From positions 186,001 through 250,000 of the forward strand of contig NZ_JBAJEX010000002.1 in the NCBI RefSeq assembly GCF_039822265.1: a stretch of 64,000 nucleotides of DNA, written 5' to 3'. Below the pieces are notes generated by a model that did not search any database, was not told the origin of the DNA, and saw only the letters and a program-made list of their open reading frames with translations. Positions 1 through 64,000 of this stretch are shown here, piece after piece; the stretch's first letter is position 1; every line of letters begins with the position of its first letter. The stretch comes from Thiobacter sp. AK1. Its GTDB lineage: Bacteria > Pseudomonadota > Gammaproteobacteria > Burkholderiales > Thiobacteraceae. The translations under genes and the position numbers were made by a program.

Positions 1-67
1 GCCGCATCGGAATGACGAGCTCCCCCTTGCGCCGAAATGAGGCCACGCCCCGTGGTGGAGCGGATTT

Positions 68-216
68 ATTGAGCGTTACGTAAGTAGTTGACAGGCTGCG
101 TAAGTCAAACGTCATTCCCGCGAAAGCGGGAATCCAGGGTCTTCCTCGCCATGTTCCTGGGTCCCCGCTTTCGCGGGGACGACACAAAGGTGTCACCTAC
201 TTACGTAATGCTCAAT
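68..216. mobile_element. MITE-like element with 26-bp terminal inverted repeats
   Basis: The stretch 68-93 and the reverse complement of 191-216 match at 24 of 26 positions (core TTACGTAAGTAG). Between them lie two facing copies of the common palindrome ATTCCCGCGAAAGCGGGAAT or its variant, at about 110-139 and 156-183, so the whole unit is a nested inverted repeat. No transposase gene is present, so it would be a non-autonomous element. It sits just downstream of the last gene of the polysaccharide cluster. Its family is not recognised. Confidence 0.55.
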
Positions 217-247
217 AGCCACGACGCGGCGTTTGGTCGCGGCGATT

Positions 248-808
248 TTAGACCCCACTCCGTCTCACCCGATCCCCTCGCCCCGCGCCCAGCAGGGTCG
301 CCGCGAGAATGCGGCAATAGGCGACCAAGCCGAACCCGCGCATCATCTCCGCGTCCACTTCGGCCAGGCGCTGCGGCTCGGACATGTCGATGCCGCGGAT
401 CTGCGCCAGCCCGGTGATACCCGGGCGCACGGCGAACACGCCCAAGCGGCTGCGTGCCGCGATGAGTTCCGTCTGGTTGGGCAAACAAGGGCGCGGCCCC
501 ACCAGGCTCATGTCCCCTTTCAACACATTCCACAGCTGCGGCAGTTCATCCAGCTTGGTGCGCCGCAGGAAACGCCCCAAAGGCGTGACACTCGCCGGAT
601 CGGCCAGGTGCGTGCCCACCGAAGGCGTCTCCAGCCGCATGGTGCGCAATTTGACGACGCGAAATGGCCTGCGCCCACGTCCCACGCGTTCCTGGATGAA
701 AAGCGGTGACCCGGTATCGATGAGGCCCGCGACGAAAATGATCAGCATAAGCGGCGCGGAAACGAGCAGACCAACCGCCGAGAGCACGACGTCAAGAACG
801 CGGATCAC
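248..808 (-). CDS. PglC-like initiating sugar transferase (phosphoglycosyl transferase)
   Basis: This 186-residue protein is a short bacterial sugar transferase (Pfam PF02397). Such enzymes move a sugar 1-phosphate from a nucleotide sugar to undecaprenyl phosphate at the inner membrane, the first step of glycan assembly. There is one hydrophobic helix near residues 6-28, a KLRTMR block at 53-58, the catalytic-type Asp-Glu pair in TKLDELPQLWN (about residues 87-88), and the conserved DMSLVGPRP run near 99-107. The GTG start at 808 overlaps the stop of the upstream epimerase as GTGA, so translation is probably coupled. The size fits the monotopic PglC type, not the long WbaP type. The sugar donor cannot be read from sequence. 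Confidence 0.9.
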   Translation of the reverse strand: MIRVLDVVLSAVGLLVSAPLMLIIFVAGLIDTGSPLFIQERVGRGRRPFRVVKLRTMRLETPSVGTHLADPASVTPLGRFLRRTKLDELPQLWNVLKGDMSLVGPRPCLPNQTELIAARSRLGVFAVRPGITGLAQIRGIDMSEPQRLAEVDAEMMRGFGLVAYCRILAATLLGAGRGDRVRRSGV

Positions 809-1791
809 CCCAGCATCTCCCGCAAGCCGTCGCCGAGCCCTATCTGCGCGCGAAAACCCAACTCGGCCTCGATGCGCGCCGGAGAATAACAAGCCGAGCC
901 GAGAAGGCGATCCACCAGCGCGCGGCCCCGTCGCCCCATCAAGCCGACAAGGCGAATCGCCCCTTGGGGCACCGCCCACTGGATTGGCGGCAGTCCAAGC
1001 GCCCCGCGCATGGCATCGTAAATCTCGCGCGTGGAATAGGGCCGCGGATCGGCGACGATGTAGGTGCGTCCATTGGCGCGGGGATCCTCTGCCACGCGCC
1101 GTGCAGCGGCGACCACATCGTCCACATGCACGAGGGACCGTCGGTTGCCGGTCTCGGGCAGCGGCGGAAACCAGCCTTTTTTGACGGCCTGCGCCATCTT
1201 CCACAGATTGCCCCGATTGCCGCGGCCATAGACGACCGCCAGGCGCAGACTCACCAAGTGCATGCCCCAGCGTGTGCCCGCCTCGAACACCGCGGCTTCC
1301 GCCGCACGCTTGGCGCGGCCATAGGACGTCGCCGGCTCGCCGGGCCAGTCCTCATCCGGGCATTCGTCACCCGGCTCGGCCATCGCCTTGACGCTGGAAA
1401 AAAACACGAAGCGCCGCACACCTGCACGCCCCGCCGCTTCGAGCAAGTTTTTCGTGCCCTCGACATTGACGCGCCACAAAAGCGCTTCATCCCTCGTATC
1501 CGCATCGGCAAGACCGGCGCAATGGAACACCGTTTCGATGCCCTCGCAGGCGCGGGCTAGAGACGCGGGATCGAGCAAATCGCCCACCACGACCTCCCCT
1601 CTCCCTGTGGGAGAGGGGTTAGGGGTGAGGGCACTCCCCTCTCTCACCGGGAGAGGGGTCGGGGGTGAGGGGACTCCCCTCTCCCTCTGGGAGAGGGGGC
1701 GGGGGTGAGGGCTGCGCACCAACGCCCGGTCGCCCTCCCGCATCAAGCGGCGGCCGATGAAGCCGGTGGCGCCGGTGATGAGTGCTTTCAC
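805..1791 (-). CDS. NAD-dependent epimerase/dehydratase (extended SDR) with in-frame repeat insert
   Basis: This is an extended short-chain dehydrogenase/reductase that probably modifies a nucleotide sugar or lipid-linked sugar for the adjacent initiating transferase. The Rossmann motif GATGFIG lies at residues 6-12 and the catalytic YxxxK pair is Tyr157/Lys161. A GTG start at 1791 is preferred: GGGGAGG lies just upstream and the Rossmann strand begins at once. A more upstream GTG at 1830 would add 13 non-conserved residues. Residues 27-66 (about 1594-1713) are encoded by three copies of the 41-bp palindromic repeat, inserted between the second and third strands of the fold with the frame kept. 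WbpV-like or GalE-like activity is possible. Whether the enzyme still works with the insert is unknown. Confidence 0.85.
   Translation of the reverse strand: MKALITGATGFIGRRLMREGDRALVRSPHPRPLSQRERGVPSPPTPLPVREGSALTPNPSPTGRGEVVVGDLLDPASLARACEGIETVFHCAGLADADTRDEALLWRVNVEGTKNLLEAAGRAGVRRFVFFSSVKAMAEPGDECPDEDWPGEPATSYGRAKRAAEAAVFEAGTRWGMHLVSLRLAVVYGRGNRGNLWKMAQAVKKGWFPPLPETGNRRSLVHVDDVVAAARRVAEDPRANGRTYIVADPRPYSTREIYDAMRGALGLPPIQWAVPQGAIRLVGLMGRRGRALVDRLLGSACYSPARIEAELGFRAQIGLGDGLREMLG
1594..1713. repeat. Three tandem 41-bp palindromic repeats inside the epimerase gene
   Basis: Each unit has a hairpin core of the form CCCTCTCCC-N4-GGGAGAGGG followed by a GGGGTGAGGG box on the plus strand. Three units of about 41 bp total about 120 bp, which preserves the reading frame. 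The encoded peptide cycles through three proline/arginine-rich versions because 41 is not a multiple of three. The same family occurs in asnB, fcl, gmd and around the toxin-antitoxin genes. Confidence 0.9.
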
Positions 1792-1831
1792 GCCCCAGTC
1801 CTCCCCGCGGCCTCGCCAGGCGCCAGCCACA

Positions 1832-2977
1832 TCAAACCCAGCGGCGCGCCCATAGCTCTTCCAGAAAGCGCTGCCAAGGCATGGCGTGGCGTGCGCCGTC
1901 CTTGAGTTCGGTCGGGTCCTGGCTCACCAGCAGGTAATGTTTGAACACGCCTTCCTCCGCAAGGCGATCCAGGCCCTTGAAGTCGCGCCAGCTCACCCGC
2001 GAGCTTGCCTTGACCTCGATGGCGATCTCGTCGCCGATCAGGAAATCCACTTCATCACCATGAGTCGAGCGCCAGTAGGCCAGGGGCAGTTTGATGCGCT
2101 GGTAGCTCAAAAAAGCACGCAGTTCCCCGCCGATGAATTGCTCGAAGCTCTTGCCCCAAAGATCGGCGTTGCGGTCCAGCCAGCGCGTTCCGGCCAGGAC
2201 GTGCGTCACCCCGCAATCGAAGAAATAAAACTTCGCCGTGCGGATGGCTTTGCGCTTCCTGGAGGCCGTCCAAGCCGGCAAAAGATGGCCGACCAGCGTG
2301 TCCTCGAGCAACGCTACGTATTCCGTGACCGTGGAGGGCGGCACCTGACAATCGTTCGCCAGTTTCGTGAAATTGAGTATCTCGCCGTTGGAAAGGGCCA
2401 TCGCGCGCAAAAACCGGGAAAACGGTGGCAGCTTGCGCACCAAGCCTTCGGCCATGATCTCCTCGGTGAGGTAGGTGGGGACGTAGGCGTCGAGTTCTTC
2501 AAGGGGTTCCGGGCTCAGCCAGACCGACGGCAGGCCACCGAACAACAAATATCGATCCAGATCGAAGTCGGGGATTTCCCGCCAGATGAGCGGAAAAAGC
2601 CGTGCCTCCCACACTCGCCCGGCGAGCAGATTGGCCTGTCCGCGGCGCAGCTTACGCGCGCTGCTCCCGGTGAGCAGGAAACGCAGCCCTCTTTGCTCGA
2701 TCAGGCGATGGACCTCATTCAAGAGCTCCGGGACCCGTTGCACCTCGTCGATCACAACCACTGGTCGCTCGCTTGCCCCGATCATCGCCTCCAAGTCATA
2801 AGGGGCGGCGGACAGACGCAGATAGTGGCGCGAATCGAGCAAATCGATGACGAAAGCCCTGTCCCCCAATTGGCTACGGATCAAAGTCGATTTGCCCGTG
2901 GCCCGCGGTCCGAAAAGAAAAAAAGACTTGCGCGCCAGCAAGGATTTCAGGTCCAGCGTCCGGGCGATTTCGGCCAT
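1832..2977 (-). CDS. AAA ATPase with DUF4143 C-terminal domain (first copy)
   Basis: This 381-residue protein belongs to the AAA_14/DUF4143 family, which is common in accessory regions and of uncertain function. Walker A is GPRATGKST at residues 23-31, Walker B is VVVIDEVQR near 73-81, and a sensor-like LLTGSSARKL follows. The C-terminal part has a nuclease-like pattern, GDEVDFLIGDEIAIEVKAS, resembling a PD-(D/E)xK core. It is codirectional with the polysaccharide genes and ends about 40 bp before the epimerase start, so it looks like a passenger gene in the operon. A second, divergent member lies at 4172-5353. No specific partner or substrate can be named. Confidence 0.85.
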   Translation of the reverse strand: MAEIARTLDLKSLLARKSFFLFGPRATGKSTLIRSQLGDRAFVIDLLDSRHYLRLSAAPYDLEAMIGASERPVVVIDEVQRVPELLNEVHRLIEQRGLRFLLTGSSARKLRRGQANLLAGRVWEARLFPLIWREIPDFDLDRYLLFGGLPSVWLSPEPLEELDAYVPTYLTEEIMAEGLVRKLPPFSRFLRAMALSNGEILNFTKLANDCQVPPSTVTEYVALLEDTLVGHLLPAWTASRKRKAIRTAKFYFFDCGVTHVLAGTRWLDRNADLWGKSFEQFIGGELRAFLSYQRIKLPLAYWRSTHGDEVDFLIGDEIAIEVKASSRVSWRDFKGLDRLAEEGVFKHYLLVSQDPTELKDGARHAMPWQRFLEELWARRWV

Positions 2978-3052
2978 GTCGCATCTCTATCGTGGAATAT
3001 CCGGATGATCCACAAGAGACATGGCAATTGTCAACAGCCATCGCCCTAGCCA

Positions 3053-4168
3053 TCAGGCGAGCACCTCACGGTACACCGCGAGTGTGGCCTCGATCACCCG
3101 CTCCTGGCTGAACTCGGCAACCGCCCGCTCGCGCCCCCGGCTGCCCATGCGGCGACGCAGTTCGGGGTCATCGAGCAGGCGCGCAATCGCCGCCGTCAGC
3201 GCTCCGGCATCTTTCACCGGCACCAGCAAACCATTGTCACCATCGCGCACACAATCGCGGCAACCGGGGGCATCCGTGGTGATACACGCCCGGCCCACAC
3301 TCATCGCCTCCAGCAACACTTTAGGCAGCCCCTCCCGATAAGAAGAAGGGAGACAGACGATATGCGCCTGGGCCAGGGTCGTAGCCATGTCCGAGCGACG
3401 GCCCCACCACTCGACCACGCCTGACTCCACCCAGGTCTGCACCTGGGCTTGGGAGACGCTCGCGGGGTTGTCTGGGTCCGGCGCGCCTACCAGCACGAAG
3501 CGGGCCCGTCCCCGTAGCGCTTGCGCTGCCTCCACGAACTCGCCTACGCCCTTGTCCCAGAGCAGACGCGAGGCCAGCATCACCACAGTTTGCCCGTCGG
3601 GTTCAGGCGCAGGCGTAAATCGCGCGGTATCCACGCCCGCGCCGGGAATCAAGGTCACGCGCTGCGTCGCGACACCCAAGCGCTCGACCAACGCAGCATC
3701 ATCCGGGTTTTGCACGATCACGGCACCACGCGCCAGCCCCACCCGCAGCAGTGCCCGCAGGGTCCACTGCAACCAGCCCGCGCGCTTGCCAGTAAAGACG
3801 AAACCCATCCCCGCAATGGCGGATACGACCCCGCGCACCCCAGCCAATCGCGCCGCCAACCCACCCACCACTACCGGCCGCAGCGCCACATGGTGCACGA
3901 TGTCCGGACGGAGGCGGCGATACAGCCGCGCGACACGCCACACCTCGCGCATGAGGGTGAGCGGACTCAGGCCCCGTCGCGCCATCGAAAAGGGAATCAC
4001 CCTGAGCCTCGCCGCCTCGATCTCCCGACACGCCTCACTGCACCGTGTCAGCACCGTCACCTCGAATCCCGCCGTTTTGGCCGCCTTGGCCAGGGCGAGG
4101 CGATGGGAGACGAAGTACCAGTCCTCGCTAACGAGAAAGACAAGGTGGGTGCGGCTCGATGATGACAT
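3053..4168 (-). CDS. Glycosyltransferase family 4
   Basis: This 371-residue enzyme is a GT-B fold, retaining GT4 glycosyltransferase. It transfers a sugar from a nucleotide donor to a growing lipid-linked glycan at the cytoplasmic face of the membrane. The C-terminal donor-binding half carries the EX7E motif in EGLPKVLLEAM. Earlier, an IPGAGVDTARF segment is typical of the family's hinge and nucleotide contact region. The ATG at 4168 lies 3 bp after the stop of the upstream DUF4143 ATPase, so that passenger gene is cotranscribed with it. Closest in type to PglA/WbpY-like enzymes; acceptor and donor are not predictable. Confidence 0.9.
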   Translation of the reverse strand: MSSSSRTHLVFLVSEDWYFVSHRLALAKAAKTAGFEVTVLTRCSEACREIEAARLRVIPFSMARRGLSPLTLMREVWRVARLYRRLRPDIVHHVALRPVVVGGLAARLAGVRGVVSAIAGMGFVFTGKRAGWLQWTLRALLRVGLARGAVIVQNPDDAALVERLGVATQRVTLIPGAGVDTARFTPAPEPDGQTVVMLASRLLWDKGVGEFVEAAQALRGRARFVLVGAPDPDNPASVSQAQVQTWVESGVVEWWGRRSDMATTLAQAHIVCLPSSYREGLPKVLLEAMSVGRACITTDAPGCRDCVRDGDNGLLVPVKDAGALTAAIARLLDDPELRRRMGSRGRERAVAEFSQERVIEATLAVYREVLA

Positions 4169-4171
4169 CGG

Positions 4172-5353
4172 TCACCCCGTCGACCTTGCCAGCAAATCCG
4201 GCAAATGACGCCAGCCGATTGCCGGCACCGGGTCACGTGGCTGGTCCGTGTTCCCTCCGTACACGATGGCCGCGCTGGCTGCGCCGATCTCATCGGCAAG
4301 CCGCGCGAGCGGTGCGAACCAGTCACCGGCAGGCGTCTCGCCGGCCTTGCATTCCACCGCGAGCGTGGGCGCACCGTGTGCCTCCAAGATCAGGTCGATC
4401 TCCCGGCCATGGGCGTCCCGATAGAAAAAGAGCTCATGGGGCAGGAGACGGTTGCGCAAGGTCTTGACCACCTCGCTCACCACCCAGGTCTCGAACAGCG
4501 AGCCGCGCAGCGGCCCGAGGGCAATGGCCTCTTCACTCCGCTGACCCGCCAGCCAGGCCGCCAGTCCCACATCGAGAAAATACAGCTTGGGCGTTTTCAC
4601 CAGCCGCTTGCCGATATTGCGATGCCAGGGTGGAAGCAGATAGACCAGGAAGCTCGCCTCCAGGACCGACAACCAACTCTTTGCCGTGTTGTGGGTGATC
4701 CCGCAATCGGCGGCAAGCTGGGACAGATTCACGAGCTGCCCCGTGCGGGCCGCGCACATGCGCAGGAAGCGGTGGAATGCAGCCAAATCGCGCAACTCGA
4801 GGATCTGGCGCACATCGCGTTCCAGATACGTAGCCGTGTAATCCCCAAACCAAACATGGGGGGGAATGGCCCGGTCGTAGATGGGCGGGAATCCGCCTTT
4901 GAGCAGGCACTCGGCCAATGTCGCGGGCAGAAGCCTGGCCTCCTGCAATTCCTGCATCGATAGGGGCAGCAGGTTCAAATGCCCCACCCGCCCTGCCAGG
5001 GACTGGGCGATACCGCCACGCAACCCGGGCTGCCACGAGCCGGTCAGCACGAAGCGGCCGGCGCGGCGATCGGCGTCGAGCACTTCCTGCAACCAGGAAA
5101 GGAGCGCTGGGGCACGTTGCACCTCGTCGAGGATCGCCCCCTCGGGAAAGCGACCGAGAAACGCGCGCGCATCCTGTCGCGCGAACTCCCGCTCGTCCGG
5201 ATTTTCCAGCGAAACATAGGGCTTGTCGGGAAACGCCAGACGAGCCAAGGTCGTTTTGCCCGACTGACGCGGCCCCACGATCGCTACTGCCGGATACCAG
5301 CCCGCCAGTTGATGCAGAGAAACTTCCGCTTGCCGGGGAATCATGGCAGCCAT
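4172..5353 (-). CDS. AAA ATPase with DUF4143 C-terminal domain (second copy)
   Basis: This 393-residue protein is of the same broad family as 1832-2977 but clearly divergent. Walker A is GPRQSGKTT at residues 27-35 and Walker B is AILDEVQR near 73-80. An FVLTGSWQPGL sensor-like segment and a DUF4143 region follow, and near the C-terminus the pattern GREIDLILE...LAVECKAGE resembles a PD-(D/E)xK nuclease core. An alternative ATG at 5344 would remove three residues. It lies between the tandem repeat array that follows asnB and the GT4 gene, and ends 3 bp before that gene. It is a probable accessory passenger of unknown role. Confidence 0.85.
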   Translation of the reverse strand: MAAMIPRQAEVSLHQLAGWYPAVAIVGPRQSGKTTLARLAFPDKPYVSLENPDEREFARQDARAFLGRFPEGAILDEVQRAPALLSWLQEVLDADRRAGRFVLTGSWQPGLRGGIAQSLAGRVGHLNLLPLSMQELQEARLLPATLAECLLKGGFPPIYDRAIPPHVWFGDYTATYLERDVRQILELRDLAAFHRFLRMCAARTGQLVNLSQLAADCGITHNTAKSWLSVLEASFLVYLLPPWHRNIGKRLVKTPKLYFLDVGLAAWLAGQRSEEAIALGPLRGSLFETWVVSEVVKTLRNRLLPHELFFYRDAHGREIDLILEAHGAPTLAVECKAGETPAGDWFAPLARLADEIGAASAAIVYGGNTDQPRDPVPAIGWRHLPDLLARSTG

Positions 5354-5520
5354 GCTAAAAGGCGGCCCGGCAATTTGTCAATTCGCCTTACAATTACCCA
5401 GCTCGCTCATCGGCAGCGGGTCCCTGGCTACCAGAGTGAAGGTCGGTCACAGGTCAGGCAATCGCCGACCATCGAGCCCGAAGCGGAATCCACGCCGGCG
5501 TGGCCAAAGGGCAAGGGGTT

Positions 5521-5955
5521 TCCTGGATTCCGGGGCGCGGCAAGCCGCGCCCGGAATGACGGCTGGGCGTCATTCCCGCACGGTTTCGTCATTCCGCGAA
5601 AGCGGGAATCCAGGCCAGCGTGGTCATAGCTATCGCCGCTTCCTGGATTCCGGGTCGCGGCAAGCCGCGCCCGGAATGACGGCTGGGCGTCGTTGCCTCA
5701 CGGTTTCGTCATTCCCGCGAAAGCGGGAATCCAGGCCGGCGTGGTCATAGCTATCGCCGCTTCCTGGAGTCCGGCTCGCGGCAAGCCGCGCCCGGAATGA
5801 CGGTTGGGGCGTCGTTGCCGCACGGTTTCGTCATTCCCGCGAAAGCGGGAATCCAGGCGGTGGTCATCATAGCCAGCGCCGCTTGCTGGAGTCCGGCTCG
5901 CGGCAAGCCGCGTCCGGAATGACGGTTGGGGCGTCGTTGCCGCACCCTTTCGTCA
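5521..5955. repeat. Tandem array of about 120-bp units (3.6 copies) downstream of asnB
   Basis: The gap 5354-5955 holds no gene. From 5521 a unit recurs with starts at about 5521, 5641, 5762 and 5884 (periods 120-122 bp). Each unit contains two hairpins: one around CGCGGCAAGCCGCG, within the matched arms TCCTGGATTCCGG and CCGGAATGACGG, and one formed by ATTCCCGCGAAAGCGGGAAT. The last unit is truncated and runs into the asnB stop codon. The region 5354-5520 shows nothing further. Spacers are not unique, so this is not a CRISPR array. Confidence 0.85.
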
Positions 5956-8760
5956 TTAGACATGCCGATGAGCAAACCACGCCTCCCACATCAACACATC
6001 CCACAGGTAATACGCCCAGTTACGCCGGCCCGAGAGGTGTTCCGCCCATTTTTCGCGGATGGGCGCAGGATGCAGAAAGCCTTCGCGTTTGAGCCGGTCC
6101 TCCGACAACAAATCCTCCGCCCACTCCCGCAGCGGCCCGCGCAGCCACTGGTCGAGCGGCACGCCGAAGCCCATTTTGGGCCGTTCCATCAATTCTCGGG
6201 GGACGTATCGATAGAGCACCTGCCTAAGCAGCCATTTGGACTGACTATTGCGGATTTTCAGGTGCAAGGGCAGCCGCCAGGAAAATTCCACCACGCGGTG
6301 ATCCAGAAGCGGCACGCGGGTTTCCAGGCTCACCCCCATGGCGGCGCGGTCCACCTTGACCAGAATGTCATCGGGCAGGTAGGTGAGCTGGTCGAGGAAC
6401 ATCATCACCTCTTCGAACGAACGCCGCCCATCGGCGAGGCTTGCCGGCCACTCGTCCCGGCGCGAGAGAATCGTCTCCGGCTCGGTGGCACCGATCACCA
6501 GTTCCTCGGCCGGATGCTTCCAGTGAGAGACAAGGTAACGGTACACCGCTTCCAGGGAATCGAGCCCCACCAGCTCGGCGAGCTTATGCATCTTGTCGCC
6601 AGCGAGTTTTACCCGCAGGGCGGGCGGGAGCACGGGTTTGAGCACGGCAAACAGTCGGCTCCAGGCCTGGGGCGAGGGCAGCGTGAGCGCCGCTGCCAGC
6701 GCGCGCCGCAGCGGCACGGGCAATAGACCGAGCCGGCGCCACAAAGCCCGCGTCCAAAAATACCGGTTGTAGCCTCCGAAGAGCTCATCGCCCCCGTCGC
6801 CGGAGAGGCTCACCGTCACATGTTCACGCGCCAGTTGCGCGACGAGAAAGGTGGGAATCTGCGACGAATCGGCGAAGGGCTCGTCATAGAGCGCCGGCAG
6901 CCGGGGAATGACATCCAACGCCTGCTTCGGTGTGACGTAGAGCTCGGTGTGGTCGGTCCCCAGATGGCGCGCCACCGCATGGGCGTGCTCGGCTTCGTTG
7001 TAGTCGCCCTCGTGAAAGCCGATGGTGAAGGTCTTCACCGGCCGGCTCGATTGCGCCTGCATGAGGGCGACCACGGTGGTGGAATCGATCCCGCCGGAAA
7101 GAAAGGCACCCAGCGGCACATCCGCCACCATCTGCCCGGCAATCGCCTCACGCAACAGCCGGTCCAGTTCCGCTATGGCCTCGGCATCACTGCCGGCAAA
7201 CGGCGCATCGAAACCCGCTTCCACCGCATCCGCCACGCGCCAGTAGGCGCGCACCTCCCCTCTCCCGCTTGCGGGAGAGGGGCCGGGGGTGAGGGCGCAC
7301 CCCTCTCCCCATGGGAGAGGGGCCGGGGGTGAGGGCCACTCCCCTCTCCCCCTGGGAGAGGGGCGGGGGGTGAGGGCAACACCCCTCTCCCTCCGGGAGA
7401 GGGGCTGGGGGTGAGGGCCACTCCCCTCTCCCTCCGGGAGAGGGGCGGGGGGTGAGGGCCGCCCGCCAAACTGCACGTAACACCCTGGCGGCAGCTTCCA
7501 GATATTGCGATAAATACTCCACGGCGCGGGGACATAGTTATGGCGCAAGAAGAGCGCCAACGCGCCGCGGTCGATTTCGTTATCGAAGCCCGGAAACGCA
7601 CGCAGCGCCTTCAGTTCCGAGCCGAACACCAGCGCCCCGCGCAGCCAGCCGTAATAAAGCGGCTTCTCGCCCAGGCGGTCGCGCGCGAGGGTGAGCGTGC
7701 GCGTTTCACGGTCCCACAGGGCGATGGCGAACATGCCCACGGCACGCTGGAGGGTCCGCTCGATCCCCCACGCCTCGAAACAGGCGAGCAATGTCTCGGT
7801 ATCCGAATGTCCGCGCCACGCCACGCCCCTCTCCCCCTGGGAGAGGGGTCGGGGGTGAGGGCCACTCCCCTCTCCCCATGGGAGAGGGGCCGGGGGTGAG
7901 GGCGCCACCACCTCCCAAATCCTCTCCAACACCGCCTCGGTCTGCGCGAGCACCTCATGGTTCCAAAAGCGCAGTACCCGTATGCCCTGCTCAGCTAGGT
8001 ACGCATCCCGCCGTGCATCGCGTTCAGCCTGGGCCACATGCTGCCCCCCATCCAATTCAATGGCCAGATTGAGTTCCGCGCAGTAGAAGTCGAGCACATA
8101 GGGTGGCACGGGGTGCTGGCGGCGAAACTTCCGGCCTGCCAGGCGACGATCACGAAGCAGGAACCACATGAGACGCTCCGCATCGGTCGCGTCGCGCCGA
8201 AGCTGACGGGCGAACCCGCGGAGTTCCTTCGGAACAGGGTTGCCCTCACCCCTAGCCCCTCTCCCGCTTGCGGGAGAGGGGAAACCTGGATGCCCCTCTC
8301 CCTCCGGGAGAGGGGCTGGGGGTGAGGGCCACTCCCCTCGCCCACTGGGAGAGGGGACGGGGGTGAGGGCCACGCCCCTCTCCCCCTGGGAGAGGGGTCG
8401 GGGGTGAGGGCCACTCCCCTCTCCCCATGGGAGAGGGGCCGGGGGTGAGGGCCACTCCCCTCTCCCCCTGGGAGAGGGGCTGGGGGTGAGGGCTCGCCTC
8501 AGCTCGAGATGGTTATAAATCTCGCCATTGAAGGCGATCACATACCGACCGCTCCCTGAGACCATCGGCTGATGCCCGGCGGGGGAAAGATCGAGGATCG
8601 CCAGCCGCCGGTGAGCGAGCGCCAAACCGACTGCTTCGTCCACCCACACCCCGGCGTCATCCGGGCCGCGGTGGACGAGCGTGTCCGCCATCCGGCGTGC
8701 AACAACGTCGAGCGGCTCGGTCAGCCGTTCAGGGGTCCAAAAACCGGTGAGGCCACACAT
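5956..8760 (-). CDS. asnB: Asparagine synthetase-type amidotransferase carrying two in-frame insertions
   Basis: This is a glutamine-hydrolysing asparagine synthetase family protein. In polysaccharide clusters these enzymes usually amidate a sugar acid or other carboxylate. The catalytic Cys2 of the class II glutaminase domain is intact (MCGLTGFW), with RGPDD and FNGEIYNH motifs, and the ATP-pyrophosphatase loop LSGGIDST lies at residues 554-561. The protein has 934 residues against about 600-640 for the family. The excess is two insertions: residues about 90-314 (repeats plus a DUF559 nuclease domain) inside the glutaminase domain, and about 433-502 (five repeats) before the synthetase domain. 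No stop or frameshift interrupts the frame. The 5' end is present in two further truncated copies upstream (9453-9887 and 10627-10872). Activity is uncertain. Confidence 0.85.
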   Translation of the reverse strand: MCGLTGFWTPERLTEPLDVVARRMADTLVHRGPDDAGVWVDEAVGLALAHRRLAILDLSPAGHQPMVSGSGRYVIAFNGEIYNHLELRRALTPSPSPRGRGEWPSPPAPLPWGEGSGPHPRPLSQGERGVALTPVPSPSGRGEWPSPPAPLPEGEGHPGFPSPASGRGARGEGNPVPKELRGFARQLRRDATDAERLMWFLLRDRRLAGRKFRRQHPVPPYVLDFYCAELNLAIELDGGQHVAQAERDARRDAYLAEQGIRVLRFWNHEVLAQTEAVLERIWEVVAPSPPAPLPWGEGSGPHPRPLSQGERGVAWRGHSDTETLLACFEAWGIERTLQRAVGMFAIALWDRETRTLTLARDRLGEKPLYYGWLRGALVFGSELKALRAFPGFDNEIDRGALALFLRHNYVPAPWSIYRNIWKLPPGCYVQFGGRPSPPAPLPEGEGSGPHPQPLSRRERGVALTPRPSPRGRGEWPSPPAPLPWGEGCALTPGPSPASGRGEVRAYWRVADAVEAGFDAPFAGSDAEAIAELDRLLREAIAGQMVADVPLGAFLSGGIDSTTVVALMQAQSSRPVKTFTIGFHEGDYNEAEHAHAVARHLGTDHTELYVTPKQALDVIPRLPALYDEPFADSSQIPTFLVAQLAREHVTVSLSGDGGDELFGGYNRYFWTRALWRRLGLLPVPLRRALAAALTLPSPQAWSRLFAVLKPVLPPALRVKLAGDKMHKLAELVGLDSLEAVYRYLVSHWKHPAEELVIGATEPETILSRRDEWPASLADGRRSFEEVMMFLDQLTYLPDDILVKVDRAAMGVSLETRVPLLDHRVVEFSWRLPLHLKIRNSQSKWLLRQVLYRYVPRELMERPKMGFGVPLDQWLRGPLREWAEDLLSEDRLKREGFLHPAPIREKWAEHLSGRRNWAYYLWDVLMWEAWFAHRHV
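7255..7464. repeat. Five 41-bp repeat units inserted in asnB (second insertion)
   Basis: Five tandem copies of the palindromic repeat, all with the GGGTGAGGG box to the right on the plus strand, encode residues about 433-502 of the amidotransferase. The total of about 210 bp is a multiple of three, so the downstream synthetase domain stays in frame. The insertion separates PPGCYVQF from RAYWRVAD, which are adjacent in normal family members (inferred from knowledge of the family). Confidence 0.9.
7819..8493. repeat. First asnB insertion: repeats flanking a DUF559 domain
   Basis: Two repeat units at about 7826-7901 and six at about 8243-8493 bracket a nuclease-domain coding segment. Seven units have the GGGTGAGGG box to their right. 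The unit directly right of the nuclease segment (about 8224-8282) is inverted, so the CCCTCACCCC boxes face inward from both sides of the nuclease segment. The insert encodes residues about 90-314 and replaces what should be a short loop between NGEIYNHLELR and WRGHSDTETLL. Confidence 0.85.
7903..8238 (-). other. DUF559 (Vsr-like endonuclease) domain embedded in the asnB reading frame
   Basis: Residues about 175-286 of the asnB product match the DUF559 family, a small Vsr-like/PD-(D/E)xK putative nuclease. Visible hallmarks are a LRRDATDAERLMWFLLRDRR helix, a KFRRQHPV segment, then YVLDFYC, LAIELDGGQH and GIRVLRFWNHEV, in the family order. No in-frame ATG directly precedes it, so it appears to be expressed only as part of the amidotransferase polypeptide unless an alternative start is used. 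It is flanked by inverted copies of the 41-bp repeat. The family assignment is firm; the activity and any role in spreading the repeats are inference. Confidence 0.85.
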
Positions 8761-8772
8761 GATGCTTCAGGC

Positions 8773-9159
8773 TCAGATGAGCCGCACCAGTTCTGAATAC
8801 GGCGCCAGTGCCGCGTCAGCGGTGACGAGTTGCGCGGGCAGCAGCAAGGTCTGAGCAATCAGCAAACGGTCGAATGGATCGCGGTGGTGTGGCGCCAAAT
8901 GGGCGACCTTGGCGCAATGCGCGGCGCTGATGGCGAGTTCGAGAAACCCGGTGTCTTTCGCGGCTTTCGCAATCTCTTCTGGCCCGTACGGAAGCTGGAT
9001 TTTCCCCAGCGCGTTCTTAATGGCGATCTCCCAAATGCTCACCGCGCTGAAATAAACGGTGTTCTCCGGCGATTCGAGCTGGGTGACCACATCGTTGGGC
9101 AAGCGCTGAGGCGCATCCAACGCCCAAAGCAGGATGTGCGTGTCCAGCAGAACGACCAC
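8773..9159 (-). CDS. VapC-like PIN-domain toxin
   Basis: This 128-residue PIN-domain protein is a likely type II toxin, an RNase that cleaves tRNA or other RNA. The acidic residues expected of the metal site are visible: Asp6 (LLDTHILLW), Glu44 (SIWEIAIK), Asp94/Asp97 (HRDPFDRLLIAQ) and Asp115. The GTG start at 9159 directly follows the stop of the antitoxin gene, so the pair is translationally linked. It lies 12 bp upstream of the intact asnB copy and therefore separates that gene from its original upstream neighbour. Confidence 0.9.
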   Translation of the reverse strand: MVVLLDTHILLWALDAPQRLPNDVVTQLESPENTVYFSAVSIWEIAIKNALGKIQLPYGPEEIAKAAKDTGFLELAISAAHCAKVAHLAPHHRDPFDRLLIAQTLLLPAQLVTADAALAPYSELVRLI

Positions 9160-9399
9160 TCAGCGCCCTTCGAACAAAGCAAGATGGTCCTCCGCCAGGG
9201 GCATGTCGAAATCATCGGGCACGTTCAGCCTGCCTTTGAGTCGCCCCAGGCGACGCTTTTTCGGTGCAGCCTCCAGCGGCACAAGTCGGGCCATCGCCTT
9301 TCCCGCCTTGGCAATGATGATTTCCTCGCCGCCTGCCACCTGCTCCAGCAGACGCGAAAGATGGGTTTTCGCCTCATGAACGTTGACGACTTGCATCAT
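9160..9399 (-). CDS. Phd/YefM-family antitoxin
   Basis: This 79-residue protein has the N-terminal Phd/YefM DNA-binding pattern (VNVHEAKTHLSRLLEQVAGG, then IIIAKAGKAMARLVP) and a short acidic C-terminal tail that would neutralise the PIN toxin encoded next. Complexes of this family usually repress their own operon. A perfect 12-bp palindrome, ATCCATATGGAT, lies 33 bp upstream of the start. The pair forms a self-contained cassette between two copies of the asnB 5' end. Confidence 0.9.
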   Translation of the reverse strand: MMQVVNVHEAKTHLSRLLEQVAGGEEIIIAKAGKAMARLVPLEAAPKKRRLGRLKGRLNVPDDFDMPLAEDHLALFEGR

Positions 9400-9431
9400 A
9401 GCCTCCTGACCTAAGCTAAGTTTAGTTTACC

Positions 9432-9443
9432 ATCCATATGGAT
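9432..9443. promoter_or_regulatory. Candidate Phd operator palindrome
   Basis: ATCCATATGGAT is a perfect palindrome in an AT-rich patch (about 9410-9445) that contrasts with the surrounding GC-rich DNA and lies just upstream of the antitoxin gene. Autorepression by Phd-type antitoxins through such palindromes is known for the family; binding here is inferred. Confidence 0.4.
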
Positions 9444-9452
9444 AGTGGGCAC

Positions 9453-9887
9453 TTAGCGGGAAGTTCCGGCAAGGGGGAGCGCATTGCACAAGGGGGAAGA
9501 ATAAGGGCTGCCCTCGCGGGGGAAACCGGGAAGGGCCAAGGGTGATCGCCCTCTCCCTTCGAGACAGGGGCGGGGGAGGAGGCGACGGCCACTCCCCTCT
9601 CCCCCTGGGAAAGCGCCCGGGGGTGACGGCCACTCCCCTCTCCCCCTGGGAGAGGGGACGGGGGTGAGGGCCACTCCCCTCGCCCCCTGGGAGAGGGGCT
9701 CGGGGTGAGGGCCACTCCCCTCGCCCACTGGGAGAGGGGTTGGGGGTGAGGGCTCTCCTCTTTCGGCCACCCACACTCCAGCATCATCCGGGCCTCGGTG
9801 GACGAGCGTGTCCGCCATCCGGCGCGCGACCACGTCGAGCGGCTCGGTCAGCCGTTCAGGAGTCCAAAAACCGGTCAGTCCGCACAC
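9453..9887 (-). pseudogene. Truncated copy of the asnB 5' end (copy B) running into repeats
   Basis: Positions about 9766-9887 are a near-identical copy of codons 1-41 of the intact asnB (roughly 90% identity by eye; start codon here GTG). After the WVAE codons the sequence passes directly into five 41-bp repeats. The open frame ends at 9453 with no glutaminase or synthetase domain, so it cannot be a functional amidotransferase. It lies between the mntA-like gene and the phd-vapC cassette. The stretch 9453-9550 has no recognisable content. Confidence 0.85.
9551..9757. repeat. Five tandem 41-bp palindromic repeats following asnB copy B
   Basis: The CCACTCCCCT start of the unit recurs at about 9589, 9630, 9671 and 9712, an exact 41-bp period. 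A more degenerate unit precedes these on the left. All units share orientation with the array in the second asnB insertion. Units at the left end carry more substitutions, consistent with older copies. Confidence 0.9.
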
Positions 9888-10207
9888 CGATTCGCTCCAC
9901 GCTCATAAAATACCTTCCCCACGCGTGCAATGTGCGCACGAAGATCATCGTGGTCGATCATGTCGAACAGGCACAGATCCACCTGATACGGAATCGAAGA
10001 CTCATCCAAACGGGCAGCCAGTCTGCCGAGGGCATCTAGATCGAGGCCCTTGCCAAAAAGCACGAGGTCGATATCGGAGCCGGGCCGCTGTGTGCCCTTC
10101 GCACGGGAGCCAAAAATAACTGCCCTCTCGACCGCAGGTTCGGTAGCCAGAATCCGGCGAATAACCTCGATCGTCTCGCGCGAAAGACCAAACAAGCCCG
10201 CAGTCAT
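9875..10207 (-). CDS. MNT-domain nucleotidyltransferase (MntA-like antitoxin)
   Basis: This 110-residue minimal nucleotidyltransferase has the signature GSRAKGTQRPGSDIDLVL, giving the GS motif (residues 33-34) and paired Asp45/Asp47, plus a third Asp near 77. In HepT-MntA type VII toxin-antitoxin systems such proteins inactivate the HEPN toxin by adding AMP to it. It overlaps the upstream HEPN gene by 4 bp. Its final codons and TGA stop lie inside asnB copy B (TGTGCGGACTGA), so the C-terminal three residues are borrowed from the repeated asnB start and the native end may have been lost. Confidence 0.9.
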   Translation of the reverse strand: MTAGLFGLSRETIEVIRRILATEPAVERAVIFGSRAKGTQRPGSDIDLVLFGKGLDLDALGRLAARLDESSIPYQVDLCLFDMIDHDDLRAHIARVGKVFYERGANRCAD

Positions 10208-10614
10208 AGGTCCCGTTCCAGGCGCTTTTGCAATGCCAGGAAGGCTGGATAGTAGCGTTCGACAACCCCTGAAACCACGATTTCTGCGATCTTGAGGTTA
10301 TAGGTATGGCTGGAGAGGTGGCGTTTCTCGATCATATCCATCCACGCCTCGCCATCCTCGATCAGGCCGCGCTTGAAGGCCTCGCGTACAGTGCTGCGGG
10401 AACCCACCAAACCCTGGATGCCCTCCATCTCCAGATAATCTTTCAAAACGTTCCAGCCGAGCTCATGCGTGAATTCAAAGGCCTGGACCAGCCCCTGCTG
10501 TTCCAGATCCGACAAGGGGCGCGTCTTGCGCAACTCCACGGCAGCCGCGAGTTGCTGCAGAGCTCTTTGGAAATTCTCGAAGCGTTGCTTCCAGCGCACG
10601 TCAGGGTTCAGCAT
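10204..10614 (-). CDS. HEPN-domain toxin (HepT-like, HI0074 family)
   Basis: This 136-residue all-helical HEPN protein belongs to the nucleotidyltransferase substrate-binding family. The RX4-6H ribonuclease motif is RHLSSH (Arg98/His103), followed by a tyrosine (HTYN) of the kind that is AMPylated in characterised HepT proteins. The pairing with an MNT gene in an ATGA-type overlap is the standard type VII toxin-antitoxin arrangement. The cassette is flanked by asnB copies C (upstream) and B (downstream). Confidence 0.9.
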   Translation of the reverse strand: MLNPDVRWKQRFENFQRALQQLAAAVELRKTRPLSDLEQQGLVQAFEFTHELGWNVLKDYLEMEGIQGLVGSRSTVREAFKRGLIEDGEAWMDMIEKRHLSSHTYNLKIAEIVVSGVVERYYPAFLALQKRLERDL

Positions 10615-10626
10615 GAAATTTCCCCT

Positions 10627-10872
10627 TTAGGTTGAAACAACGCGAAGGGTTTCCTTGTCCACCCTCTCCCCTTGGGAGAGCGGCCGGGGGTGACGGCCAC
10701 TCCCCTCTCCCCCTGGGAGAGGGGTTGGGGGTGAGGGCTCTCCTCTTTCGTCCACCCACACCCCGGCGTCATCCGGGCCTCGGTGGACCAGCGGGTCCCC
10801 CATCCGGCGCGCAGCAGCGTCGAGCGGTTCGGTCAGCCGTTCAGGGGTCCAGAAACCAGTCAGACCGCACAT
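10627..10872 (-). pseudogene. Truncated copy of the asnB 5' end (copy C) adjoining the native upstream gene
   Basis: The ATG at 10872 and the following 42 codons copy the intact asnB start with about 90% identity by eye, then enter two 41-bp repeats at exactly the same codon as copy B. The frame ends at 10627 as an 81-residue ORF just before hepT. Copy C starts 2 bp after the stop of the glycosyltransferase gene, so it probably keeps the original 5' context of asnB, now separated from the rest of the gene by both toxin-antitoxin cassettes. Confidence 0.85.
10663..10741. repeat. Two 41-bp palindromic repeats following asnB copy C
   Basis: Two tandem units of the same family and orientation as those after copy B. 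The junction with the asnB fragment (TCTCCTCTTTCG before the copied codons) is shared with copy B, which argues that copies B and C descend from one rearranged structure. Confidence 0.85.
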
Positions 10873-10874
10873 CG

Positions 10875-11798
10875 CTAATTTTGCCGCCGATGCCGCAGGT
10901 GCCGAGCCAAGCGAAGCCATGACACCGGCACTGCGCGCAGCGCCGTCACGCCGCCAACGACCCTGTATCGTCGAACCGAGCGCGCAATACGACAGATCGC
11001 ATCGATACCTGCTGCATCCTGATTGAGTGCAAAGCCAGCCGCTGTAAACAATGCGATGCGGTCGAACAGCATCGCTACCCCTTTGCGCGTCCGCTCATCC
11101 ACGCCCCCAGATTCCAGCAATTCACCTAGAAACACTAATGAACCCGGCGGCTCCGTCTCCCGAAGCTTGTCGGTACGATTCATTGCCGCTTGGTTGTAGA
11201 CCGCAGTAGGAATTTCCGCATGGGCAACCGGAAAGCGCAAAGCGAGTTTGCACCACAAGATGATGTCCTCGCCTCGTTTGACCCCATCGGGAAAACCGCC
11301 TGCCGCAAGAGCGGCGCTCTTTTTGACGCACGCTGTAATGGAATTAACCAAAGAGAGTCCTCGCGCATATTGCGTAAAAAATTCATCCACCATCCCCACC
11401 CAGCCGTCAGAAAAACCACCACGGGGCCGGTAGTAACGGCCCTCTCGAAAAATAAGGTGGGCCGTACTGTAAAGTCCTGCATCAGGGAAGCGTTGGATCA
11501 GGTCCTCCAACCTTTCCAAGTGACTCGTTTCCCACCAATCATCGGCATCGAGAAAAGCGACATGCTCATGGCGCGCCTCCCGTAAACCCAAATTCCTGGC
11601 CGCGCTCACCCCGTAATTGGCTTGCTCAATCAAGCGTACCGGTTTTGCGTAGGACCGGACGATCTCAGCACCGCGGTCCGTAGAGCCATCATTGATCACG
11701 ATCACTTCGGCCGGAGGCCTTGTCTGCGCCAAAACGCTGTCGATCGTTTTGGCGATGTGCTTTTCCTTGTTATAAAGCGGAATGACGACGGAAATCAT
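10875..11798 (-). CDS. Glycosyltransferase family 2 (first of pair)
   Basis: This GT-A fold inverting glycosyltransferase begins ISVVIPLYNKEKHI, has the donor-binding NDGSTD near residues 36-41 and the metal-binding FLDADDWW (DxD-like) near 85. It would extend the lipid-linked repeat unit in the cytoplasm. The ATG at 11798 is preferred because the family motif begins there; a TTG at 11813 would overlap the upstream gene by 11 bp. The stop codon is 2 bp from asnB copy C. Confidence 0.88.
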   Translation of the reverse strand: MISVVIPLYNKEKHIAKTIDSVLAQTRPPAEVIVINDGSTDRGAEIVRSYAKPVRLIEQANYGVSAARNLGLREARHEHVAFLDADDWWETSHLERLEDLIQRFPDAGLYSTAHLIFREGRYYRPRGGFSDGWVGMVDEFFTQYARGLSLVNSITACVKKSAALAAGGFPDGVKRGEDIILWCKLALRFPVAHAEIPTAVYNQAAMNRTDKLRETEPPGSLVFLGELLESGGVDERTRKGVAMLFDRIALFTAAGFALNQDAAGIDAICRIARSVRRYRVVGGVTALRAVPVSWLRLARHLRHRRQN

Positions 11799-11802
11799 AC
11801 CT

Positions 11803-12885
11803 CTATCGTTCAAGCAATGATGCCAGGCGGTGGCGCAATGAGCGAAGGGTCTGATAGCCTGAAGCTGTGCTCCGAATTTGAAACATCGAAATCAGTAGCA
11901 AAACCGTCGCCCGCCTGTAAACTTCGACTCGTCCGATCCCTTCCCTTGCCGCCGACGCAAGGTGCAGCCAGTTCCTCACCGCCGCTTTGTCGTTCCCTGC
12001 CATCCGGCAAAACATCCGGTAGGCGTCGAACAAGAGCACCTCACGGGCTTCCCCTTCGTACTGCCGCAAAAGCCTTTCGAACGCCGGAACAAGGAGCGAC
12101 GTTGCTCCGCTACCTTCGCGAATGGCCGTAAGGAGTACGTTTACGTGCTCGTCTGTATATTCCGGCAACAAGGCTTTCCAGTGTCGCTGGCGCACGAGGT
12201 CCGCACGGTCGCGCTGATCACCGGTATGGCGCGCGGAAACCTGATTTTCATGCACGCGATAGCGTAGGACGATCTCCTCAACATTCGTCAGCCGATACCC
12301 TTGCGCCCAAGCACGTTGCCAAAGATCATAGTCCTGGGCCCGGTTGAAGTCCTGTCGATAGCGTAGAGACGAGAGCGCACTGCGCCGCCCCATCACCGCC
12401 GGGTGGGCGAAGGGCACATCAAACAGCAGGCGTACAGCGCAGGCCTCATGGCTTACGGGATAGCGCCAGAGCGCGCGCCAGCCGCCAAAGCATTGCACCG
12501 CGCCACCGCAAAAATCCGCGCCTGTCTCCGCGAGGTGTTTTAGCTGAAGGCTCAAGCGGTTCGGCAGGGCAACGTCATCCCCATCCATGCGCGCAATCCA
12601 TTCGCCGCGGGCTTTTTCGATGCCTTCGTTGAGAGTGGCCACCAAGCCACGGTTCTCCCGACTGATCAGGCGAATGCGGGGGTCGTTTGCCGCGTAGCGC
12701 TTCAATACCGACAAACTGCCATCGGTCGAGCCATCGTCGATGATGATGAACTCGAAGTCCCGAAAAGTTTGTGCGAGGATCGACTCGATGGCATCGGCGA
12801 CAAATCGAGCGGCGTTGTATACCGGCATCAACACCGACACCAGGGGAGATGGGCTCGAGGTCACGGCGCTCACAAGACGATCCAT
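11803..12885 (-). CDS. Glycosyltransferase family 2 (second of pair)
   Basis: This GT2 enzyme of about 360 residues has the N-terminal SVLMPVYNAARFV strand, IDDGSTDGS donor motif and a MDGDDVALPNR acidic motif. The C-terminal third is less conserved and may form the acceptor site. The ATG at 12885 is preferred over a TTG at 12894; it overlaps the end of the fucosyltransferase gene by 16 bp, showing operon packing. Specificity is not predictable. Confidence 0.88.
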   Translation of the reverse strand: MDRLVSAVTSSPSPLVSVLMPVYNAARFVADAIESILAQTFRDFEFIIIDDGSTDGSLSVLKRYAANDPRIRLISRENRGLVATLNEGIEKARGEWIARMDGDDVALPNRLSLQLKHLAETGADFCGGAVQCFGGWRALWRYPVSHEACAVRLLFDVPFAHPAVMGRRSALSSLRYRQDFNRAQDYDLWQRAWAQGYRLTNVEEIVLRYRVHENQVSARHTGDQRDRADLVRQRHWKALLPEYTDEHVNVLLTAIREGSGATSLLVPAFERLLRQYEGEAREVLLFDAYRMFCRMAGNDKAAVRNWLHLASAAREGIGRVEVYRRATVLLLISMFQIRSTASGYQTLRSLRHRLASLLER

Positions 12886-13751
12886 CCCTGGCAATAAAGA
12901 TCGCGCGTGTCAAGGTCAGCGACGGCGAACCACTGGCGAGGCGCGATCACGATTTTGTCCTCCCTCGGATTCAACCACGCCGCCCACCAGCTGAATGAAG
13001 AGTTGGCGAGAATGTGATGACGGCAGGCGCTCATCAATTGCATGTCTCGGTAGCTATCCTCACCGCGATTATGATCGACGATGACCGACTGCGCGGGTAT
13101 CTCGAGATGCTGGCGGACCCACTGCGGCTCGTCGGAAAACACATAGAAAATCGGCTGGCGGACTCGCTCGCGGATGGCGGCAATCGCTGCACGGTAATAA
13201 CCCGAAAGATCCACGCCGTGCACCTGGTTCACGCTCGGGTCAGACACGAAATCGCCTCGTCGCACATGAATGGAAACACTCTCTTGCTGCGCCATGGCCT
13301 CCACGAGATCGGCACTGCGCGGATCGAGCGGCAAGGCAAAACGAAAGCGCTCGCGCAGCTCCGGCGCGACAGACGCAAAATAGCGCTCGCTTTGCCAGTA
13401 ACCATCCAGATAAACGTCATCAGGCAAGTCGGCAAAGCCTGGCCAATAGTGAAAATGCGGTTCCATGACCATGCTGCGGGGGCGAAGGGGCTTCAGGTAT
13501 TTCCGGGCCAGCACCCGGTAAACGACCCGTTGTGCTGCCCAGCCGAGAATTCTGCGCTTGTCCGACGCGGTTGCCTCCGCTAACGTCAGGCCAAACACCC
13601 GGTCAAGCTCCAAACCATTATGCAAGCGGTTCGTCTCGAACCAGCTCGTATCGAAGCGCAGCGCGCTGCCGTGCAGCCGAGCGAGGGCGTAGCCCGCCAC
13701 ATACTGGAACATCTGGTTACCGAGCCCACCACAAAGACGAACGATCACCAT
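12870..13751 (-). CDS. GT11 family alpha-1,2-fucosyltransferase
   Basis: This protein of about 293 residues matches glycosyltransferase family 11. It would transfer L-fucose from GDP-fucose, usually in alpha-1,2 linkage to galactose. The defining HVRRGDF motif lies near residues 162-168, with the N-terminal LCGGLGNQMFQY segment and a C-terminal SSFSWWAAWL block, all typical of the family. The ATG at 13751 is favoured; a TTG at 13760 would overlap the flippase stop. GDP-fucose would come from Gmd and Fcl encoded upstream in the same cluster. Confidence 0.92.
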   Translation of the reverse strand: MVIVRLCGGLGNQMFQYVAGYALARLHGSALRFDTSWFETNRLHNGLELDRVFGLTLAEATASDKRRILGWAAQRVVYRVLARKYLKPLRPRSMVMEPHFHYWPGFADLPDDVYLDGYWQSERYFASVAPELRERFRFALPLDPRSADLVEAMAQQESVSIHVRRGDFVSDPSVNQVHGVDLSGYYRAAIAAIRERVRQPIFYVFSDEPQWVRQHLEIPAQSVIVDHNRGEDSYRDMQLMSACRHHILANSSFSWWAAWLNPREDKIVIAPRQWFAVADLDTRDLYCQGWIVL

Positions 13752-13756
13752 ACGCT

Positions 13757-15217
13757 TCAAGCCAGCCGCTGCTCAGCCAAGCTGTGGAAAAACCGCGCCG
13801 TGCGCAGATGCACATAAGCCACTAGGCTAAACAGCACACCGGCCACGGCAATGATGAGGATCGAAACCAAGGGGCCGTGATCCGCGCGCCACAGGAAGCC
13901 GAGCATGAGGCCCAAAAAAAGGACCAAGCCTGCTATCCCCGCGCGTCTTCTGGAAAACCATAGCGGCAGCATGTTTCGCGACCGAATCACCATGAGCGCA
14001 CTCTGGACGAGTGCGGCAAGCAGCAACCCAGCGGCAAACACCTGCGCCGAAGCGCCGGTGTGCCACACGACCAACGCCGTGATGAGACTGCCCACAGCAC
14101 CCACTGCATGAGGCAAAACCAGCGGGCGGAAGTCTTTTCTTGCCTGTGCAGTAAGATTCCAGGCGTTGCCCGTCAACCGGGCAACTTCCAGCAATGCGCC
14201 ATAGATCGCCCACTGCGCGGCACCATGATAGCTTGGCGCCGTGATCAAAAAAATCACCTGGGGCGTCGCTACACAGAGAAAGGCGCCCCAGGCCCAATAC
14301 AGCGGAAGAAGGGCGTTGGTCATGGCCGCCGTGGCCTCCGCCTTGGTTGATTCATCGACTTGGCCCGCGATACGGCGAAAATAAAACGGGTACGCATACT
14401 GCATCACGATGGATTCCAGTACCGCAGTCATCTGGGCAGGAACCGAGAGTGCCAGCAAAAATATCCCCAATGCCGTTGCATCCCAAGCACGCTCGAGAAT
14501 GAACCGGTAGCCGTTACCGTAGAGCCACATCAGGCTGGTGAGTGCTGCCAAGGGGAGAGCAAAACGCCAATACCCTCGCTCACGCAAAAACGAGTGCTCA
14601 CCATGAGGGGTGGAAGGCGTCGGTTGACCCACGACACGTCGCAGCGTGGCACGCGAAACCAGACTCACCAGCACCGCAGCCAGCGCTTGACCGGCCAGCC
14701 ACGCCACGGCATTGCGCCATTGCAAAGTCAGCCCCGCCGATAAGATCAAACCCAAGGCGCTTAACGCGAGTTGCCACAACACGGCGGAGCTCCGGCTGCC
14801 GAGCGCGTTAAACACATTCGAGGAGACGGTTGCGTCCGTCTGAAAATAAATTATTGCAGCGACGAGGGCACCGAAAAAGACAGTCGTTTCCCACGTCATC
14901 GAATGTACGAAGCCGCCCCACAGTACCACCAGACTGGCGGTTACCAGCGCGGCGAATCGTTGTATCTCGTCGAGTCCACGGCGTCTGCTCGGCAAGCTGC
15001 CTGCGTCATGCCACTCGTGTAGATGGCGTTGAAACCACAGCCCGGCAGGATTAACTACGATCAGGCCAGCGAACGCCTGAAAGGCAGTGACCAACGCCAA
15101 TACTGCATATTCACCCGGCGGCAGCAGGCGTGTGAGCGCGTAGAGCGTGACCAACGTCAGCAAGGCATTCGATGCCCGTCCTCCGGCGACGAGGATCAAG
15201 TCACGCCTTTTGTCCAT
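13757..15217 (-). CDS. Polysaccharide flippase (Wzx-like, MATE/MOP superfamily)
   Basis: This integral membrane protein of about 486 residues has a dozen or so hydrophobic segments spread through its length and the family-typical start (SNALLTLVTLYALTRLLPPGEYAVLALV). It would flip the undecaprenyl-linked repeat unit across the inner membrane. No clear Wzy polymerase gene is visible in the window. The start at ATG 15217 is favoured over a TTG at 15229 that overlaps the preceding stop. Confidence 0.85.
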   Translation of the reverse strand: MDKRRDLILVAGGRASNALLTLVTLYALTRLLPPGEYAVLALVTAFQAFAGLIVVNPAGLWFQRHLHEWHDAGSLPSRRRGLDEIQRFAALVTASLVVLWGGFVHSMTWETTVFFGALVAAIIYFQTDATVSSNVFNALGSRSSAVLWQLALSALGLILSAGLTLQWRNAVAWLAGQALAAVLVSLVSRATLRRVVGQPTPSTPHGEHSFLRERGYWRFALPLAALTSLMWLYGNGYRFILERAWDATALGIFLLALSVPAQMTAVLESIVMQYAYPFYFRRIAGQVDESTKAEATAAMTNALLPLYWAWGAFLCVATPQVIFLITAPSYHGAAQWAIYGALLEVARLTGNAWNLTAQARKDFRPLVLPHAVGAVGSLITALVVWHTGASAQVFAAGLLLAALVQSALMVIRSRNMLPLWFSRRRAGIAGLVLFLGLMLGFLWRADHGPLVSILIIAVAGVLFSLVAYVHLRTARFFHSLAEQRLA

Positions 15218-15225
15218 GGGTGGGC

Positions 15226-16224
15226 TCAAAGTCTGCTCAACACTCCGGCCACAATGGTCTCGGCGAAGGTGCGAGTCGAAAAGCGTTGCGCCTTGGGCGA
15301 GGCGAGAAAATCTCGAATTGCCTTCTGGTAGCCAAAGAATGTGTCTTCCGGCATGGACACGAGGTAGGCGTGAAGATCGTCATAGGAACGGAACCGCCTG
15401 CGGTCGATGAAACACGTTTCTGGCACGTAGTCGGCAATGTCTTCTGCTCCCCAATAGACGGGCACGTTGCCTGCACAAAAGGCATCAAAGATTTTCTCGG
15501 TGATGTAGCCACGCAACCCGCCGACATTTTCATAACAGATGGAAAAGCGCGCCCGCCGCAACACCTCGTGCTTGCTCGCCGCCACACCACGCCAGGAGGG
15601 AAACCATCGCGGGCGCAAAGGCAGCGCGCCTTCAATACGATGAACGAGGCCACCCAAGCGCGTCGGCAAGCGCGGTAACTTGTCCCAGCCGTACCCATAG
15701 AGCGCAAAATCCTGAGGTGCATGGCGCTCGAACCAGCGGATGGCACGCACTCTTTCCCGGTAGAGGTCCTGCTTTGGACGCCAAACGGGGAGGGCCTTGT
15801 TAGCGTTGATCAAAACAACGAGCAGTGGCCTGTCTCCGTAACCATCTACCACTCCCGGGCCAAGAGGGTGACCGAGCTGAATCTTCGTCGCTCGCCCCGA
15901 TTCCACCAGCGTGGGATCCCACGTAAAGAGGTGTGCGTATCTGTCAAGGAGTCGGGCAGACCGATTGTTCGGGTAGACTAAATCGCATTCGGTAAGGATA
16001 CAGAATGACGGGGCCTCACTTTTCTGGGCTCGAGCGTCGAGGTGTAGCTCAAAATTCGGCAGGTCACCGTCCCACTCATCCTCTGTAACCAACTGACACC
16101 CGGCATCCTTAAACGCGGTTCGAAGCTCACACCATGCTGCGGTGAGGCCATTTGGGGCACCATCCCGCTCGAAAATACCTCTCGCCGGCTTAGTTCCGCT
16201 GTGAACGAACAAAGCCTTCATCAT
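15226..16224 (-). CDS. GT10 family fucosyltransferase
   Basis: This 332-residue protein has the conserved C-terminal block of glycosyltransferase family 10 (alpha-1,3/1,4-fucosyltransferases): FSICYENVGGLRGYITEK, then IFDAFCAGNVPVYWGA, at about residues 225-255. It would use GDP-fucose from Gmd/Fcl. The start at ATG 16224 overlaps the upstream FkbM stop as ATGA; a longer frame exists but its extra residues antisense-match the upstream gene. Presence with a GT11 enzyme suggests a doubly fucosylated glycan. Confidence 0.9.
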   Translation of the reverse strand: MMKALFVHSGTKPARGIFERDGAPNGLTAAWCELRTAFKDAGCQLVTEDEWDGDLPNFELHLDARAQKSEAPSFCILTECDLVYPNNRSARLLDRYAHLFTWDPTLVESGRATKIQLGHPLGPGVVDGYGDRPLLVVLINANKALPVWRPKQDLYRERVRAIRWFERHAPQDFALYGYGWDKLPRLPTRLGGLVHRIEGALPLRPRWFPSWRGVAASKHEVLRRARFSICYENVGGLRGYITEKIFDAFCAGNVPVYWGAEDIADYVPETCFIDRRRFRSYDDLHAYLVSMPEDTFFGYQKAIRDFLASPKAQRFSTRTFAETIVAGVLSRL

Positions 16225-16925
16225 GATAGGTTGCCTGAGGACCCGGGGTAGCCACGACGCTGCCAACTCTCCCACACGAACTCGTAGGTCCACATCTCGG
16301 TATGGCTCTGAGCGAGTTTGGATCGAATTACTTGCCTTCGTTCGGTTGCGCCGGGCACGAAGTTGTGGAACTGTATCTGCAAAAAGCGAATGCGGGTTAG
16401 CCATCCGGTCTCTATCAGCAACTCCAGCAGATCGTATTCCCCGCCTTCGATATTGATTTTCATCAAATCCACGTGTTTTATCCCGAGCGCTTCTAGCGTG
16501 GTATCCGCCCGTCTCAATGAGGCGAGAGCGTGGCTCTGGGCCGTCGAATGGTCTTCTACGAAAGAGGACCCATCCCCTTTGATCTCTAGCGGCAGACTTG
16601 CATCTTTGGAACCAAGACCATAGTTGAATACTTCGATCCTGGGGTTCTGGGCGAAGCGGGCGACACAGCGCTGCCAATACTCCGCCACCGGCTCAAAAAC
16701 CAGAACTCTACATCGATATTTGGTGTAAATAGCCTCTGCGAAATCGCCGACGTAGCCCCCCACGTCGACAACGATGCTGTCTGAAGTCAAGGGGTAGTGC
16801 AAACGTAGCGTTTGGTCACCCTTGTCCCTGAACCAACGGCGAACCTCTTGTAAAAATGGGTCTCGACGAACATACAGTCCGTAAAGCCACTTGGCTCGTT
16901 CCAGGATGGCCCTTGTTTTCAACAT
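16221..16925 (-). CDS. FkbM-family methyltransferase
   Basis: This SAM-dependent methyltransferase of about 234 residues has motif I as VVDVGGYVGDFAEA, an acidic VFEPVAEYW at the end of strand 2 and the family-typical LMKINIEGGEYDLLE. FkbM-type enzymes methylate hydroxyl groups, often on sugars in glycan clusters. ATG 16925 overlaps the upstream stop by 7 bp; a further upstream start at 16949 is possible. Together with the adjacent methyltransferase it predicts O-methylated sugars. Confidence 0.85.
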   Translation of the reverse strand: MLKTRAILERAKWLYGLYVRRDPFLQEVRRWFRDKGDQTLRLHYPLTSDSIVVDVGGYVGDFAEAIYTKYRCRVLVFEPVAEYWQRCVARFAQNPRIEVFNYGLGSKDASLPLEIKGDGSSFVEDHSTAQSHALASLRRADTTLEALGIKHVDLMKINIEGGEYDLLELLIETGWLTRIRFLQIQFHNFVPGATERRQVIRSKLAQSHTEMWTYEFVWESWQRRGYPGSSGNLS

Positions 16926-17467
16926 CCGATGTGCAGTGGTTTTTCGCACTCGACATTCAGGCTAATTAGAATCCCATTTTCCTTGTCCATATGCGGGATG
17001 TACGCCTGGGAATAGTCATCGATAGCCGCATGTTCCGTTTCGCGCCAGTCATAGCGGCGCACATCGACGAATCCGGCTGCCGTGAGTTCTTGGGCCAGGG
17101 TGTCAAAGTCGAAGACGTTGTAGTGGATGTTGTATAGATAATCCTGCCGCCCAAAGAGCGCGCCGATCACCAGATCGAGTTTGCCGTAGCGTTGATAGAC
17201 CTCGCAGAGTTTCGCGAAATCGGGGACGGAAATACGCAGCATGCCACCTGGCTTGAGCACGCGGTGCCACTCCCGCAACACGCGCCCCACGTCACGGCGC
17301 TTGAAATGCTCCAGCACATGGCAGTTGTAGATGAGATCGACACTGTTATCGGCAATGAAGGAAAGGTTGTCGATCGTCGCCACGTGATCCACATGGGGAT
17401 AGTCGATGGCGTCGATATGGACGAAGCCGGGAATGTGCCGCTTGCCGCAGCCAAGGTGGAGTTTCAT
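16919..17467 (-). CDS. Class I SAM-dependent methyltransferase
   Basis: This compact 182-residue methyltransferase has motif I as [17 protein letters not shown] and a downstream [15 protein letters not shown] typical of Methyltransf_11-type enzymes in polysaccharide clusters. The ATG at 17467 overlaps the acyltransferase stop as ATGA. Its acceptor could be a sugar hydroxyl or a phosphate at the glycan terminus; sequence alone does not decide. Confidence 0.85.
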
Positions 17468-18012
17468 GAGGCTTTCCTTTTCTGCAAGATGGCGCGGCGC
17501 CCGTTTTCGAACCGCAGCTCGGCGGGCAACAAGGTTTTTACGACACGCGCGGGCACACCAGCGACCATGACGTCTTCCGGTACATCCTTCGTCACCACCG
17601 CCCCCGCCGCCACGATGCTGCGGCTGCCGATCCTAACACCGGGAAGGATCATGGCGCCCGTTCCAATCCAGACATCGTCACCAATTTCCACAGTCCGGTT
17701 AATGCCGACCGCCGCCACCGGTAGCACCGCCGGGTCGTGGGTGGGGGTAATGATGCGCGTGAAAGCTGCGATGGCGCAGCGCTCGCCGATGATGATATGT
17801 CCTTGCGACGAAGCTTGAAGAAAACATCCTGGCCCTATGGAGGTATTCGCACCGATATGCACATGCTGCGGGAAAGAGATCTTGCAGCGTCCATAAATCC
17901 CTGCGCCCGGACCGAGATGTCCCAACCTGCAACGTAAATACGGCATGTATAAACGCAAGAACGCTTCGCTGAGCAGCGCACGTGCATACGAGAACAGTTT
18001 TGCCGCCGTCAT
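17464..18012 (-). CDS. Hexapeptide-repeat O-acyltransferase
   Basis: This 182-residue left-handed beta-helix acyltransferase, probably a sugar O-acetyltransferase, shows hexapeptide-type repeats ([31 protein letters not shown]) and the terminal [24 protein letters not shown] signature. The ATG at 18012 overlaps the fcl stop as ATGA, which settles the start against a longer frame. It would acetylate a sugar of the glycan or its nucleotide precursor. Confidence 0.88.
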
Positions 18013-19160
18013 CCTGTGAGACCCTCCAAGGCTTGTTCGAGGCCTTGCAGCAACGGAACGGTCGGCTGCCACCCAAGTGAAAATAGGCGCGACACATCCA
18101 ACACCTTCCTCGGCGTGCCATCGGGCTTCGTGGCGTCGAAGACGATCTCGCCCTTGTAGCCCACCACTTGGGCGATGGTTTCGGCGAGCTCACGAATGGT
18201 GAGGTCGTGGCCGACGCCGATGTTGATGAGCGGGGGGTGTTGAGCCCTCACCCCCGACCCCTCTCCCGGAGGGAGAGGGGATGCGCCCTCACCCCCGGCC
18301 CCTCTCCCGGTGGGAGAGGGGTTGAGAAGCGCGTCGAATTGGGCATCTGGCAGGTTCATGAGAAAGAGGCAGGCATCGGCCAGGTCGTCGCTGTACAGGA
18401 ATTCTCGGCGCGGGGTGCCCGTGCCCCAGAGGACGACGCGCGGCGGCTGGCCTTCGCAACAGGTGGCGTAGAGGTCGCGCTTGATGTCCGCCGGGATGGG
18501 GCCGTGGTGGCGTTCGTCCGCCTCGATGGCGGCCCAGTTTTTTTCCATGGCCAGTTTGGCCAGGTGGAACTTGCGCAGCATCGCGGGGATGACGTGGGAG
18601 GTGGCAAGGTCGTAGTTGTCGCCGGGGCCGTAGAGGTTGGTGGGCATGACGGCGAGAAAGCGCGTGCCGTACTGGCGGTTGTAGGCCCAGCACATTTCGA
18701 TGCCGGCGATCTTGGCCACCGCATAGGGGCGATTGGTGGGCTCGAGCGGGCCGGTGAGGAGGTATTCTTCCTTGATGGGCTGGGGGCAGTCGCGGGGGTA
18801 GATGCAGGAGGAGCCGAGAAAAAGCAGGCGCTTGACCCCCGCCCGCCAGGCCTCGTGGATGACGTTGGTCTGAATCGCCAGGTTCTGGTGGATGAACTCT
18901 GCCGGGTAGGTGTCGTTGGCGAGGATGCCGCCCACCTTGGCGGCAGCGAGGAACACGTAGTCCGGGCGCTCGGCTTCGAAGAAGGCGCGCACGGCGGCCT
19001 GGTCGGTGAGGTCGAGCTCGGCGTGGCTGCGAGTGAGCAGGCTTGTGTAGCCTTGCGCGGCGAGTCGGCGCATAAGGGCGGAGCCGACAAGGCCGCGGTG
19101 GCCGGCCACATAAATTCTGGCATCAAGGGGCATGCAGGGTTCGTGCTGCACGACCTTCAC
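18009..19160 (-). CDS. fcl: GDP-L-fucose synthase with in-frame repeat insert
   Basis: This epimerase-reductase converts GDP-4-keto-6-deoxymannose to GDP-L-fucose. Motifs visible are VAGHRGLVG (NADP binding), the GSSCIYP serine motif and the YAVAK catalytic Tyr/Lys pair. A GTG start at 19160 overlaps the gmd stop as GTGA; ATG 19133 is an alternative nine codons downstream. The protein is some 30 residues longer than usual because two 41-bp repeats are inserted (about 18240-18326) between FDALL and [13 protein letters not shown]. These repeats lie in the opposite orientation to those of asnB, yet stay open. Confidence 0.92.
18240..18326. repeat. Two 41-bp repeats inside fcl
   Basis: Two units with the CCCTCACCCCC box to the left on the plus strand, inverted relative to the asnB and epimerase copies. 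They encode a Pro/Gly/Arg-rich loop of about 28 residues without a stop codon. Confidence 0.9.
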
Positions 19161-20293
19161 TCCAGGCGGTTCGACACAGCGTGTCCATGAGCACGCATGA
19201 GCTGCTCTCGCTGGGCTTCTTTCAGGTCGGCCTGCGCCATTTCTTTGACCAGTTGGTCGAATGGCACACGTGGCCGCCAACCCAGCCTCTCCCGCGCCTT
19301 GCTGGCATCGCCCAACAGGGTTTCGACCTCGGCGGGGCGGAAGTAGCGAGGATCGACCGCGACGATGGGCTGACCCTCACCCCCAGCCCCTCTCCCAGAG
19401 GGAGGAGGGGGATTGAGCCAGTAGGCCTTTTCTTCGCGCCCGCTGCCGCGCCATTCCAGTTCCATGCCCAGCTCGTGGGCCACCGCGTTGACGAAGTCCC
19501 GCACGCTGTATTGGCTGCCGGTGGCGATGACGAAATCGTCCGGCTCGGGTTGCTGTAGCATCAACCACATGGCTTCGACGTAGTCGCGCGCATGGCCCCA
19601 GTCGCGCTTGGCATCCAGGTTGCCAAGATAGAGGCAGTCCTGAAGGCCCAGCTTGATGCGGGCTAAGCCCCGGGTGATCTTACGGGTGACGAAGGTCTCA
19701 CCGCGGATGGGGCTTTCGTGATTGAACAGGATGCCGTTGCAGGCATAGAGCCCATAGGCCTCGCGATAGTTGATGGTGATCCAGTAGGCGTAGAGCTTGG
19801 CGGCCGCGTAGGGACTGCGGGGATAGAAGGGCGTGGTTTCTTTCTGGGGAATTTCGCGCACCTTGCCGAACAGCTCGGAAGTGGAGGCTTGATAAAAGCG
19901 CGTTTTGTCTTTGAGGCCCAGGGTGCGGATGGCTTCCAGGATGCGCAGGGTGCCCAGGGCATCGGCGTTGGCGGTGTATTCCGGTTCCTCGAAGGAGACG
20001 GCCACATGGCTTTGCGCGGCGAGGTTGTAGATTTCGTCCGGCTGCACTTTCTCGATGATGTGCATGAGGCTGGAGGAATCGGTCATGTCACCGTGGTGCA
20101 GGAAGAAGCGCACGCCGGGCTCGTGGGGGTCGCGGTAGAGGTGGTCGATGCGCTGGGTGTTGAAGAGGCTGGTGCGGCGCTTGATGCCATGCACTTCATA
20201 GCCCTTGCCGAGCAGAAACTCGGCCAGATAGGCGCCGTCCTGGCCGGTGATGCCCGTGATGAGGGCTTTTTTCAGGGAGGCTCGCTCGTTCAT
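19157..20293 (-). CDS. gmd: GDP-mannose 4,6-dehydratase with small in-frame repeat insert
   Basis: This enzyme converts GDP-D-mannose to GDP-4-keto-6-deoxymannose, the first step to GDP-fucose. It shows the [19 protein letters not shown] nucleotide-binding motif, the STSELFG substrate motif and the [11 protein letters not shown]yr/Lys pair, followed by [17 protein letters not shown]. Length is 378 residues, slightly above typical, because one repeat unit (about 19373-19412) replaces a variable loop before [14 protein letters not shown]. It is coupled to fcl by a GTGA overlap. The main body is well conserved, so activity is plausible. Confidence 0.95.
19373..19412. repeat. Single 41-bp repeat unit inside gmd
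   Basis: One unit, oriented as in fcl and opposite to asnB, encodes [13 protein letters not shown] in a surface loop. The hairpin arm on the right carries a 1-bp expansion (GGGAGGAGGGGG), possibly frame-compensating. Confidence 0.8.
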
Positions 20294-20375
20294 GCGGAGT
20301 CCTTGTCGTCGGGATCGTCGCTTGGCCAGCCACAGGCACCAGCGATGAGTGTCAGCAAGGCGAAGTTTTCCGGTC

Positions 20376-20741
20376 TCAAGAACATGTCTCGGGTTTGCCC
20401 TTTTGAAGCCGCGCGGCTTCCGCCCGCAGGGCGGCGATTTCCCGCTCTAGCGCTTCCGCCTCGGCAAGCTTGATGCGCAGATATTCAACCGTCAGCCGCG
20501 CCTTTTCCGCCGCACCTTTGGGGGTGAGCACGTAGAGGTAGGCGAGCTTGTTGTCGCTATTGCGGAAGTTGCGCGCCTTGACCCAGCCTTTGTCCATGAG
20601 CGCGCGCAGGCAGTAGTTGACCTTGCCCAGGCTTACCCCCAGCTCCCGCGCCAGCGCACGCTGGGAGGCTTCGGGGTTGGCCTCGAGCAGTTTGAGCAGC
20701 CGGTAGCGCGTGGCGGTATCCAGCATGGTCCGTTCACTCAT
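20376..20741 (-). CDS. MarR-family EPS-associated transcriptional regulator
   Basis: This 121-residue winged-helix regulator has an N-terminal helix-turn-helix ([23 protein letters not shown]) and a C-terminal coiled-coil-like helix rich in Ala/Glu/Arg. It resembles the MarR-type regulators found with exosortase-associated exopolysaccharide clusters. It lies between rmlA and gmd, suggesting local control of the cluster. The inverted repeat CGTTCA-N5-TGAACG (20731-20747) spans its start codon and could be an autoregulatory site. Confidence 0.85.
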
Positions 20742-20747
20742 TGAACG
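20731..20747. promoter_or_regulatory. Candidate operator over the start of the MarR-like gene
   Basis: CGTTCA and TGAACG form a perfect 6-bp inverted repeat separated by 5 bp, centred on the start codon. Binding here would block the gene's own translation or transcription initiation. Autoregulation is common in MarR proteins; the site is inferred from symmetry only. Confidence 0.3.
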
Positions 20748-20821
20748 GGGTATTGGACCACGGCATGGAAAGGGGTGTCAATGGAAGCGGGGTCATTCTG
20801 GCCCCGCTTCCCGAGAGAAGG

Positions 20822-20925
20822 TGGCTCGTCCCGATTGCGGCTCAAGCCGCTCCCACATCGATTCCGATCGCGGCTCAGGCCGCTCCACAAATTGGCCCCA
20901 AAGCTGGCCCCGTGGCGGCTTGAGC
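20822..20925. repeat. REP-like palindromes between rmlA and the MarR-like gene
   Basis: The 219-bp gap holds two direct copies of a GCGGCTCAAGCCGC or GCGGCTCAGGCCGC palindrome followed by CTCC, and a related inverted copy (GGCGGCTTGAGCCGG) at about 20913. They are distinct from the 41-bp family. Related sequences occur at 33033-33050 and, more weakly, near 24800. They may act as mRNA 3'-end stabilisers or supercoiling sites; no gene is present. Confidence 0.6.
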
Positions 20926-20960
20926 CGGCGCGATACCGAGCTTCGCCCCGTGGACGCTGC

Positions 20961-21836
20961 TCAGTACACCCGCTCCTCGCTTAGAGCTCGCAGGTAGGCG
21001 CCATAGCGGCTGTTGCCCAGGCGGGCGGCCAGGCGCAGGAGTTGCTCCGTGTCGATGTAGCCCATGCGCCAGGCGACCTCTTCGGGGCAGGCAATTTTCA
21101 GTCCCTGCCGGCGTTCAATGGTTTCGATGAAGGCTGAGGCCTCGAGCAAGGTTTCGTGGGTGCCGGTATCCAGCCAGGCCATGCCGCGGCCCATGATGGA
21201 GACTTCGAGCTGCCCCCGCGCCAGGTATTCGCGGTTGACGTCGGTGATCTCCAGTTCGCCCCGCGCAGACGGTTTGAGCCCGCGCGCGATGTCGATGACC
21301 TGGTTGTCGTAGAAATAAAGCCCCGTGATGGCATAGCGGGAGCGGGGTTGCTGGGGCTTTTCTTCGATGGAGAGAACCTTGCGGTCAGGGCCGAATTCCA
21401 CCACACCGTAGCGTTCCGGGTCATGGACCGGGTAGGCGAACACGGTGGCGCCCGTGGTCTTGGCCGCTGCCCGCTGCAGGTCCCGGGCGAGCTCGTGGCC
21501 GTAGAAGATGTTGTCTCCCAGCACCAGGGCACAGCCACCACAGCCGATGAAGGTGGCGCCGATGAGAAAGGCCTGGGCGATGCCTTCGGGCTGCGGTTGC
21601 ACGGCGTAAGAGAAGTTGAGCCCCCATTGACTCCCGTCGCCCAGGAGCTGGCGGAAGCGGGGCGTATCCTGGGGCGTGGAGATGACAAGCATGTCGCGGA
21701 TGCCCGCCAGCATCAGGGTGCTCAAGGGGTAGTAGATCATGGGCTTGTCGTACACCGGCAACAGCTGCTTGGACACCGCCAGGGTGACCGGATATAGCCG
21801 CGTGCCAGCGCCGCCGGCGAGGATGATGCCCTTCAT
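20961..21836 (-). CDS. rmlA: Glucose-1-phosphate thymidylyltransferase
   Basis: This 291-residue nucleotidyltransferase makes dTDP-glucose. The signature [16 protein letters not shown] opens the protein, followed by [25 protein letters not shown] and the VEFGPD...SIEEKP segments of RmlA. ATG 21836 overlaps the rmlB stop as ATGA, which fixes the start. RmlA and RmlB together make dTDP-4-keto-6-deoxyglucose; rmlC and rmlD are not in the window, so the final sugar may be rhamnose made with genes elsewhere or another 6-deoxy sugar. Confidence 0.95.
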
Positions 21837-22906
21837 GATGCAACCTGTGTGCCGTAATGTTTTTCCACCCACTGACGGTAAGCGCCGCTGGTGATGCGCG
21901 CCACCCAGTCTTGATGGGCGAGATACCACTCCACCGTTTTGCTCAGCCCGCTGTCGAAACTCTCATCCGGCTGCCAACCCAGCTCCCGCTGCATCTTGCG
22001 TGCATCGATGGCGTAGCGGCGGTCGTGCCCAGGGCGGTCCGCGACGAAACGGATCAACCGCGCGTGGGGCGCGCCCTCTGGTCTTAGGCGATCCAGGATG
22101 GCGCACAGGGCGTGCACCACGTCCAGATTGGTCTTTTCGTTCCAGCCGCCGATGTTGTAGGTCTCGCCGGGCCGCCCCGCCTCCAGCACGCGCATCAGGG
22201 CGCGGCAGTGGTCAGTGACGTAGAGCCAGTCGCGGATGTTGCGTCCATCGCCGTAGATGGGCAGCGGTCTGCCCGACAGGGCGTTGAGGATCATCAAGGG
22301 GATGAGTTTTTCGGGAAACTGGTAGGGGCCGTAGTTGTTGGAGCAATGGGTGATGATGACGGGGAGCCCATAGGTGTGATGCCAGGCCCGCGCCAGGTGG
22401 TCGGAAGCCGCCTTTGACGCCGAATAGGGACTATTGGGGGCAAAACAGGTGGTCTCGGAAAACGGTGGGTCCGTGGGCCCGAGGGAGCCATAGACTTCAT
22501 CGGTGGAAACGTGCACGAAACGGAAACGCGCGCGCTGCGCCTGCGGGCACGCGGCAAGATAGGCCCGCGCGGCTTCCAGCAAGTGGAAGGTGCCGTTGAC
22601 GTTGGTGGTGATGAAATCCTCCGGGCCGTGGATGGAACGGTCCACGTGGGATTCCGCTGCGAAATGCACAATGGCGCGCACCTGGTGCTCGGCGAGCAGG
22701 CGTTCCACCAGGGCGCGATCGTTGATGTCGCCGCGCACAAAAATGTGGCGAGCATCGTTGGCCACCGCTGCGAGATTGTCCAGGTTTCCCGCATAGGTGA
22801 GCTTGTCCAGGTTGACCACTGGCTCGTCGTGGCGGGCGAGCCACTCGAGCACAAAGTTGGCGCCGATGAAACCGGCGCCGCCGGTGACGAGGATGGAAGA
22901 GGTCAT
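21833..22906 (-). CDS. rmlB: dTDP-glucose 4,6-dehydratase
   Basis: This 357-residue SDR enzyme carries [15 protein letters not shown], the [11 protein letters not shown] and VSTDEVYG motifs and the [11 protein letters not shown]yr/Lys pair, all characteristic of RmlB. It converts dTDP-glucose to the 4-keto-6-deoxy intermediate with bound NAD. It is translationally coupled to rmlA. Sequence and length are ordinary, with no repeat insertion. Confidence 0.95.
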
Positions 22907-22976
22907 GGCAGGTCTGCCTTTAGATTCGGCTACAAATCATACCCCGGGGCACCCACAAGCCCATCACTCGTCTCGG

Positions 22977-23984
22977 CTAAAGCCTGTAATAAGCCCGGTA
23001 CCAGGTGACGAACTGGTCGATACCCGCCGCCAGCGGGGTGGCGGGCGCAAACCCCACTGCTTCCCGCAGCAGGGTGGTATCGGCATAGGTCGCTTCCACA
23101 TCGCCCGGTTGCATGGGCAAGAAGATTTTCTCGGCCTTGCGCCCCACCGCACGTTCGATGGTTTCGATGAAACTCATGAGCTCCACCGGCTCGTGGTTGC
23201 CGATGTTGTAGATGCGATAGGGCGCGTGGCTGGCGGCCGGATCGGGATGGGCATGGTCGAAATCCGGCTGCCCTTCTGGAATCTTGTCGAGCACGCGCAC
23301 CACGCCTTCGATGATGTCGTCGATATAGGTAAAGTCACGCCGCATTTTGCCTTCGTTGAACACTTGGATGGGTTCGCCACGCAGGATGGCCCCCACGAAC
23401 AGGGAAGGCGACATGTCCGGCCGGCCCCAGGGACCATAGACGGTGAAGAAGCGCAAGCCCGTGGTGGGCAAGCCGAACAGGTGGCTATAGGTGTGGGCCA
23501 TGAGTTCGTTGGCTTTCTTGGTGGCGGCATAAAGACTCACCGGATGGTCCACGTTGTCGTGCTCGGAGAAGGGCATCTTGCGGTTCGCACCGTACACCGA
23601 GGAGCTGCTGGCATAGACCAGGTGCTCCACGCCCTGCTGGCGGCAGCCTTCCAGCACGTTGCCGAAGGCCACCAGATTGGAGTCGATGTAGGCTTGGGGA
23701 TTCTTGAGGGAATAGCGCACACCAGGTTGGGCGGCCAGATGCACCACCCGCTGAAAGCGCCCCTTGGCGAACAGTTCTGCGCAGGCTAAGCGGTCGGCCA
23801 GGTCCAGCTCGGCGAAGGCAAAGCCACGCTTGCCCTCCAGTTGCCGCAGCCGGTCCACTTTCAGTTTCACGTCGTAGTAGTCGTTGAGGTTGTCCACGCC
23901 CACCACTTCGTCGCCGCGCGCGACCAAGCGTTGCGCAGTGTGCATGCCGATGAAACCGGCGCAGCCGGTGACCAGGATTCTCAA
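22977..23984 (-). CDS. UDP-glucuronate 4-epimerase-like NAD-dependent epimerase
   Basis: This 335-residue extended SDR has ILVTGCAGFIGMHTAQRLV, a VDNLNDYYDVKLK segment, HLAAQPGVRYS, SSSSVYG and the YAATKKANELM pair, a combination characteristic of UDP-glucuronic acid 4-epimerases (CapI/LpsL type). It would supply UDP-galacturonate for the glycan. That would be a carboxylated sugar on which the asnB-type amidotransferase could act; this link is inference. It overlaps the upstream glycosyltransferase gene by 4 bp. Confidence 0.88.
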   Translation of the reverse strand: MRILVTGCAGFIGMHTAQRLVARGDEVVGVDNLNDYYDVKLKVDRLRQLEGKRGFAFAELDLADRLACAELFAKGRFQRVVHLAAQPGVRYSLKNPQAYIDSNLVAFGNVLEGCRQQGVEHLVYASSSSVYGANRKMPFSEHDNVDHPVSLYAATKKANELMAHTYSHLFGLPTTGLRFFTVYGPWGRPDMSPSLFVGAILRGEPIQVFNEGKMRRDFTYIDDIIEGVVRVLDKIPEGQPDFDHAHPDPAASHAPYRIYNIGNHEPVELMSFIETIERAVGRKAEKIFLPMQPGDVEATYADTTLLREAVGFAPATPLAAGIDQFVTWYRAYYRL

Positions 23985-24739
23985 GGCTTACCCTTTCCTT
24001 GCAGTTCCAAAAGTTTCGCGTATTTGACGAAGCTGTTCATGCACCCGATGCCGATGTGCACCAGGCCGGGCAGCCCGTCGAGAAAGCCAGCACGTAAGAG
24101 ATAAAACTTTACGAAGCGCATAAGCGGGCTTGCCAGCAGCAATCCCCAGGTGGCGCGCCGCCCTGCCTGGTAGAGCGCCTCGGCCTGCAGGCTGGTGTAG
24201 TGGTTCTGCTTTTCCAGATAGCCCGCAAGTGTCTCGCAGGATTCGTGCAGCAAATCGCCCGCAAGCCGCGACACGGGCCCGTCGCAGATTACCTTCTCAT
24301 GCACCGCATCCTCGCTCCAGCGCGCGCGCCTGCGATCGAACAGGCGCAACGACCAATCCGGATAGCCTTCCCCATGAGCGAGCCAGCGCCCCAGGAAACG
24401 GTTGCGCCGCGCCATTTCGAACCCGGCGGCAGTGGGCGCCACCAGGGCCTTTTCGATGGCCGTCATGAGTTGCGGCGTCACCCGCTCATCGGCGTCGATG
24501 GACAATACCCAGTCATGGGTCGCTGCTTGCGCGGCAAACTGCTTCTGCGGGCCGTAGCCGAGCCACGCCTGGTGAAGCACCCGCGCGCCCCGCGCGGCGG
24601 CAAGCTCGGGGGTCGCATCGCGGCTGCCCGAGTCCACCACCAGGATTTCGTCGGCGAAGGCCACCGAGTCGAGGCAGGGACCGATCTGCCCCGCGGCGTC
24701 GCGGGCGATGATGGTAACGGACAAGGGATGGCGGGTCAT
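23981..24739 (-). CDS. Glycosyltransferase family 2, WaaE/KdtX-like
   Basis: This 252-residue GT2 protein resembles LPS-core beta-glucosyltransferases: LSVTIIARDAAGQIGPCLDS, then EILVVDSGSRDAT, and LSIDADERVTPQL as the acidic motif. It is the first gene of the minus-strand cluster and faces waaC across a 354-bp gap, which suits a core-modifying role. It overlaps the epimerase by 4 bp, so it is also part of the polysaccharide operon. Confidence 0.85.
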   Translation of the reverse strand: MTRHPLSVTIIARDAAGQIGPCLDSVAFADEILVVDSGSRDATPELAAARGARVLHQAWLGYGPQKQFAAQAATHDWVLSIDADERVTPQLMTAIEKALVAPTAAGFEMARRNRFLGRWLAHGEGYPDWSLRLFDRRRARWSEDAVHEKVICDGPVSRLAGDLLHESCETLAGYLEKQNHYTSLQAEALYQAGRRATWGLLLASPLMRFVKFYLLRAGFLDGLPGLVHIGIGCMNSFVKYAKLLELQGKGKP

Positions 24740-25093
24740 GATCGAAGATTATCGCGATTGACAAAAGTGCGTGAAACGCTGTGCGTAAACCGTCATCGTA
24801 GGAGCGGCCCTGGCGCACGCCCTCGAGGTCGCGTTCGTGGGTATGAGGTCTTTGGCCATTCCGATAAGCCCAGCCGCGAGCCACAATCCGGCATCGACCC
24901 CGCCCATGGCCGCGCCAGCCTCGATTCCTGCTTGCGCGCAAAATGAGCAAGACATGCCGTCAGCCTCCTCCCCGTGCGTCTTTCCTGTCTGCGCGCAAAG
25001 GCAGTCCTGGCTCGGCCAATCGCGGCTTGCAAGGCGTAATACCCCGCCATTCTATATGCGCGGCCCATGGTTTGCGTGTACGCTGTCGCCCCC
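24740..25093. other. Divergent intergenic region, 354 bp
   Basis: The region between the WaaE-like gene and waaC must hold promoters for both directions. It contains a degenerate REP-like stretch (GTAGGAGCGGCCCTGGCGC near 24799), and the decamer TGCGCGCAAA appears twice (24934 and 24989). Short frames here have no recognisable protein content. No promoter hexamers stand out clearly enough to assign. Confidence 0.5.
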
Positions 25094-26059
25094 ATGCGGG
25101 TGCTTTTGGTCAAGACTTCGTCGATGGGCGACGTGATCCACAATCTGCCAGTGGTGGCGGACATTCGCGCGCGCTATCCATATGCGCGTATCGATTGGCT
25201 GGTGGAGGAAGCCTTCGCCGACATCCCGCGCCTCAATCCTGGAGTCGAGAGGGTGATCCCCGTGGCCCTGCGTCGCTGGCGCAGGCAGCTTTTGCGGCCC
25301 GCGGTGTGGCGCGAGATGGCTGCCTTTCGGCGACGCGTGTGGGCGCACGCCTACGATGTGATTCTGGACACCCAGGGCCTCATCAAGAGCGCACTGCTTG
25401 CGCGGCTCGCCCAAGGCGCGCACGTGGGCTACTGTGCCGATTGCGCGCGCGAGCCGCTGGCGGCCCGCTTCTACGACCGTTGCCACAGCGTCGATGCCCA
25501 GGCGCACGCGGTGGTGCGCTACCGCGCGCTTGCGGCCGCAGCTTTTGCCTTGCCCGCCGACTTGCCCCTGGACTACGGGCTGCCGCGCCCGGCGCAGGCT
25601 CCAAGCTTCGCGCCCGAGGCGCCCTACGGGGTGCTACTCACCGCCACCAGCCGCAGGGAAAAACTCTGGCCGGAAGCCCATTGGGTCGCCCTGGGGCACG
25701 CGCTCGTGAGCCGGGGCTTCGGCCTCGTGCTGCCCTGGGGTAGTCTTGCTGAATACGAACGCGCGCGCCGGATAGCGGACCAGCTCCCGGGGACGATCCC
25801 CGCTCCGCGCCTGACCCTGACCGAGGCCGCCGCCCTGCTCGCCCACGCCCGCCTGGTGGTGGGCGTGGATACGGGACTGGCACATTTGGCCACCGCCGTG
25901 GGCACGCCCACCATCGGCCTCTACGGCGGCTCCGATCCGCGCCGCAATGGCCTGTATGCCACCACGCCCGTGGCCAATCTGGGTGTGCCGGGACGTTTTG
26001 CCCAGGTGAGCGAAGTGCTCGCGGTGGTGGACACGTGGCTGGGGCGGGGAACAGTCTGA
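25094..26059 (+). CDS. waaC: Lipopolysaccharide heptosyltransferase I
   Basis: This 321-residue GT9 enzyme adds the first L-glycero-D-manno-heptose to Kdo2-lipid A at the cytoplasmic face of the inner membrane. The start MRVLLVKTSSMGDVIHNLPV at ATG 25094 is the classic WaaC N-terminus; an upstream GTG would add nine residues. The C-terminal GVDTGLAHLATAVGTPTIGLYG matches the ADP-heptose binding region. It is followed immediately by waaA without any gap. Confidence 0.95.
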   Translation: MRVLLVKTSSMGDVIHNLPVVADIRARYPYARIDWLVEEAFADIPRLNPGVERVIPVALRRWRRQLLRPAVWREMAAFRRRVWAHAYDVILDTQGLIKSALLARLAQGAHVGYCADCAREPLAARFYDRCHSVDAQAHAVVRYRALAAAAFALPADLPLDYGLPRPAQAPSFAPEAPYGVLLTATSRREKLWPEAHWVALGHALVSRGFGLVLPWGSLAEYERARRIADQLPGTIPAPRLTLTEAAALLAHARLVVGVDTGLAHLATAVGTPTIGLYGGSDPRRNGLYATTPVANLGVPGRFAQVSEVLAVVDTWLGRGTV

Positions 26060-27313
26060 ATGCGGCGCCTCTATACCCTGCTTCTCTATGCGCTGCTGCC
26101 CGGGGTGCTGTTGCGTCTGGCCTGGCGCGCGCGGCGCGAACCTGCTTATCTCGCGCACCTGCTGGAGCGTTTCGGGCATCATCCCGGCGCGCCGGACCGA
26201 CCCGTGATCTGGATCCACGCCGTCTCCGTGGGCGAGACCCGCGCCGCCGCCCCGCTCATCCAGGCCCTACGACGATGCCATCCGGACCACTCGATCCTGC
26301 TCACCCATATGACCCCCACGGGGCGTGCAACGGGCCGTCAACTCTACGGCGATACCGTGCTGCAGGCCTACTGCCCCTATGATTATCCGTTTGCAATCCG
26401 CGCTTTCCTGCGCCATGTCCGGCCGCGACTGGCGCTAATCATGGAAACCGAGGTCTGGCCCAATCTCGTGGCAGCCTGCCGGAAGGCGGGCGTGCCGGTG
26501 TGGCTCGTCAATGCGCGGCTTTCCGAACGTTCCGCGCGGCGCTACCAGCGTTTCGGCCCACTCAGCCGCGCCACCTTCGCCGCCCTCACCGGCGTGGCCG
26601 CCCAGACTGAAGCCGACGCCGCGCGGCTTAAAGCCTTGGGCGCAAAACACGTGGTGGTGACAGGCAACCTCAAGTTCGACATCACCCCGCCTGCCGAGGC
26701 CGAACGACACGCTTGCGCGCTGCGGCAACGCCTGGGGGGGCGCCCGGTGCTTCTGGCCGCCAGCACCCGCGAGGGCGAAGAAGCGCAACTGCTCGACGCG
26801 CTCGCCCTCTGCGCCGTGCCGGACCTGCTTGTGGTCATCGTGCCCCGCCATCCGCAACGCTTCGATGAGGTGGCCGCGCTCTTGGCGCGGCGGGGCATTC
26901 CTTTCCAGCGGCGCAGCGAAGACGCACCACTGGCCTCGCACACCCGTGTGCTGCTGGGGGACAGCATGGGAGAGATGTTCGCCTACTATGGCGCGGCGGA
27001 CGTGGCAATCATGGGCGGCAGTCTGCTGCCCCATGGCGGCCAGAATCTAATCGAGGCCTGCGCCATGGGCACGCCGGTGATCTTGGGACCGCACACCTTC
27101 AACTTCGCGCAAGCGGCGCAGGATGCCCTGGCCGCCGGCGCGGCACTGCGCGTTGGCGATGCGGGCGAGGCCGTGCGCGCCGCCTGCCGGCTACTGGGCG
27201 ATCCGAAGCGGCGCGCGGCCATGGGGCAAGCGGGGCGCCAGTTCGCCGCAGCGCATCGGGGCGCCACCGAACGCACCCTGGCGGCCATCGAAGCCAGCCA
27301 AGGTCGCGGCTGA
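26060..27313 (+). CDS. waaA: 3-deoxy-D-manno-octulosonic acid transferase
   Basis: This 417-residue GT30 enzyme attaches Kdo to lipid A precursor. It shows an N-terminal membrane anchor (YTLLLYALLPGVLLRLAW), the catalytic-region WIHAVSVGETRAA, the IMETEVWPNL motif and the C-terminal GGSLLPHGGQNLIEA with the following HTFNFAQAAQ. It starts directly after the waaC stop, forming a two-gene operon of core biosynthesis. The 160-bp gap downstream separates it from the convergent tolC-like gene. Confidence 0.95.
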   Translation: MRRLYTLLLYALLPGVLLRLAWRARREPAYLAHLLERFGHHPGAPDRPVIWIHAVSVGETRAAAPLIQALRRCHPDHSILLTHMTPTGRATGRQLYGDTVLQAYCPYDYPFAIRAFLRHVRPRLALIMETEVWPNLVAACRKAGVPVWLVNARLSERSARRYQRFGPLSRATFAALTGVAAQTEADAARLKALGAKHVVVTGNLKFDITPPAEAERHACALRQRLGGRPVLLAASTREGEEAQLLDALALCAVPDLLVVIVPRHPQRFDEVAALLARRGIPFQRRSEDAPLASHTRVLLGDSMGEMFAYYGAADVAIMGGSLLPHGGQNLIEACAMGTPVILGPHTFNFAQAAQDALAAGAALRVGDAGEAVRAACRLLGDPKRRAAMGQAGRQFAAAHRGATERTLAAIEASQGRG

Positions 27314-27473
27314 CGCTCCGCCCACAGCCGTGCTCGATGCCATGTGGCCTGGACACCGTGGGAGGCGCTGTAGTGGCGACCGGCAGCGGGACCACGGGTC
27401 GATCCAGGCGAAAACCTCTCCCGCAAGCCCCCAACCTTTCTGTAGGCGACCCCGGCGACCCTCGCCCGGCGGG

Positions 27474-28799
27474 TCAGCGGCCGGCGAGCCAGGTGTTGGT
27501 GGCGATGACGTCGCCTTCGTTAAGGTCCCCCACCGCGGCTTCGAGACGCAGGCGGGCGAGGATGTAGGCATAGGTGGCCTGGGCCAGGTCGCGCTTGGCG
27601 GTGAAAAGTTGCTGCCGCGCATTGAGCAGGTCCACGCTGGTGCGCACGCCCACTTCCAAGCCGAGCTGGGTGGATTCGAGGGAGAGTTGGCTGGAGGCGA
27701 GCGCCTGCTTGAGGGCCTTCACCTGGGCGATGCCGTTGCTGACATTGAGATAGGCCTGGCGGACCTGCTGGGTGACAGCGCGTACCGCGGCTTCCAGTTC
27801 TTGCCGTGCTTGCTCCTGATGGGCGAGCGCCTCACGCACCCGGGAATCGGTGCCGCCCCCCTGATAAATGGGTATGGCGAGCTGCAGGCCGATGGTTTTG
27901 GCAGTCTGGTCGAAGCCGCCGAAGGTGCCGCCGCCGACACGGTTATCGCCATAGCTTGCCACCACGTCCAGAGTCGGATGATGGCCGCCGCGAGCGACTT
28001 CCACCTGCTGGTTGGCGGCCTCGAGTGCGGCGCGCGCCGCGATGAGGTTGGGGTTGTGATTAAGGGCGCGCTGGACCCAAGCTTCCATGTCTTGCTGCGG
28101 CGCTTCCAGGGGTGGTTCACCCCGCAAGGGTTCGACCCGCTCCACCGGTTTGCCCGTGAGGCGCTCCAGGTCGCGGCGCTTGATTTCCAGGTCGTTCTGG
28201 GCGGCGATCTCCTGGGCCACGATCAGGTCGTAGCGGGCCTGGGCCTCGTGGGTGTCGGTAATGGTGGCAGTGCCCACCTCGAAGGCCCTTTTCGCCTGCG
28301 CCAGCTGTTCGGCGATGGCAGCCTTTTGCGCCTGGGCGAGCACCACGTTGTCCTGGGCGAGCAAGACATCGAAATAGGCCTGGGCGACGCGCAGTACCAG
28401 CTCCTGGCCCGCCTGCTCGAACTGGGCATCGGTTGCGGCCACCGCCGCCTTGGCCTGCTCATAAGCCGCGAAATTCTGCCTGCGATACAAGGGCTGGGCG
28501 ATGCTCACGCTGTAGCCATGGCTGTTATAACGGCTGGTGCCACTGGACAGCAGGCCCGGCATGGACGCCCGGTAGGTGGTGTCCACCTCGTTGTAGGTGG
28601 TGTTGGCATTGAGATTGACCGACGGGAGCAACCCCGCGCGGCCCTGGGGCAGCTTTTCCCGCCCGGCATCCCGCGCGGCGCGGGCGGCCTGGTAGGTGGC
28701 GTCTTGGCTGAGCGCCTCCCGGTAGAGCTGCAAAAGATCCGCGCCGAAGGCGGGCGACACGATTCCGATGGCGGCCAGCGCCGCCGCAAGCGTCTTCAT
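27474..28799 (-). CDS. tolC: TolC-family outer membrane channel protein
   Basis: This 441-residue protein has a signal peptide (cleavage probably after SPAFGA) and the two-fold repeated coiled-coil architecture of outer membrane efflux proteins used by type I secretion and RND pumps. Recognisable TolC-type segments are DLLQLYREALSQDATYQAAR at the N-terminus, AQAYFDVLLAQDNVVLAQAQ near 135-155 and TSVDLLNARQQLFTAKRDLAQ near the C-terminus. It forms a compact run with the rhodanese and pcm genes, an arrangement seen in related betaproteobacteria. Confidence 0.92.
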   Translation of the reverse strand: MKTLAAALAAIGIVSPAFGADLLQLYREALSQDATYQAARAARDAGREKLPQGRAGLLPSVNLNANTTYNEVDTTYRASMPGLLSSGTSRYNSHGYSVSIAQPLYRRQNFAAYEQAKAAVAATDAQFEQAGQELVLRVAQAYFDVLLAQDNVVLAQAQKAAIAEQLAQAKRAFEVGTATITDTHEAQARYDLIVAQEIAAQNDLEIKRRDLERLTGKPVERVEPLRGEPPLEAPQQDMEAWVQRALNHNPNLIAARAALEAANQQVEVARGGHHPTLDVVASYGDNRVGGGTFGGFDQTAKTIGLQLAIPIYQGGGTDSRVREALAHQEQARQELEAAVRAVTQQVRQAYLNVSNGIAQVKALKQALASSQLSLESTQLGLEVGVRTSVDLLNARQQLFTAKRDLAQATYAYILARLRLEAAVGDLNEGDVIATNTWLAGR

Positions 28800-28820
28800 G
28801 GAATGCCTTTCGCGGTGGAG

Positions 28821-29144
28821 TCAGTAGGTGGGCATGGACGCGTCCACATCCCGCGCCCAGGCGGCCAGACCGCCGGTGAGATTATACACGGCGCGAAATC
28901 CCTGCCGCTCCAGCACCCGGGCCACCTGATAGCTGCGGATGCCATGATGGCAGATGACCACCGTTTCCCGATCGGGTGAGAGGGCGTCGAGCCGCTCGAG
29001 GAGCTGGCGCATAGGAAAAAGCTCGGCGCCCGGCAAATGGCAGATGTCGAATTCCCACGGCTCGCGCACGTCCACAAGCCGGGGCTTGGGCCGGCTGGGA
29101 TCGGACAGCCAGGCGGCAAGCTCCGCGGGCGTCAAGTGTTCCAT
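28821..29144 (-). CDS. Rhodanese-like sulfurtransferase
   Basis: This 107-residue single-domain rhodanese has the active-site loop VVICHHGIRSYQVA, with the catalytic Cys and the six-residue cradle ending in Arg-Ser, and the LVDVREPWEFD signature. It probably handles sulfane sulfur in the cytoplasm. The start codon overlaps the pcm stop by 1 bp (TGATG). Substrate is unknown. Confidence 0.9.
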   Translation of the reverse strand: MEHLTPAELAAWLSDPSRPKPRLVDVREPWEFDICHLPGAELFPMRQLLERLDALSPDRETVVICHHGIRSYQVARVLERQGFRAVYNLTGGLAAWARDVDASMPTY

Positions 29145-29797
29145 CAGAAGACGAAGCGCGCCGGCTGAGGCGCGTTGATCAGCGGCGCGATGCAGGTTTC
29201 GAATAGATCCTCGCTCTCGGACACGCCAGGTTCGATCAGGCGCACTCGGCGCGCCGTCATCACCGGCGGTTCGCCCACCACCGCTAGCAGCCGCCCCCCT
29301 GGACGTAAGCTGTGGAGGAATGCTTCCGCCAGCACCGGCGTCGAGCCGGTGAGCACGATGGCGTCATAGGGCGCATGGCGCGCCCAACCGCGAGCGGCGT
29401 CGCCCACCTCGAAGGTGACGTTGTGGATCTCGTGGGCGGCGAGCTTGGCGCGCGCCTCGCTGGAAAACTCCGGCAGGATCTCCACGCTCACCACGTCGCG
29501 GGCAAGCTGCGCAAGCAGCGCGGTGAAGTAGCCACTCCCCGTCCCCACTTCCAGCACCTTGTCCGTGGGCTTGAGCTCAAGCGCCTGGAGCAGGCGCGCC
29601 TCCAGCTTGGGTGCCAGCATGGTCTGGCCGTGACCCAAAGGAATTTCCAGATCGGAAAACGCGAGGCTACGATAGACGGGCGGCACGTACTCCTCCCGCT
29701 TGACCCGATAGAGTGTGCCGAGCACCGTCTCGTCCAGCACGCCCCACGGGCGGATCTGCTGCTCGACCATGTTGAACCGGGCCTGTTCCAAATCCAT
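29144..29797 (-). CDS. pcm: Protein-L-isoaspartate O-methyltransferase family protein
   Basis: This SAM-dependent methyltransferase of 217 residues belongs to the protein-repair PCMT family. Visible features are MVEQQIRPWGVLD near the N-terminus, PLGHGQTMLAPKLEARLLQ, motif I VLEVGTGSGYFTALLA and post-motif VSVEILPE. ATG 29797 is chosen because GGAGG lies 5 bp upstream and the family begins here; a longer frame adds lysine-rich residues without homology. Divergent forms upstream of tolC may methylate other substrates. Confidence 0.88.
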   Translation of the reverse strand: MDLEQARFNMVEQQIRPWGVLDETVLGTLYRVKREEYVPPVYRSLAFSDLEIPLGHGQTMLAPKLEARLLQALELKPTDKVLEVGTGSGYFTALLAQLARDVVSVEILPEFSSEARAKLAAHEIHNVTFEVGDAARGWARHAPYDAIVLTGSTPVLAEAFLHSLRPGGRLLAVVGEPPVMTARRVRLIEPGVSESEDLFETCIAPLINAPQPARFVF

Positions 29798-29855
29798 GAC
29801 GCCTCCGTGTTTTTCCTTATGAATCTTGCGATTATTCCACAAATGCCGTACCTTT

Positions 29856-32133
<2,278 letters not shown>

Positions 32134-32196
32134 CGCGCCGTCACACCTGCCTGCGCAAAGCCGATACAATGCCGGCTTTGCGCGGCGCGAGACTTC

Positions 32197-33021
32197 ATGG
32201 ATATCGTTCTGCTTCTCAAGGCTCTTCTGCTTGGCATCGTCGAGGGCCTGACCGAGTTTCTGCCCGTTTCCTCCACTGGTCATCTGATCCTGGTGGGCGA
32301 CCTGCTCGACTTCAACGACGAGCGCGGCAAGGTGTTCGAGATCGCCATCCAACTCGCCGCCATCCTCGCCGTGTGCTGGGATTACCGGCAACGTCTGGCG
32401 CAAGTCGCGCAGGGCGTGGCGCATGTGCCCCGGGAACAACGCTTCGTGTTTCACCTGTTGGTGGCCTTTCTGCCAGCCGCGGTGCTCGGAGTGATGTTTC
32501 ATCACACCATCAAGGCGTATCTGTTCAATCCCATCACGGTGGCTGCGGCGCTGATCGCAGGTGGATTGGCGATTCTCTATATCGAGAAGCGTGCCTACCA
32601 TCCCCGTGTGCAGACAGTGGATGCCATGAGCTGGCAGCAGGCGCTGCAGATCGGCTTCGCCCAGTCGCTCGCCATGTTTCCGGGTGTGTCGCGCGCCGGG
32701 GCCACCATCATGGGCGGCATCGTGTTTGGCTTGTCGCGGCGGGCGGCCACCGAGTTTTCGTTCTTTCTCGCCATCCCCACCATGTTCGCGGCGACGTTCT
32801 ACGACGTATATAAGAACTGGTTGCTCCTGCGGCTTTCCGACCTGCCGCTGTTCGCGGTGGGCTTCGCGGCCTCCTTCATCGCCGCCATGCTGGCCGTGAA
32901 GGCCTTGCTGCGCTGGGTGGCCAGCCACAGCTTCATTCCCTTCGCCTGGTATCGCATCGCCTTGGGCTTAGTCGTCCTGTTCTTCTATCGGGACCAGTGG
33001 GGCAGCGCGTTCGGCGCATGA
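32197..33021 (+). CDS. uppP: Undecaprenyl-diphosphatase
   Basis: This 274-residue polytopic membrane enzyme (BacA/UppP) recycles undecaprenyl pyrophosphate to the monophosphate carrier used by peptidoglycan and the polysaccharide cluster. The two conserved active-site regions are [20 protein letters not shown] near residues 14-33 and [13 protein letters not shown] near 165. About eight hydrophobic segments are visible. The 82-bp gap after it contains a REP-like palindrome (GCGCGGCTAAAGCCGCG, 33033-33049). Confidence 0.95.
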
Positions 33022-33032
33022 GCGCTGTGGAA

Positions 33033-33050
33033 TGGCTGGGGCGCGGCTAA
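33033..33050. repeat. REP-like palindrome after uppP
   Basis: GCGCGGCTAAAGCCGCG is a perfect stem of 7 bp around AAA, related to the palindromes at 20822-20925. It lies between the convergent ends of uppP and chpA and could stabilise or end transcripts; no poly-T tail follows. Confidence 0.5.
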
Positions 33051-33103
33051 AGCCGCGAGCAACACAGCCTTCACAAGCCGCGTCGCGGAAACGAAGTGCC
33101 AGG

Positions 33104-36100
33104 TCAGGCCGCGAGTACCGCGCCCTCGCGCACGAAGCGCTCGATGTGGGCAAGCAGTTCCTCTTCCTGGTAAGGCTTGCCCAGATAGACGTTCACCCCA
33201 AGCTCCTTGGCGTAATTGCGGTGTTTCTCCGCGGTGCGCGAGGTGATCATGATGATCGGGATATGGCGCGTGCGGGGGTCGCCGCGCACGTTCTTGGTGA
33301 GTTCGAAACCATCCATGCGCGGCATTTCGATGTCCACCAGCATGACCGCCGGTAGGGTTTCTTGCAGTTGCTGCAAGGCATCGACACCGTCTTTCGCGGT
33401 GATCACCTGATAGCCTTCTTTGGCCAGCAAGCGGCCGGTGATCTTGCGCACGGTAAGAGAATCGTCCACCACCATGATGACGGGCGTGGTGCTAAGCGCC
33501 TCCCCCGCGGGCATGGATACCTGCGCCGCCACGTGAGGCGTTTCGCGATGCGCCAGTTGCACCGGATTGATGATGAGCACGATGCGGCCATTGCCCAACA
33601 CGGTGGCGCCAGAAATGCCGGTGACACGCGCAAGCTGCGGGCCGATGTTTTTGATGACGATTTCTTGGTTGCCTTCCAGGGCGTCCACGTGCAGAGCGCA
33701 GCGCTGGCTGCCGCTGCGTAACAGCATGATCGAGGTGTAGAGCAGCGCCTCGGGCTGGGTGGTGTCGTCGCCAAGGAGCCGCGGCAGGTAGTAGAGGGGA
33801 TAGACATTGCCCAGCCATTCCACCTGGCCCTTCCGATAGACTTCGGCAAGGGGCTCCGGGCGCAGTTCCTGCACCTGCTCCACCATGCTGGAGGGAATCG
33901 CGTAGATCTGGCCACCGGCATGGACCAGCACCGCTTGGGTCACTGCCAGGGTGAGGGGCAAATAGATGGTGAAGGTGGTGCCCTTGCCTTTTTCCGAGGC
34001 CACCTCGATCCGGCCGCCCAGGCTGGCGATTTCGTTGCGGACCACGTCCATGCCCACGCCGCGCCCGGCGATCTGGGTAATCTCAGAAGCGGTGGAAAAA
34101 CCGGGCTGGAAAATCATTTCCATGAGGCGGGCGGGCGAGGCTTCCTCGCCCGGCGCAAGCCAGCCCATTTCCACCGCCTTGGCGCGCACCCGTTCGAGAT
34201 CGATGCCAGCACCATCGTCGGCAATGGTGAGCACCACTTCGTTGCCTTCTTGCCGCGCGATGAGATTCAGCTGACCGGCCGGTGGCTTGCCGGCGCTTTG
34301 CCGCTCGGCTTGCGATTCCAGGCCATGGGCGAGCGCATTGCGCAGTAAGTGCTCGAAGGGGGCGGTCATCTTTTCCAGCACGCTGCGATCCAGCTCCACC
34401 CCTTCGCCCTGGATAGTAAGGACGGCCTCCTTGCCGAGCTCTTTCGCCGTCTGGCGCACGATGCGTTGCAGGCGCTCGGTGATGCTAGACAGGGGTACCA
34501 TGCGGATGTGCATGAGCTGCTGCTGCAATTCCCGGTTCATGCGCGCCTGGGCCAGCAACGCGGCTTCCGCCTCGTCGATGTTCTTAAGCAGGGCCTGTTG
34601 CACGGTGGAGACGTCGTTCACCGACTCGGCCATCATGCGCGTGAGTTCCTGCAAGCGGGTGAAGCGGTCGAACTCCAGGGGATCGAATTCCTGGTGCGCG
34701 TCCTGGGCCATGGACAGGCGCGACTGCATCTGCGTCTCTGCCTGGATTTCCACTTCCCGCAACTGGGCACGCAGGCGGATCACGTTGTCCGTGAGTTCCT
34801 TCAACAATTGCTTGAAATTGCGAATCTCGCCCTCGATGCGGGAACGGGCAATGCTCACCTCGCCGGCTTCGTTCACCAGCCGGTCCACCACGTCGGCGCG
34901 AACCCGCAGCATGGCCCGCCCCGCCTCTGGCTCGGCCACCGCGCTGGGAAGCGGCGCCCCCGTCTGGGCGCGCAACCCCAGCACCACCGGCACGGGGCCG
35001 CTTGCCGCGGCAGCCGCGGAGGTCGCCGTGGGCACGGCAGGCGCAGTTTCACCCCGCTGGAGGGCATCATGCAAATCGCCGATGCGGTCGAAATGGGCCG
35101 TTAGCTGCTCGAATAGGGCAGGCTCCGGCGCACCGCCTTCCATGGCGGCGATCACCCGCGTCTCCATCTGGTGGGTAAGTTCGCCCAGGCGCATGGCCCC
35201 GGCCATGCGCGCGGAACCCTTGAGGGTGTGCAGGGCGCGCTGCAATGCCTGCTGCGCGGATCGGTCGCTCGGGGCAGCCTGCCAGGCCCGCAGCTGCTGG
35301 CCGATGATGGGGATGAGTTCCTCCGCTTCTTCCAGGAAGATGGGCAGAAGATCCGCATCCAGGTCGTCGCGGATACCGCTTGCGGGCTCGGGCGCGGCCG
35401 CCGCTGGCGAAATGCTCGTGGCAGCAGCGGATCCGTCTGGCGCCCCGGCTTCGGCAGCGCGTGCCTCCTGGGCAGGCGTTGACACGGCCTGCGAGAAGTC
35501 ATCCCTTCCCTGGACCGGCTCTTCTGACGACCCGGTCTCGGCCTGCGCGCCAAGGGGTGCCGCCGCGGGCTCACTCGAGGACGCTTCACTGTCCGCACGC
35601 GCGGCACGGACCGCCTCCAGGCGTTGGGCCAACGCCGCCACCGTGTCTGCCGCGGGGGTCGGGGTCTCGCGCCGGCGAATCGCCTCGACCATGGCGCTGA
35701 GCGCCTCGATGGCGCCGCCGATGAGCGCCACGTCCTCGGGCGGCAAGGCGCGCGGGTGGTCGAGCAGGTCCACCAGGAAACGTTCCAGGGCATAGGCGCA
35801 ATCGGCCGGCGCGCCAAAGCCAACGGTGCTACAGATGCCCCCCAAGGTGTGAGCGGCGCGCATGAAATCGTAGGGGATGGGCGCGGCCGGCGCCTGCCGC
35901 AGCGCAGCGAGACCTTCACGCAGCCTAGCCAGATGCTGGCCCGCTTCGTTCAGAAAGAGTTCGTACAAAGTCGGCGAAAGCACGCGTCCCCCCACGTCGA
36001 TTTCGCTGGGGGGCGGGGGCGGAGCCGGCAGGGTCTCCACGATGGCCTCCAACGGCGCCGCCGGCGCCTCTGTGGCGAGCGACTCGAGCAGCTGGTGCGG

Positions 36101-38893
36101 GTCGGCGGTGAGCCGATCCTCCCACGGCGCGGACGGACCCTCTGTGGCGAGCGGCTGCGCCCCGGTTGCCCCGGCCTGGGGCCGCTCCCGCTCGCTGTCG
36201 GAGATGGCTTGCTCGCCGCTTTCCGGCTCGGGGAACACGGTTTCGGACGACATGGCCTCCCCGGGGTCGCGCCGGGCCCCGGGCGCGGTGTCTCCCGGCA
36301 TGGTCATCTCATCGGCGGCGCCTACGGTCTCCGCCTGGATTTCGGCGACCGTCTGCGGGCCTGTCAGCGTGTCCGGCGCGGCTTGCGCCTCGGCGACCGT
36401 CGCGGCGCCGGGGCCGGGTGGGGGCGTGGGCGGAGAAGGCGGGCCGGGGGGCGGCTCGCCGCGCAGGGCCGCTGCCTTGGCCAGCAGTTCATCCGCATGC
36501 ACGGTCACGTGACCCTCGCGGTTCAGGGTATCGACCCAGCCGGTGAAGGCCGCGTGGGCCTGTTGCAGCATGTCGATGAGTTCCGGTGTGGCGTCGCGCT
36601 CTTCCTGCAGCCATTTGTTCATGGTCTGCTCGATGCCCCAGGCCACCTCGCCCAGGTCGGTGAGTCCCACCATGCGTCCTGAACCCTTGAGGGTGTGGAA
36701 GCCACGGCGAATCGTGGTGAGCGCGCCATGGTCGTGTGGCTGGATGCGCACTCGGCTCAAGTGCTCCGCCACTGTGGCGAGCACGTCCTGCGCTTCCTCC
36801 AGATAGACCTCCAGCATCTCGCGGTCGATGGCCTCCTTGCTTGCCTCAAGCAACGCGGCCGTTTCCGCAGAGGGCGCCACCGTCGCCACTCTGGGCGCCG
36901 CCAGCTCTGCCAGGGCGGTATCGAGCGCTTCGGTTGCACCCGTGCCGGCAGAAAGCAAGTCGAGCACGCGGCTTGCCCGCTCTTTCAGGCGGGCGTCGTC
37001 CATGAGGTCGGCGTCCTGCTGTAGCAGAGCCACCTGCGCGAGTAGAGCCTCCCGGTTAGCATCCGTGGGATCGGCCTTCCAGGCTGCGTAGAGGGTCTGG
37101 GCCAGTTTCTTTTGGTCCTCCAGCCCTTCTTCGACGCTGGCCAGGGGTGGCAGGACGGTTTCCTCCTCCCGCGCTTCTGCCTCGCGCTGCTTGAGCTCAG
37201 GGAAACGCTTGATCACGGGCGCCAGGATTTCGAACGCATCGGGCCGCCCGTGCTGCACCGCCTCCACGTAGAAGCCCAGAGCGGACAACCCTTCGGCGAG
37301 CCGCTCCAACTCGCCCGGCTGGGGTTCGTAGGCGGGATCGGCGAAGTGGTCGATGATGCGCTGGCAAGCAGCGAGCAGCTCAGCCGCCCGCTCCAGTTCC
37401 AGGATGCGCAGCGCCCCCTCGATCTGGGTCATGTAGCGCGCAAGCTTGGGAAGCTCCGCGCGCTTGGTATGATCGCGGAAGAAGGCATCGAGCACCTGCT
37501 CCACCTGGCGCAGATTGGTTTGAATCTCCGTGCCCACCTGAGCAAGCAGAAGTTTCTCCTGGGCCCGCCGCGCCATCTCGTCGAGCAGTGGCACGACTTC
37601 GATCTCGGCCAGGGATTCGCCGGCGAGCGCGGCCGCCAGCCGCTTGCCCTGGACATGGGCCTGTCCCACGAAGGCAGGCGAAAGGTGGGCGAAGTTTTCG
37701 ATGGCATTCTCGGCAAGCAGGAGCGCGGTGGCCATCTCCATGTCCACGGTCTCGTTGCGGGGCGCGCCGGCCATCAGGCGCGCCGCGCCTTGGGCAATGC
37801 CGTGCAGCAACTCGTCCAGGGCCGGATGCTCCAGGGCGCGGGCTTTGTCCGCCAGGCGCGCAGCGTGGCCGTGGAAGGCCTTGAGGGCATCCGGATTGCC
37901 CGCCGTGAACTTAAGCCACGCCTCCTTAGCCCCGGCGACGAGTTCGCCAAGCTCCCGCAATAGCGGCCGCAGGCGCTCTGCTTGCTCGTCGCCGCTTGTC
38001 GTGACCAGGGGTGCCGCGGCCAGGTATTCGTCCAAGGCGTAGGCTTGTTTCACGCTGGCCAGCCGCTCGGTGGCGGGCTTGGCGCGGGCGATGTGGTAGA
38101 GCACGTCGCGCAGCAGGCGCTCCGCCACCTTGCTGGAACGCTCACCCAGGCGGCGAATCTGCTGATCGATGCGAGCGCACAAAGACTTTACTGCAAATTC
38201 GGGTTCCAAGCCGCCTTCTAGCAGGCCATCCACAAAGGCGACGGCATTCCACCAGAAGGTGCGGTTGGCGGGCTGGGTCTGGGTGGCCTCGATGGCCTGA
38301 AGCGCCCGCTTCATCTGCTCCAGGCCCTCCCTCTCGTGCGGCTGGCGTAGCCACTTGAGCAACCCCTTCTGGTACTGGCTGCGCTCGGCGCGCACGTAAC
38401 GGGGAAAATCGGCCTCGGACACCGGCGAATCGGCCGCCGCCCGCGGCGCCCGCACGGAGAGATCAGGATAAAAGAGATCCGCTTCGCTGATCCGCTCCGC
38501 CCCACGCGCCTGCAGGAGGGCGCGATAAATGGGAAATAGGCGCAGGGGGACATCGGGCGCGCCGGCCATGAGGTCGTCGAGATAGCGCGCAAGCGCAGTG
38601 AATCCCTGATCGGCCAGGTCTAGGCGGTCGCCGTCGGCTTCCAGCTCGCGCTTTTCCAAGGCGGCAAGCAGGCGCTCCACTTCTTCCGCGAAACGGGCCA
38701 GCCCGTCCAAGCCCACCATTTGCACCGCGCCCGTGACCTGGTGCAGATGGGTCTGGGCAAACTTGAGGGGCGTGCTATCGGCAGTGTTGCCCGCAAACAA
38801 GGTGAGCTGTTCCCGCGCCTTGGCGAGCGCGGCGTCGATCTCTGCCTTGACCCAGGTGAGGGGGCCGATGTCGAAATTCGATGGTGTGCTCAT
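33104..38893 (-). CDS. chpA: Chemotaxis-type hybrid histidine kinase ChpA/PilL
   Basis: This protein of about 1929 residues is the CheA-like kinase of the Chp system controlling type IV pili and twitching. It has several histidine phosphotransfer regions: HTLKGS near residue 740, a variant HTLGG near 1020 and HTLKGS near 1225. The kinase ATP-binding region follows, with LLRNALAHGLES near 1520 and GRGVGMDVVRNE, then a CheW-like domain and a C-terminal receiver with VDIEMPRMDGF near 1855. The ATG at 38893 is preferred over an in-frame TTG six codons upstream. Proline/alanine-rich linkers separate the Hpt modules. It closes the pilG-H-I-J-chpA operon. Confidence 0.93.
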   Translation of the reverse strand: MSTPSNFDIGPLTWVKAEIDAALAKAREQLTLFAGNTADSTPLKFAQTHLHQVTGAVQMVGLDGLARFAEEVERLLAALEKRELEADGDRLDLADQGFTALARYLDDLMAGAPDVPLRLFPIYRALLQARGAERISEADLFYPDLSVRAPRAAADSPVSEADFPRYVRAERSQYQKGLLKWLRQPHEREGLEQMKRALQAIEATQTQPANRTFWWNAVAFVDGLLEGGLEPEFAVKSLCARIDQQIRRLGERSSKVAERLLRDVLYHIARAKPATERLASVKQAYALDEYLAAAPLVTTSGDEQAERLRPLLRELGELVAGAKEAWLKFTAGNPDALKAFHGHAARLADKARALEHPALDELLHGIAQGAARLMAGAPRNETVDMEMATALLLAENAIENFAHLSPAFVGQAHVQGKRLAAALAGESLAEIEVVPLLDEMARRAQEKLLLAQVGTEIQTNLRQVEQVLDAFFRDHTKRAELPKLARYMTQIEGALRILELERAAELLAACQRIIDHFADPAYEPQPGELERLAEGLSALGFYVEAVQHGRPDAFEILAPVIKRFPELKQREAEAREEETVLPPLASVEEGLEDQKKLAQTLYAAWKADPTDANREALLAQVALLQQDADLMDDARLKERASRVLDLLSAGTGATEALDTALAELAAPRVATVAPSAETAALLEASKEAIDREMLEVYLEEAQDVLATVAEHLSRVRIQPHDHGALTTIRRGFHTLKGSGRMVGLTDLGEVAWGIEQTMNKWLQEERDATPELIDMLQQAHAAFTGWVDTLNREGHVTVHADELLAKAAALRGEPPPGPPSPPTPPPGPGAATVAEAQAAPDTLTGPQTVAEIQAETVGAADEMTMPGDTAPGARRDPGEAMSSETVFPEPESGEQAISDSERERPQAGATGAQPLATEGPSAPWEDRLTADPHQLLESLATEAPAAPLEAIVETLPAPPPPPSEIDVGGRVLSPTLYELFLNEAGQHLARLREGLAALRQAPAAPIPYDFMRAAHTLGGICSTVGFGAPADCAYALERFLVDLLDHPRALPPEDVALIGGAIEALSAMVEAIRRRETPTPAADTVAALAQRLEAVRAARADSEASSSEPAAAPLGAQAETGSSEEPVQGRDDFSQAVSTPAQEARAAEAGAPDGSAAATSISPAAAAPEPASGIRDDLDADLLPIFLEEAEELIPIIGQQLRAWQAAPSDRSAQQALQRALHTLKGSARMAGAMRLGELTHQMETRVIAAMEGGAPEPALFEQLTAHFDRIGDLHDALQRGETAPAVPTATSAAAAASGPVPVVLGLRAQTGAPLPSAVAEPEAGRAMLRVRADVVDRLVNEAGEVSIARSRIEGEIRNFKQLLKELTDNVIRLRAQLREVEIQAETQMQSRLSMAQDAHQEFDPLEFDRFTRLQELTRMMAESVNDVSTVQQALLKNIDEAEAALLAQARMNRELQQQLMHIRMVPLSSITERLQRIVRQTAKELGKEAVLTIQGEGVELDRSVLEKMTAPFEHLLRNALAHGLESQAERQSAGKPPAGQLNLIARQEGNEVVLTIADDGAGIDLERVRAKAVEMGWLAPGEEASPARLMEMIFQPGFSTASEITQIAGRGVGMDVVRNEIASLGGRIEVASEKGKGTTFTIYLPLTLAVTQAVLVHAGGQIYAIPSSMVEQVQELRPEPLAEVYRKGQVEWLGNVYPLYYLPRLLGDDTTQPEALLYTSIMLLRSGSQRCALHVDALEGNQEIVIKNIGPQLARVTGISGATVLGNGRIVLIINPVQLAHRETPHVAAQVSMPAGEALSTTPVIMVVDDSLTVRKITGRLLAKEGYQVITAKDGVDALQQLQETLPAVMLVDIEMPRMDGFELTKNVRGDPRTRHIPIIMITSRTAEKHRNYAKELGVNVYLGKPYQEEELLAHIERFVREGAVLAA

Positions 38894-38911
38894 GTCCGCC
38901 TGCCGGGGCAA

Positions 38912-41023
38912 TCAGGAAAGCTTGAAGCCGGCCACGGAACCCTTCAGGTCGGCCGCCAGGCTGGCCAGCTGACCGATGGACACCGCCGTCTGCTTGGTGC
39001 CCTCGGTGGTCTGGGTGGTAATGGCCTGGATGTCCTGCATGTTCTTGGCGACGATCTTGGCCATTTCCGCCTGGGCTTGGGTGCGCTGGGAAATGGTCTC
39101 GATCAGGGCCGCCAGTTCCCGCGACACGCGACCGATCTCGGCCAGGGCTTGACCCGCGGCATCCGAGAGCTTCGCACCCTCCACCACACCCTGGGTGCTT
39201 TTCTCCATCGCCGCCACCGCGTCGTGAGTGTCGGTCTGAATGGTTTTGACGATGGCGCCGATCTGCTTGGTGGCCTCGCCGGAACGTTCCGCGAGCCGCT
39301 GCACCTCCTCCGCCACCACGGTAAAGCCGCGGCCCGCCTCACCCGCGGAAGCGGCCTGGATGGCAGCATTGAGCGCCAGAATGTTGGTCTGCTCGGTAAT
39401 GTCGGAAATGAGCTCCACGATCTCGGAAATTTCCTGGGAGGATTCACCCAGACGCTTGATGCGCTTGGCGGTCTCCTGGATCTGCTCGCGGATGTCGTTC
39501 ATGCCGGTGATCTGGTTGTGCACCGCTTCCTGGCCCTTCTCCGCGGCCTGGAGGGATTGCTGCGCCACACGCGCGGATTCGGCGGCGCTGGCCGACACCT
39601 CGTTGATGGACTCGGCCATCTGCAGCACGGACTGGGAAGTTTCCTCGATTTCCTTCGACTGGCGCTGCGCTGCCTCCAAAAGTTGCGCGGAAATCGCCTG
39701 CGCCTGTTGCGTGGCATGGGTCACCTGCTCGGTGGCCTTGTTGATCTCGGACACCAAAAGGCGCAGCTCATCGATGGTGTAGTTGATGGAGTCGGCGATG
39801 GCGCCAGTGATGTCCTCAGTCACCGAGGCGCGCACCGTGAGGTCGCCTTCGGCCAAATCGCCCATCTCGTTGAGCAGGCGCAGAATCGCCTCCTGGTTGC
39901 GCTTGTTTTCCTCCTCGCTCTGGATCGCGCGCCGGCGCGCCTCGTTTACCACCGACCAGGCAAAGAGCACGGCGGCGAAGATGCCAATGGCACCGAACAG
40001 GGCCGCCAACCAAGGCCCCACCACACGACCGATGCCTTCGTAGGCCTCGGTGAGCTTCTGGGTCAGTGCCAGCAGTTTGTCGGATCCCGTGAACAGCTCA
40101 CGACCAGCCTGCTTGGCGTTCACCAGGCTTTGCATGTTCTGCAGGATGCTGTTGACGTGGCCGTAGAATTCGTTGAATACGGTTTCCAGCTCCTTGAGTT
40201 TCTCGCGGGTGTCCGCGTCCTTGACCGCGTTGATGCGCAAGTCCTCGCTACCGTTGAGCAGGGCCAAGAGCACGTCGCGGAAGTTGTTGGCGTCCTTGCC
40301 CAGCAGGAAGGCCACCTCGGGATCGATCACATCGGAGGAAAGCAGGTTGTTGGCGTTCTTCGCCATGCGCTGGGTCAGCATCACCTGCTGCGAGGCCATG
40401 GACACGTCGCGCACTGCGGCACCGGTCTGGGACATGAGGGAGACCACCTGCTCGGAGAGTTCCAGCATCTGAACGTTGGCGGCGTTGATGGCCGCCACCG
40501 CCTTGTTCAACTCCACTAGACTCTTCTCCTGCTCAAGAATCTGGTCGGTCTGCTGCGCCATGCGTTTCCATACCGCGTCGAGCTCCTTCAGAATCGGCTG
40601 CACAGAGGAAGGCGAGGCCGGTAAGGTCCCCTCGCCATACATTAGACGCTTCAAGTCGCGGTCGAAGGTGGTGCGAGAATCCCTGATCTGACGAAAAGCT
40701 TCCGGGTTGCCCAGCACGGCCTGCTGCGCGCCCTTGGCGATGCGCTGCGAAAGCATCTGCATCTCGGTCGCGGTCCCCACGTATTTGGCCTTGTTGCCCA
40801 CCAGGTAGGCATTGAGAGCCAAGGTGCCCAGTGCGAGGAGAATGAACACGAGCGCCGCCACGCCGGAATAGAGTTGCTGCTTTTCCGCGGGCAGGTGCCC
40901 GATGAGCGGCAGCTGCGTGGGCTCCTTGCCCGAGAGCTTACGCAGCCCCTGCATGATGAGTGTGGTGTGCAGCGAGGATGTCTCCCCTTTCTTAGCGGCC
41001 GGTTTCTTGTTGAACAATCCCAT
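38912..41023 (-). CDS. pilJ: Methyl-accepting chemotaxis protein PilJ
   Basis: This 703-residue transducer for the pilus chemosensory system has an N-terminal membrane segment ([20 protein letters not shown]) and a periplasmic region with the two PilJ-type sensing modules. A second membrane segment near residues 335-355 and a HAMP-like region lead to a cytoplasmic signalling domain with the hairpin tip [20 protein letters not shown]. Its likely partners are PilI, the kinase ChpA and the regulators PilG/PilH encoded alongside. Confidence 0.93.
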
Positions 41024-41114
41024 TGTCAGTCTCCGTTCCTTGATCCGGTGTTTCCCATCCCGTTGGGATCACGTCGCGGCCGGCGCCCCAGGCCGGTGCG
41101 TGCTTGTCGCCGGC

Positions 41115-41630
41115 TCACCTGCCGACGTTGAGAAACTCTGCCTGATTGACCAGCGCCTGCATGGACAGCTCCTTCCAGACCTGGCCGTCGGCATCCACGT
41201 ATTCCGCGGCAACACCCGGCGGCAGGCCATCGGTCTGGCTCGCCGTAAGCTGGTCCGGGGTCTTCAGGCCCAGCATCTGGCGCACCAAGAGCCCCGCATT
41301 CACGCCATGACGCGGATGAATGAGCAAAAGCCGGCTGTCCAGGCCGGCTGCATTGGGCTGACCGTAGAGATAGTCCGCCCAGTCCACCACGCCGTAGAGC
41401 ACGCCGCGCACATTGGCCACGCCCAGAAACCAGCGTTTGGTGAGGGGAACGGCCAATAGCGGCGGCACGGGGATCACCTCGCTCACGTCGCCAAGGTTGA
41501 CCAGCCAGCGCTCCTGCCCCACCAGCACGCCAACCTTGGAAGCCACCGCTGCCGCGCCGCCGGCGGCGGCATTCTGCAGGCGCGCAACGACGCTTTCCTG
41601 GAACTCGCGCAGACTGGTCTTGCGGGCCAT
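41115..41630 (-). CDS. pilI: CheW-like adaptor PilI
   Basis: This 171-residue CheW-domain protein couples PilJ to the ChpA kinase. Recognisable features are VLVGQERWLVNLGDVSEVIP and the WFLGVANVRGVLYGVVDW core strand pattern typical of PilI. ATG 41630 is used because MARKTSLREFQ begins the family domain; a longer frame only reads antisense to pilH. It follows pilH by 10 bp. Confidence 0.92.
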   Translation of the reverse strand: MARKTSLREFQESVVARLQNAAAGGAAAVASKVGVLVGQERWLVNLGDVSEVIPVPPLLAVPLTKRWFLGVANVRGVLYGVVDWADYLYGQPNAAGLDSRLLLIHPRHGVNAGLLVRQMLGLKTPDQLTASQTDGLPPGVAAEYVDADGQVWKELSMQALVNQAEFLNVGR

Positions 41631-41640
41631 GGGTCGCAAA

Positions 41641-42006
41641 TCAGCGAAGGGCTGCGATCTTGCGCAGCAACTCGTCCGGGTTGATGGGCTTGACCAGATA
41701 GTCGCGCGCGCCTTGTCGCATGCCCCATACCTTGTCGGTTTCCTGCCCCTTGGAAGTACACATGATGATGGGGATGTGCTTGGTCTCGTCATCCCGGCTG
41801 ATGGCGCGGGTGGCCTGGAAGCCGTTGAGCCCCGGCATCACCACATCCATGAGGATGAGATCGGGCTTCTGGCTCTTGGCCTTTTCCATGGCTTCCTCGC
41901 CGCTTTCCGCCATGATCACCTGATAACCCTGCTTGGTCAGGATCTCGGAGAGAAAGTGTCGTTCAGTGGGAGAGTCGTCCACGACCAGGACTTTGTTGAT
42001 GGGCAT
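41641..42006 (-). CDS. pilH: Response regulator PilH
   Basis: This 121-residue single receiver domain has the acidic pair in KVLVVDDSPTERHFL, the phosphoacceptor Asp in LILMDVVMPGLNGF near residue 52 and the conserved Lys in YLVKPINPDELL. PilH is known as a phosphate sink or antagonist of PilG in pilus control. The start at ATG 42006 matches the family; a longer frame exists upstream. The 56-bp gap to pilG contains two near-identical GTCCTCGAA repeats. Confidence 0.92.
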   Translation of the reverse strand: MPINKVLVVDDSPTERHFLSEILTKQGYQVIMAESGEEAMEKAKSQKPDLILMDVVMPGLNGFQATRAISRDDETKHIPIIMCTSKGQETDKVWGMRQGARDYLVKPINPDELLRKIAALR

Positions 42007-42062
42007 GGGTTCGGATCCTCGCTTGTGATGTCCTCGAAGCTGGTGACGTCCTCGAAACGGAG

Positions 42063-42470
42063 TCAAGCCGCCGCTGGACTCGCCAGCACATGCTTGCGCA
42101 CCGCAGCCAGCAACGTGTCTTTCGTAAAGGGTTTGGTCAGATATTCGTCGGAGCCGACCATGCGGCCCCGCACCCGGTCGAACAGCCCGTCCTTGCTGGA
42201 GAGCATGATCACCGGCGTGTTGCGGAAGCGCTGGTTCTTCTTGATCAGCATGCAGGTCTGGTAACCATCCAGACGCGGCATCATGATATCGACGAAGATC
42301 AGATCGGGTTGATGATCGGCAATCTTGGCCATGGCGTCGAATCCATCCTCGGCGAGAATCACCTCGCAGCCCGCCTGCGCCAAAAAGATCTCGGCGCTGC
42401 GGCGAATGGTGTTGCTGTCGTCGATCACCATGACCTTGATACCCGCCAGACTGTTCGTTGTCTCAGCCAC
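42063..42470 (-). CDS. pilG: Response regulator PilG
   Basis: This 135-residue receiver protein is the first gene of the chemosensory operon. It shows IKVMVIDDSNTIRRSAEIFL, the phospho-Asp in LIFVDIMMPRLDGYQT near residue 58 and YLTKPFTKDTLL. PilG promotes pilus extension and virulence-type cAMP signalling in model species. It lies 284 bp downstream of the rubredoxin gene on the same strand; that gap has no gene and one short hairpin (CCGCCGCCCGTGGCGG). Confidence 0.93.
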   Translation of the reverse strand: MAETTNSLAGIKVMVIDDSNTIRRSAEIFLAQAGCEVILAEDGFDAMAKIADHQPDLIFVDIMMPRLDGYQTCMLIKKNQRFRNTPVIMLSSKDGLFDRVRGRMVGSDEYLTKPFTKDTLLAAVRKHVLASPAAA

Positions 42471-42754
42471 ATGACCCCCAAGCCATTGTCATCATCGGCA
42501 CATCCCCTGGCCAGGCACAGGCCAACTCATTGTATTAGAAAATCAAGCCTGCAGGGGTGTTTTTTCAGAAATTACCAGAACTTCTTTCCCACCCCACTCG
42601 CGCATGTCACGCCGGCGGCGTGTTGCAATTTCCGTACCTAAGGTCCAGTCCGGCGCCATGAAGCCTAGTGACAACGTTTATCGGCTGGCCCAAGGAATTC
42701 TTGAGGCAAGCGGTTCGCAACCCGCTGGAGAGCATCCGCCGCCCGTGGCGGAAA

Positions 42755-42937
42755 TCAGATTTCCAGGAGTTCGAAATCGTCTTTGCGCGCCCCGCAGTCG
42801 GGGCAGGTCCAGTTGGGGGGAACGTCCTCCCAGCGGGTGCCAGGCGGAATGCCATCCTCCGGGCGGCCTTGGGCCTCGTCATAGATGAAGCCACAGATCA
42901 GGCACATGTAGGCGCGGTAGGGTTTGTTATCGGTCAT
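42755..42937 (-). CDS. Rubredoxin
   Basis: This 60-residue electron carrier has four cysteines (12, 15, 45, 48) in CLICG and CPDCG, which bind one iron atom, and the [20 protein letters not shown] loop typical of bacterial rubredoxins. It is divergent from thiD and upstream of pilG, a gene order common in betaproteobacteria. Its redox partner is not encoded nearby. Confidence 0.95.
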
Positions 42938-42954
42938 GGCATCAAAGAATCAGG

Positions 42955-42971
42955 GTAAAATGCGATTTTAC
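42955..42971. promoter_or_regulatory. Symmetric site between rubredoxin and thiD
   Basis: GTAAAAT-GCG-ATTTTAC is a perfect 7-bp inverted repeat in the 82-bp divergent gap. It could be an operator or overlap the promoters of both genes. Only symmetry and location support it. Confidence 0.3.
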
Positions 42972-43019
42972 GCATGATCGCCGGGGTGGGATACCGTTCC
43001 GGCCGACTTCTGATACGCC

Positions 43020-43859
43020 ATGGCCGACACGCCGTCTATCCTCCCCCCACCCATGGTGCTGACCTTCGCCGCCAGCGATCCCACCAGCGGGGCCGGCATC
43101 CAGGCCGACATCCTCACCCTCGCCGCCATGGGCTGCCACCCCCTAACGGCGCTCACGGCGGTCACCGTCCAGGACACCGCCGGTGTGGATGCCCTGTTGC
43201 CCCTGGACGCGGAATGGGTGGCCGACCAGGCGCGCGCCGTGTTGGAAGACATGCCGGTGGCCGCGTTCAAGATCGGGCTTGTCGGCAGCGTGGAAAACAT
43301 CGCCGCCATCGCCGAAGTCGTCTCTGACTATCCGGACATCCCCCTGATCCTGGACCCCGTGCTGGCCTCCGGGCGCGGCGATGAGCTGGTCACTGAAGAC
43401 ATGATCGCGGCGCTATTGGACATGCTGGTGTCCCAAACCACCGTGCTCACGCCCAATAGTCTGGAAGCGCGGCGACTGGCCAGCGACGAAGCCAATGAGG
43501 ACGACCAACCTTCTTTAGAGGAATGCGCGGCGCGGCTCATTGCCATGGGATGTGAGTACGTGCTCATCACCGGCACCCACGAACCCGGGCCGGAGGTGGT
43601 GAACACCTTATATGGAGAGTCTGGCGTGCTCGCCCGGGACCGCTGGCCACGCCTGCCCGGCAGTTACCACGGCTCGGGTTGTACCCTGGCCTCCGCCATC
43701 GCCGCGGCCATCGCCCAGGGCGCGGACATCGTCTCCGCTGTGCGGGATGCCCAGGAATTCACTTGGTACAGCCTCAAGCAAGGCTTCCGCCCCGGCATGG
43801 GCCAGTATCTGCCAGATCGCCTGTTCTGGGCGCGCGATGCCGATGAAAGCCAGGATTGA
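43020..43859 (+). CDS. thiD: Hydroxymethylpyrimidine/phosphomethylpyrimidine kinase
   Basis: This 279-residue ribokinase-fold enzyme phosphorylates HMP and HMP-P for thiamine synthesis. The N-terminal VLTFAASDPTSGAGIQADI and the C-terminal anion-hole region YHGSGCTLASAIAA are diagnostic. It overlaps thiE by about 20 bp, so the two are cotranslated, giving the thiamine-phosphate pathway its two consecutive steps. Confidence 0.95.
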   Translation: MADTPSILPPPMVLTFAASDPTSGAGIQADILTLAAMGCHPLTALTAVTVQDTAGVDALLPLDAEWVADQARAVLEDMPVAAFKIGLVGSVENIAAIAEVVSDYPDIPLILDPVLASGRGDELVTEDMIAALLDMLVSQTTVLTPNSLEARRLASDEANEDDQPSLEECAARLIAMGCEYVLITGTHEPGPEVVNTLYGESGVLARDRWPRLPGSYHGSGCTLASAIAAAIAQGADIVSAVRDAQEFTWYSLKQGFRPGMGQYLPDRLFWARDADESQD

Positions 43860-44472
43860 AGGCCTCTACGCGCTGACCCCGGACATCCCGGACACGGCGC
43901 GTCTGCTCGCCCTGGTAAAGCAGGCGCTTGAGGGGGGCGCACAGGCCGTGCAATATCGCAGCAAAGCCACGGACGTGGCCCTGCGCCACGAGCAAGCATC
44001 GGAGTTGATCGAGCTATGCCACCGCTACCACGTGCCCCTGCTCGTCAACGATGACGTCCGGCTGGCCGCGCTGACCGACGCCGACGGCGTGCATCTGGGA
44101 CGGGACGATGCGCCACTTGATGAAGCCCGCATCAACCTTGGGCCGAAAAAAATCATCGGCGTGTCCGCCTATGCCGATCTGGAACGGGCGCGACACCTGG
44201 CCGAGGCGGGTGCCGACTATGTGGCCTTGGGCAGCTTCTTTTCCTCGCCCACCAAACCGCAGGCACCGCTTTGCCCACTGGAACGCCTCACCGAGGCGAA
44301 GCGAGTGCTCACCGTTCCCGTAGTGGCCATCGGCGGCATCACGCCTGAGAACGCACCCGGCCTGATCGCGGCCGGGGCCGATGCCCTCGCCGTGATCTCG
44401 GCGCTGTTCGCCGCCCCGGACGTGCGGCTCGCTGCGGCCCGCTTCGCCAGCCTGTTTGCAACCCGACACTGA
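43837..44472 (+). CDS. thiE: Thiamine-phosphate synthase
   Basis: This TIM-barrel enzyme of about 211 residues joins HMP pyrophosphate to thiazole phosphate. Hallmarks are [49 protein letters not shown] and [12 protein letters not shown]. Starts at ATG 43837 or 43843 both lie inside the end of thiD. The usual QLR(D/E)K reads as VQYRSK here. hemL follows 11 bp after. Confidence 0.93.
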
Positions 44473-44483
44473 GCAAATTCGCC

Positions 44484-45776
44484 ATGACCTCCCGCAACGA
44501 AATACTTTTCGAACGTTCCCAACGCCTCATCCCGGGTGGTGTCAATTCACCCGTGCGCGCCTTCCGCTCGGTAGGAGGCACGCCGGTCTTCTTCAAACGC
44601 GGCCAGGGCGCCTGGCTATGGGACGAGGAAGACCGACGTTACGTGGACTACGTGGGTTCCTGGGGCCCCATGATCCTGGGCCATGCCCATCCGGAGGTGG
44701 TGGCGGCGGTGTGCGCGGCAGCCCAGGAAGGGCTGTCCTTCGGCGCGCCCACGGCGCGGGAGCTGGAAATGGCGGAATGCCTGACCGGGTTGTTACCGGG
44801 GCTGGAAGAAGTGCGCCTGGTGTCCTCCGGCACGGAAGCCACCATGAGCGCCATCCGCCTGGCGCGGGGTTTCACCGGCCGCGCCAAGATCGTCAAATTC
44901 GAAGGCTGCTACCACGGTCATGCCGATAGTCTGTTGGTGAAGGCAGGCTCCGGCGCCCTCACCTTTGGCCAACCCAGCTCGGCGGGCGTGCCGCCGGAGA
45001 CCGCGGCCCACACCCTCACCTTGCCCTACAACGATATTGACGCGGTCAACCGCCTGTTCGACCAGATGGGTGGCGAAATCGCCTGTGTCATCGTGGAACC
45101 CATCGCCGGCAACATGAACCTCATCCTGCCGCTGCCGGGCTTCCTTGAGACCCTGCGGGAACGCTGCAGCGCCCACGGCGCTGTGCTCATCTTCGACGAG
45201 GTGATGACGGGCTTTCGCGTCGGGCTCACGGGTGCCCAGGGGCTGTTCGGTATCCAGCCCGATCTCACCACCCTGGGCAAGGTCATTGGGGGCGGGCTGC
45301 CTGTGGGCGCCTTCGGCGGCCGACAGGAAATCATGGAACAGCTCGCCCCCAACGGCCCCGTCTATCAGGCCGGCACCCTGTCCGGCAATCCGGTGGCGGT
45401 GGCGGCAGGGCTGGCCACCCTGAACAGGGTGCAGGAGCCGGGCTTCTACGACCGCCTCGCCGACACCACCGCGCGGCTGATGCAGGGTCTCACCGAGGCC
45501 GCTCACCGCCATGGGGTGGGTTTCAGCGCCCAGTCGGTGGGAGGAATGTTCGGGATCTATTTCAGCGCGCGCCCGCCGGCGAGTTACGGCGAGGCCGTGG
45601 CCTGCGACCGGGAACGCTTCAACCGCTTCTTCCACGCCATGCTGGACGCAGGCGTGTATCTGGCCCCTTCCGCCTTCGAGGCAGGCTTCGTCTCCGCCGC
45701 CCACGGCGAGGCGGAGCTCGGCCACACCCTGGAGGCAGCGGAGCGTGCCTTCGCTGCCCTACGCGAGGCTTCTTGA
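44484..45776 (+). CDS. hemL: Glutamate-1-semialdehyde 2,1-aminomutase
   Basis: This 430-residue PLP enzyme makes 5-aminolevulinate by the C5 route of tetrapyrrole synthesis. The PLP lysine lies in [19 protein letters not shown] (Lys266), and [32 protein letters not shown] [11 protein letters not shown] and DEVMTGFR are present. It follows thiE closely, so thiD-thiE-hemL may be one operon ending at the terminator at 45793. hemB lies nearby at 47388. Confidence 0.96.
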
Positions 45777-45792
45777 GTCATCGCGGCCCCCC

Positions 45793-45822
45793 AAAAAAAA
45801 GGAGGCCATGCCTCCTTTTTTT
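45793..45822. terminator. Bidirectional intrinsic terminator between hemL and cytochrome c4
   Basis: An A-tract, the GGAGG-CCATG-CCTCC stem-loop and a T7 tract form a symmetric hairpin that can end transcription from both the plus-strand hemL operon and the convergent minus-strand cytochrome gene. Confidence 0.85.
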
Positions 45823-45836
45823 GGCGCTGGGCGCGC

Positions 45837-46478
45837 TCACTTCAGACCGGCGATGTAATTGGCCACGTCCTTGATCTCTTGCTCCGTCATGCGGTCGGCA
45901 ATGCTGCGCATCATCTTGGCGGGATCGTTTTGCCGGTCGCGGCTGCGGAAGGCCTTGAGCTGGGCGATGATGTAATCTGCGTGCTGGCCACCAAGACGCG
46001 GATATTGAACGGGAATGCCTGCCCCGGTGGGACCGTGACAGCCGGCACAAGCGGGCACGCCACTTGCGGCATTGCCGCCGCGCCAGAGCTTCTCGCCGTT
46101 CGTATAGGGTTGTTTGGCCGCGCCCGGCTTGATCGGCTTCTCGGCGAAATAGGCGCCCAGATTCACCATGTCCTCCTCACTCAGGGCAGCGACCATGGCC
46201 CCCATCACCGCACTCTTGCGCACCCCTTCCTTGTTGGGATCGGCCAGGGCGGCCTTAAAGTCGCGCAGCTGCTTGGTGATATACTCAGCGTGCTGACCCG
46301 CGAGTTTGGGATTGGCCGGGCTGGCGCTGTTGCCGTCGGCCGCATGACAGGCCGCGCAGACCTGGTTGACGATGGGCGCGGCCTTGGCGGGATCACCATT
46401 GGCGGGTCCGGTTTCAGCCTGCGCGGCACCGACGACGAACACGCCGGAAGCCAGGGCCAGGGCCAGAATGGATTTCAT
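45837..46478 (-). CDS. Diheme cytochrome c4 family protein
   Basis: This 213-residue periplasmic electron carrier has a signal peptide ending near GAAQA and two heme-binding sites, CAACH and CAGCH, about 100 residues apart, giving the two-domain c4 architecture. It probably donates electrons to a terminal oxidase. ATG 46478 is preceded by GAAGGAGC, a good ribosome site. It is divergent from engB, the usual arrangement in beta- and gammaproteobacteria. Confidence 0.93.
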   Translation of the reverse strand: MKSILALALASGVFVVGAAQAETGPANGDPAKAAPIVNQVCAACHAADGNSASPANPKLAGQHAEYITKQLRDFKAALADPNKEGVRKSAVMGAMVAALSEEDMVNLGAYFAEKPIKPGAAKQPYTNGEKLWRGGNAASGVPACAGCHGPTGAGIPVQYPRLGGQHADYIIAQLKAFRSRDRQNDPAKMMRSIADRMTEQEIKDVANYIAGLK

Positions 46479-46577
46479 GGATGACGCTCCTTCACGCTTT
46501 TCGAGGGGGTGGGAAACCGACAGAGAAGTCCGAAAAGCCGGATTTATACCACAAGCCCTTGCCCGCGAAAACGCCCC

Positions 46578-47198
46578 ATGGCCCTGTTTTCTCGCCTCCA
46601 GTACGAAAAGTCGGTACACGACCTTAGCGAGCTGCCCACTAGCCGCCAGGAAATCGCCTTCGCCGGGCGCTCCAATGCAGGCAAGTCCAGCGCCATCAAC
46701 ACCCTGGCAGGGCGCAAGACGGCCTTCGTCAGCAAGATCCCGGGCCGCACCCAGCTCATCAATTTCTTCCGCATCGAGGAGGGCCAGTATCTGGTGGACC
46801 TGCCGGGCTATGGCTATGCCAGGGTACCAGAGGCGGTGCGCCGCCACTGGCAGGCAACACTGGCCCGCTACCTCGAGACACGGGCAAGCCTCGTGGGGCT
46901 GGTGCTCATCATGGATGCGCGTCATCCCTTGACCCCCCTGGATCGCCAGATGATCGCCTGGTTCGCCCCCAGCGGCCGGCCCATCCACTGCCTGCTCACC
47001 AAGGCCGATAAACTCTCGCGCGGGCAAGCCACGCGCACCCTGCACAAGGTGTGGCAAGAACTCGCGGCCCAGGGTCCGGCTTTCAGCGTGCAGCTTTTCT
47101 CCAGCCTCAAGAAGCAGGGCGTGGCGGAAGCGGAAGCGGTGCTGGCAGGCTGGCTGGGAAGAGAACAAGCGCAGGCCGCGCCAGGCGGCCGCGCATAA
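46578..47198 (+). CDS. engB: Ribosome biogenesis GTP-binding protein EngB/YsxC
   Basis: This 206-residue small GTPase is needed for 50S subunit assembly. Motifs are G1 GRSNAGKSS, G2 PGRTQLINFF, G3 VDLPGYGYA and G4 TKADKLSRG. ATG 46578 is favoured as the family begins ALFSRLQYEKSV. Its stop codon overlaps the A-tract that forms the poly-T tail of a candidate minus-strand small RNA terminator. Confidence 0.94.
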   Translation: MALFSRLQYEKSVHDLSELPTSRQEIAFAGRSNAGKSSAINTLAGRKTAFVSKIPGRTQLINFFRIEEGQYLVDLPGYGYARVPEAVRRHWQATLARYLETRASLVGLVLIMDARHPLTPLDRQMIAWFAPSGRPIHCLLTKADKLSRGQATRTLHKVWQELAAQGPAFSVQLFSSLKKQGVAEAEAVLAGWLGREQAQAAPGGRA

Positions 47199-47303
47199 AA
47201 AACCCCCGGTCAAAGGGGAGCAAAAACCGGGGGGGCAAACGCCTTAATGGGATTAAGGCACCCGCTCAGGGAGGAGAAGCGGGAGATGACATCGCTGCCA
47301 TCT
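47197..47303 (-). ncRNA. Candidate small RNA with anti-Shine-Dalgarno loop between engB and hemB
   Basis: Read on the minus strand, the gap forms three successive hairpins. First is CCCGCTTCTCCTCCCTGAGCGGG, with CTCCTCCC exposed in its loop. Next is GCCTTAAT-CCC-ATTAAGGC. Last is a strong GC stem, ACCGGGGG paired with CCCCCGGT, followed directly by six T, a classical intrinsic terminator. A TATCAT box at 47316-47311 could be the -10, placing the start near 47303. The location beside engB resembles small-RNA loci in other proteobacteria. No protein frame is present. The 5' end is approximate. Confidence 0.55.
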
Positions 47304-47369
47304 GCTTCCTATGATAGGCGCGGCGCGAATTGGTTCCCGAAAATTTTTGCCCGCCCCTTGGGCTTTTGA

Positions 47370-48392
<1,023 letters not shown>

Positions 48393-49166
48393 TCAGGCGC
48401 CCTTGGCAAGGGCGATGCGCTCCCGGTCGATACGGATGATGTAGCGCTGGATCATGGCCTGCTGGGCAGCAGGCAGATCGACGAAGCGGCAGCCTGCACG
48501 CTTCACCAGCCCGCCGTTACGCAAGGCGAGATCCTGCAGGCTGCGCACTTCCAAGGTGGTCAGCAACGCCCCCTCCCCCGGCAAGGTGAGCGAGCAGCCG
48601 GGGTAACGCTCACCCACCAGCAGCGGCGTATTGGGTGCCAGGTTGCCCAGTCCCACGCCGCCGACACTGATGTCCACTACCTGGGCCTCCAGGGGTTCTG
48701 ACTTCAGGGGAATGTGGCAGAAAAGTGGCTCGCGCAGGGGACACACCAGCCGGTAGTACTCGCGCCGCTGCAGCTTGAGCAGGAGTTTCGGCAGACGGGC
48801 GCGAAAGGCGGGCCGCCCGTTCCACTGCACCTGGTCAAGGCCATCTAAGGTGAACTGGACCTTGACCCGCTCATGGGCGGTCACACAGACCAGGCGGGAG
48901 GCGCCGAGCGCCCGCCGGTTGAGCTCCTCGTCCGCGCCCCAATCCAGGAACAGGGCGTCCTGACCAGGCTCCACGGCCAGCAGACTGCTGAGAAAGAAAC
49001 GCTGGCCGTGATCGAAATACACCGTGACGAGTTCCCGCCCTTTGGCCACGCCGCGCAGCACCTGCAGGATCTCCCCACGCGAGCGCAAAAGAAAACGCGC
49101 ATACTCCGACTGCTCGGCATCCCAGTTGATCAAGGCATTGCGCGCGGAAGCGGGGGGCTCGGCCAT
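48393..49166 (-). CDS. YcgR-like flagellar brake / PilZ-domain protein
   Basis: This protein of about 257 residues has an N-terminal YcgR domain and a C-terminal PilZ domain. The cyclic-di-GMP contacts are visible as LQRREYYRL (RxxxR) and DISVGGVGL (D/NxSxxG). It probably slows flagellar or pilus-based motility when cyclic-di-GMP rises. ATG 49166 is likely; an upstream start at 49190 would add eight residues. It converges on hemB with adjacent stop codons. Confidence 0.88.
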   Translation of the reverse strand: MAEPPASARNALINWDAEQSEYARFLLRSRGEILQVLRGVAKGRELVTVYFDHGQRFFLSSLLAVEPGQDALFLDWGADEELNRRALGASRLVCVTAHERVKVQFTLDGLDQVQWNGRPAFRARLPKLLLKLQRREYYRLVCPLREPLFCHIPLKSEPLEAQVVDISVGGVGLGNLAPNTPLLVGERYPGCSLTLPGEGALLTTLEVRSLQDLALRNGGLVKRAGCRFVDLPAAQQAMIQRYIIRIDRERIALAKGA

Positions 49167-49266
49167 TGACTCCTCTCGCAAAGATCGCATTCTCCCGCAA
49201 ATGAATACGCCCTGCCAGCCACACGCATCCTCAAGCCGAAACAGATGCCGCCGTTATAATGACATC

Positions 49267-50076
49267 ATGTTCGGCTTTCACCGCTTCAAACCCAGACCCG
49301 ACAAAACCGAGGCGCCCGCCCTACCGGAAGAGGTGTGGGCGCGCACCATCGTGGATGTGCCCGCGCCGCGCAAGTCCTTGTCCCGCATGTCAGCGGAGCC
49401 TGCGGAGCAAGCAGATGTCTCGCAGGTCTCCCTCGGGCAAGAGAAGTTCAAGATTCGTTTCGCCAGCACGCCAGACCGGCGCCAATCCGCGAGCCTCCTG
49501 GTCAAGAAAATGTATTCCTGGCGCGGCTATGCCACGGAAGATGCCCTCGCCCAGGCTGAGGCCAACCGCATCACCCTGGTCGCCTCCTTGCAGGAACGCG
49601 TAATTGGCACGCTCACCATCGGCTTCGATTCGGCCGCCGGCCTGCTCGCCGACCAAATGTATAAGGCCGAGGTGGACCGGCTACGCGCCGAAGGCCGGCG
49701 CGTGGGTGAATTCATCAAGCTTGCCGCCGACCGCGACATCCATTCCATGCGCGTGCTCGCCGCCCTGTTCCATCTCGCCTACATCTATGGGCGCAACATC
49801 CATGAGTACACGGATGCGGTGATCGAGGTGAATCCGCGCCACGTAGGTTTCTATCAGAAAATCCTGGGCTTCCAGCAAATTGGGCCGGAACGCCTATGCC
49901 CGCGTGCGCAGGCGCCGGCTGTGCTGCTCTCCCTGTCCGCCGACTACGTGGCAGAAAAGATTCGCCAGTTTGGCGGCCAGCGGGAAGCCGCCCGCGGCGA
50001 GCATTCCCTTTATCCTTGGTTTTTCAGCCCGGAAGAGGAAGCCGGCATTACCCGGCGCCTGCTTTCCGGTCGCTGA
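49267..50076 (+). CDS. FeeM-like N-acyl amino acid synthase domain protein
   Basis: This 269-residue protein resembles the GNAT-fold N-acyl amino acid synthases (FeeM) and exosortase-associated acyltransferases, which use acyl-ACP to acylate an amino acid. Features are an N-terminal polar extension of about 60 residues, FKIRFASTPDRRQSASLLVKK, the central LIGTLTIGFDSA-like VIGTLTIGFDS strand, and GEFIKLAADRDIHSMRVLAALFHLAYIYG with VNPRHVGFYQKILGFQQIG, typical of the family. It is the first gene of a five-gene operon with an exporter and a ThiF-nitroreductase fusion. Substrate amino acid is unknown. Confidence 0.8.
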   Translation: MFGFHRFKPRPDKTEAPALPEEVWARTIVDVPAPRKSLSRMSAEPAEQADVSQVSLGQEKFKIRFASTPDRRQSASLLVKKMYSWRGYATEDALAQAEANRITLVASLQERVIGTLTIGFDSAAGLLADQMYKAEVDRLRAEGRRVGEFIKLAADRDIHSMRVLAALFHLAYIYGRNIHEYTDAVIEVNPRHVGFYQKILGFQQIGPERLCPRAQAPAVLLSLSADYVAEKIRQFGGQREAARGEHSLYPWFFSPEEEAGITRRLLSGR

Positions 50077-50146
50077 AGGATTTCATCCCTTACCCGAGGA
50101 AACCCTGGCAAGCCCTTGTCTTTTCATCGACATTGGAGCATGGGCC

Positions 50147-50965
50147 ATGCATAATGCATGGATGCGTCGCCTCCTGTGCACCGTCTTTTGCGCGGCCCTT
50201 ACGGCCTTGAGCGCGCCTGCCGCGCGCGCCGATCCCGCGGGAGAGGCCCTCGCGCAAAAGGTCTATGATCGCCCCAACGGCAACGACGCCGTGAGCGTGC
50301 TCACCATGTCCCTGATCCAGCCGGGACGCGCGCCCCGCAACCGGCGCATGGTGGTCTACCGCCTGGACAAAGCGCCCGGCGAAGTGGCCACGCTGATTCG
50401 GTTCACCGAGCCGGAAGACATCGCCGGCACTGGGCTACTTACCTTGGACCACAAAAGCGGCGACAGCGACCAGTGGATTTATCTGCCCGCCATGGAACGC
50501 GTGCGCCGCATCGCCTCGAACCGCAAAGGCGGGCGCTTCGTCAACTCCGAGTATTACTACGAGGACTTGCGGGAACGAAAAGTGCACCAGGACCATCACC
50601 GCATCCTCGGCAAGGAGACGGTCAACGGCATCCCCTGCGAGGTGCTGGAAAGCATTCCCGTCGAGGCGGGCAATTCCGCCTATTTGAAGCGCGTGAGTTT
50701 CATCGATCCCAACACCCTGCTGCCGCTACGCGTGGATTTCTACGAGAAAAACGAACAGCAGCCCAGCAAGCGCCTTACAGTGAGCGCGTTCCGCAAGATT
50801 TCCGGCTTCTGGACCGTGACCGACAGCACGATGACCGATCTCGCTAACGGCAATGCCACCCGGCTGACAGCGGAAAAGATCCAGTACAACCGGCGGCTGC
50901 CGGCGCGGCTATTCACCACGGAAGTGTTGGAAGACGAAAGCCTGGAAGAAGATTATCGCCCCTGA
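50147..50965 (+). CDS. LolA-like outer membrane lipoprotein-sorting family protein
   Basis: This 272-residue secreted protein has a signal peptide (cleavage likely after ARA near residue 27) and the LolA-like fold pattern of proteins annotated as outer membrane lipoprotein-sorting proteins. Typical segments are QWIYLPAMERVRRIASNRKGG, FVNSEYYYEDL and YEKNEQQPSKRLTV. Such proteins occur beside RND/MMPL exporters and are thought to carry a lipid-like cargo across the periplasm. The ATG at 50147 follows the acyltransferase by 70 bp. Confidence 0.85.
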   Translation: MHNAWMRRLLCTVFCAALTALSAPAARADPAGEALAQKVYDRPNGNDAVSVLTMSLIQPGRAPRNRRMVVYRLDKAPGEVATLIRFTEPEDIAGTGLLTLDHKSGDSDQWIYLPAMERVRRIASNRKGGRFVNSEYYYEDLRERKVHQDHHRILGKETVNGIPCEVLESIPVEAGNSAYLKRVSFIDPNTLLPLRVDFYEKNEQQPSKRLTVSAFRKISGFWTVTDSTMTDLANGNATRLTAEKIQYNRRLPARLFTTEVLEDESLEEDYRP

Positions 50966-50981
50966 GGGCAAGGAGGAGCCC

Positions 50982-52313
50982 ATGAACACCCGCCCGTTGT
51001 TGTGTGCCGCCCTATTGGCCAGCCTGGTTAGCGCGGCCGCCGCCGCATCCACGGAAGACGGCCAAGATGCCGCGCCCGCCAAGAAGCCGCGCCCGGCGAA
51101 GAAGGCGGCGCGAAGCGGCCCCACCCTGAAGCTGGAGCGTGCCCAACTCGAGGCCGGCGGTTTCCTCGACGCCGAGGCACCGGCCGGCCAGGCTTACGGC
51201 CACCTCACCGCCAGCCTAAACTGGCAGCCTTCCCGCGCCTGGGAATGGCAGGCCTCGGCACGCCTGGACGGCTACCTGCAAAGCGACCCCAACGCCGACC
51301 GCCTGCGCGCCGACCTGGGCGAAACCTTCGTCCGCTACCGAGGCGATGGCCTGCGCGTAACCCTGGGCGCACAAAACATCCTGTGGGGACGCACCGATGA
51401 GATCCCGCCCAGCGACCGCCTCTCGCGCGTGGATCTGAACCGGTTCAATCTGGATCCCCTTACCCAGCGGCGACGGACAGTGGGCGCGCTGCGCGTAGAG
51501 AAGACCCTGGACGACTTCAAGCTGGACGCCGTATGGGTGCCGGTCTTCCAGCCAGCGGAACTGCCACCCTGGGAAAGTATCTGGCACCCCGTGGACCGCA
51601 AGCGCGGCCGCATCCTGGGCGTGGACCCGAGTTTATTGCCTCCGACTGTGGTGCAAACTGCGACTTTCGGTGAGGACAAGCACGGTGCGGGCGGTGCAGG
51701 TCTGCGGCTGACCCGCACCGGCGGCAGTTTCGACTGGGGGATCTCTCTGCAGCGGGCGCGTCAATCCACGCCCTATTACCGCTTCAACAACTTCGCACCG
51801 GGGCTGCCCACCTTCACAGCGGTCCATCCCATGGCCACGGTGCTGGGCCTGGAAGGAGAATTCCAGTGGGGCGGCGCCACCTTCCGCTTGGAAGGCGCGC
51901 GCACCCTTGCAAGCCCCGTGACCACCACCGCCTTCGAGTATCGCCTGGTACCCGCCACCGATGTCGTGGCCGGAGTGGAATTCTTTCCCGGCGACCGGGA
52001 CACGCGCATCACTTTCCAGCTTGCCAGCCACCGCCTGTCAACCTCGGAGGCCCTCCTCGAGCGCAAGACGTTCAACGCCGCCACCCTCGACTTGGAGCAC
52101 CCTTTCGCCGGCGACCGCTGGCGGTTCAACCTGCGTGGACTCATCGGCCTCAATCACCGGGACAACTACCTGAGCCCGAGGCTCACCTACCGTGGCTTCG
52201 AGCCCCACGAGTTCTATCTCGCGGGGCATTTCTATGGCGGCGACGACCGGGGTCTGGGCGGGTTCCACCGCGACCATGACCTGGTGGTGATCGGGTGGCA
52301 GGTCCGTTACTAG
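50982..52313 (+). CDS. Predicted outer membrane beta-barrel protein (DUF1302-like)
   Basis: This 443-residue protein has a signal peptide ending near SAAAAAS and a lysine/proline-rich linker. A long series of alternating beta-strands (LTASLNWQPSRAWEWQASAR, LRVTLGAQNILWGRTDEIPPSD) follows, and it ends in WQVRY with an aromatic C-terminal residue typical of outer membrane barrels. The NILWGRTDE segment resembles DUF1302 proteins. It lies between a LolA-like carrier and an RND exporter, so it probably completes an export route to the outer membrane. Confidence 0.78.
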   Translation: MNTRPLLCAALLASLVSAAAAASTEDGQDAAPAKKPRPAKKAARSGPTLKLERAQLEAGGFLDAEAPAGQAYGHLTASLNWQPSRAWEWQASARLDGYLQSDPNADRLRADLGETFVRYRGDGLRVTLGAQNILWGRTDEIPPSDRLSRVDLNRFNLDPLTQRRRTVGALRVEKTLDDFKLDAVWVPVFQPAELPPWESIWHPVDRKRGRILGVDPSLLPPTVVQTATFGEDKHGAGGAGLRLTRTGGSFDWGISLQRARQSTPYYRFNNFAPGLPTFTAVHPMATVLGLEGEFQWGGATFRLEGARTLASPVTTTAFEYRLVPATDVVAGVEFFPGDRDTRITFQLASHRLSTSEALLERKTFNAATLDLEHPFAGDRWRFNLRGLIGLNHRDNYLSPRLTYRGFEPHEFYLAGHFYGGDDRGLGGFHRDHDLVVIGWQVRY

Positions 52314-54634
52314 AGCGCCTGCAGCGCTTCCTGCTGCCCTGGTGGCTGGCCGCCCTGCTGCTGCTGGTGGCCAATGGGGTCGCGCTGTGGGTGATCGCCA
52401 CCCGCATCGAATTCAATAACGCACCTGAGCTCTATTTCCCTCCGGACGCACCGGCCACGCTGCTCGAAAAGAGCCTGCGCAAGGAATTTCCGGAAGACGA
52501 GAGCGTGGTCGCCGTGTTCCAGGGCGATGATCTGTTTACGCCCGCCTTTTTGCGCCAGCAACACGCAGTGGCTGAGCGCCTCGCGCGCCACCCGCTGGTG
52601 GACCGCGTGTTCGCCGTTACCACCGTGGACCACATCGCGGCCAGCGAGGATGGCTTCACAGTGGAAAGACTGGTGGACCCTGGCAAGCTCGATCATCTCA
52701 CCCCACAGGAACTCCGCCGACGAGTGCTGGACGATCGCTTCGCGCCGGGCCTTTTGGTGGCCAAGGATGGCTCGGCCCTGGCTATCGTCATACGGCCCAA
52801 GCCCTTGACCGAAAGCCGCCAGCGTCAGGCGCTGGAGACCGCCGTCCACGAAGCGGTGAAGGCCGCGGGCCTGCGCGACCACCTGGTGGCGGTGGCGGGC
52901 ACCGTGCCCCTGGATGCGGCGGAGCTGCGCTCCATGTTGGTGGACACCACGGCCCTGTTGCCCATCGTCATGGGCCTGTCGCTACTTTTGCTCTATTGGG
53001 TGGTGGGGCGGGTGGCGCCGGTGGTGATCGGCGCCGTCACCATGATGACCACCATGAGCACGACGCTGGCCATGGCCGCCTATTTGGGTAAGCCCTATAC
53101 CCTGGTCACCGCCATGGTGCCGCCGCTGCTCGCCGCCTATAGCACCACGGCCTTGATCCACTTCTACGCGGCGCTGGCGCGGGCCCGGGAGCGCGGCATG
53201 CGAAGGCCTCAGCGGGTACTGTGGGCGCGCCGCGAGATACACGTGGCATCCTTGTTCAACGTGCTCACCACCGTGGCGGGGATCGCAAGCCTTTATTTCA
53301 CTTCCATCCCGCCCATCCAGAACTACGCCATGATCGGCGGCGTGGGGGTTGGCGTGATCTACCTCGTGGTGTTCCACTTGGCACCGCCGCTTCTGGTGCG
53401 CTTCGACCGGGGACGCTGGCCGACCCGCAAGACCGTGTTGTCGGTGACCGACAAGATCGCCTTCAAAATCGCCCAGTTCTCCATGCGCCGGGCCGGCTGG
53501 GTGGTGGCTGGCTTGAGCATCCTGGTGGTGGCCGCCATTCCCCTGGTGCTCAAGGTCACGCCGGAGTCCGACCTGTTCAAGTTTTTTCCCGCGCATCACC
53601 CCCTGACCATTTCCACCCGCATCGCAGAAGACAAGCTCTCCGGGGTGATCGGGCTGGAGGTGGTGTTCGATGCACCGCAGCGCGATGGTTTCAAGCGAGT
53701 GGCGGTACTCAAACGCCTCAAGGACTTCCAGACGTGGTTGGACAAGCAGCCGGAGGTGGATCGCACCTTCTCCATGGTTGATCTGGTGGAAGAGATGAAC
53801 TGGGCCTTCCACGGTGAGGATCCCGCCTTCCGCCGTCTGCCCGACACCGACCGGGCCTTGTCCCAGCTCTTGCTCATCTACGACGGGCGGGACCTGGACG
53901 AGCTCACCAACCGGGAATTTCGCCGCACCCGCATCGCCATGAACCTCAACGTGCACGGCGCCGTGGCCATCGGCGCAGTAATCGAACGCATCCGCGGAGA
54001 ACTGGAAAGACGCAAGCTCGACGACCTGCGCTGGGACATCGGCGGCTGGGGCAGGCTGTTCGCCGACCAGAACGCCCTTCTGCTATCGGGCCAGGTCAAT
54101 AGCTTCCTGTTCGCCTTCTTAACCATCTTCCTGCTGTTGGCGCTGGCGTTCCGCTCCTGGCGCGGGGGTTTGATCGCCCTCATTCCCAATCTCGCGCCTC
54201 TTTTCTTCATCTTCGCCATCATGGGGCTGCTGGGCATGCATCTGGACATGGCCACCGTGCTCATCGCAGGGGAGCTTCTGGGCATCACGGTGGACGACAC
54301 CATCCACCTCTACCATGGCTACCAACGCCGCCTGGAGCAGGGACTTGACCACACTTGGGCGGTGGCGCGCAGCTTCGAAGCCTCAGGGCGCGCGGTGCTC
54401 GCCGTCTCTGTGCTGCTCACCGCGCAATTCTTGCTGCTCACCGGCTCCCAGTTCCAGCCGACGGTGGATTTCGGGCTGATGTCCGCCACCGGACTGATCG
54501 CCGGCCAGTTCTTCGAACTCGTTCTTTTGCCGGCGCTGCTGGTGTTGTGGTACCAGCACCAGCAAAACCGCCTGCGACGGGAATGGGCCAGGCGTCATCC
54601 GCGTCTGGCCGCACGACAGGGGAAGCGTCCATGA
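52295..54634 (+). CDS. RND/MMPL-family exporter
   Basis: This 779-residue inner membrane transporter has the duplicated RND topology: a first helix (WLAALLLLVANGVALWVIAT), a large periplasmic loop, helices 2-6 near residues 215-380, a seventh helix near 405, a second loop and a final set near 605-760. The motif ELLGITVDDTIHLYHGY is the MMPL/HpnN-type helix with paired acids. GTG 52295 overlaps the upstream gene by 19 bp and its end overlaps the next gene as ATGA. It likely exports a hydrophobic product made by the operon. Confidence 0.9.
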   Translation: MAGPLLERLQRFLLPWWLAALLLLVANGVALWVIATRIEFNNAPELYFPPDAPATLLEKSLRKEFPEDESVVAVFQGDDLFTPAFLRQQHAVAERLARHPLVDRVFAVTTVDHIAASEDGFTVERLVDPGKLDHLTPQELRRRVLDDRFAPGLLVAKDGSALAIVIRPKPLTESRQRQALETAVHEAVKAAGLRDHLVAVAGTVPLDAAELRSMLVDTTALLPIVMGLSLLLLYWVVGRVAPVVIGAVTMMTTMSTTLAMAAYLGKPYTLVTAMVPPLLAAYSTTALIHFYAALARARERGMRRPQRVLWARREIHVASLFNVLTTVAGIASLYFTSIPPIQNYAMIGGVGVGVIYLVVFHLAPPLLVRFDRGRWPTRKTVLSVTDKIAFKIAQFSMRRAGWVVAGLSILVVAAIPLVLKVTPESDLFKFFPAHHPLTISTRIAEDKLSGVIGLEVVFDAPQRDGFKRVAVLKRLKDFQTWLDKQPEVDRTFSMVDLVEEMNWAFHGEDPAFRRLPDTDRALSQLLLIYDGRDLDELTNREFRRTRIAMNLNVHGAVAIGAVIERIRGELERRKLDDLRWDIGGWGRLFADQNALLLSGQVNSFLFAFLTIFLLLALAFRSWRGGLIALIPNLAPLFFIFAIMGLLGMHLDMATVLIAGELLGITVDDTIHLYHGYQRRLEQGLDHTWAVARSFEASGRAVLAVSVLLTAQFLLLTGSQFQPTVDFGLMSATGLIAGQFFELVLLPALLVLWYQHQQNRLRREWARRHPRLAARQGKRP

Positions 54635-56577
54635 CCCCGTTCGATTACGACACCGCTTTCAGCCGCAACATCGGCTGGCTGACCCAGGAAGAACAAGCCC
54701 GTTTGCGTGGAAGCCGTGTAGCCATTGCGGGCCTGGGCGGGGTGGGCGGCTATCACCTGCTCACCCTGGCGCGGCTGGGCGTGGGCGGCTTTCGGCTCGC
54801 CGACCCGGACCGCTTCGATCTAGCCAATTTCAACCGTCAGACCGGTGCCACCCTGGCCACGCTCGGGCGCGCCAAGCTTGAGGTGATGACCAGGGCCGCC
54901 CGAGAGATCAACCCGGGGCTTTTGCTCACCGGTTTTCCCGAGGGGCTGACCACTGAGAATGTGGACGCCTTCCTGGAAGGCGTGGATGTTTACGTGGACG
55001 GGCTCGACTTCTTCGCCTTCGAGGCTCGGGACATGGTTTTCGCCGCCTGCCGCCGGCACGGCATCCCGGCGGTGACCGCGGCCCCCCTGGGCATGGGGGC
55101 CGCCCTGTTGGTATTCACGCCAGAGGGCATGAGTTTCGAGGAGTATTTCCGGTTCGCCGGTCAGCCCGAGGATGAAAAGGCCTTGCGCTTCCTGGTAGGG
55201 CTCGCGCCGGCCGCGCTCCAGCGCGCCTACCTGATGGATCCCACTCGTGTGGATTTGGCCGCCCAGCGCGGGCCCTCCACCGTCATGGCCTGTGAGCTGT
55301 GCGCCGCCATCGCCGCCACGGAAGTGCTCAAAATATTGTTGAAACGGGGACCGGTGCGGGCCGCGCCCTGGGGTTACCAGTTCGACGCCTATCAACAGCG
55401 GCTGGTGCACACCTACCGGCCATGGGGCATGCGCAATCCCCTGCAGCGGCTTACTCTGGCGGTGGCCCGACGCAAGCTGGCGGCCTACGTCGCCCAGCGC
55501 CCGCCCGAGGCGCCGCCGCCCCAGGACATCATGGAGCAACTCATCGAACTCGCGCGCTGGGCACCGAGCGGGGACAACACCCAGCCCTGGCGCTTCCAGG
55601 TGATCGACGCGCGGCACCTGGTGGTGCACGGCTTCGACACCCGCGACCACTGCGTCTATGACCTGGACGGCCACGCCAGCCAGCTCGCCCTGGGCGCCCT
55701 CTTGGAAACCCTGGTCCTTGCCGCCGGCCACCTAAAACTGCGCGCAAACATCGAGCGGCGCCAAGGCCCGGACACACACCCCACCTTCGATGTGGCGCTC
55801 GAGCCGGACGCGGCGATCATCCCCGATCCGCTGGCCGGTTTCATCCGCATCCGCTCTGTCAATCGCCGGCCCTATTCCACCCGCCCCCTGACTACCCGGG
55901 AAAAGGCCGAGCTGGAAGCGGCCGTGGGCCCGGAGTGGGAGGTGCGATGGTTCGAGGGCTGGGCGGCGCGCTGGCGCGTGGCCTGGCTCGCGTTTCGCAA
56001 TGCCCATCTGCGCCTCACCCTGCCCGAGGCCTACGCGGTCCATCGGGACATCATCGAGTGGAACGCCCGCTACAGCACCGACCGCGTGCCGGACCAAGCC
56101 ATTGGCCTGGACCCCCTCACCTTACGCCTCACCCGCTGGGTGATGACCTCCTGGAAACGGGTACGCTTCTTCAATCGCTGGCTGGCAGGCACCCTGGTGC
56201 CGCGCCTCGAACTCGACTTGCTGCCGGGCCTTGCCTGCGCCGCCCACTTCGCGCTGATCGCCAAACGGGCCCCGCAAGGGGTGGATGATTACATCGCCGC
56301 CGGGCGGACGGTGCAGCGCTTCTGGCTGGCGGCCACCCGGCTGGGTCTCCAGCTGCAGCCGGAAATGACGCCGGTAATCTTCAGCCGCTATGCTCGAGAA
56401 GGACGGGCTTTCTCCGCCGCGCCCCACGCAACCCGGGAGGCCCAGGCCATCCGCGATGCCTTCGACCGACTGATGGGATCCGCCGCCCCGCGGACCCTCT
56501 TCCTCGGGCGAGTAGGCCATGCCCCTGTGGCCTTCGCGCGGTCTGTGCGTCGGCCCCCCAAAAGCCTCCTCACCTAA
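54631..56577 (+). CDS. ThiF/E1-like adenylyltransferase fused to a nitroreductase domain
   Basis: This 648-residue fusion has an N-terminal E1-like domain (about 1-290) with IAGLGGVGGYHLL, ADPDRFDLANFNRQ and GRAKLEVM, enough for ATP binding and carboxylate adenylation. A C-terminal flavin nitroreductase-like domain (about 300-640) carries ARWAPSGDNTQPWRFQV near 307-323, SVNRRPYS near 409 and AGRTVQRFWLAATRLGL. The arrangement resembles the Rv1355c family of unknown function. It may activate the carboxylate of an acyl amino acid and oxidise or reduce it; that is inference. It is the last gene of the operon. Confidence 0.85.
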   Translation: MTPFDYDTAFSRNIGWLTQEEQARLRGSRVAIAGLGGVGGYHLLTLARLGVGGFRLADPDRFDLANFNRQTGATLATLGRAKLEVMTRAAREINPGLLLTGFPEGLTTENVDAFLEGVDVYVDGLDFFAFEARDMVFAACRRHGIPAVTAAPLGMGAALLVFTPEGMSFEEYFRFAGQPEDEKALRFLVGLAPAALQRAYLMDPTRVDLAAQRGPSTVMACELCAAIAATEVLKILLKRGPVRAAPWGYQFDAYQQRLVHTYRPWGMRNPLQRLTLAVARRKLAAYVAQRPPEAPPPQDIMEQLIELARWAPSGDNTQPWRFQVIDARHLVVHGFDTRDHCVYDLDGHASQLALGALLETLVLAAGHLKLRANIERRQGPDTHPTFDVALEPDAAIIPDPLAGFIRIRSVNRRPYSTRPLTTREKAELEAAVGPEWEVRWFEGWAARWRVAWLAFRNAHLRLTLPEAYAVHRDIIEWNARYSTDRVPDQAIGLDPLTLRLTRWVMTSWKRVRFFNRWLAGTLVPRLELDLLPGLACAAHFALIAKRAPQGVDDYIAAGRTVQRFWLAATRLGLQLQPEMTPVIFSRYAREGRAFSAAPHATREAQAIRDAFDRLMGSAAPRTLFLGRVGHAPVAFARSVRRPPKSLLT

Positions 56578-56676
56578 GCGGCGGCGGCCGGGGCTTTGTC
56601 GGATTTTTTTACACTTCGCGCCGCGCTGGTGCCGGTGCAGCTTCCTAACACATTGATCCAAAACGATTATGGACCG

Positions 56677-56693
56677 TTGGCACGTCACTTGCT
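56677..56693 (+). promoter_or_regulatory. Sigma-54 promoter of the PEP-CTERM gene
   Basis: TTGGCACG-TCAC-TTGCT matches the sigma-54 consensus TGGCACG-N4-TTGCW at every conserved base, with the -24 GG at 56679-56680 and the -12 GC at 56691-56692. Transcription would start near 56705, 55 bp before the ATG. The sigma-54 activator gene prsR in the same window is the likely partner. Confidence 0.88.
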
Positions 56694-56759
56694 AATCAGT
56701 GGACACACAAATCTGCCGGGCTGGGCCCGGGCCCTCCAACCCAAGACTAGGAGATCACC

Positions 56760-57608
56760 ATGCACAACGCTTTCAAACAGGTCCTGGCGGCCGCTGGCTT
56801 TGCGCTGGCCTGCGCCCCCATGAGCGCCTCGGCCTTTCTTCAGAACTGGAAATTCGATCCCGACGGCTCCGGGTCCGCTAGCGCCTTCACCGTGAACGAG
56901 TATCTGGATTACATCGGCAACAGCTATATCCAAAACAGCATCTCCGGCTCGAGCTTTACCTTCAGCGACAACGGTGTGTTCGTCGTTAGCGGGAATGACG
57001 GAACCCCCTGGGTAGGCCTGAATGCCAAGCCGGTGGAAATCACCGGCCTGCTCCAAAACGCAACCGGTTCCGGCACCTTGGGCGGGAGTTTCACCTTCAA
57101 CCCGGGCGGCACGCTTACGCTCTATTCGCATGCGGGTTTCGACTACGGTAGCACCAACGGCTTCTTTGGCGCCAACAATGGCACACCCTTCGCCACCTTG
57201 AGCCTGGTGGGCGGCGGGGGCGTAGTCAACACATCCGGCCTGCCCAATGGCAACATCAGCATGATCTTTGCCTTCACTAATCTTTCCTGCGGCTACGCCT
57301 TCGATAGCCTGGGCAACGACCTCTGCACTTTGGTGCCCTCGCTGCCGCCCATTTTGTTTGGTTTCACCACCACCAATGCGAGCTATGTGGCCAACCCCAG
57401 CACCAATGTGAAACAGGAAGTGGCAGTAGAGCTTTCCTGCGGCGGGGTTGCGAACTGCGGCTATGGCACCAGCTTCAACCAGCCGCCCACCAACTTCATC
57501 GTCAGCAACAATGGCCAGTTCCGTCTCATCCCCGAGCCGGCAACCTTGGCCCTCTTGGGCGGCGGGCTGGTGGCCCTGGGCTTGCGTCGGCGCAAGGCCT
57601 TGGCCTGA
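56760..57608 (+). CDS. PEP-CTERM sorting-domain surface protein
   Basis: This 282-residue exported protein has a signal peptide (cleavage near MSASA) and a low-complexity Gly/Asn/Ser/Thr-rich body with few charges. The C-terminal tripartite sorting signal is a PEPATL motif, the hydrophobic stretch ALLGGGLVALGL and an RRRK cluster. Exosortase A (XrtA) would process it at the cell surface. AGGAG lies 9 bp before the ATG. It is preceded by a sigma-54 promoter and followed by a terminator, so it is monocistronic. Confidence 0.93.
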   Translation: MHNAFKQVLAAAGFALACAPMSASAFLQNWKFDPDGSGSASAFTVNEYLDYIGNSYIQNSISGSSFTFSDNGVFVVSGNDGTPWVGLNAKPVEITGLLQNATGSGTLGGSFTFNPGGTLTLYSHAGFDYGSTNGFFGANNGTPFATLSLVGGGGVVNTSGLPNGNISMIFAFTNLSCGYAFDSLGNDLCTLVPSLPPILFGFTTTNASYVANPSTNVKQEVAVELSCGGVANCGYGTSFNQPPTNFIVSNNGQFRLIPEPATLALLGGGLVALGLRRRKALA

Positions 57609-57639
57609 ACCGACCCGCCCTCCATTTTGCCTCGAAGCG

Positions 57640-57667
57640 ACGGCCCCGATCTCGGGGCCGTTTTTTT
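57640..57667 (+). terminator. Intrinsic terminator of the PEP-CTERM gene
   Basis: ACGGCCCCGA-TC-TCGGGGCCGT forms a long GC-rich stem followed by a run of seven T, starting 32 bp after the stop codon. The remaining gap to 57776 shows no gene. Confidence 0.92.
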
Positions 57668-57776
57668 GGCGGGTTGGGGCAACCCTTCCCCTCCGTTCAC
57701 GGTGTAGCCGTCTCGCCGATTCGCCCTTGGCCGGTGTCGAATAGGTGACCCTCGGCCATCGACGGCATGCCTTCCC

Positions 57777-60563
57777 TCATTCCCCGCGCAAGCTGGCAAG
57801 CAGCGCGCGGGCCTGCGCCTTCTCTGGAAAATTCTCGCCGCCCTTGAGCAGGGCTTCCAGCTCCCGCCGCGCCTGGGCCCGCTCCCCGCTTTGGGCGAGA
57901 GCCACCGCCCGGTGATAGCGGACCACGGGGTGATGGGGCAATCCGGCATAGGCCTGCTCGATCAGCTCGCGCCCCCGCTCGAGGGCCTTGCGCTCGATAA
58001 GAATCCAGCCCAAGGTGTCTTGGACCATGGGCGCGTCGGGGGCGAGGCGATAGGCGCGCTCGGCCACCTCTAAGGCTCGGGCATCGCCCTGCTCATGGTA
58101 GAGGACCGCCAGATCGTTTAAGGCGGTGGCGTCTTGGGGCCGCTGAGCCAGCAGCGCCTCCAGCTCCCGCACGGCGAGCGCGGTCTGGCCCCGCGCCAGG
58201 GCAATGTCCACCCGGGCCCGGCGCGCCGCGGCATCCCGGGGATGTTCGGCGAGCCAACCATCAAGCCGGCGGTCTGCTTCCTCGCCACGCCCGGCGAGCC
58301 AGAGGGCGCGCGCCAGTCGGGCCATGGTCTCGCCCTGGGGCGCCCGTGCCAGCGCGGATTCGAAAACCCGCGTGGCCTCGGCGGGTTTTTTCATGAGGAC
58401 GAGGGCATCGCCTTCGAGCAAAAGCCCGGCCACACCTGCCTGGTCCGATCCGGCAAGGGCCCGGGCGTGGGTGAGGGCCACTTCGGGACGCCCGGCCAGG
58501 ATCTCCAGTTGCGCCGCCGCTTCCAGCAGCGCGGGCATGCCCGGCCAGCGTTTCAAGGCCGCCTCCAGGGTTGAGCGGGCCTCCGGATATTGTTTGAGCA
58601 TCATGTGCGCACGGACCAGTCCCACACGCGGTCCAACATCATTGGGGCGTGCCTCGGCGAGCTTGCCGTAACTGGCCAAGGCATTGCGCAGATCGCCAGC
58701 GGCGAGCTGGGTGCGGGCAAGCAGATCCAGGGCGAGGGGATCATCGGGGTGCGCCGACTGGACGGCGTTGGCGACACGCAGGGCCTGCTCCCGTTTGCCT
58801 TTGCTGAGGTAATACTCGGCAAGCAAGGCTTGCGGCGCGAGGGCTTGGGGTGCCGCCCGGCTGGCCTGTTCGGTCCACTCCAGGAATTCTTTTTCCCGCT
58901 CGCCGCTGGCAGCAAGCCTGGCCAGGGCGAGCATTGCCGGCACGCTGCCCCGGTCGCGCCCCAGCAAGGTGAGGAAACGTTGCCGCGCCGCTTCCGGATG
59001 TCCGTCGCCCAGGTCCAGCTCGGCTAAGGCCGCCGTAGCGGCGAAATCGGTCGGCGCCTTGGCAAGCGCCCGCTCCAGGTCATGCCGGGCAGCGGCCCGG
59101 TCACCCTGGCGCAAGTGGATCCCGGCCCGTAGCCGATCCGCGAGGGAATCCCGCGGACGTTTTTTTTCAATGGCCGCCACCGCAGCCAGCGCCTCACCGT
59201 ATCGCTCGGCCTGCAGATGGGCGGCGACCAGCAAGAGATCCGCATCGATGTGGCTGGCGTCGGCCGCGGAGGCCGCCGCCAGCAGGTTCACCGCTTGCAG
59301 CCGCTCGCCCTGGGCGAGCAGGGCGGCGGCGAGCGGTGTTTTCAAACCGGTGATCTCGGGCTTGAGCGCCACCGCCTTTTCCAGTGACGCTCGGGCGCGC
59401 GCCGCATCCCCCGTTTCGAGGTAGGCACGCCCCGCCAGGTAGAGCAAATGGACATCATCCGGATAGCGGGCAAGGTAGGGGGCGAGCAGGTCCGGAACTT
59501 CCGCGGCGCGCCCGCTATCAAGCAGGAGGGTGGCCTTCAAACCGACCGCCGCTAAATCACCCGGTTGCACGGCGAGGTAGCGGTCCACGTACTGCTCGGC
59601 CGAAGCAAGATGCTTTTGCGCGTAGTGGACGCGCGCGGCGAGCAACCATGCCGGAAAATAGTCGGGGTAGGCCTTTGCCAGCGTGCCCAGGATTTCCAGG
59701 GCGCGGGCCCCGTTTTTTTTCGCGGCGGCGACCAGGGCGGCGAGATATAGCCGCCCCGGCGTCTCGATGCCGGTGGCGGTGAGGTTTTTGAGGTCCCGCT
59801 CGGCATCCCGCAAGCGGCCGCGATTCACCGCCAGCACGCCGTGACCAATCAGCGCCTCCAGGTTACCCGGGTTGAGACGCAAGGCCTCGACGTAGGCCTT
59901 TTCGGCACCGGCGGTATCCCCTCGGGTCTGCAGGACTTCCCCTAGGCGTGCCCAGGTCCCGTCGTTGTTTGGGTCGAGGTCGCGGGCTTTTTCCAATATC
60001 GCCTGCGCGCCCGCGAGATCCCGGCGCAGGGCCTGGCAGACGGCGAGCCCCCAGTAGGCTTCGGTGGCGCCTTGGGGATCCCGGTCGGCGGCACGCTGGT
60101 ACAGATCGCAGGCTTCGCGGGGTTTGCGCAGGGCCAGATGGGCATCGCCCTGGGTGGCGAGCATCTTGGCCGCCATGCGGTCGGTCGTTTGGGGGCCGGG
60201 CTTAAGCCAAGCGAGCGCCTGCTCTGGCTGATTGGCGAGTAACAGGGCTTGGCCGAGCGAAAGCTTCACGCCGTCAGTCTGGGCGCCGAGGTTTATCGCC
60301 TGGGCGAGCTCTTTTTGCGCCGCCATACCCTGGCGTAGCGTAAGGTAGAGCTTGCCCAATTCCAGCCGCGCCTCGGGATTTTTTGGGTTCTTGGCCACCG
60401 CGTTCTTAAGCTCGATCTCCGCCGCACGCAAGTCGCCCTTGGCTTGGAAATCCTTGGCGCGCTGGACGTGTTCCTGGTCGGTGTAGCTAAGCAGCCGGTC
60501 GCAGCCGGAAAGGGTAAGCCCCAAGGCGAGCACGGCAGCGCAGCAAAAAGGGAGCGTTCTCAT
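57777..60563 (-). CDS. PEP-CTERM system TPR-repeat lipoprotein (PrsT-like, second copy)
   Basis: This 928-residue protein starts with a lipoprotein signal (LTLSGC lipobox) and consists almost wholly of tetratricopeptide repeats, beginning AKDFQAKGDLRAAEIELKNAV. The length and layout match the PrsT family of exosortase-A/exopolysaccharide systems, proposed to work in assembly or export of the matrix. It lies 24 bp after the first PrsT-like gene, so both are in one operon. The pair is diverged, not a recent duplicate. Confidence 0.85.
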   Translation of the reverse strand: MRTLPFCCAAVLALGLTLSGCDRLLSYTDQEHVQRAKDFQAKGDLRAAEIELKNAVAKNPKNPEARLELGKLYLTLRQGMAAQKELAQAINLGAQTDGVKLSLGQALLLANQPEQALAWLKPGPQTTDRMAAKMLATQGDAHLALRKPREACDLYQRAADRDPQGATEAYWGLAVCQALRRDLAGAQAILEKARDLDPNNDGTWARLGEVLQTRGDTAGAEKAYVEALRLNPGNLEALIGHGVLAVNRGRLRDAERDLKNLTATGIETPGRLYLAALVAAAKKNGARALEILGTLAKAYPDYFPAWLLAARVHYAQKHLASAEQYVDRYLAVQPGDLAAVGLKATLLLDSGRAAEVPDLLAPYLARYPDDVHLLYLAGRAYLETGDAARARASLEKAVALKPEITGLKTPLAAALLAQGERLQAVNLLAAASAADASHIDADLLLVAAHLQAERYGEALAAVAAIEKKRPRDSLADRLRAGIHLRQGDRAAARHDLERALAKAPTDFAATAALAELDLGDGHPEAARQRFLTLLGRDRGSVPAMLALARLAASGEREKEFLEWTEQASRAAPQALAPQALLAEYYLSKGKREQALRVANAVQSAHPDDPLALDLLARTQLAAGDLRNALASYGKLAEARPNDVGPRVGLVRAHMMLKQYPEARSTLEAALKRWPGMPALLEAAAQLEILAGRPEVALTHARALAGSDQAGVAGLLLEGDALVLMKKPAEATRVFESALARAPQGETMARLARALWLAGRGEEADRRLDGWLAEHPRDAAARRARVDIALARGQTALAVRELEALLAQRPQDATALNDLAVLYHEQGDARALEVAERAYRLAPDAPMVQDTLGWILIERKALERGRELIEQAYAGLPHHPVVRYHRAVALAQSGERAQARRELEALLKGGENFPEKAQARALLASLRGE

Positions 60564-60587
60564 GGCGAAATCCTTGGCAGAAAAGTT

Positions 60588-63365
60588 TCAGGGACGGGCG
60601 GTTTTCAACTGGGCGAGCAGGGCCTGTGCGTCCTTTTCTTCCGGGAAGCGCACGCCGGCATCCAGGGCCCGCTGCAACTCCTGGCGGGCGCGGGCGGCAT
60701 CGCCCCCCCTGGCCAAGGCCACCGCATAGTGGTAGCGCACGCTGGGCTGCCCTGGGGCGCCGGCCACGGCCTTGGCGAGGAAATCACGCGCGATATTCGG
60801 CTCGCCCCGGCTGAGATGGATCCACCCCACGGTATCCAGGATGTTGGGATCGTCTGGTCGCACCTTCAGGGCCCGCTGGGCGAGGGGGAGCGCCTCGGTA
60901 TCGCCCTGTTTGTTGAGCAGCCAGGCCAGGTTGTTGAGGGCGACCGGATGATCCGGAAGCTGCTTGAGCACGGCGCGGTACTGGGCGATGGCCGCCTGGT
61001 CCTCGCCGCGCTTCATGTGGGCATCGCCCAGATAGAGCCGCACGCCCACGTCGTCGGGGTGGTCCTTGAGCCAGCGCGTGGCCATGGCCTGGGCCTCGGC
61101 CACCTTGCCAGCGGAAAGTAGACTGCCGTGCAGCTTGATGGCGATCACCGGGTTGGCCTCGCGCTCGAGCGCCTTTTGGTACAGCGTCGCAGCCTCGCCC
61201 GGCCGGTTCTGGCTGGCCAGGATGTCGCCTTCCACCAGGTAGCCGCCCGCCGCTTTGGGGTAACGGGTCTGGAGCGCGCGGGCGCGGCGGGTGGCTTCGT
61301 CCACGCGCTGATCCTTCATGTCGAGCCCAATCAGGGCAAGCTGGGCATCCATTAGGTCGGGCTGGACTTCGATGGCGCGGGTCAAGGACTTGCGCGCCTC
61401 CTCCGGCCGATTGGCGGCAAGCTGGGCCGAGGCCAGGCGCAGGAAGGCGGCACCGGAATCCGGACGGAGTTCGGTCAGCCGGGTGAAGGTGGCAAGCGCA
61501 TTGTCTATTTCCCCGGCGGCAAGCTGCACGTTACCCACTAGTTCCACGGCCTGGGGATTTTCCGGATTGGCAGTCTGGGCCTCCCGCGCCAAGACCAGGG
61601 CCCGCTGGGGCTCGCGCTGCGCCAGGTAGTGTTGGGCCAGCAGGGCCCGCGGGGCAATGGCCTTGGCATCCGCTTGGGCCGCGCGGGTCAGCCAATCGAC
61701 GGCTTTTTGGGTTTGGCCCTGGGCCTGCTCCAGGGCCGCCAGGCCCAGCATGGCAGCCACGTTCTTGCGATCGGCCGCAAGCACCGCCTCGAAGCGCTTG
61801 CGAGCGGCTTGCGGGTTCCTCTCCCGCAAATCGAGCTCGGCCAGATGGGCGGCTGCGGGATAAAAAGCGGGATCGAGGGCGAGGGCGGCCTCGAAGGCGC
61901 GGCGCGCGCCCACAGTGTCCTGTTTGCCCAGCAAGGCCATGCCGCGCAGATTGGGCACCAGGGGCAGCTTCGGCTGTTTCCGACCAAGGGCATCGATGGC
62001 CGCCAGCGCCGCATCGAATTCCCCGCGCCCGAGCTGAGTGGCGATGAGTAGGAGGTCAGTCTGGATCGGGCTGCCTTCCAGCTTGGCCGCCGCTTCCAGT
62101 TCGGAAAGCCCCGCCTCGGTCTGGCCGCGCGCCAGCCGACTGATGGCCAGTTCCGTGCGCAATATCGGCTGGTCGGGCCTAGCCTGGGCAGCCTTTTCCA
62201 GATAGTCCGCGGCCTGGACATAGTCCTTACGCTGCAAGTGGGCCTCCCCGACCAACGCCAGCACGGCGGGGTCCGGATCCTTCGCCAGGAGTGGCTCGAC
62301 TAGCTTTAGCGCCTTGTCCGGCTGCCGCTGGCGCAAGTAGGTGATGGCAAGCAGTCGGCGCGCGTAGGCGTGCGCCGGAATCGCCGCCACGAAGGCGGAA
62401 AGATAGGTCTGCGCCTGGCTGAGATTGTTGAGCCCCAGCTGGGCGGCCCCCATCATGAGGATCGCCAAGCCATTGTTGGGGGCGACCTTGAGGACTTCCT
62501 GCAGCTCGTCGCGGGCCTTGTCGAAGCGCTGCTCAAGCAGCCAGAGCTGGGCCTGGGCCAGACGTACCGGCACGGCCCGGGGCTCGAGGCTGCGCGCCTG
62601 GTCGATGTAGCGCTTAGCGCCAGCGAAATCTTTCTCGCCCATGCGGACCAGCGCGAGGGCGAGGTGGGCGCCGAGGTGCTTCGGATTGCGCCGGATGGCT
62701 TCCTCATAGGCCAGGGCGGCCTCCCGGTTCTGCCCGCGGGCACGCATAAGATCCCCCTTCAGGACCCAGGGCTCGGCCTTGTCACCCGCGTCGCGGATGG
62801 ATTCGTCAGCCAACTGGAGGGCTTGTTCTGCCTTGCCCTGCGCGAGCAGCAGGGCGGCCAGGCCCCGGTTGGCTTCCGGCAGCCCGGGCATCAGGGCGCG
62901 GGCCGCTTCAAAGGCACGCCGCGCCTCGACCATGTCCTCGAGCGCCGCGTAAGCTTCGCCACGCAGGGCAAAGAGGACGGCGGCTTGGGAGCCCTTGGGC
63001 GCGGCCGGGATCTCCTCCAGCACTTTCTGGTATTCCCGCTCAAGCAGGAGCGCCCGCCCCAGCCACGGCAGCACCGCCTCCTGCTGCGCGCCGAGCTCGA
63101 GGGCACGGCGTAGCTCCTTCTCCGCGGCCACACCATCGCCCTGCTCCACGTAGATGCGACCAAGGAGCAGGCGCGCCTCGCGATGCGCCGGGGCCTTTTG
63201 CAGGACGTTCTTGAGCTCGATGACGGCGGCCTTGGAATCGCCCGCCTGGTGGTATTGCTGGGCGCGCCCGAAGAGGGTCTCCGGCTTCTCGCCGGAACAG
63301 CCGACGATCAGGCCGGCAGCGGTGAGGGCCAGGGCAAGACAGCGCAGCCTGGGACGATCCAGCAT
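60588..63365 (-). CDS. prsT: XrtA/PEP-CTERM system TPR-repeat lipoprotein PrsT
   Basis: This 925-residue lipoprotein (lipobox LIVGC) is built of many tetratricopeptide repeats, starting FGRAQQYHQAGDSKAAVIELKNVL and LLGRIYVEQGDGVAAEKELRRAL, typical of PrsT. ATG 63365 follows AAAGGAGAG by 6 bp, which fixes the start. It is downstream of prsR and belongs to the exosortase-A associated matrix system, where it probably acts as a periplasmic scaffold. Confidence 0.9.
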   Translation of the reverse strand: MLDRPRLRCLALALTAAGLIVGCSGEKPETLFGRAQQYHQAGDSKAAVIELKNVLQKAPAHREARLLLGRIYVEQGDGVAAEKELRRALELGAQQEAVLPWLGRALLLEREYQKVLEEIPAAPKGSQAAVLFALRGEAYAALEDMVEARRAFEAARALMPGLPEANRGLAALLLAQGKAEQALQLADESIRDAGDKAEPWVLKGDLMRARGQNREAALAYEEAIRRNPKHLGAHLALALVRMGEKDFAGAKRYIDQARSLEPRAVPVRLAQAQLWLLEQRFDKARDELQEVLKVAPNNGLAILMMGAAQLGLNNLSQAQTYLSAFVAAIPAHAYARRLLAITYLRQRQPDKALKLVEPLLAKDPDPAVLALVGEAHLQRKDYVQAADYLEKAAQARPDQPILRTELAISRLARGQTEAGLSELEAAAKLEGSPIQTDLLLIATQLGRGEFDAALAAIDALGRKQPKLPLVPNLRGMALLGKQDTVGARRAFEAALALDPAFYPAAAHLAELDLRERNPQAARKRFEAVLAADRKNVAAMLGLAALEQAQGQTQKAVDWLTRAAQADAKAIAPRALLAQHYLAQREPQRALVLAREAQTANPENPQAVELVGNVQLAAGEIDNALATFTRLTELRPDSGAAFLRLASAQLAANRPEEARKSLTRAIEVQPDLMDAQLALIGLDMKDQRVDEATRRARALQTRYPKAAGGYLVEGDILASQNRPGEAATLYQKALEREANPVIAIKLHGSLLSAGKVAEAQAMATRWLKDHPDDVGVRLYLGDAHMKRGEDQAAIAQYRAVLKQLPDHPVALNNLAWLLNKQGDTEALPLAQRALKVRPDDPNILDTVGWIHLSRGEPNIARDFLAKAVAGAPGQPSVRYHYAVALARGGDAARARQELQRALDAGVRFPEEKDAQALLAQLKTARP

Positions 63366-63411
63366 GGGACTCTCCTTTGGGTGGTCATGTCTGGTCTGCG
63401 CCGGGTCCCGG

Positions 63412-64000
63412 TCATGGTGCCGGGTTGTTTTCCGTCTTGGCCACGAGGCCATAGCGGTTGATGAGATCGTACAACGTGGGCCGGGAAACGCCCAGCAGTT
63501 CCGCTGCTCGCGCAACGTTGCCGGCGGCACGCGCCAAAGCCCGGGTCACCGCTCGGCGCTCGGCTTCTTCCCGCACCTGGCGCAGGTTGAGCGGTTCGGC
63601 GGCAAAAGCCGCCAGACCCAGGTCGGCCGCCCCAATGCGGCCGTCTTCGCTCATGATGACCGCACGCTTGATGCAGTTTTCCAGCTCCCGCACGTTGCCG
63701 GGCCAGGTGTGAGCTTCCAAGGCCGCCACCGCTTCCGGCGTGAACCCTTTCACCGGCTTCTTGAACTGCTCGGCAAAGCGTTCCAGGAAGGCCTGGGCAA
63801 GTAGCGCCGCATCCCCGGCCCGCTCCCTCAGGGGCGGGATGGCCACCGTGATCTCGCTGATGCGGTAATAGAGGTCCTCGCGGAACCGCCCCTCGGCGAT
63901 GAGGCCGGAAAGATCCCGATGCGTGGCGCATACCACGCGCACGTCCACCGGAATCTCCTCACGCCCGCCCAAGCGCTCCACCACACGCTCCTGCAGGAAA
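63412..64000 (-). CDS. prsR: Sigma-54-dependent response regulator PrsR (C-terminal part)
   Basis: Only the last 195 or so residues are in the window; the 5' part, with the receiver domain and Walker A, lies beyond position 64000. Visible are the AAA Arg-finger region FREDLYYRISEITVAIPPLRER, the WPGNVRELENCIKRAV sensor II motif of sigma-54 activators and a C-terminal Fis-type helix-turn-helix (NVARAAELLGVSRPTLYDLI). The combination next to prsT identifies the PEP-CTERM-box regulator PrsR, which activates sigma-54 promoters such as the one at 56677. Confidence 0.9.
   Translation of the reverse strand, partial: FLQERVVERLGGREEIPVDVRVVCATHRDLSGLIAEGRFREDLYYRISEITVAIPPLRERAGDAALLAQAFLERFAEQFKKPVKGFTPEAVAALEAHTWPGNVRELENCIKRAVIMSEDGRIGAADLGLAAFAAEPLNLRQVREEAERRAVTRALARAAGNVARAAELLGVSRPTLYDLINRYGLVAKTENNPAP

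What the first reader, a model, noticed from the sequence alone, without database searches (positions are those of the whole stretch)
7819..8493. DUF559 nuclease domain flanked by inverted 41-bp repeats, sitting in frame inside an amidotransferase
Seen: a complete DUF559 domain (about 7903-8238) lies within the asnB frame, with repeat units on both sides whose CCCTCACCCC boxes face inward. Known: REP sequences in other bacteria are mobilised by RAYT proteins whose genes are flanked by inverted REPs. Inference: the DUF559 nuclease plus inverted repeats may be the autonomous form of this repeat family, with the many nuclease-free copies in the window as its non-autonomous offspring, and its spread may favour frame-preserving insertion into genes.
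Basis: partly seen in the sequence, partly recalled or inferred. Interest (0 to 1): 0.85.

Follow-up and report, generated by a model that had tools for sequence, protein, structure and literature searches.

The report
Nuclease gene paired with triplex repeats
A small nuclease gene lying in frame inside a bacterial metabolic gene belongs to a family that, across many bacteria, is mostly bounded by and varies together with a scattered type of DNA repeat, reported in E. coli to form a triple helix in the test tube, and it likely spreads those repeats, for which a 2015 study found no mobility gene.

Summary
A DUF559 domain (7906-8223, minus strand) lies in frame inside asnB (5956-8760), and the repeat units next to it face inward. 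The six closest asnB relatives lack the insertion. DUF559 genes have inverted-repeat flanks in 58 of 81 testable hits, and in 50 of 78 in an independent named set, against about 1% of controls. In a phylum sample 66 of 108 genomes with DUF559 carry the repeat, against 18 of 290 without; the association holds within families (odds ratio 17). Three results change the picture. (1) The unit matches the E. coli BoxC/PIT/TM motif, a published intrastrand-triplex repeat for which no mobility gene was found. (2) Repeat type follows nuclease subfamily, and across types the box tends to be the mirror image of the hairpin arm, as a triplex needs. (3) Of 13 in-frame cases with a recognisable host gene, this one included, 10 are restriction or modification genes (one doubtful). 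Recognition, cutting and mobilisation by DUF559 are inferred: I found no clean transposition event, and the one multi-copy case (G032) cannot be credited to DUF559. No listing in my ten paper searches ties DUF559 to these repeats.

The parts
5956..8760 (-). asnB-type amidotransferase / asparagine synthase frame (934 aa), host of both insertions
   Evidence: relatives without insertions
7822..8493 (.). Insertion 1 in asnB (residues about 91-313): repeat units + DUF559 + repeat units, between LELRR and AWRGHSD
7906..8223 (-). DUF559 (PF04480) Vsr-like nuclease domain; D53, E64, D66, G67, H70 and D77 among the invariant columns of a 41-sequence alignment
7827..7861 (+). triplex-type unit (hairpin + mirror box)
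7868..7902 (+). triplex-type unit next to DUF559, box facing inward
8243..8280 (-). triplex-type unit on the other side of DUF559, box facing inward
8294..8492 (+). five further tandem units (period 41) in the orientation of the left units
7258..7458 (+). Insertion 2 in asnB: five tandem units without nuclease, no stop in any frame on the asnB strand
9636..9752 (+). three tandem units upstream of asnB
10703..10737 (+). solo full unit upstream of asnB
1597..1711 (+). two full units (1597-1631, 1677-1711)
18245..18320 (-). two units in the C-terminal part of an epimerase frame (18009-19280 -)

Best explanation
The DUF559 nuclease gene in asnB and the hairpin repeats beside it are one copy of a widespread pair, a Vsr-like nuclease gene mostly bounded by inward-facing repeats of the BoxC/PIT intrastrand-triplex type, in which the nuclease likely recognises, and would cut and spread, its own type of repeat. 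Shown here: the flanking arrangement, its orientation, the co-occurrence within families, the match of repeat type to nuclease subfamily, and the mirror box that a triple helix needs. Inferred: when the strand is single (replication, repair) the unit would fold into hairpin plus third strand, DUF559 would nick at it, and repair would copy or join the unit elsewhere. Copies with the gene would be the autonomous form; solo units and inverted pairs would be non-autonomous derivatives. Tandem units would then arise by ordinary recombination. Insertions inside genes would persist where the frame stays open, which is easy here because one strand of the arrays has no stop codon.
For: Flanks: inverted-repeat score >=16 between 250-bp left and right flanks in 58 of 81 DUF559 hits, against 1.0% of 1620 random and 1.25% of 160 ORF controls. 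Independent named set: 50 of 78, against 0.4% of 1560 random and 4 of 321 ORF controls, with Chloroflexota, Nitrospirota and CPR records among the positives. Unfiltered hairpin scan of 318 flanks: 190 stems >=8, 161 with a pure pyrimidine first arm reading outward and 0 with a purine one; controls 28, 3 and 0 of 644. Co-occurrence: 48 of 60 genomes with canonical DUF559 have the palindrome, 43 of the other 214; with the published-type motif 66 of 108 against 18 of 290, p=6e-30; within 17 families MH odds ratio 17, p=1.5e-13. Specificity: subfamily A tracks CTCTCCC (40 of 45 vs 51 of 229) and not CCCCCTTT; subfamily B tracks CCCCCTTT (9 of 12 vs 23 of 262) and not CTCTCCC. Arm similarity rises with protein identity, Mantel r=0.40, 0 of 2000 permutations. 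Mirror box: mirror beats direct 96 to 9 with 53 ties in 158 asymmetric units; 0 of 300 arm permutations reach the observed score. At arm T positions of 132 anchored units the box has T 129, A 117, C 14, G 12. In-frame hosts. Fold: 3hrl, I-Bth0305I (3r3p), weakly Vsr.
Against: No transposition event was seen. Among the 83 class hits translated, near-identical copies at separate places occur only in G032 (G174 has a tandem pair); the G032 copies have apparent 9-bp duplications, but their outer 18-nt end also begins other repeats in that genome that lack DUF559, and I identified no transposase there, so what moved them is open. The recA-recX unit is polymorphic in E. coli but has no clean empty site or duplication. 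18 of 84 motif-bearing genomes have no DUF559; a loose re-search of 12 repeat-rich genomes without DUF559 gave weak hits in 3 and none in 9. 42 of 108 DUF559 genomes lack the A-type motif, including 13 of 13 in family f220, whose flanks I did not read. 23 of 81 and 28 of 78 loci fall below the flank threshold. With one query, DUF559 is rare in plasmid (39 of 72,556) and phage (3 of 50,697) records. Holder et al. saw no triplex signal in double-stranded DNA or by in vivo footprint (PMC4666352).
Confidence: 0.64

Rival explanations
1. Caretaker nuclease: DUF559 is a Vsr-like structure-specific repair enzyme that clears triplex hairpins. The repeats spread by other means, and genomes rich in them keep the gene because it makes them tolerable; the flanking units regulate or insulate it.
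For: Vsr-like fold. A genome has one to a few DUF559 matches (1-4 in the class sample; up to 8 in the phylum sample), mostly divergent from each other where translated, and the gene is rare in plasmid and phage records. Repeats persist in some genomes without the gene.
Against: Does not explain why the gene itself is bounded by inward-facing units, why repeat type matches the nuclease subfamily even between two DUF559 genes of one genome, e.g. G091 and G131, or why the gene lies in frame inside unrelated genes.
Confidence: 0.2
2. Homing-type element: DUF559 cuts a conserved gene site, like the Vsr-fold homing endonuclease I-Bth0305I, and the gene with its repeats is copied in by repair; dispersed units are by-products.
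For: Fold match to 3r3p. Three HsdS copies carry DUF559 in the same inter-domain region, two HsdM share a site, and three HsdM in three genomes carry a solo unit in the same loop (my reading by eye of the frames).
Against: Solo units at those sites carry no gene; only 15 of the 83 class hits lie in frames of 250 aa or more; linkers are also the tolerated places, so selection alone can give shared sites.
Confidence: 0.08
3. Passenger: DUF559 hitchhikes on other mobile elements or on rearrangements between repeats, with no functional link to them.
For: The G032 copies share their outer ends with DUF559-free repeats and have apparent 9-bp duplications. asnB 5' fragments are duplicated next to repeat arrays in the window.
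Against: Flank enrichment in two sets, within-family co-occurrence and the subfamily-to-type double dissociation.
Confidence: 0.06

Closest known systems
BoxC / PIT element / TM_ECO intrastrand-triplex repeats (Holder et al. 2015, PMC4666352; seen: outline, abstract, passages, sections 15, 18 and 20 part 1)
   Same: Same consensus: hairpin of pyrimidine and purine arms plus mirror box; dispersed; sometimes inverted pairs; unstable loci in E. coli.
   Different: There always intergenic in E. [quoted passage not shown] Here also in frame inside genes, and tied to a nuclease gene and to subfamily-specific types.
REPtrons: RAYT/TnpA-REP genes flanked by inverted REPs, REPINs (PMC3733652 passages; PMC8266576 outline and abstract; PMC3116915 search listing only)
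   Same: Gene bounded by inverted copies of a dispersed palindrome; solo and paired copies elsewhere; enzyme-repeat co-variation.
   Different: The enzyme is a PD-(D/E)XK, Vsr-like protein and not a HUH tyrosine transposase; units lack the GTAG tag and carry a mirror box.
YcjD/DUF559 family, PD-(D/E)XK superfamily (PMC1189080 passages); PDB 3hrl
   Same: Same protein family and fold.
   Different: No repeat association in the three passages seen.
Vsr-fold homing endonuclease I-Bth0305I (PDB 3r3p)
   Same: Nuclease fold; a mobile gene of this fold (PDB names it a mobile intron protein / homing endonuclease).
   Different: DUF559 genes are bounded by triplex-type repeats.
Rickettsia palindromic elements (PMC3733652 passages; in-frame insertion recalled)
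   Same: Palindromic repeats found in frame inside protein genes.
   Different: RPEs end in CGTC; no nuclease partner is known to me (recalled).

Membership tests
BoxC/PIT/TM triplex repeat | Consensus CCCTCNCCC N3-6 GGGNGAGGG N3 GGGNGAGGG | tested here: met
   21 matches in the window with the second loop widened to 3-5; 0 in 100 shuffles
BoxC/PIT/TM triplex repeat | Third-strand box mirrors the hairpin arm | tested here: met
   relatives; window
BoxC/PIT/TM triplex repeat | Triplex forms in isolated single strand | not testable with these tools
   CD and NMR reported for the E. coli unit in PMC4666352
BoxC/PIT/TM triplex repeat | Always intergenic (as reported for E. coli MG1655) | tested here: not met
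   in frame in asnB and hsdM of this genome
DUF559/YcjD PD-(D/E)XK nuclease | Pfam PF04480 above cut-off | tested here: met
   128.8 bits vs 20.6
DUF559/YcjD PD-(D/E)XK nuclease | Vsr-like fold with conserved acidic/His residues | tested here: met
   model pLDDT 90; 3hrl, 3r3p, weakly 1vsr; invariant D53 E64 D66 H70 D77
DUF559/YcjD PD-(D/E)XK nuclease | Nuclease activity | not testable with these tools
   needs a bench assay
REPtron (RAYT + REP) | Gene flanked by inverted copies of a dispersed palindrome | tested here: met
REPtron (RAYT + REP) | HUH tyrosine transposase (RAYT) between the repeats | tested here: not met
   no such domain in the asnB frame
REPtron (RAYT + REP) | GTAG tag at the palindrome | tested here: not met
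   absent from the 21 listed units
Insertion sequence | Known transposase domain in the element | tested here: not met
   the only inserted domain is DUF559
Insertion sequence | Target-site duplication | tested here: inconclusive
   asnB relatives too distant to show it; G032 duplications not attributable
Homing endonuclease element | Insertion at its own cleavage site in a conserved gene | tested here: inconclusive
   shared sites in HsdS and HsdM by reading; no cleavage data
Rickettsia palindromic element | CGTC-terminated palindrome | tested here: not met
   absent from the 21 listed units

The most novel reading that the evidence does not exclude
DUF559 is the long-missing mobility enzyme of intrastrand-triplex repeats: a transposase-like, Vsr-fold nuclease that recognises a folded single-stranded triple helix by shape and type, and spreads it through bacterial genomes in many phyla, even in frame into genes and preferentially into restriction-modification genes. 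It would be a class of mobile DNA separate from IS, REPtron and homing systems.
Probability: 0.45. Interest if true: 0.95.

Novelty: new variant of a known kind. Interest (0 to 1): 0.87.

Why it matters
BoxC/PIT/TM repeats have been known since the 1990s, form triple helices in vitro and mark unstable loci, but the 2015 study found no gene that could move them. The data here name one candidate gene family, present in E. coli as ycjD (3333 of 5426 genomes hold at least 80% of the ycjD-region query), and predict which repeat each nuclease should recognise. That turns the origin of these repeats into a bench question and offers a function for a large uncharacterised nuclease family. If cutting is triplex-dependent, it would be a natural enzyme specific for a DNA triple helix.

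Tried and rejected
G032 as proof of transposition: three DUF559 copies (two 98% identical over 534 nt, the third about 89-91%) with apparent 9-bp duplications. Not used as proof, because the outer 18-nt end occurs at other G032 places without DUF559 (26 places with up to 3 mismatches, six of them the ends of the three copies; reversed-pattern control 2), some with similar sequence following by eye. The 75-nt end search found the six ends of the three copies plus six core-only matches. In five of those other loci the nearby long frames do not read as a transposase by eye, so an IS is not identified either.

Clean empty sites in E. coli: queries around units at ycjD, gcvP-ygfF, recA-recX, yhfS-frlR, trpS, yihS and lptG. 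Present/absent states exist, but at the three loci I aligned (recA-recX, yhfS-frlR, gcvP-ygfF) the spacer differs more widely than the unit. The trpS, yihS and lptG loci were searched but not aligned.

G-quadruplex reading of the G-rich strand: possible for the CTCTCCC type (four G runs) but not for the CCCCCTTT type, which has two; not pursued. Watson-Crick pairing of box and arm: the 'direct' alternative lost 9 to 96 in asymmetric units.

Rows dropped: one search listed 100 matches; 83 (in 81 loci) were fetched and tested, 17 weak or fragment rows (50.4 bits or less) were left out, and 2 of the 83 were untestable at contig ends. One search kept the best 80 of 194 relatives; L117 and L170 were left out as duplicates of G009 and G032. 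In one search a regex put L001 and L071 under 'other'; their genomes have 27 and 49 palindromes, so the A-type association is slightly understated. The mirror scan looked only for hairpins with a pyrimidine first arm; orientation was tested without that filter. The left and right units of one locus are not independent; 77 distinct arm/box pairs (T 70, A 63, C 14, G 12) are the conservative count. Paper search CCCTCTCCC: the 30 listed of 430 papers gave nothing of use.
Full report
1. What is in the window. The 934-aa frame 5956-8760 (minus) is an asparagine-synthase-type amidotransferase. A DUF559 domain lies at residues 180-285, window 7906-8223, splitting the GATase domain into two matched stretches. 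Of 15 other AsnB-type matches found in 21 relatives, the six closest (63-69% identity over the matched part, 650-661 aa; same family or order) were aligned. Against them the frame carries two insertions: about residues 91-313 (units + DUF559 + units, between LELRR and AWRGHSD) and about 434-501 (five units, no nuclease); all six lack both. The units beside DUF559 face inward (7868-7902 +, 8243-8280 -), but five more follow on the right in the left-hand orientation. The window holds 21 full units against 0 in 100 shuffles. The genome has one DUF559 match and 27 exact palindromes, 18 of them in the window. On the asnB strand the three nuclease-free arrays tested have no stop in any frame, so an array can sit in a gene in any phase that keeps the total length in frame.

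2. The repeat is a known orphan. The unit CCCTCTCCC-loop-GGGAGAGGG-loop-GGGTGAGGG fits the E. coli BoxC / PIT / TM_ECO consensus printed in Holder et al. 2015 (PMC4666352; seen: outline, abstract, passages, sections 15, 18 and 20 part 1), with the second loop 3-5 nt instead of 3. That paper reports by CD and NMR that the isolated strand forms a purine-motif triplex, finds 23 copies in MG1655, always intergenic, five times as inverted pairs, and links them with instability. [quoted passage not shown] The strings nuclease, DUF, ycjD and fabI do not occur in its held main text; its supplements were not seen. In the E. coli record NZ_OL790696.1 I found 18 exact units, one of them just downstream of the DUF559 gene ycjD beside fabI.

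3. DUF559 genes are bounded by such repeats. Of 83 DUF559 hits taken from the class sample of 274 genomes (69 with a hit), 81 were testable; 58 have an inverted-repeat score of at least 16 between the two 250-bp flanks, against 16 of 1620 random same-locus pairs and 2 of 160 ORF controls. The same test with the same threshold on an independent named set gave 50 of 78, against 6 of 1560 random and 4 of 321 ORF controls. Positives there include Alpha-, Beta- and Gammaproteobacteria, Desulfobacterota-type, Chloroflexota, Nitrospirota and CPR records. A hairpin scan without composition filter (318 flanks of 120 nt) found 190 stems of 8 or more; in 161 the first arm reading outward from DUF559 is pure pyrimidine (90% or more), in none pure purine; controls gave 28, 3 and 0 of 644.

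4. Repeat and gene occur together. In the class sample 48 of 60 genomes with a canonical DUF559 (best hit 60 bits or more) have the CCTCTCCC palindrome (median 8 copies), against 43 of the other 214 (median 0), p=2e-17. In a phylum sample of 398 genomes (383 not in the class sample), with the published consensus slightly widened, it is 66 of 108 against 18 of 290, p=6e-30. Within the 17 families that hold both states the Mantel-Haenszel odds ratio is 17, p=1.5e-13; for example f208 8 of 11 vs 3 of 63, f161 7 of 7 vs 2 of 9, f192 4 of 4 vs 2 of 13. Two small families go the other way (f170 0 of 3 vs 1 of 2, f245 0 of 1 vs 1 of 1) and three are flat (f235, f193, and f220 with 0 of 13 vs 0 of 3). 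Exceptions are real: 18 motif-bearing genomes have no DUF559, the largest with 129, 72 and 51 copies. In 12 repeat-rich genomes without DUF559 from the class sample (chosen for either repeat type), a loose search gave weak hits in 3, two of them over the family cut-off, and none in 9.

5. Type specificity. A second palindrome, CCCCCTTT...AAAGGGGG, was counted in the same 274 genomes. Subfamily A (F[RKH]RQ) goes with CTCTCCC (40 of 45 vs 51 of 229) and not with CCCCCTTT (A-only genomes 6 of 43 vs 26 of 231). Subfamily B (F[YNT]RQ[KR]P) goes with CCCCCTTT (9 of 12 vs 23 of 262) and not with CTCTCCC (B-only genomes 4 of 10 vs 87 of 264). Over 135 loci, counting pairs from different genomes, arm similarity rises from 0.68 to 0.89 with protein identity (Mantel r=0.40, 0 of 2000 permutations). 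Two DUF559 genes in one genome can each have their own type (G091: CCCTCTCCC and CCCCCCTTT; G131 likewise).

6. Mirror box. Pyrimidine-arm hairpins were found at 142 of 159 loci (230 units). For the 209 with enough sequence, the box next to the hairpin matches the mirror image of the arm (mean score 0.84) better than a direct copy (0.70). In 158 asymmetric arms mirror wins 96, direct 9, tie 53; shuffling arms among units gives 0.61 (sd 0.01), 0 of 300 reaching the observed value. Anchored on C positions only (132 of 153 asymmetric units), the box at arm-T positions is T 129, A 117, C 14, G 12, although C makes up 37% of the surrounding sequence. On the purine strand this is G over G:C and A or T over A:T, the purine-motif triplet code. 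So the triplex rule published for the E. coli type extends by covariation to the other DUF559-linked types. This is sequence evidence; no triplex was measured here.

7. In-frame insertions. Fifteen class-set hits lie in stop-free frames of 250 aa or more. Thirteen have a recognisable host (BioF and SelD are named from the frame and the aminotransferase and AIRS domains): AsnB, BioF and SelD (DUF559 at the C-terminal end), and ten restriction or modification genes (HsdM 3, HsdS 3, HsdR 1, N6_N4 methylases 2, a DUF1156 protein with a methylase match below cut-off 1). One HsdM frame (L062, first copy) ends shortly after DUF559, so that HsdM is probably broken. This genome's own hsdM carries a solo unit in frame in the same loop as HsdM of G081 and G136 (position read by eye).

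8. The enzyme. A 41-sequence alignment has invariant D53, E64, D66, G67, H70, D77 among others. The AlphaFold model (pLDDT 90) matches 3hrl (DUF559), 3r3p (homing endonuclease I-Bth0305I) and, weakly, Vsr 1vsr. A 2005 study already used YcjD as a PD-(D/E)XK member related to Vsr (PMC1189080, passages).

9. How it most likely works. Shown: gene and repeat form a cognate pair with fixed geometry. Inferred: the folded unit is the recognition signal, DUF559 cuts it, and repair spreads it. The design resembles REPtrons (PMC3733652 passages; PMC8266576 abstract) but with an unrelated enzyme fold and no GTAG tag, so it works like a REPtron without being one. Some E. coli copies are two units facing each other without a gene (L200, L201, L208 by reading), as expected of a deleted form.

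10. What speaks against mobilisation by DUF559. No clean insertion was found. The three G032 copies have apparent 9-bp duplications, but their ends begin other DUF559-free repeats in that genome and no transposase was identified, so their mover is open. The E. coli recA-recX spacer has and lacks the unit (8 of 25 sampled rows with, 16 without, 1 other) but differs over a wider stretch. DUF559 is rare in plasmid and phage records.

11. Prior work. Ten searches of the open PMC library, among them DUF559 (14 papers), ycjD (8), CCCTCTCCC (430, 30 listed), RAYT/REPIN (18, 15 listed) and intrastrand triplex (18), listed no title or abstract start that ties DUF559 to these repeats; I opened four papers. 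Subscription papers were not available, including Hoyne and Maher (known only through Holder et al.) and the BoxC originals (Bergler 1992 recalled).

Noticed in passing
window 8635-8775, 9762-9905, 10747-10872: The 5' end of asnB is duplicated twice upstream (87-90% identity), each copy next to a repeat array, with a PIN-domain gene (8773-9159) and a nucleotidyltransferase + substrate-binding pair (9875-10614) between the copies: repeat-linked segmental duplication around toxin-antitoxin-like genes.
   Followed up: partly
L058, L059, L062, L065, L070, L081, L084, L018, L089: In-frame DUF559 insertions fall in restriction or modification genes in 10 of 13 cases with a recognisable host (one, a DUF1156 protein, doubtful); three HsdS share the same inter-domain region by eye.
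   Followed up: partly
L099:1683-2447 (G000 C2 near 51070): A solo unit lies in frame in this genome's hsdM, in the same loop as in HsdM of G081 (L058) and G136 (L062).
   Followed up: partly
L012, L050, L051 (G032): Three DUF559 copies share long outer inverted ends and apparent 9-bp target duplications; the outermost 18 nt (CAAAGGTATCTACACAAG) also begins other repeats of that genome without DUF559; no transposase identified.
   Followed up: partly
window 5444-5928: Four tandem copies of a different 120-122-bp repeat with GCGAAAGCGGGAATCCAGG palindromes.
   Followed up: no
L259 (E. coli NADC 5570): This E. coli carries an efflux gene cluster between sapF and fabI where ycjD lies in others; whether such strains differ in BoxC copy number was not tested.
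   Followed up: no
window 18245-18320: Two units lie in the C-terminal part of an epimerase frame.
   Followed up: no
G177, G047, G421: Repeat-rich genomes without detectable DUF559: 172 CCCCCTTT palindromes in G177 and 59 CCTCTCCC palindromes in G047, 129 motif matches in G421; loss of the gene or another enzyme is possible.
   Followed up: partly
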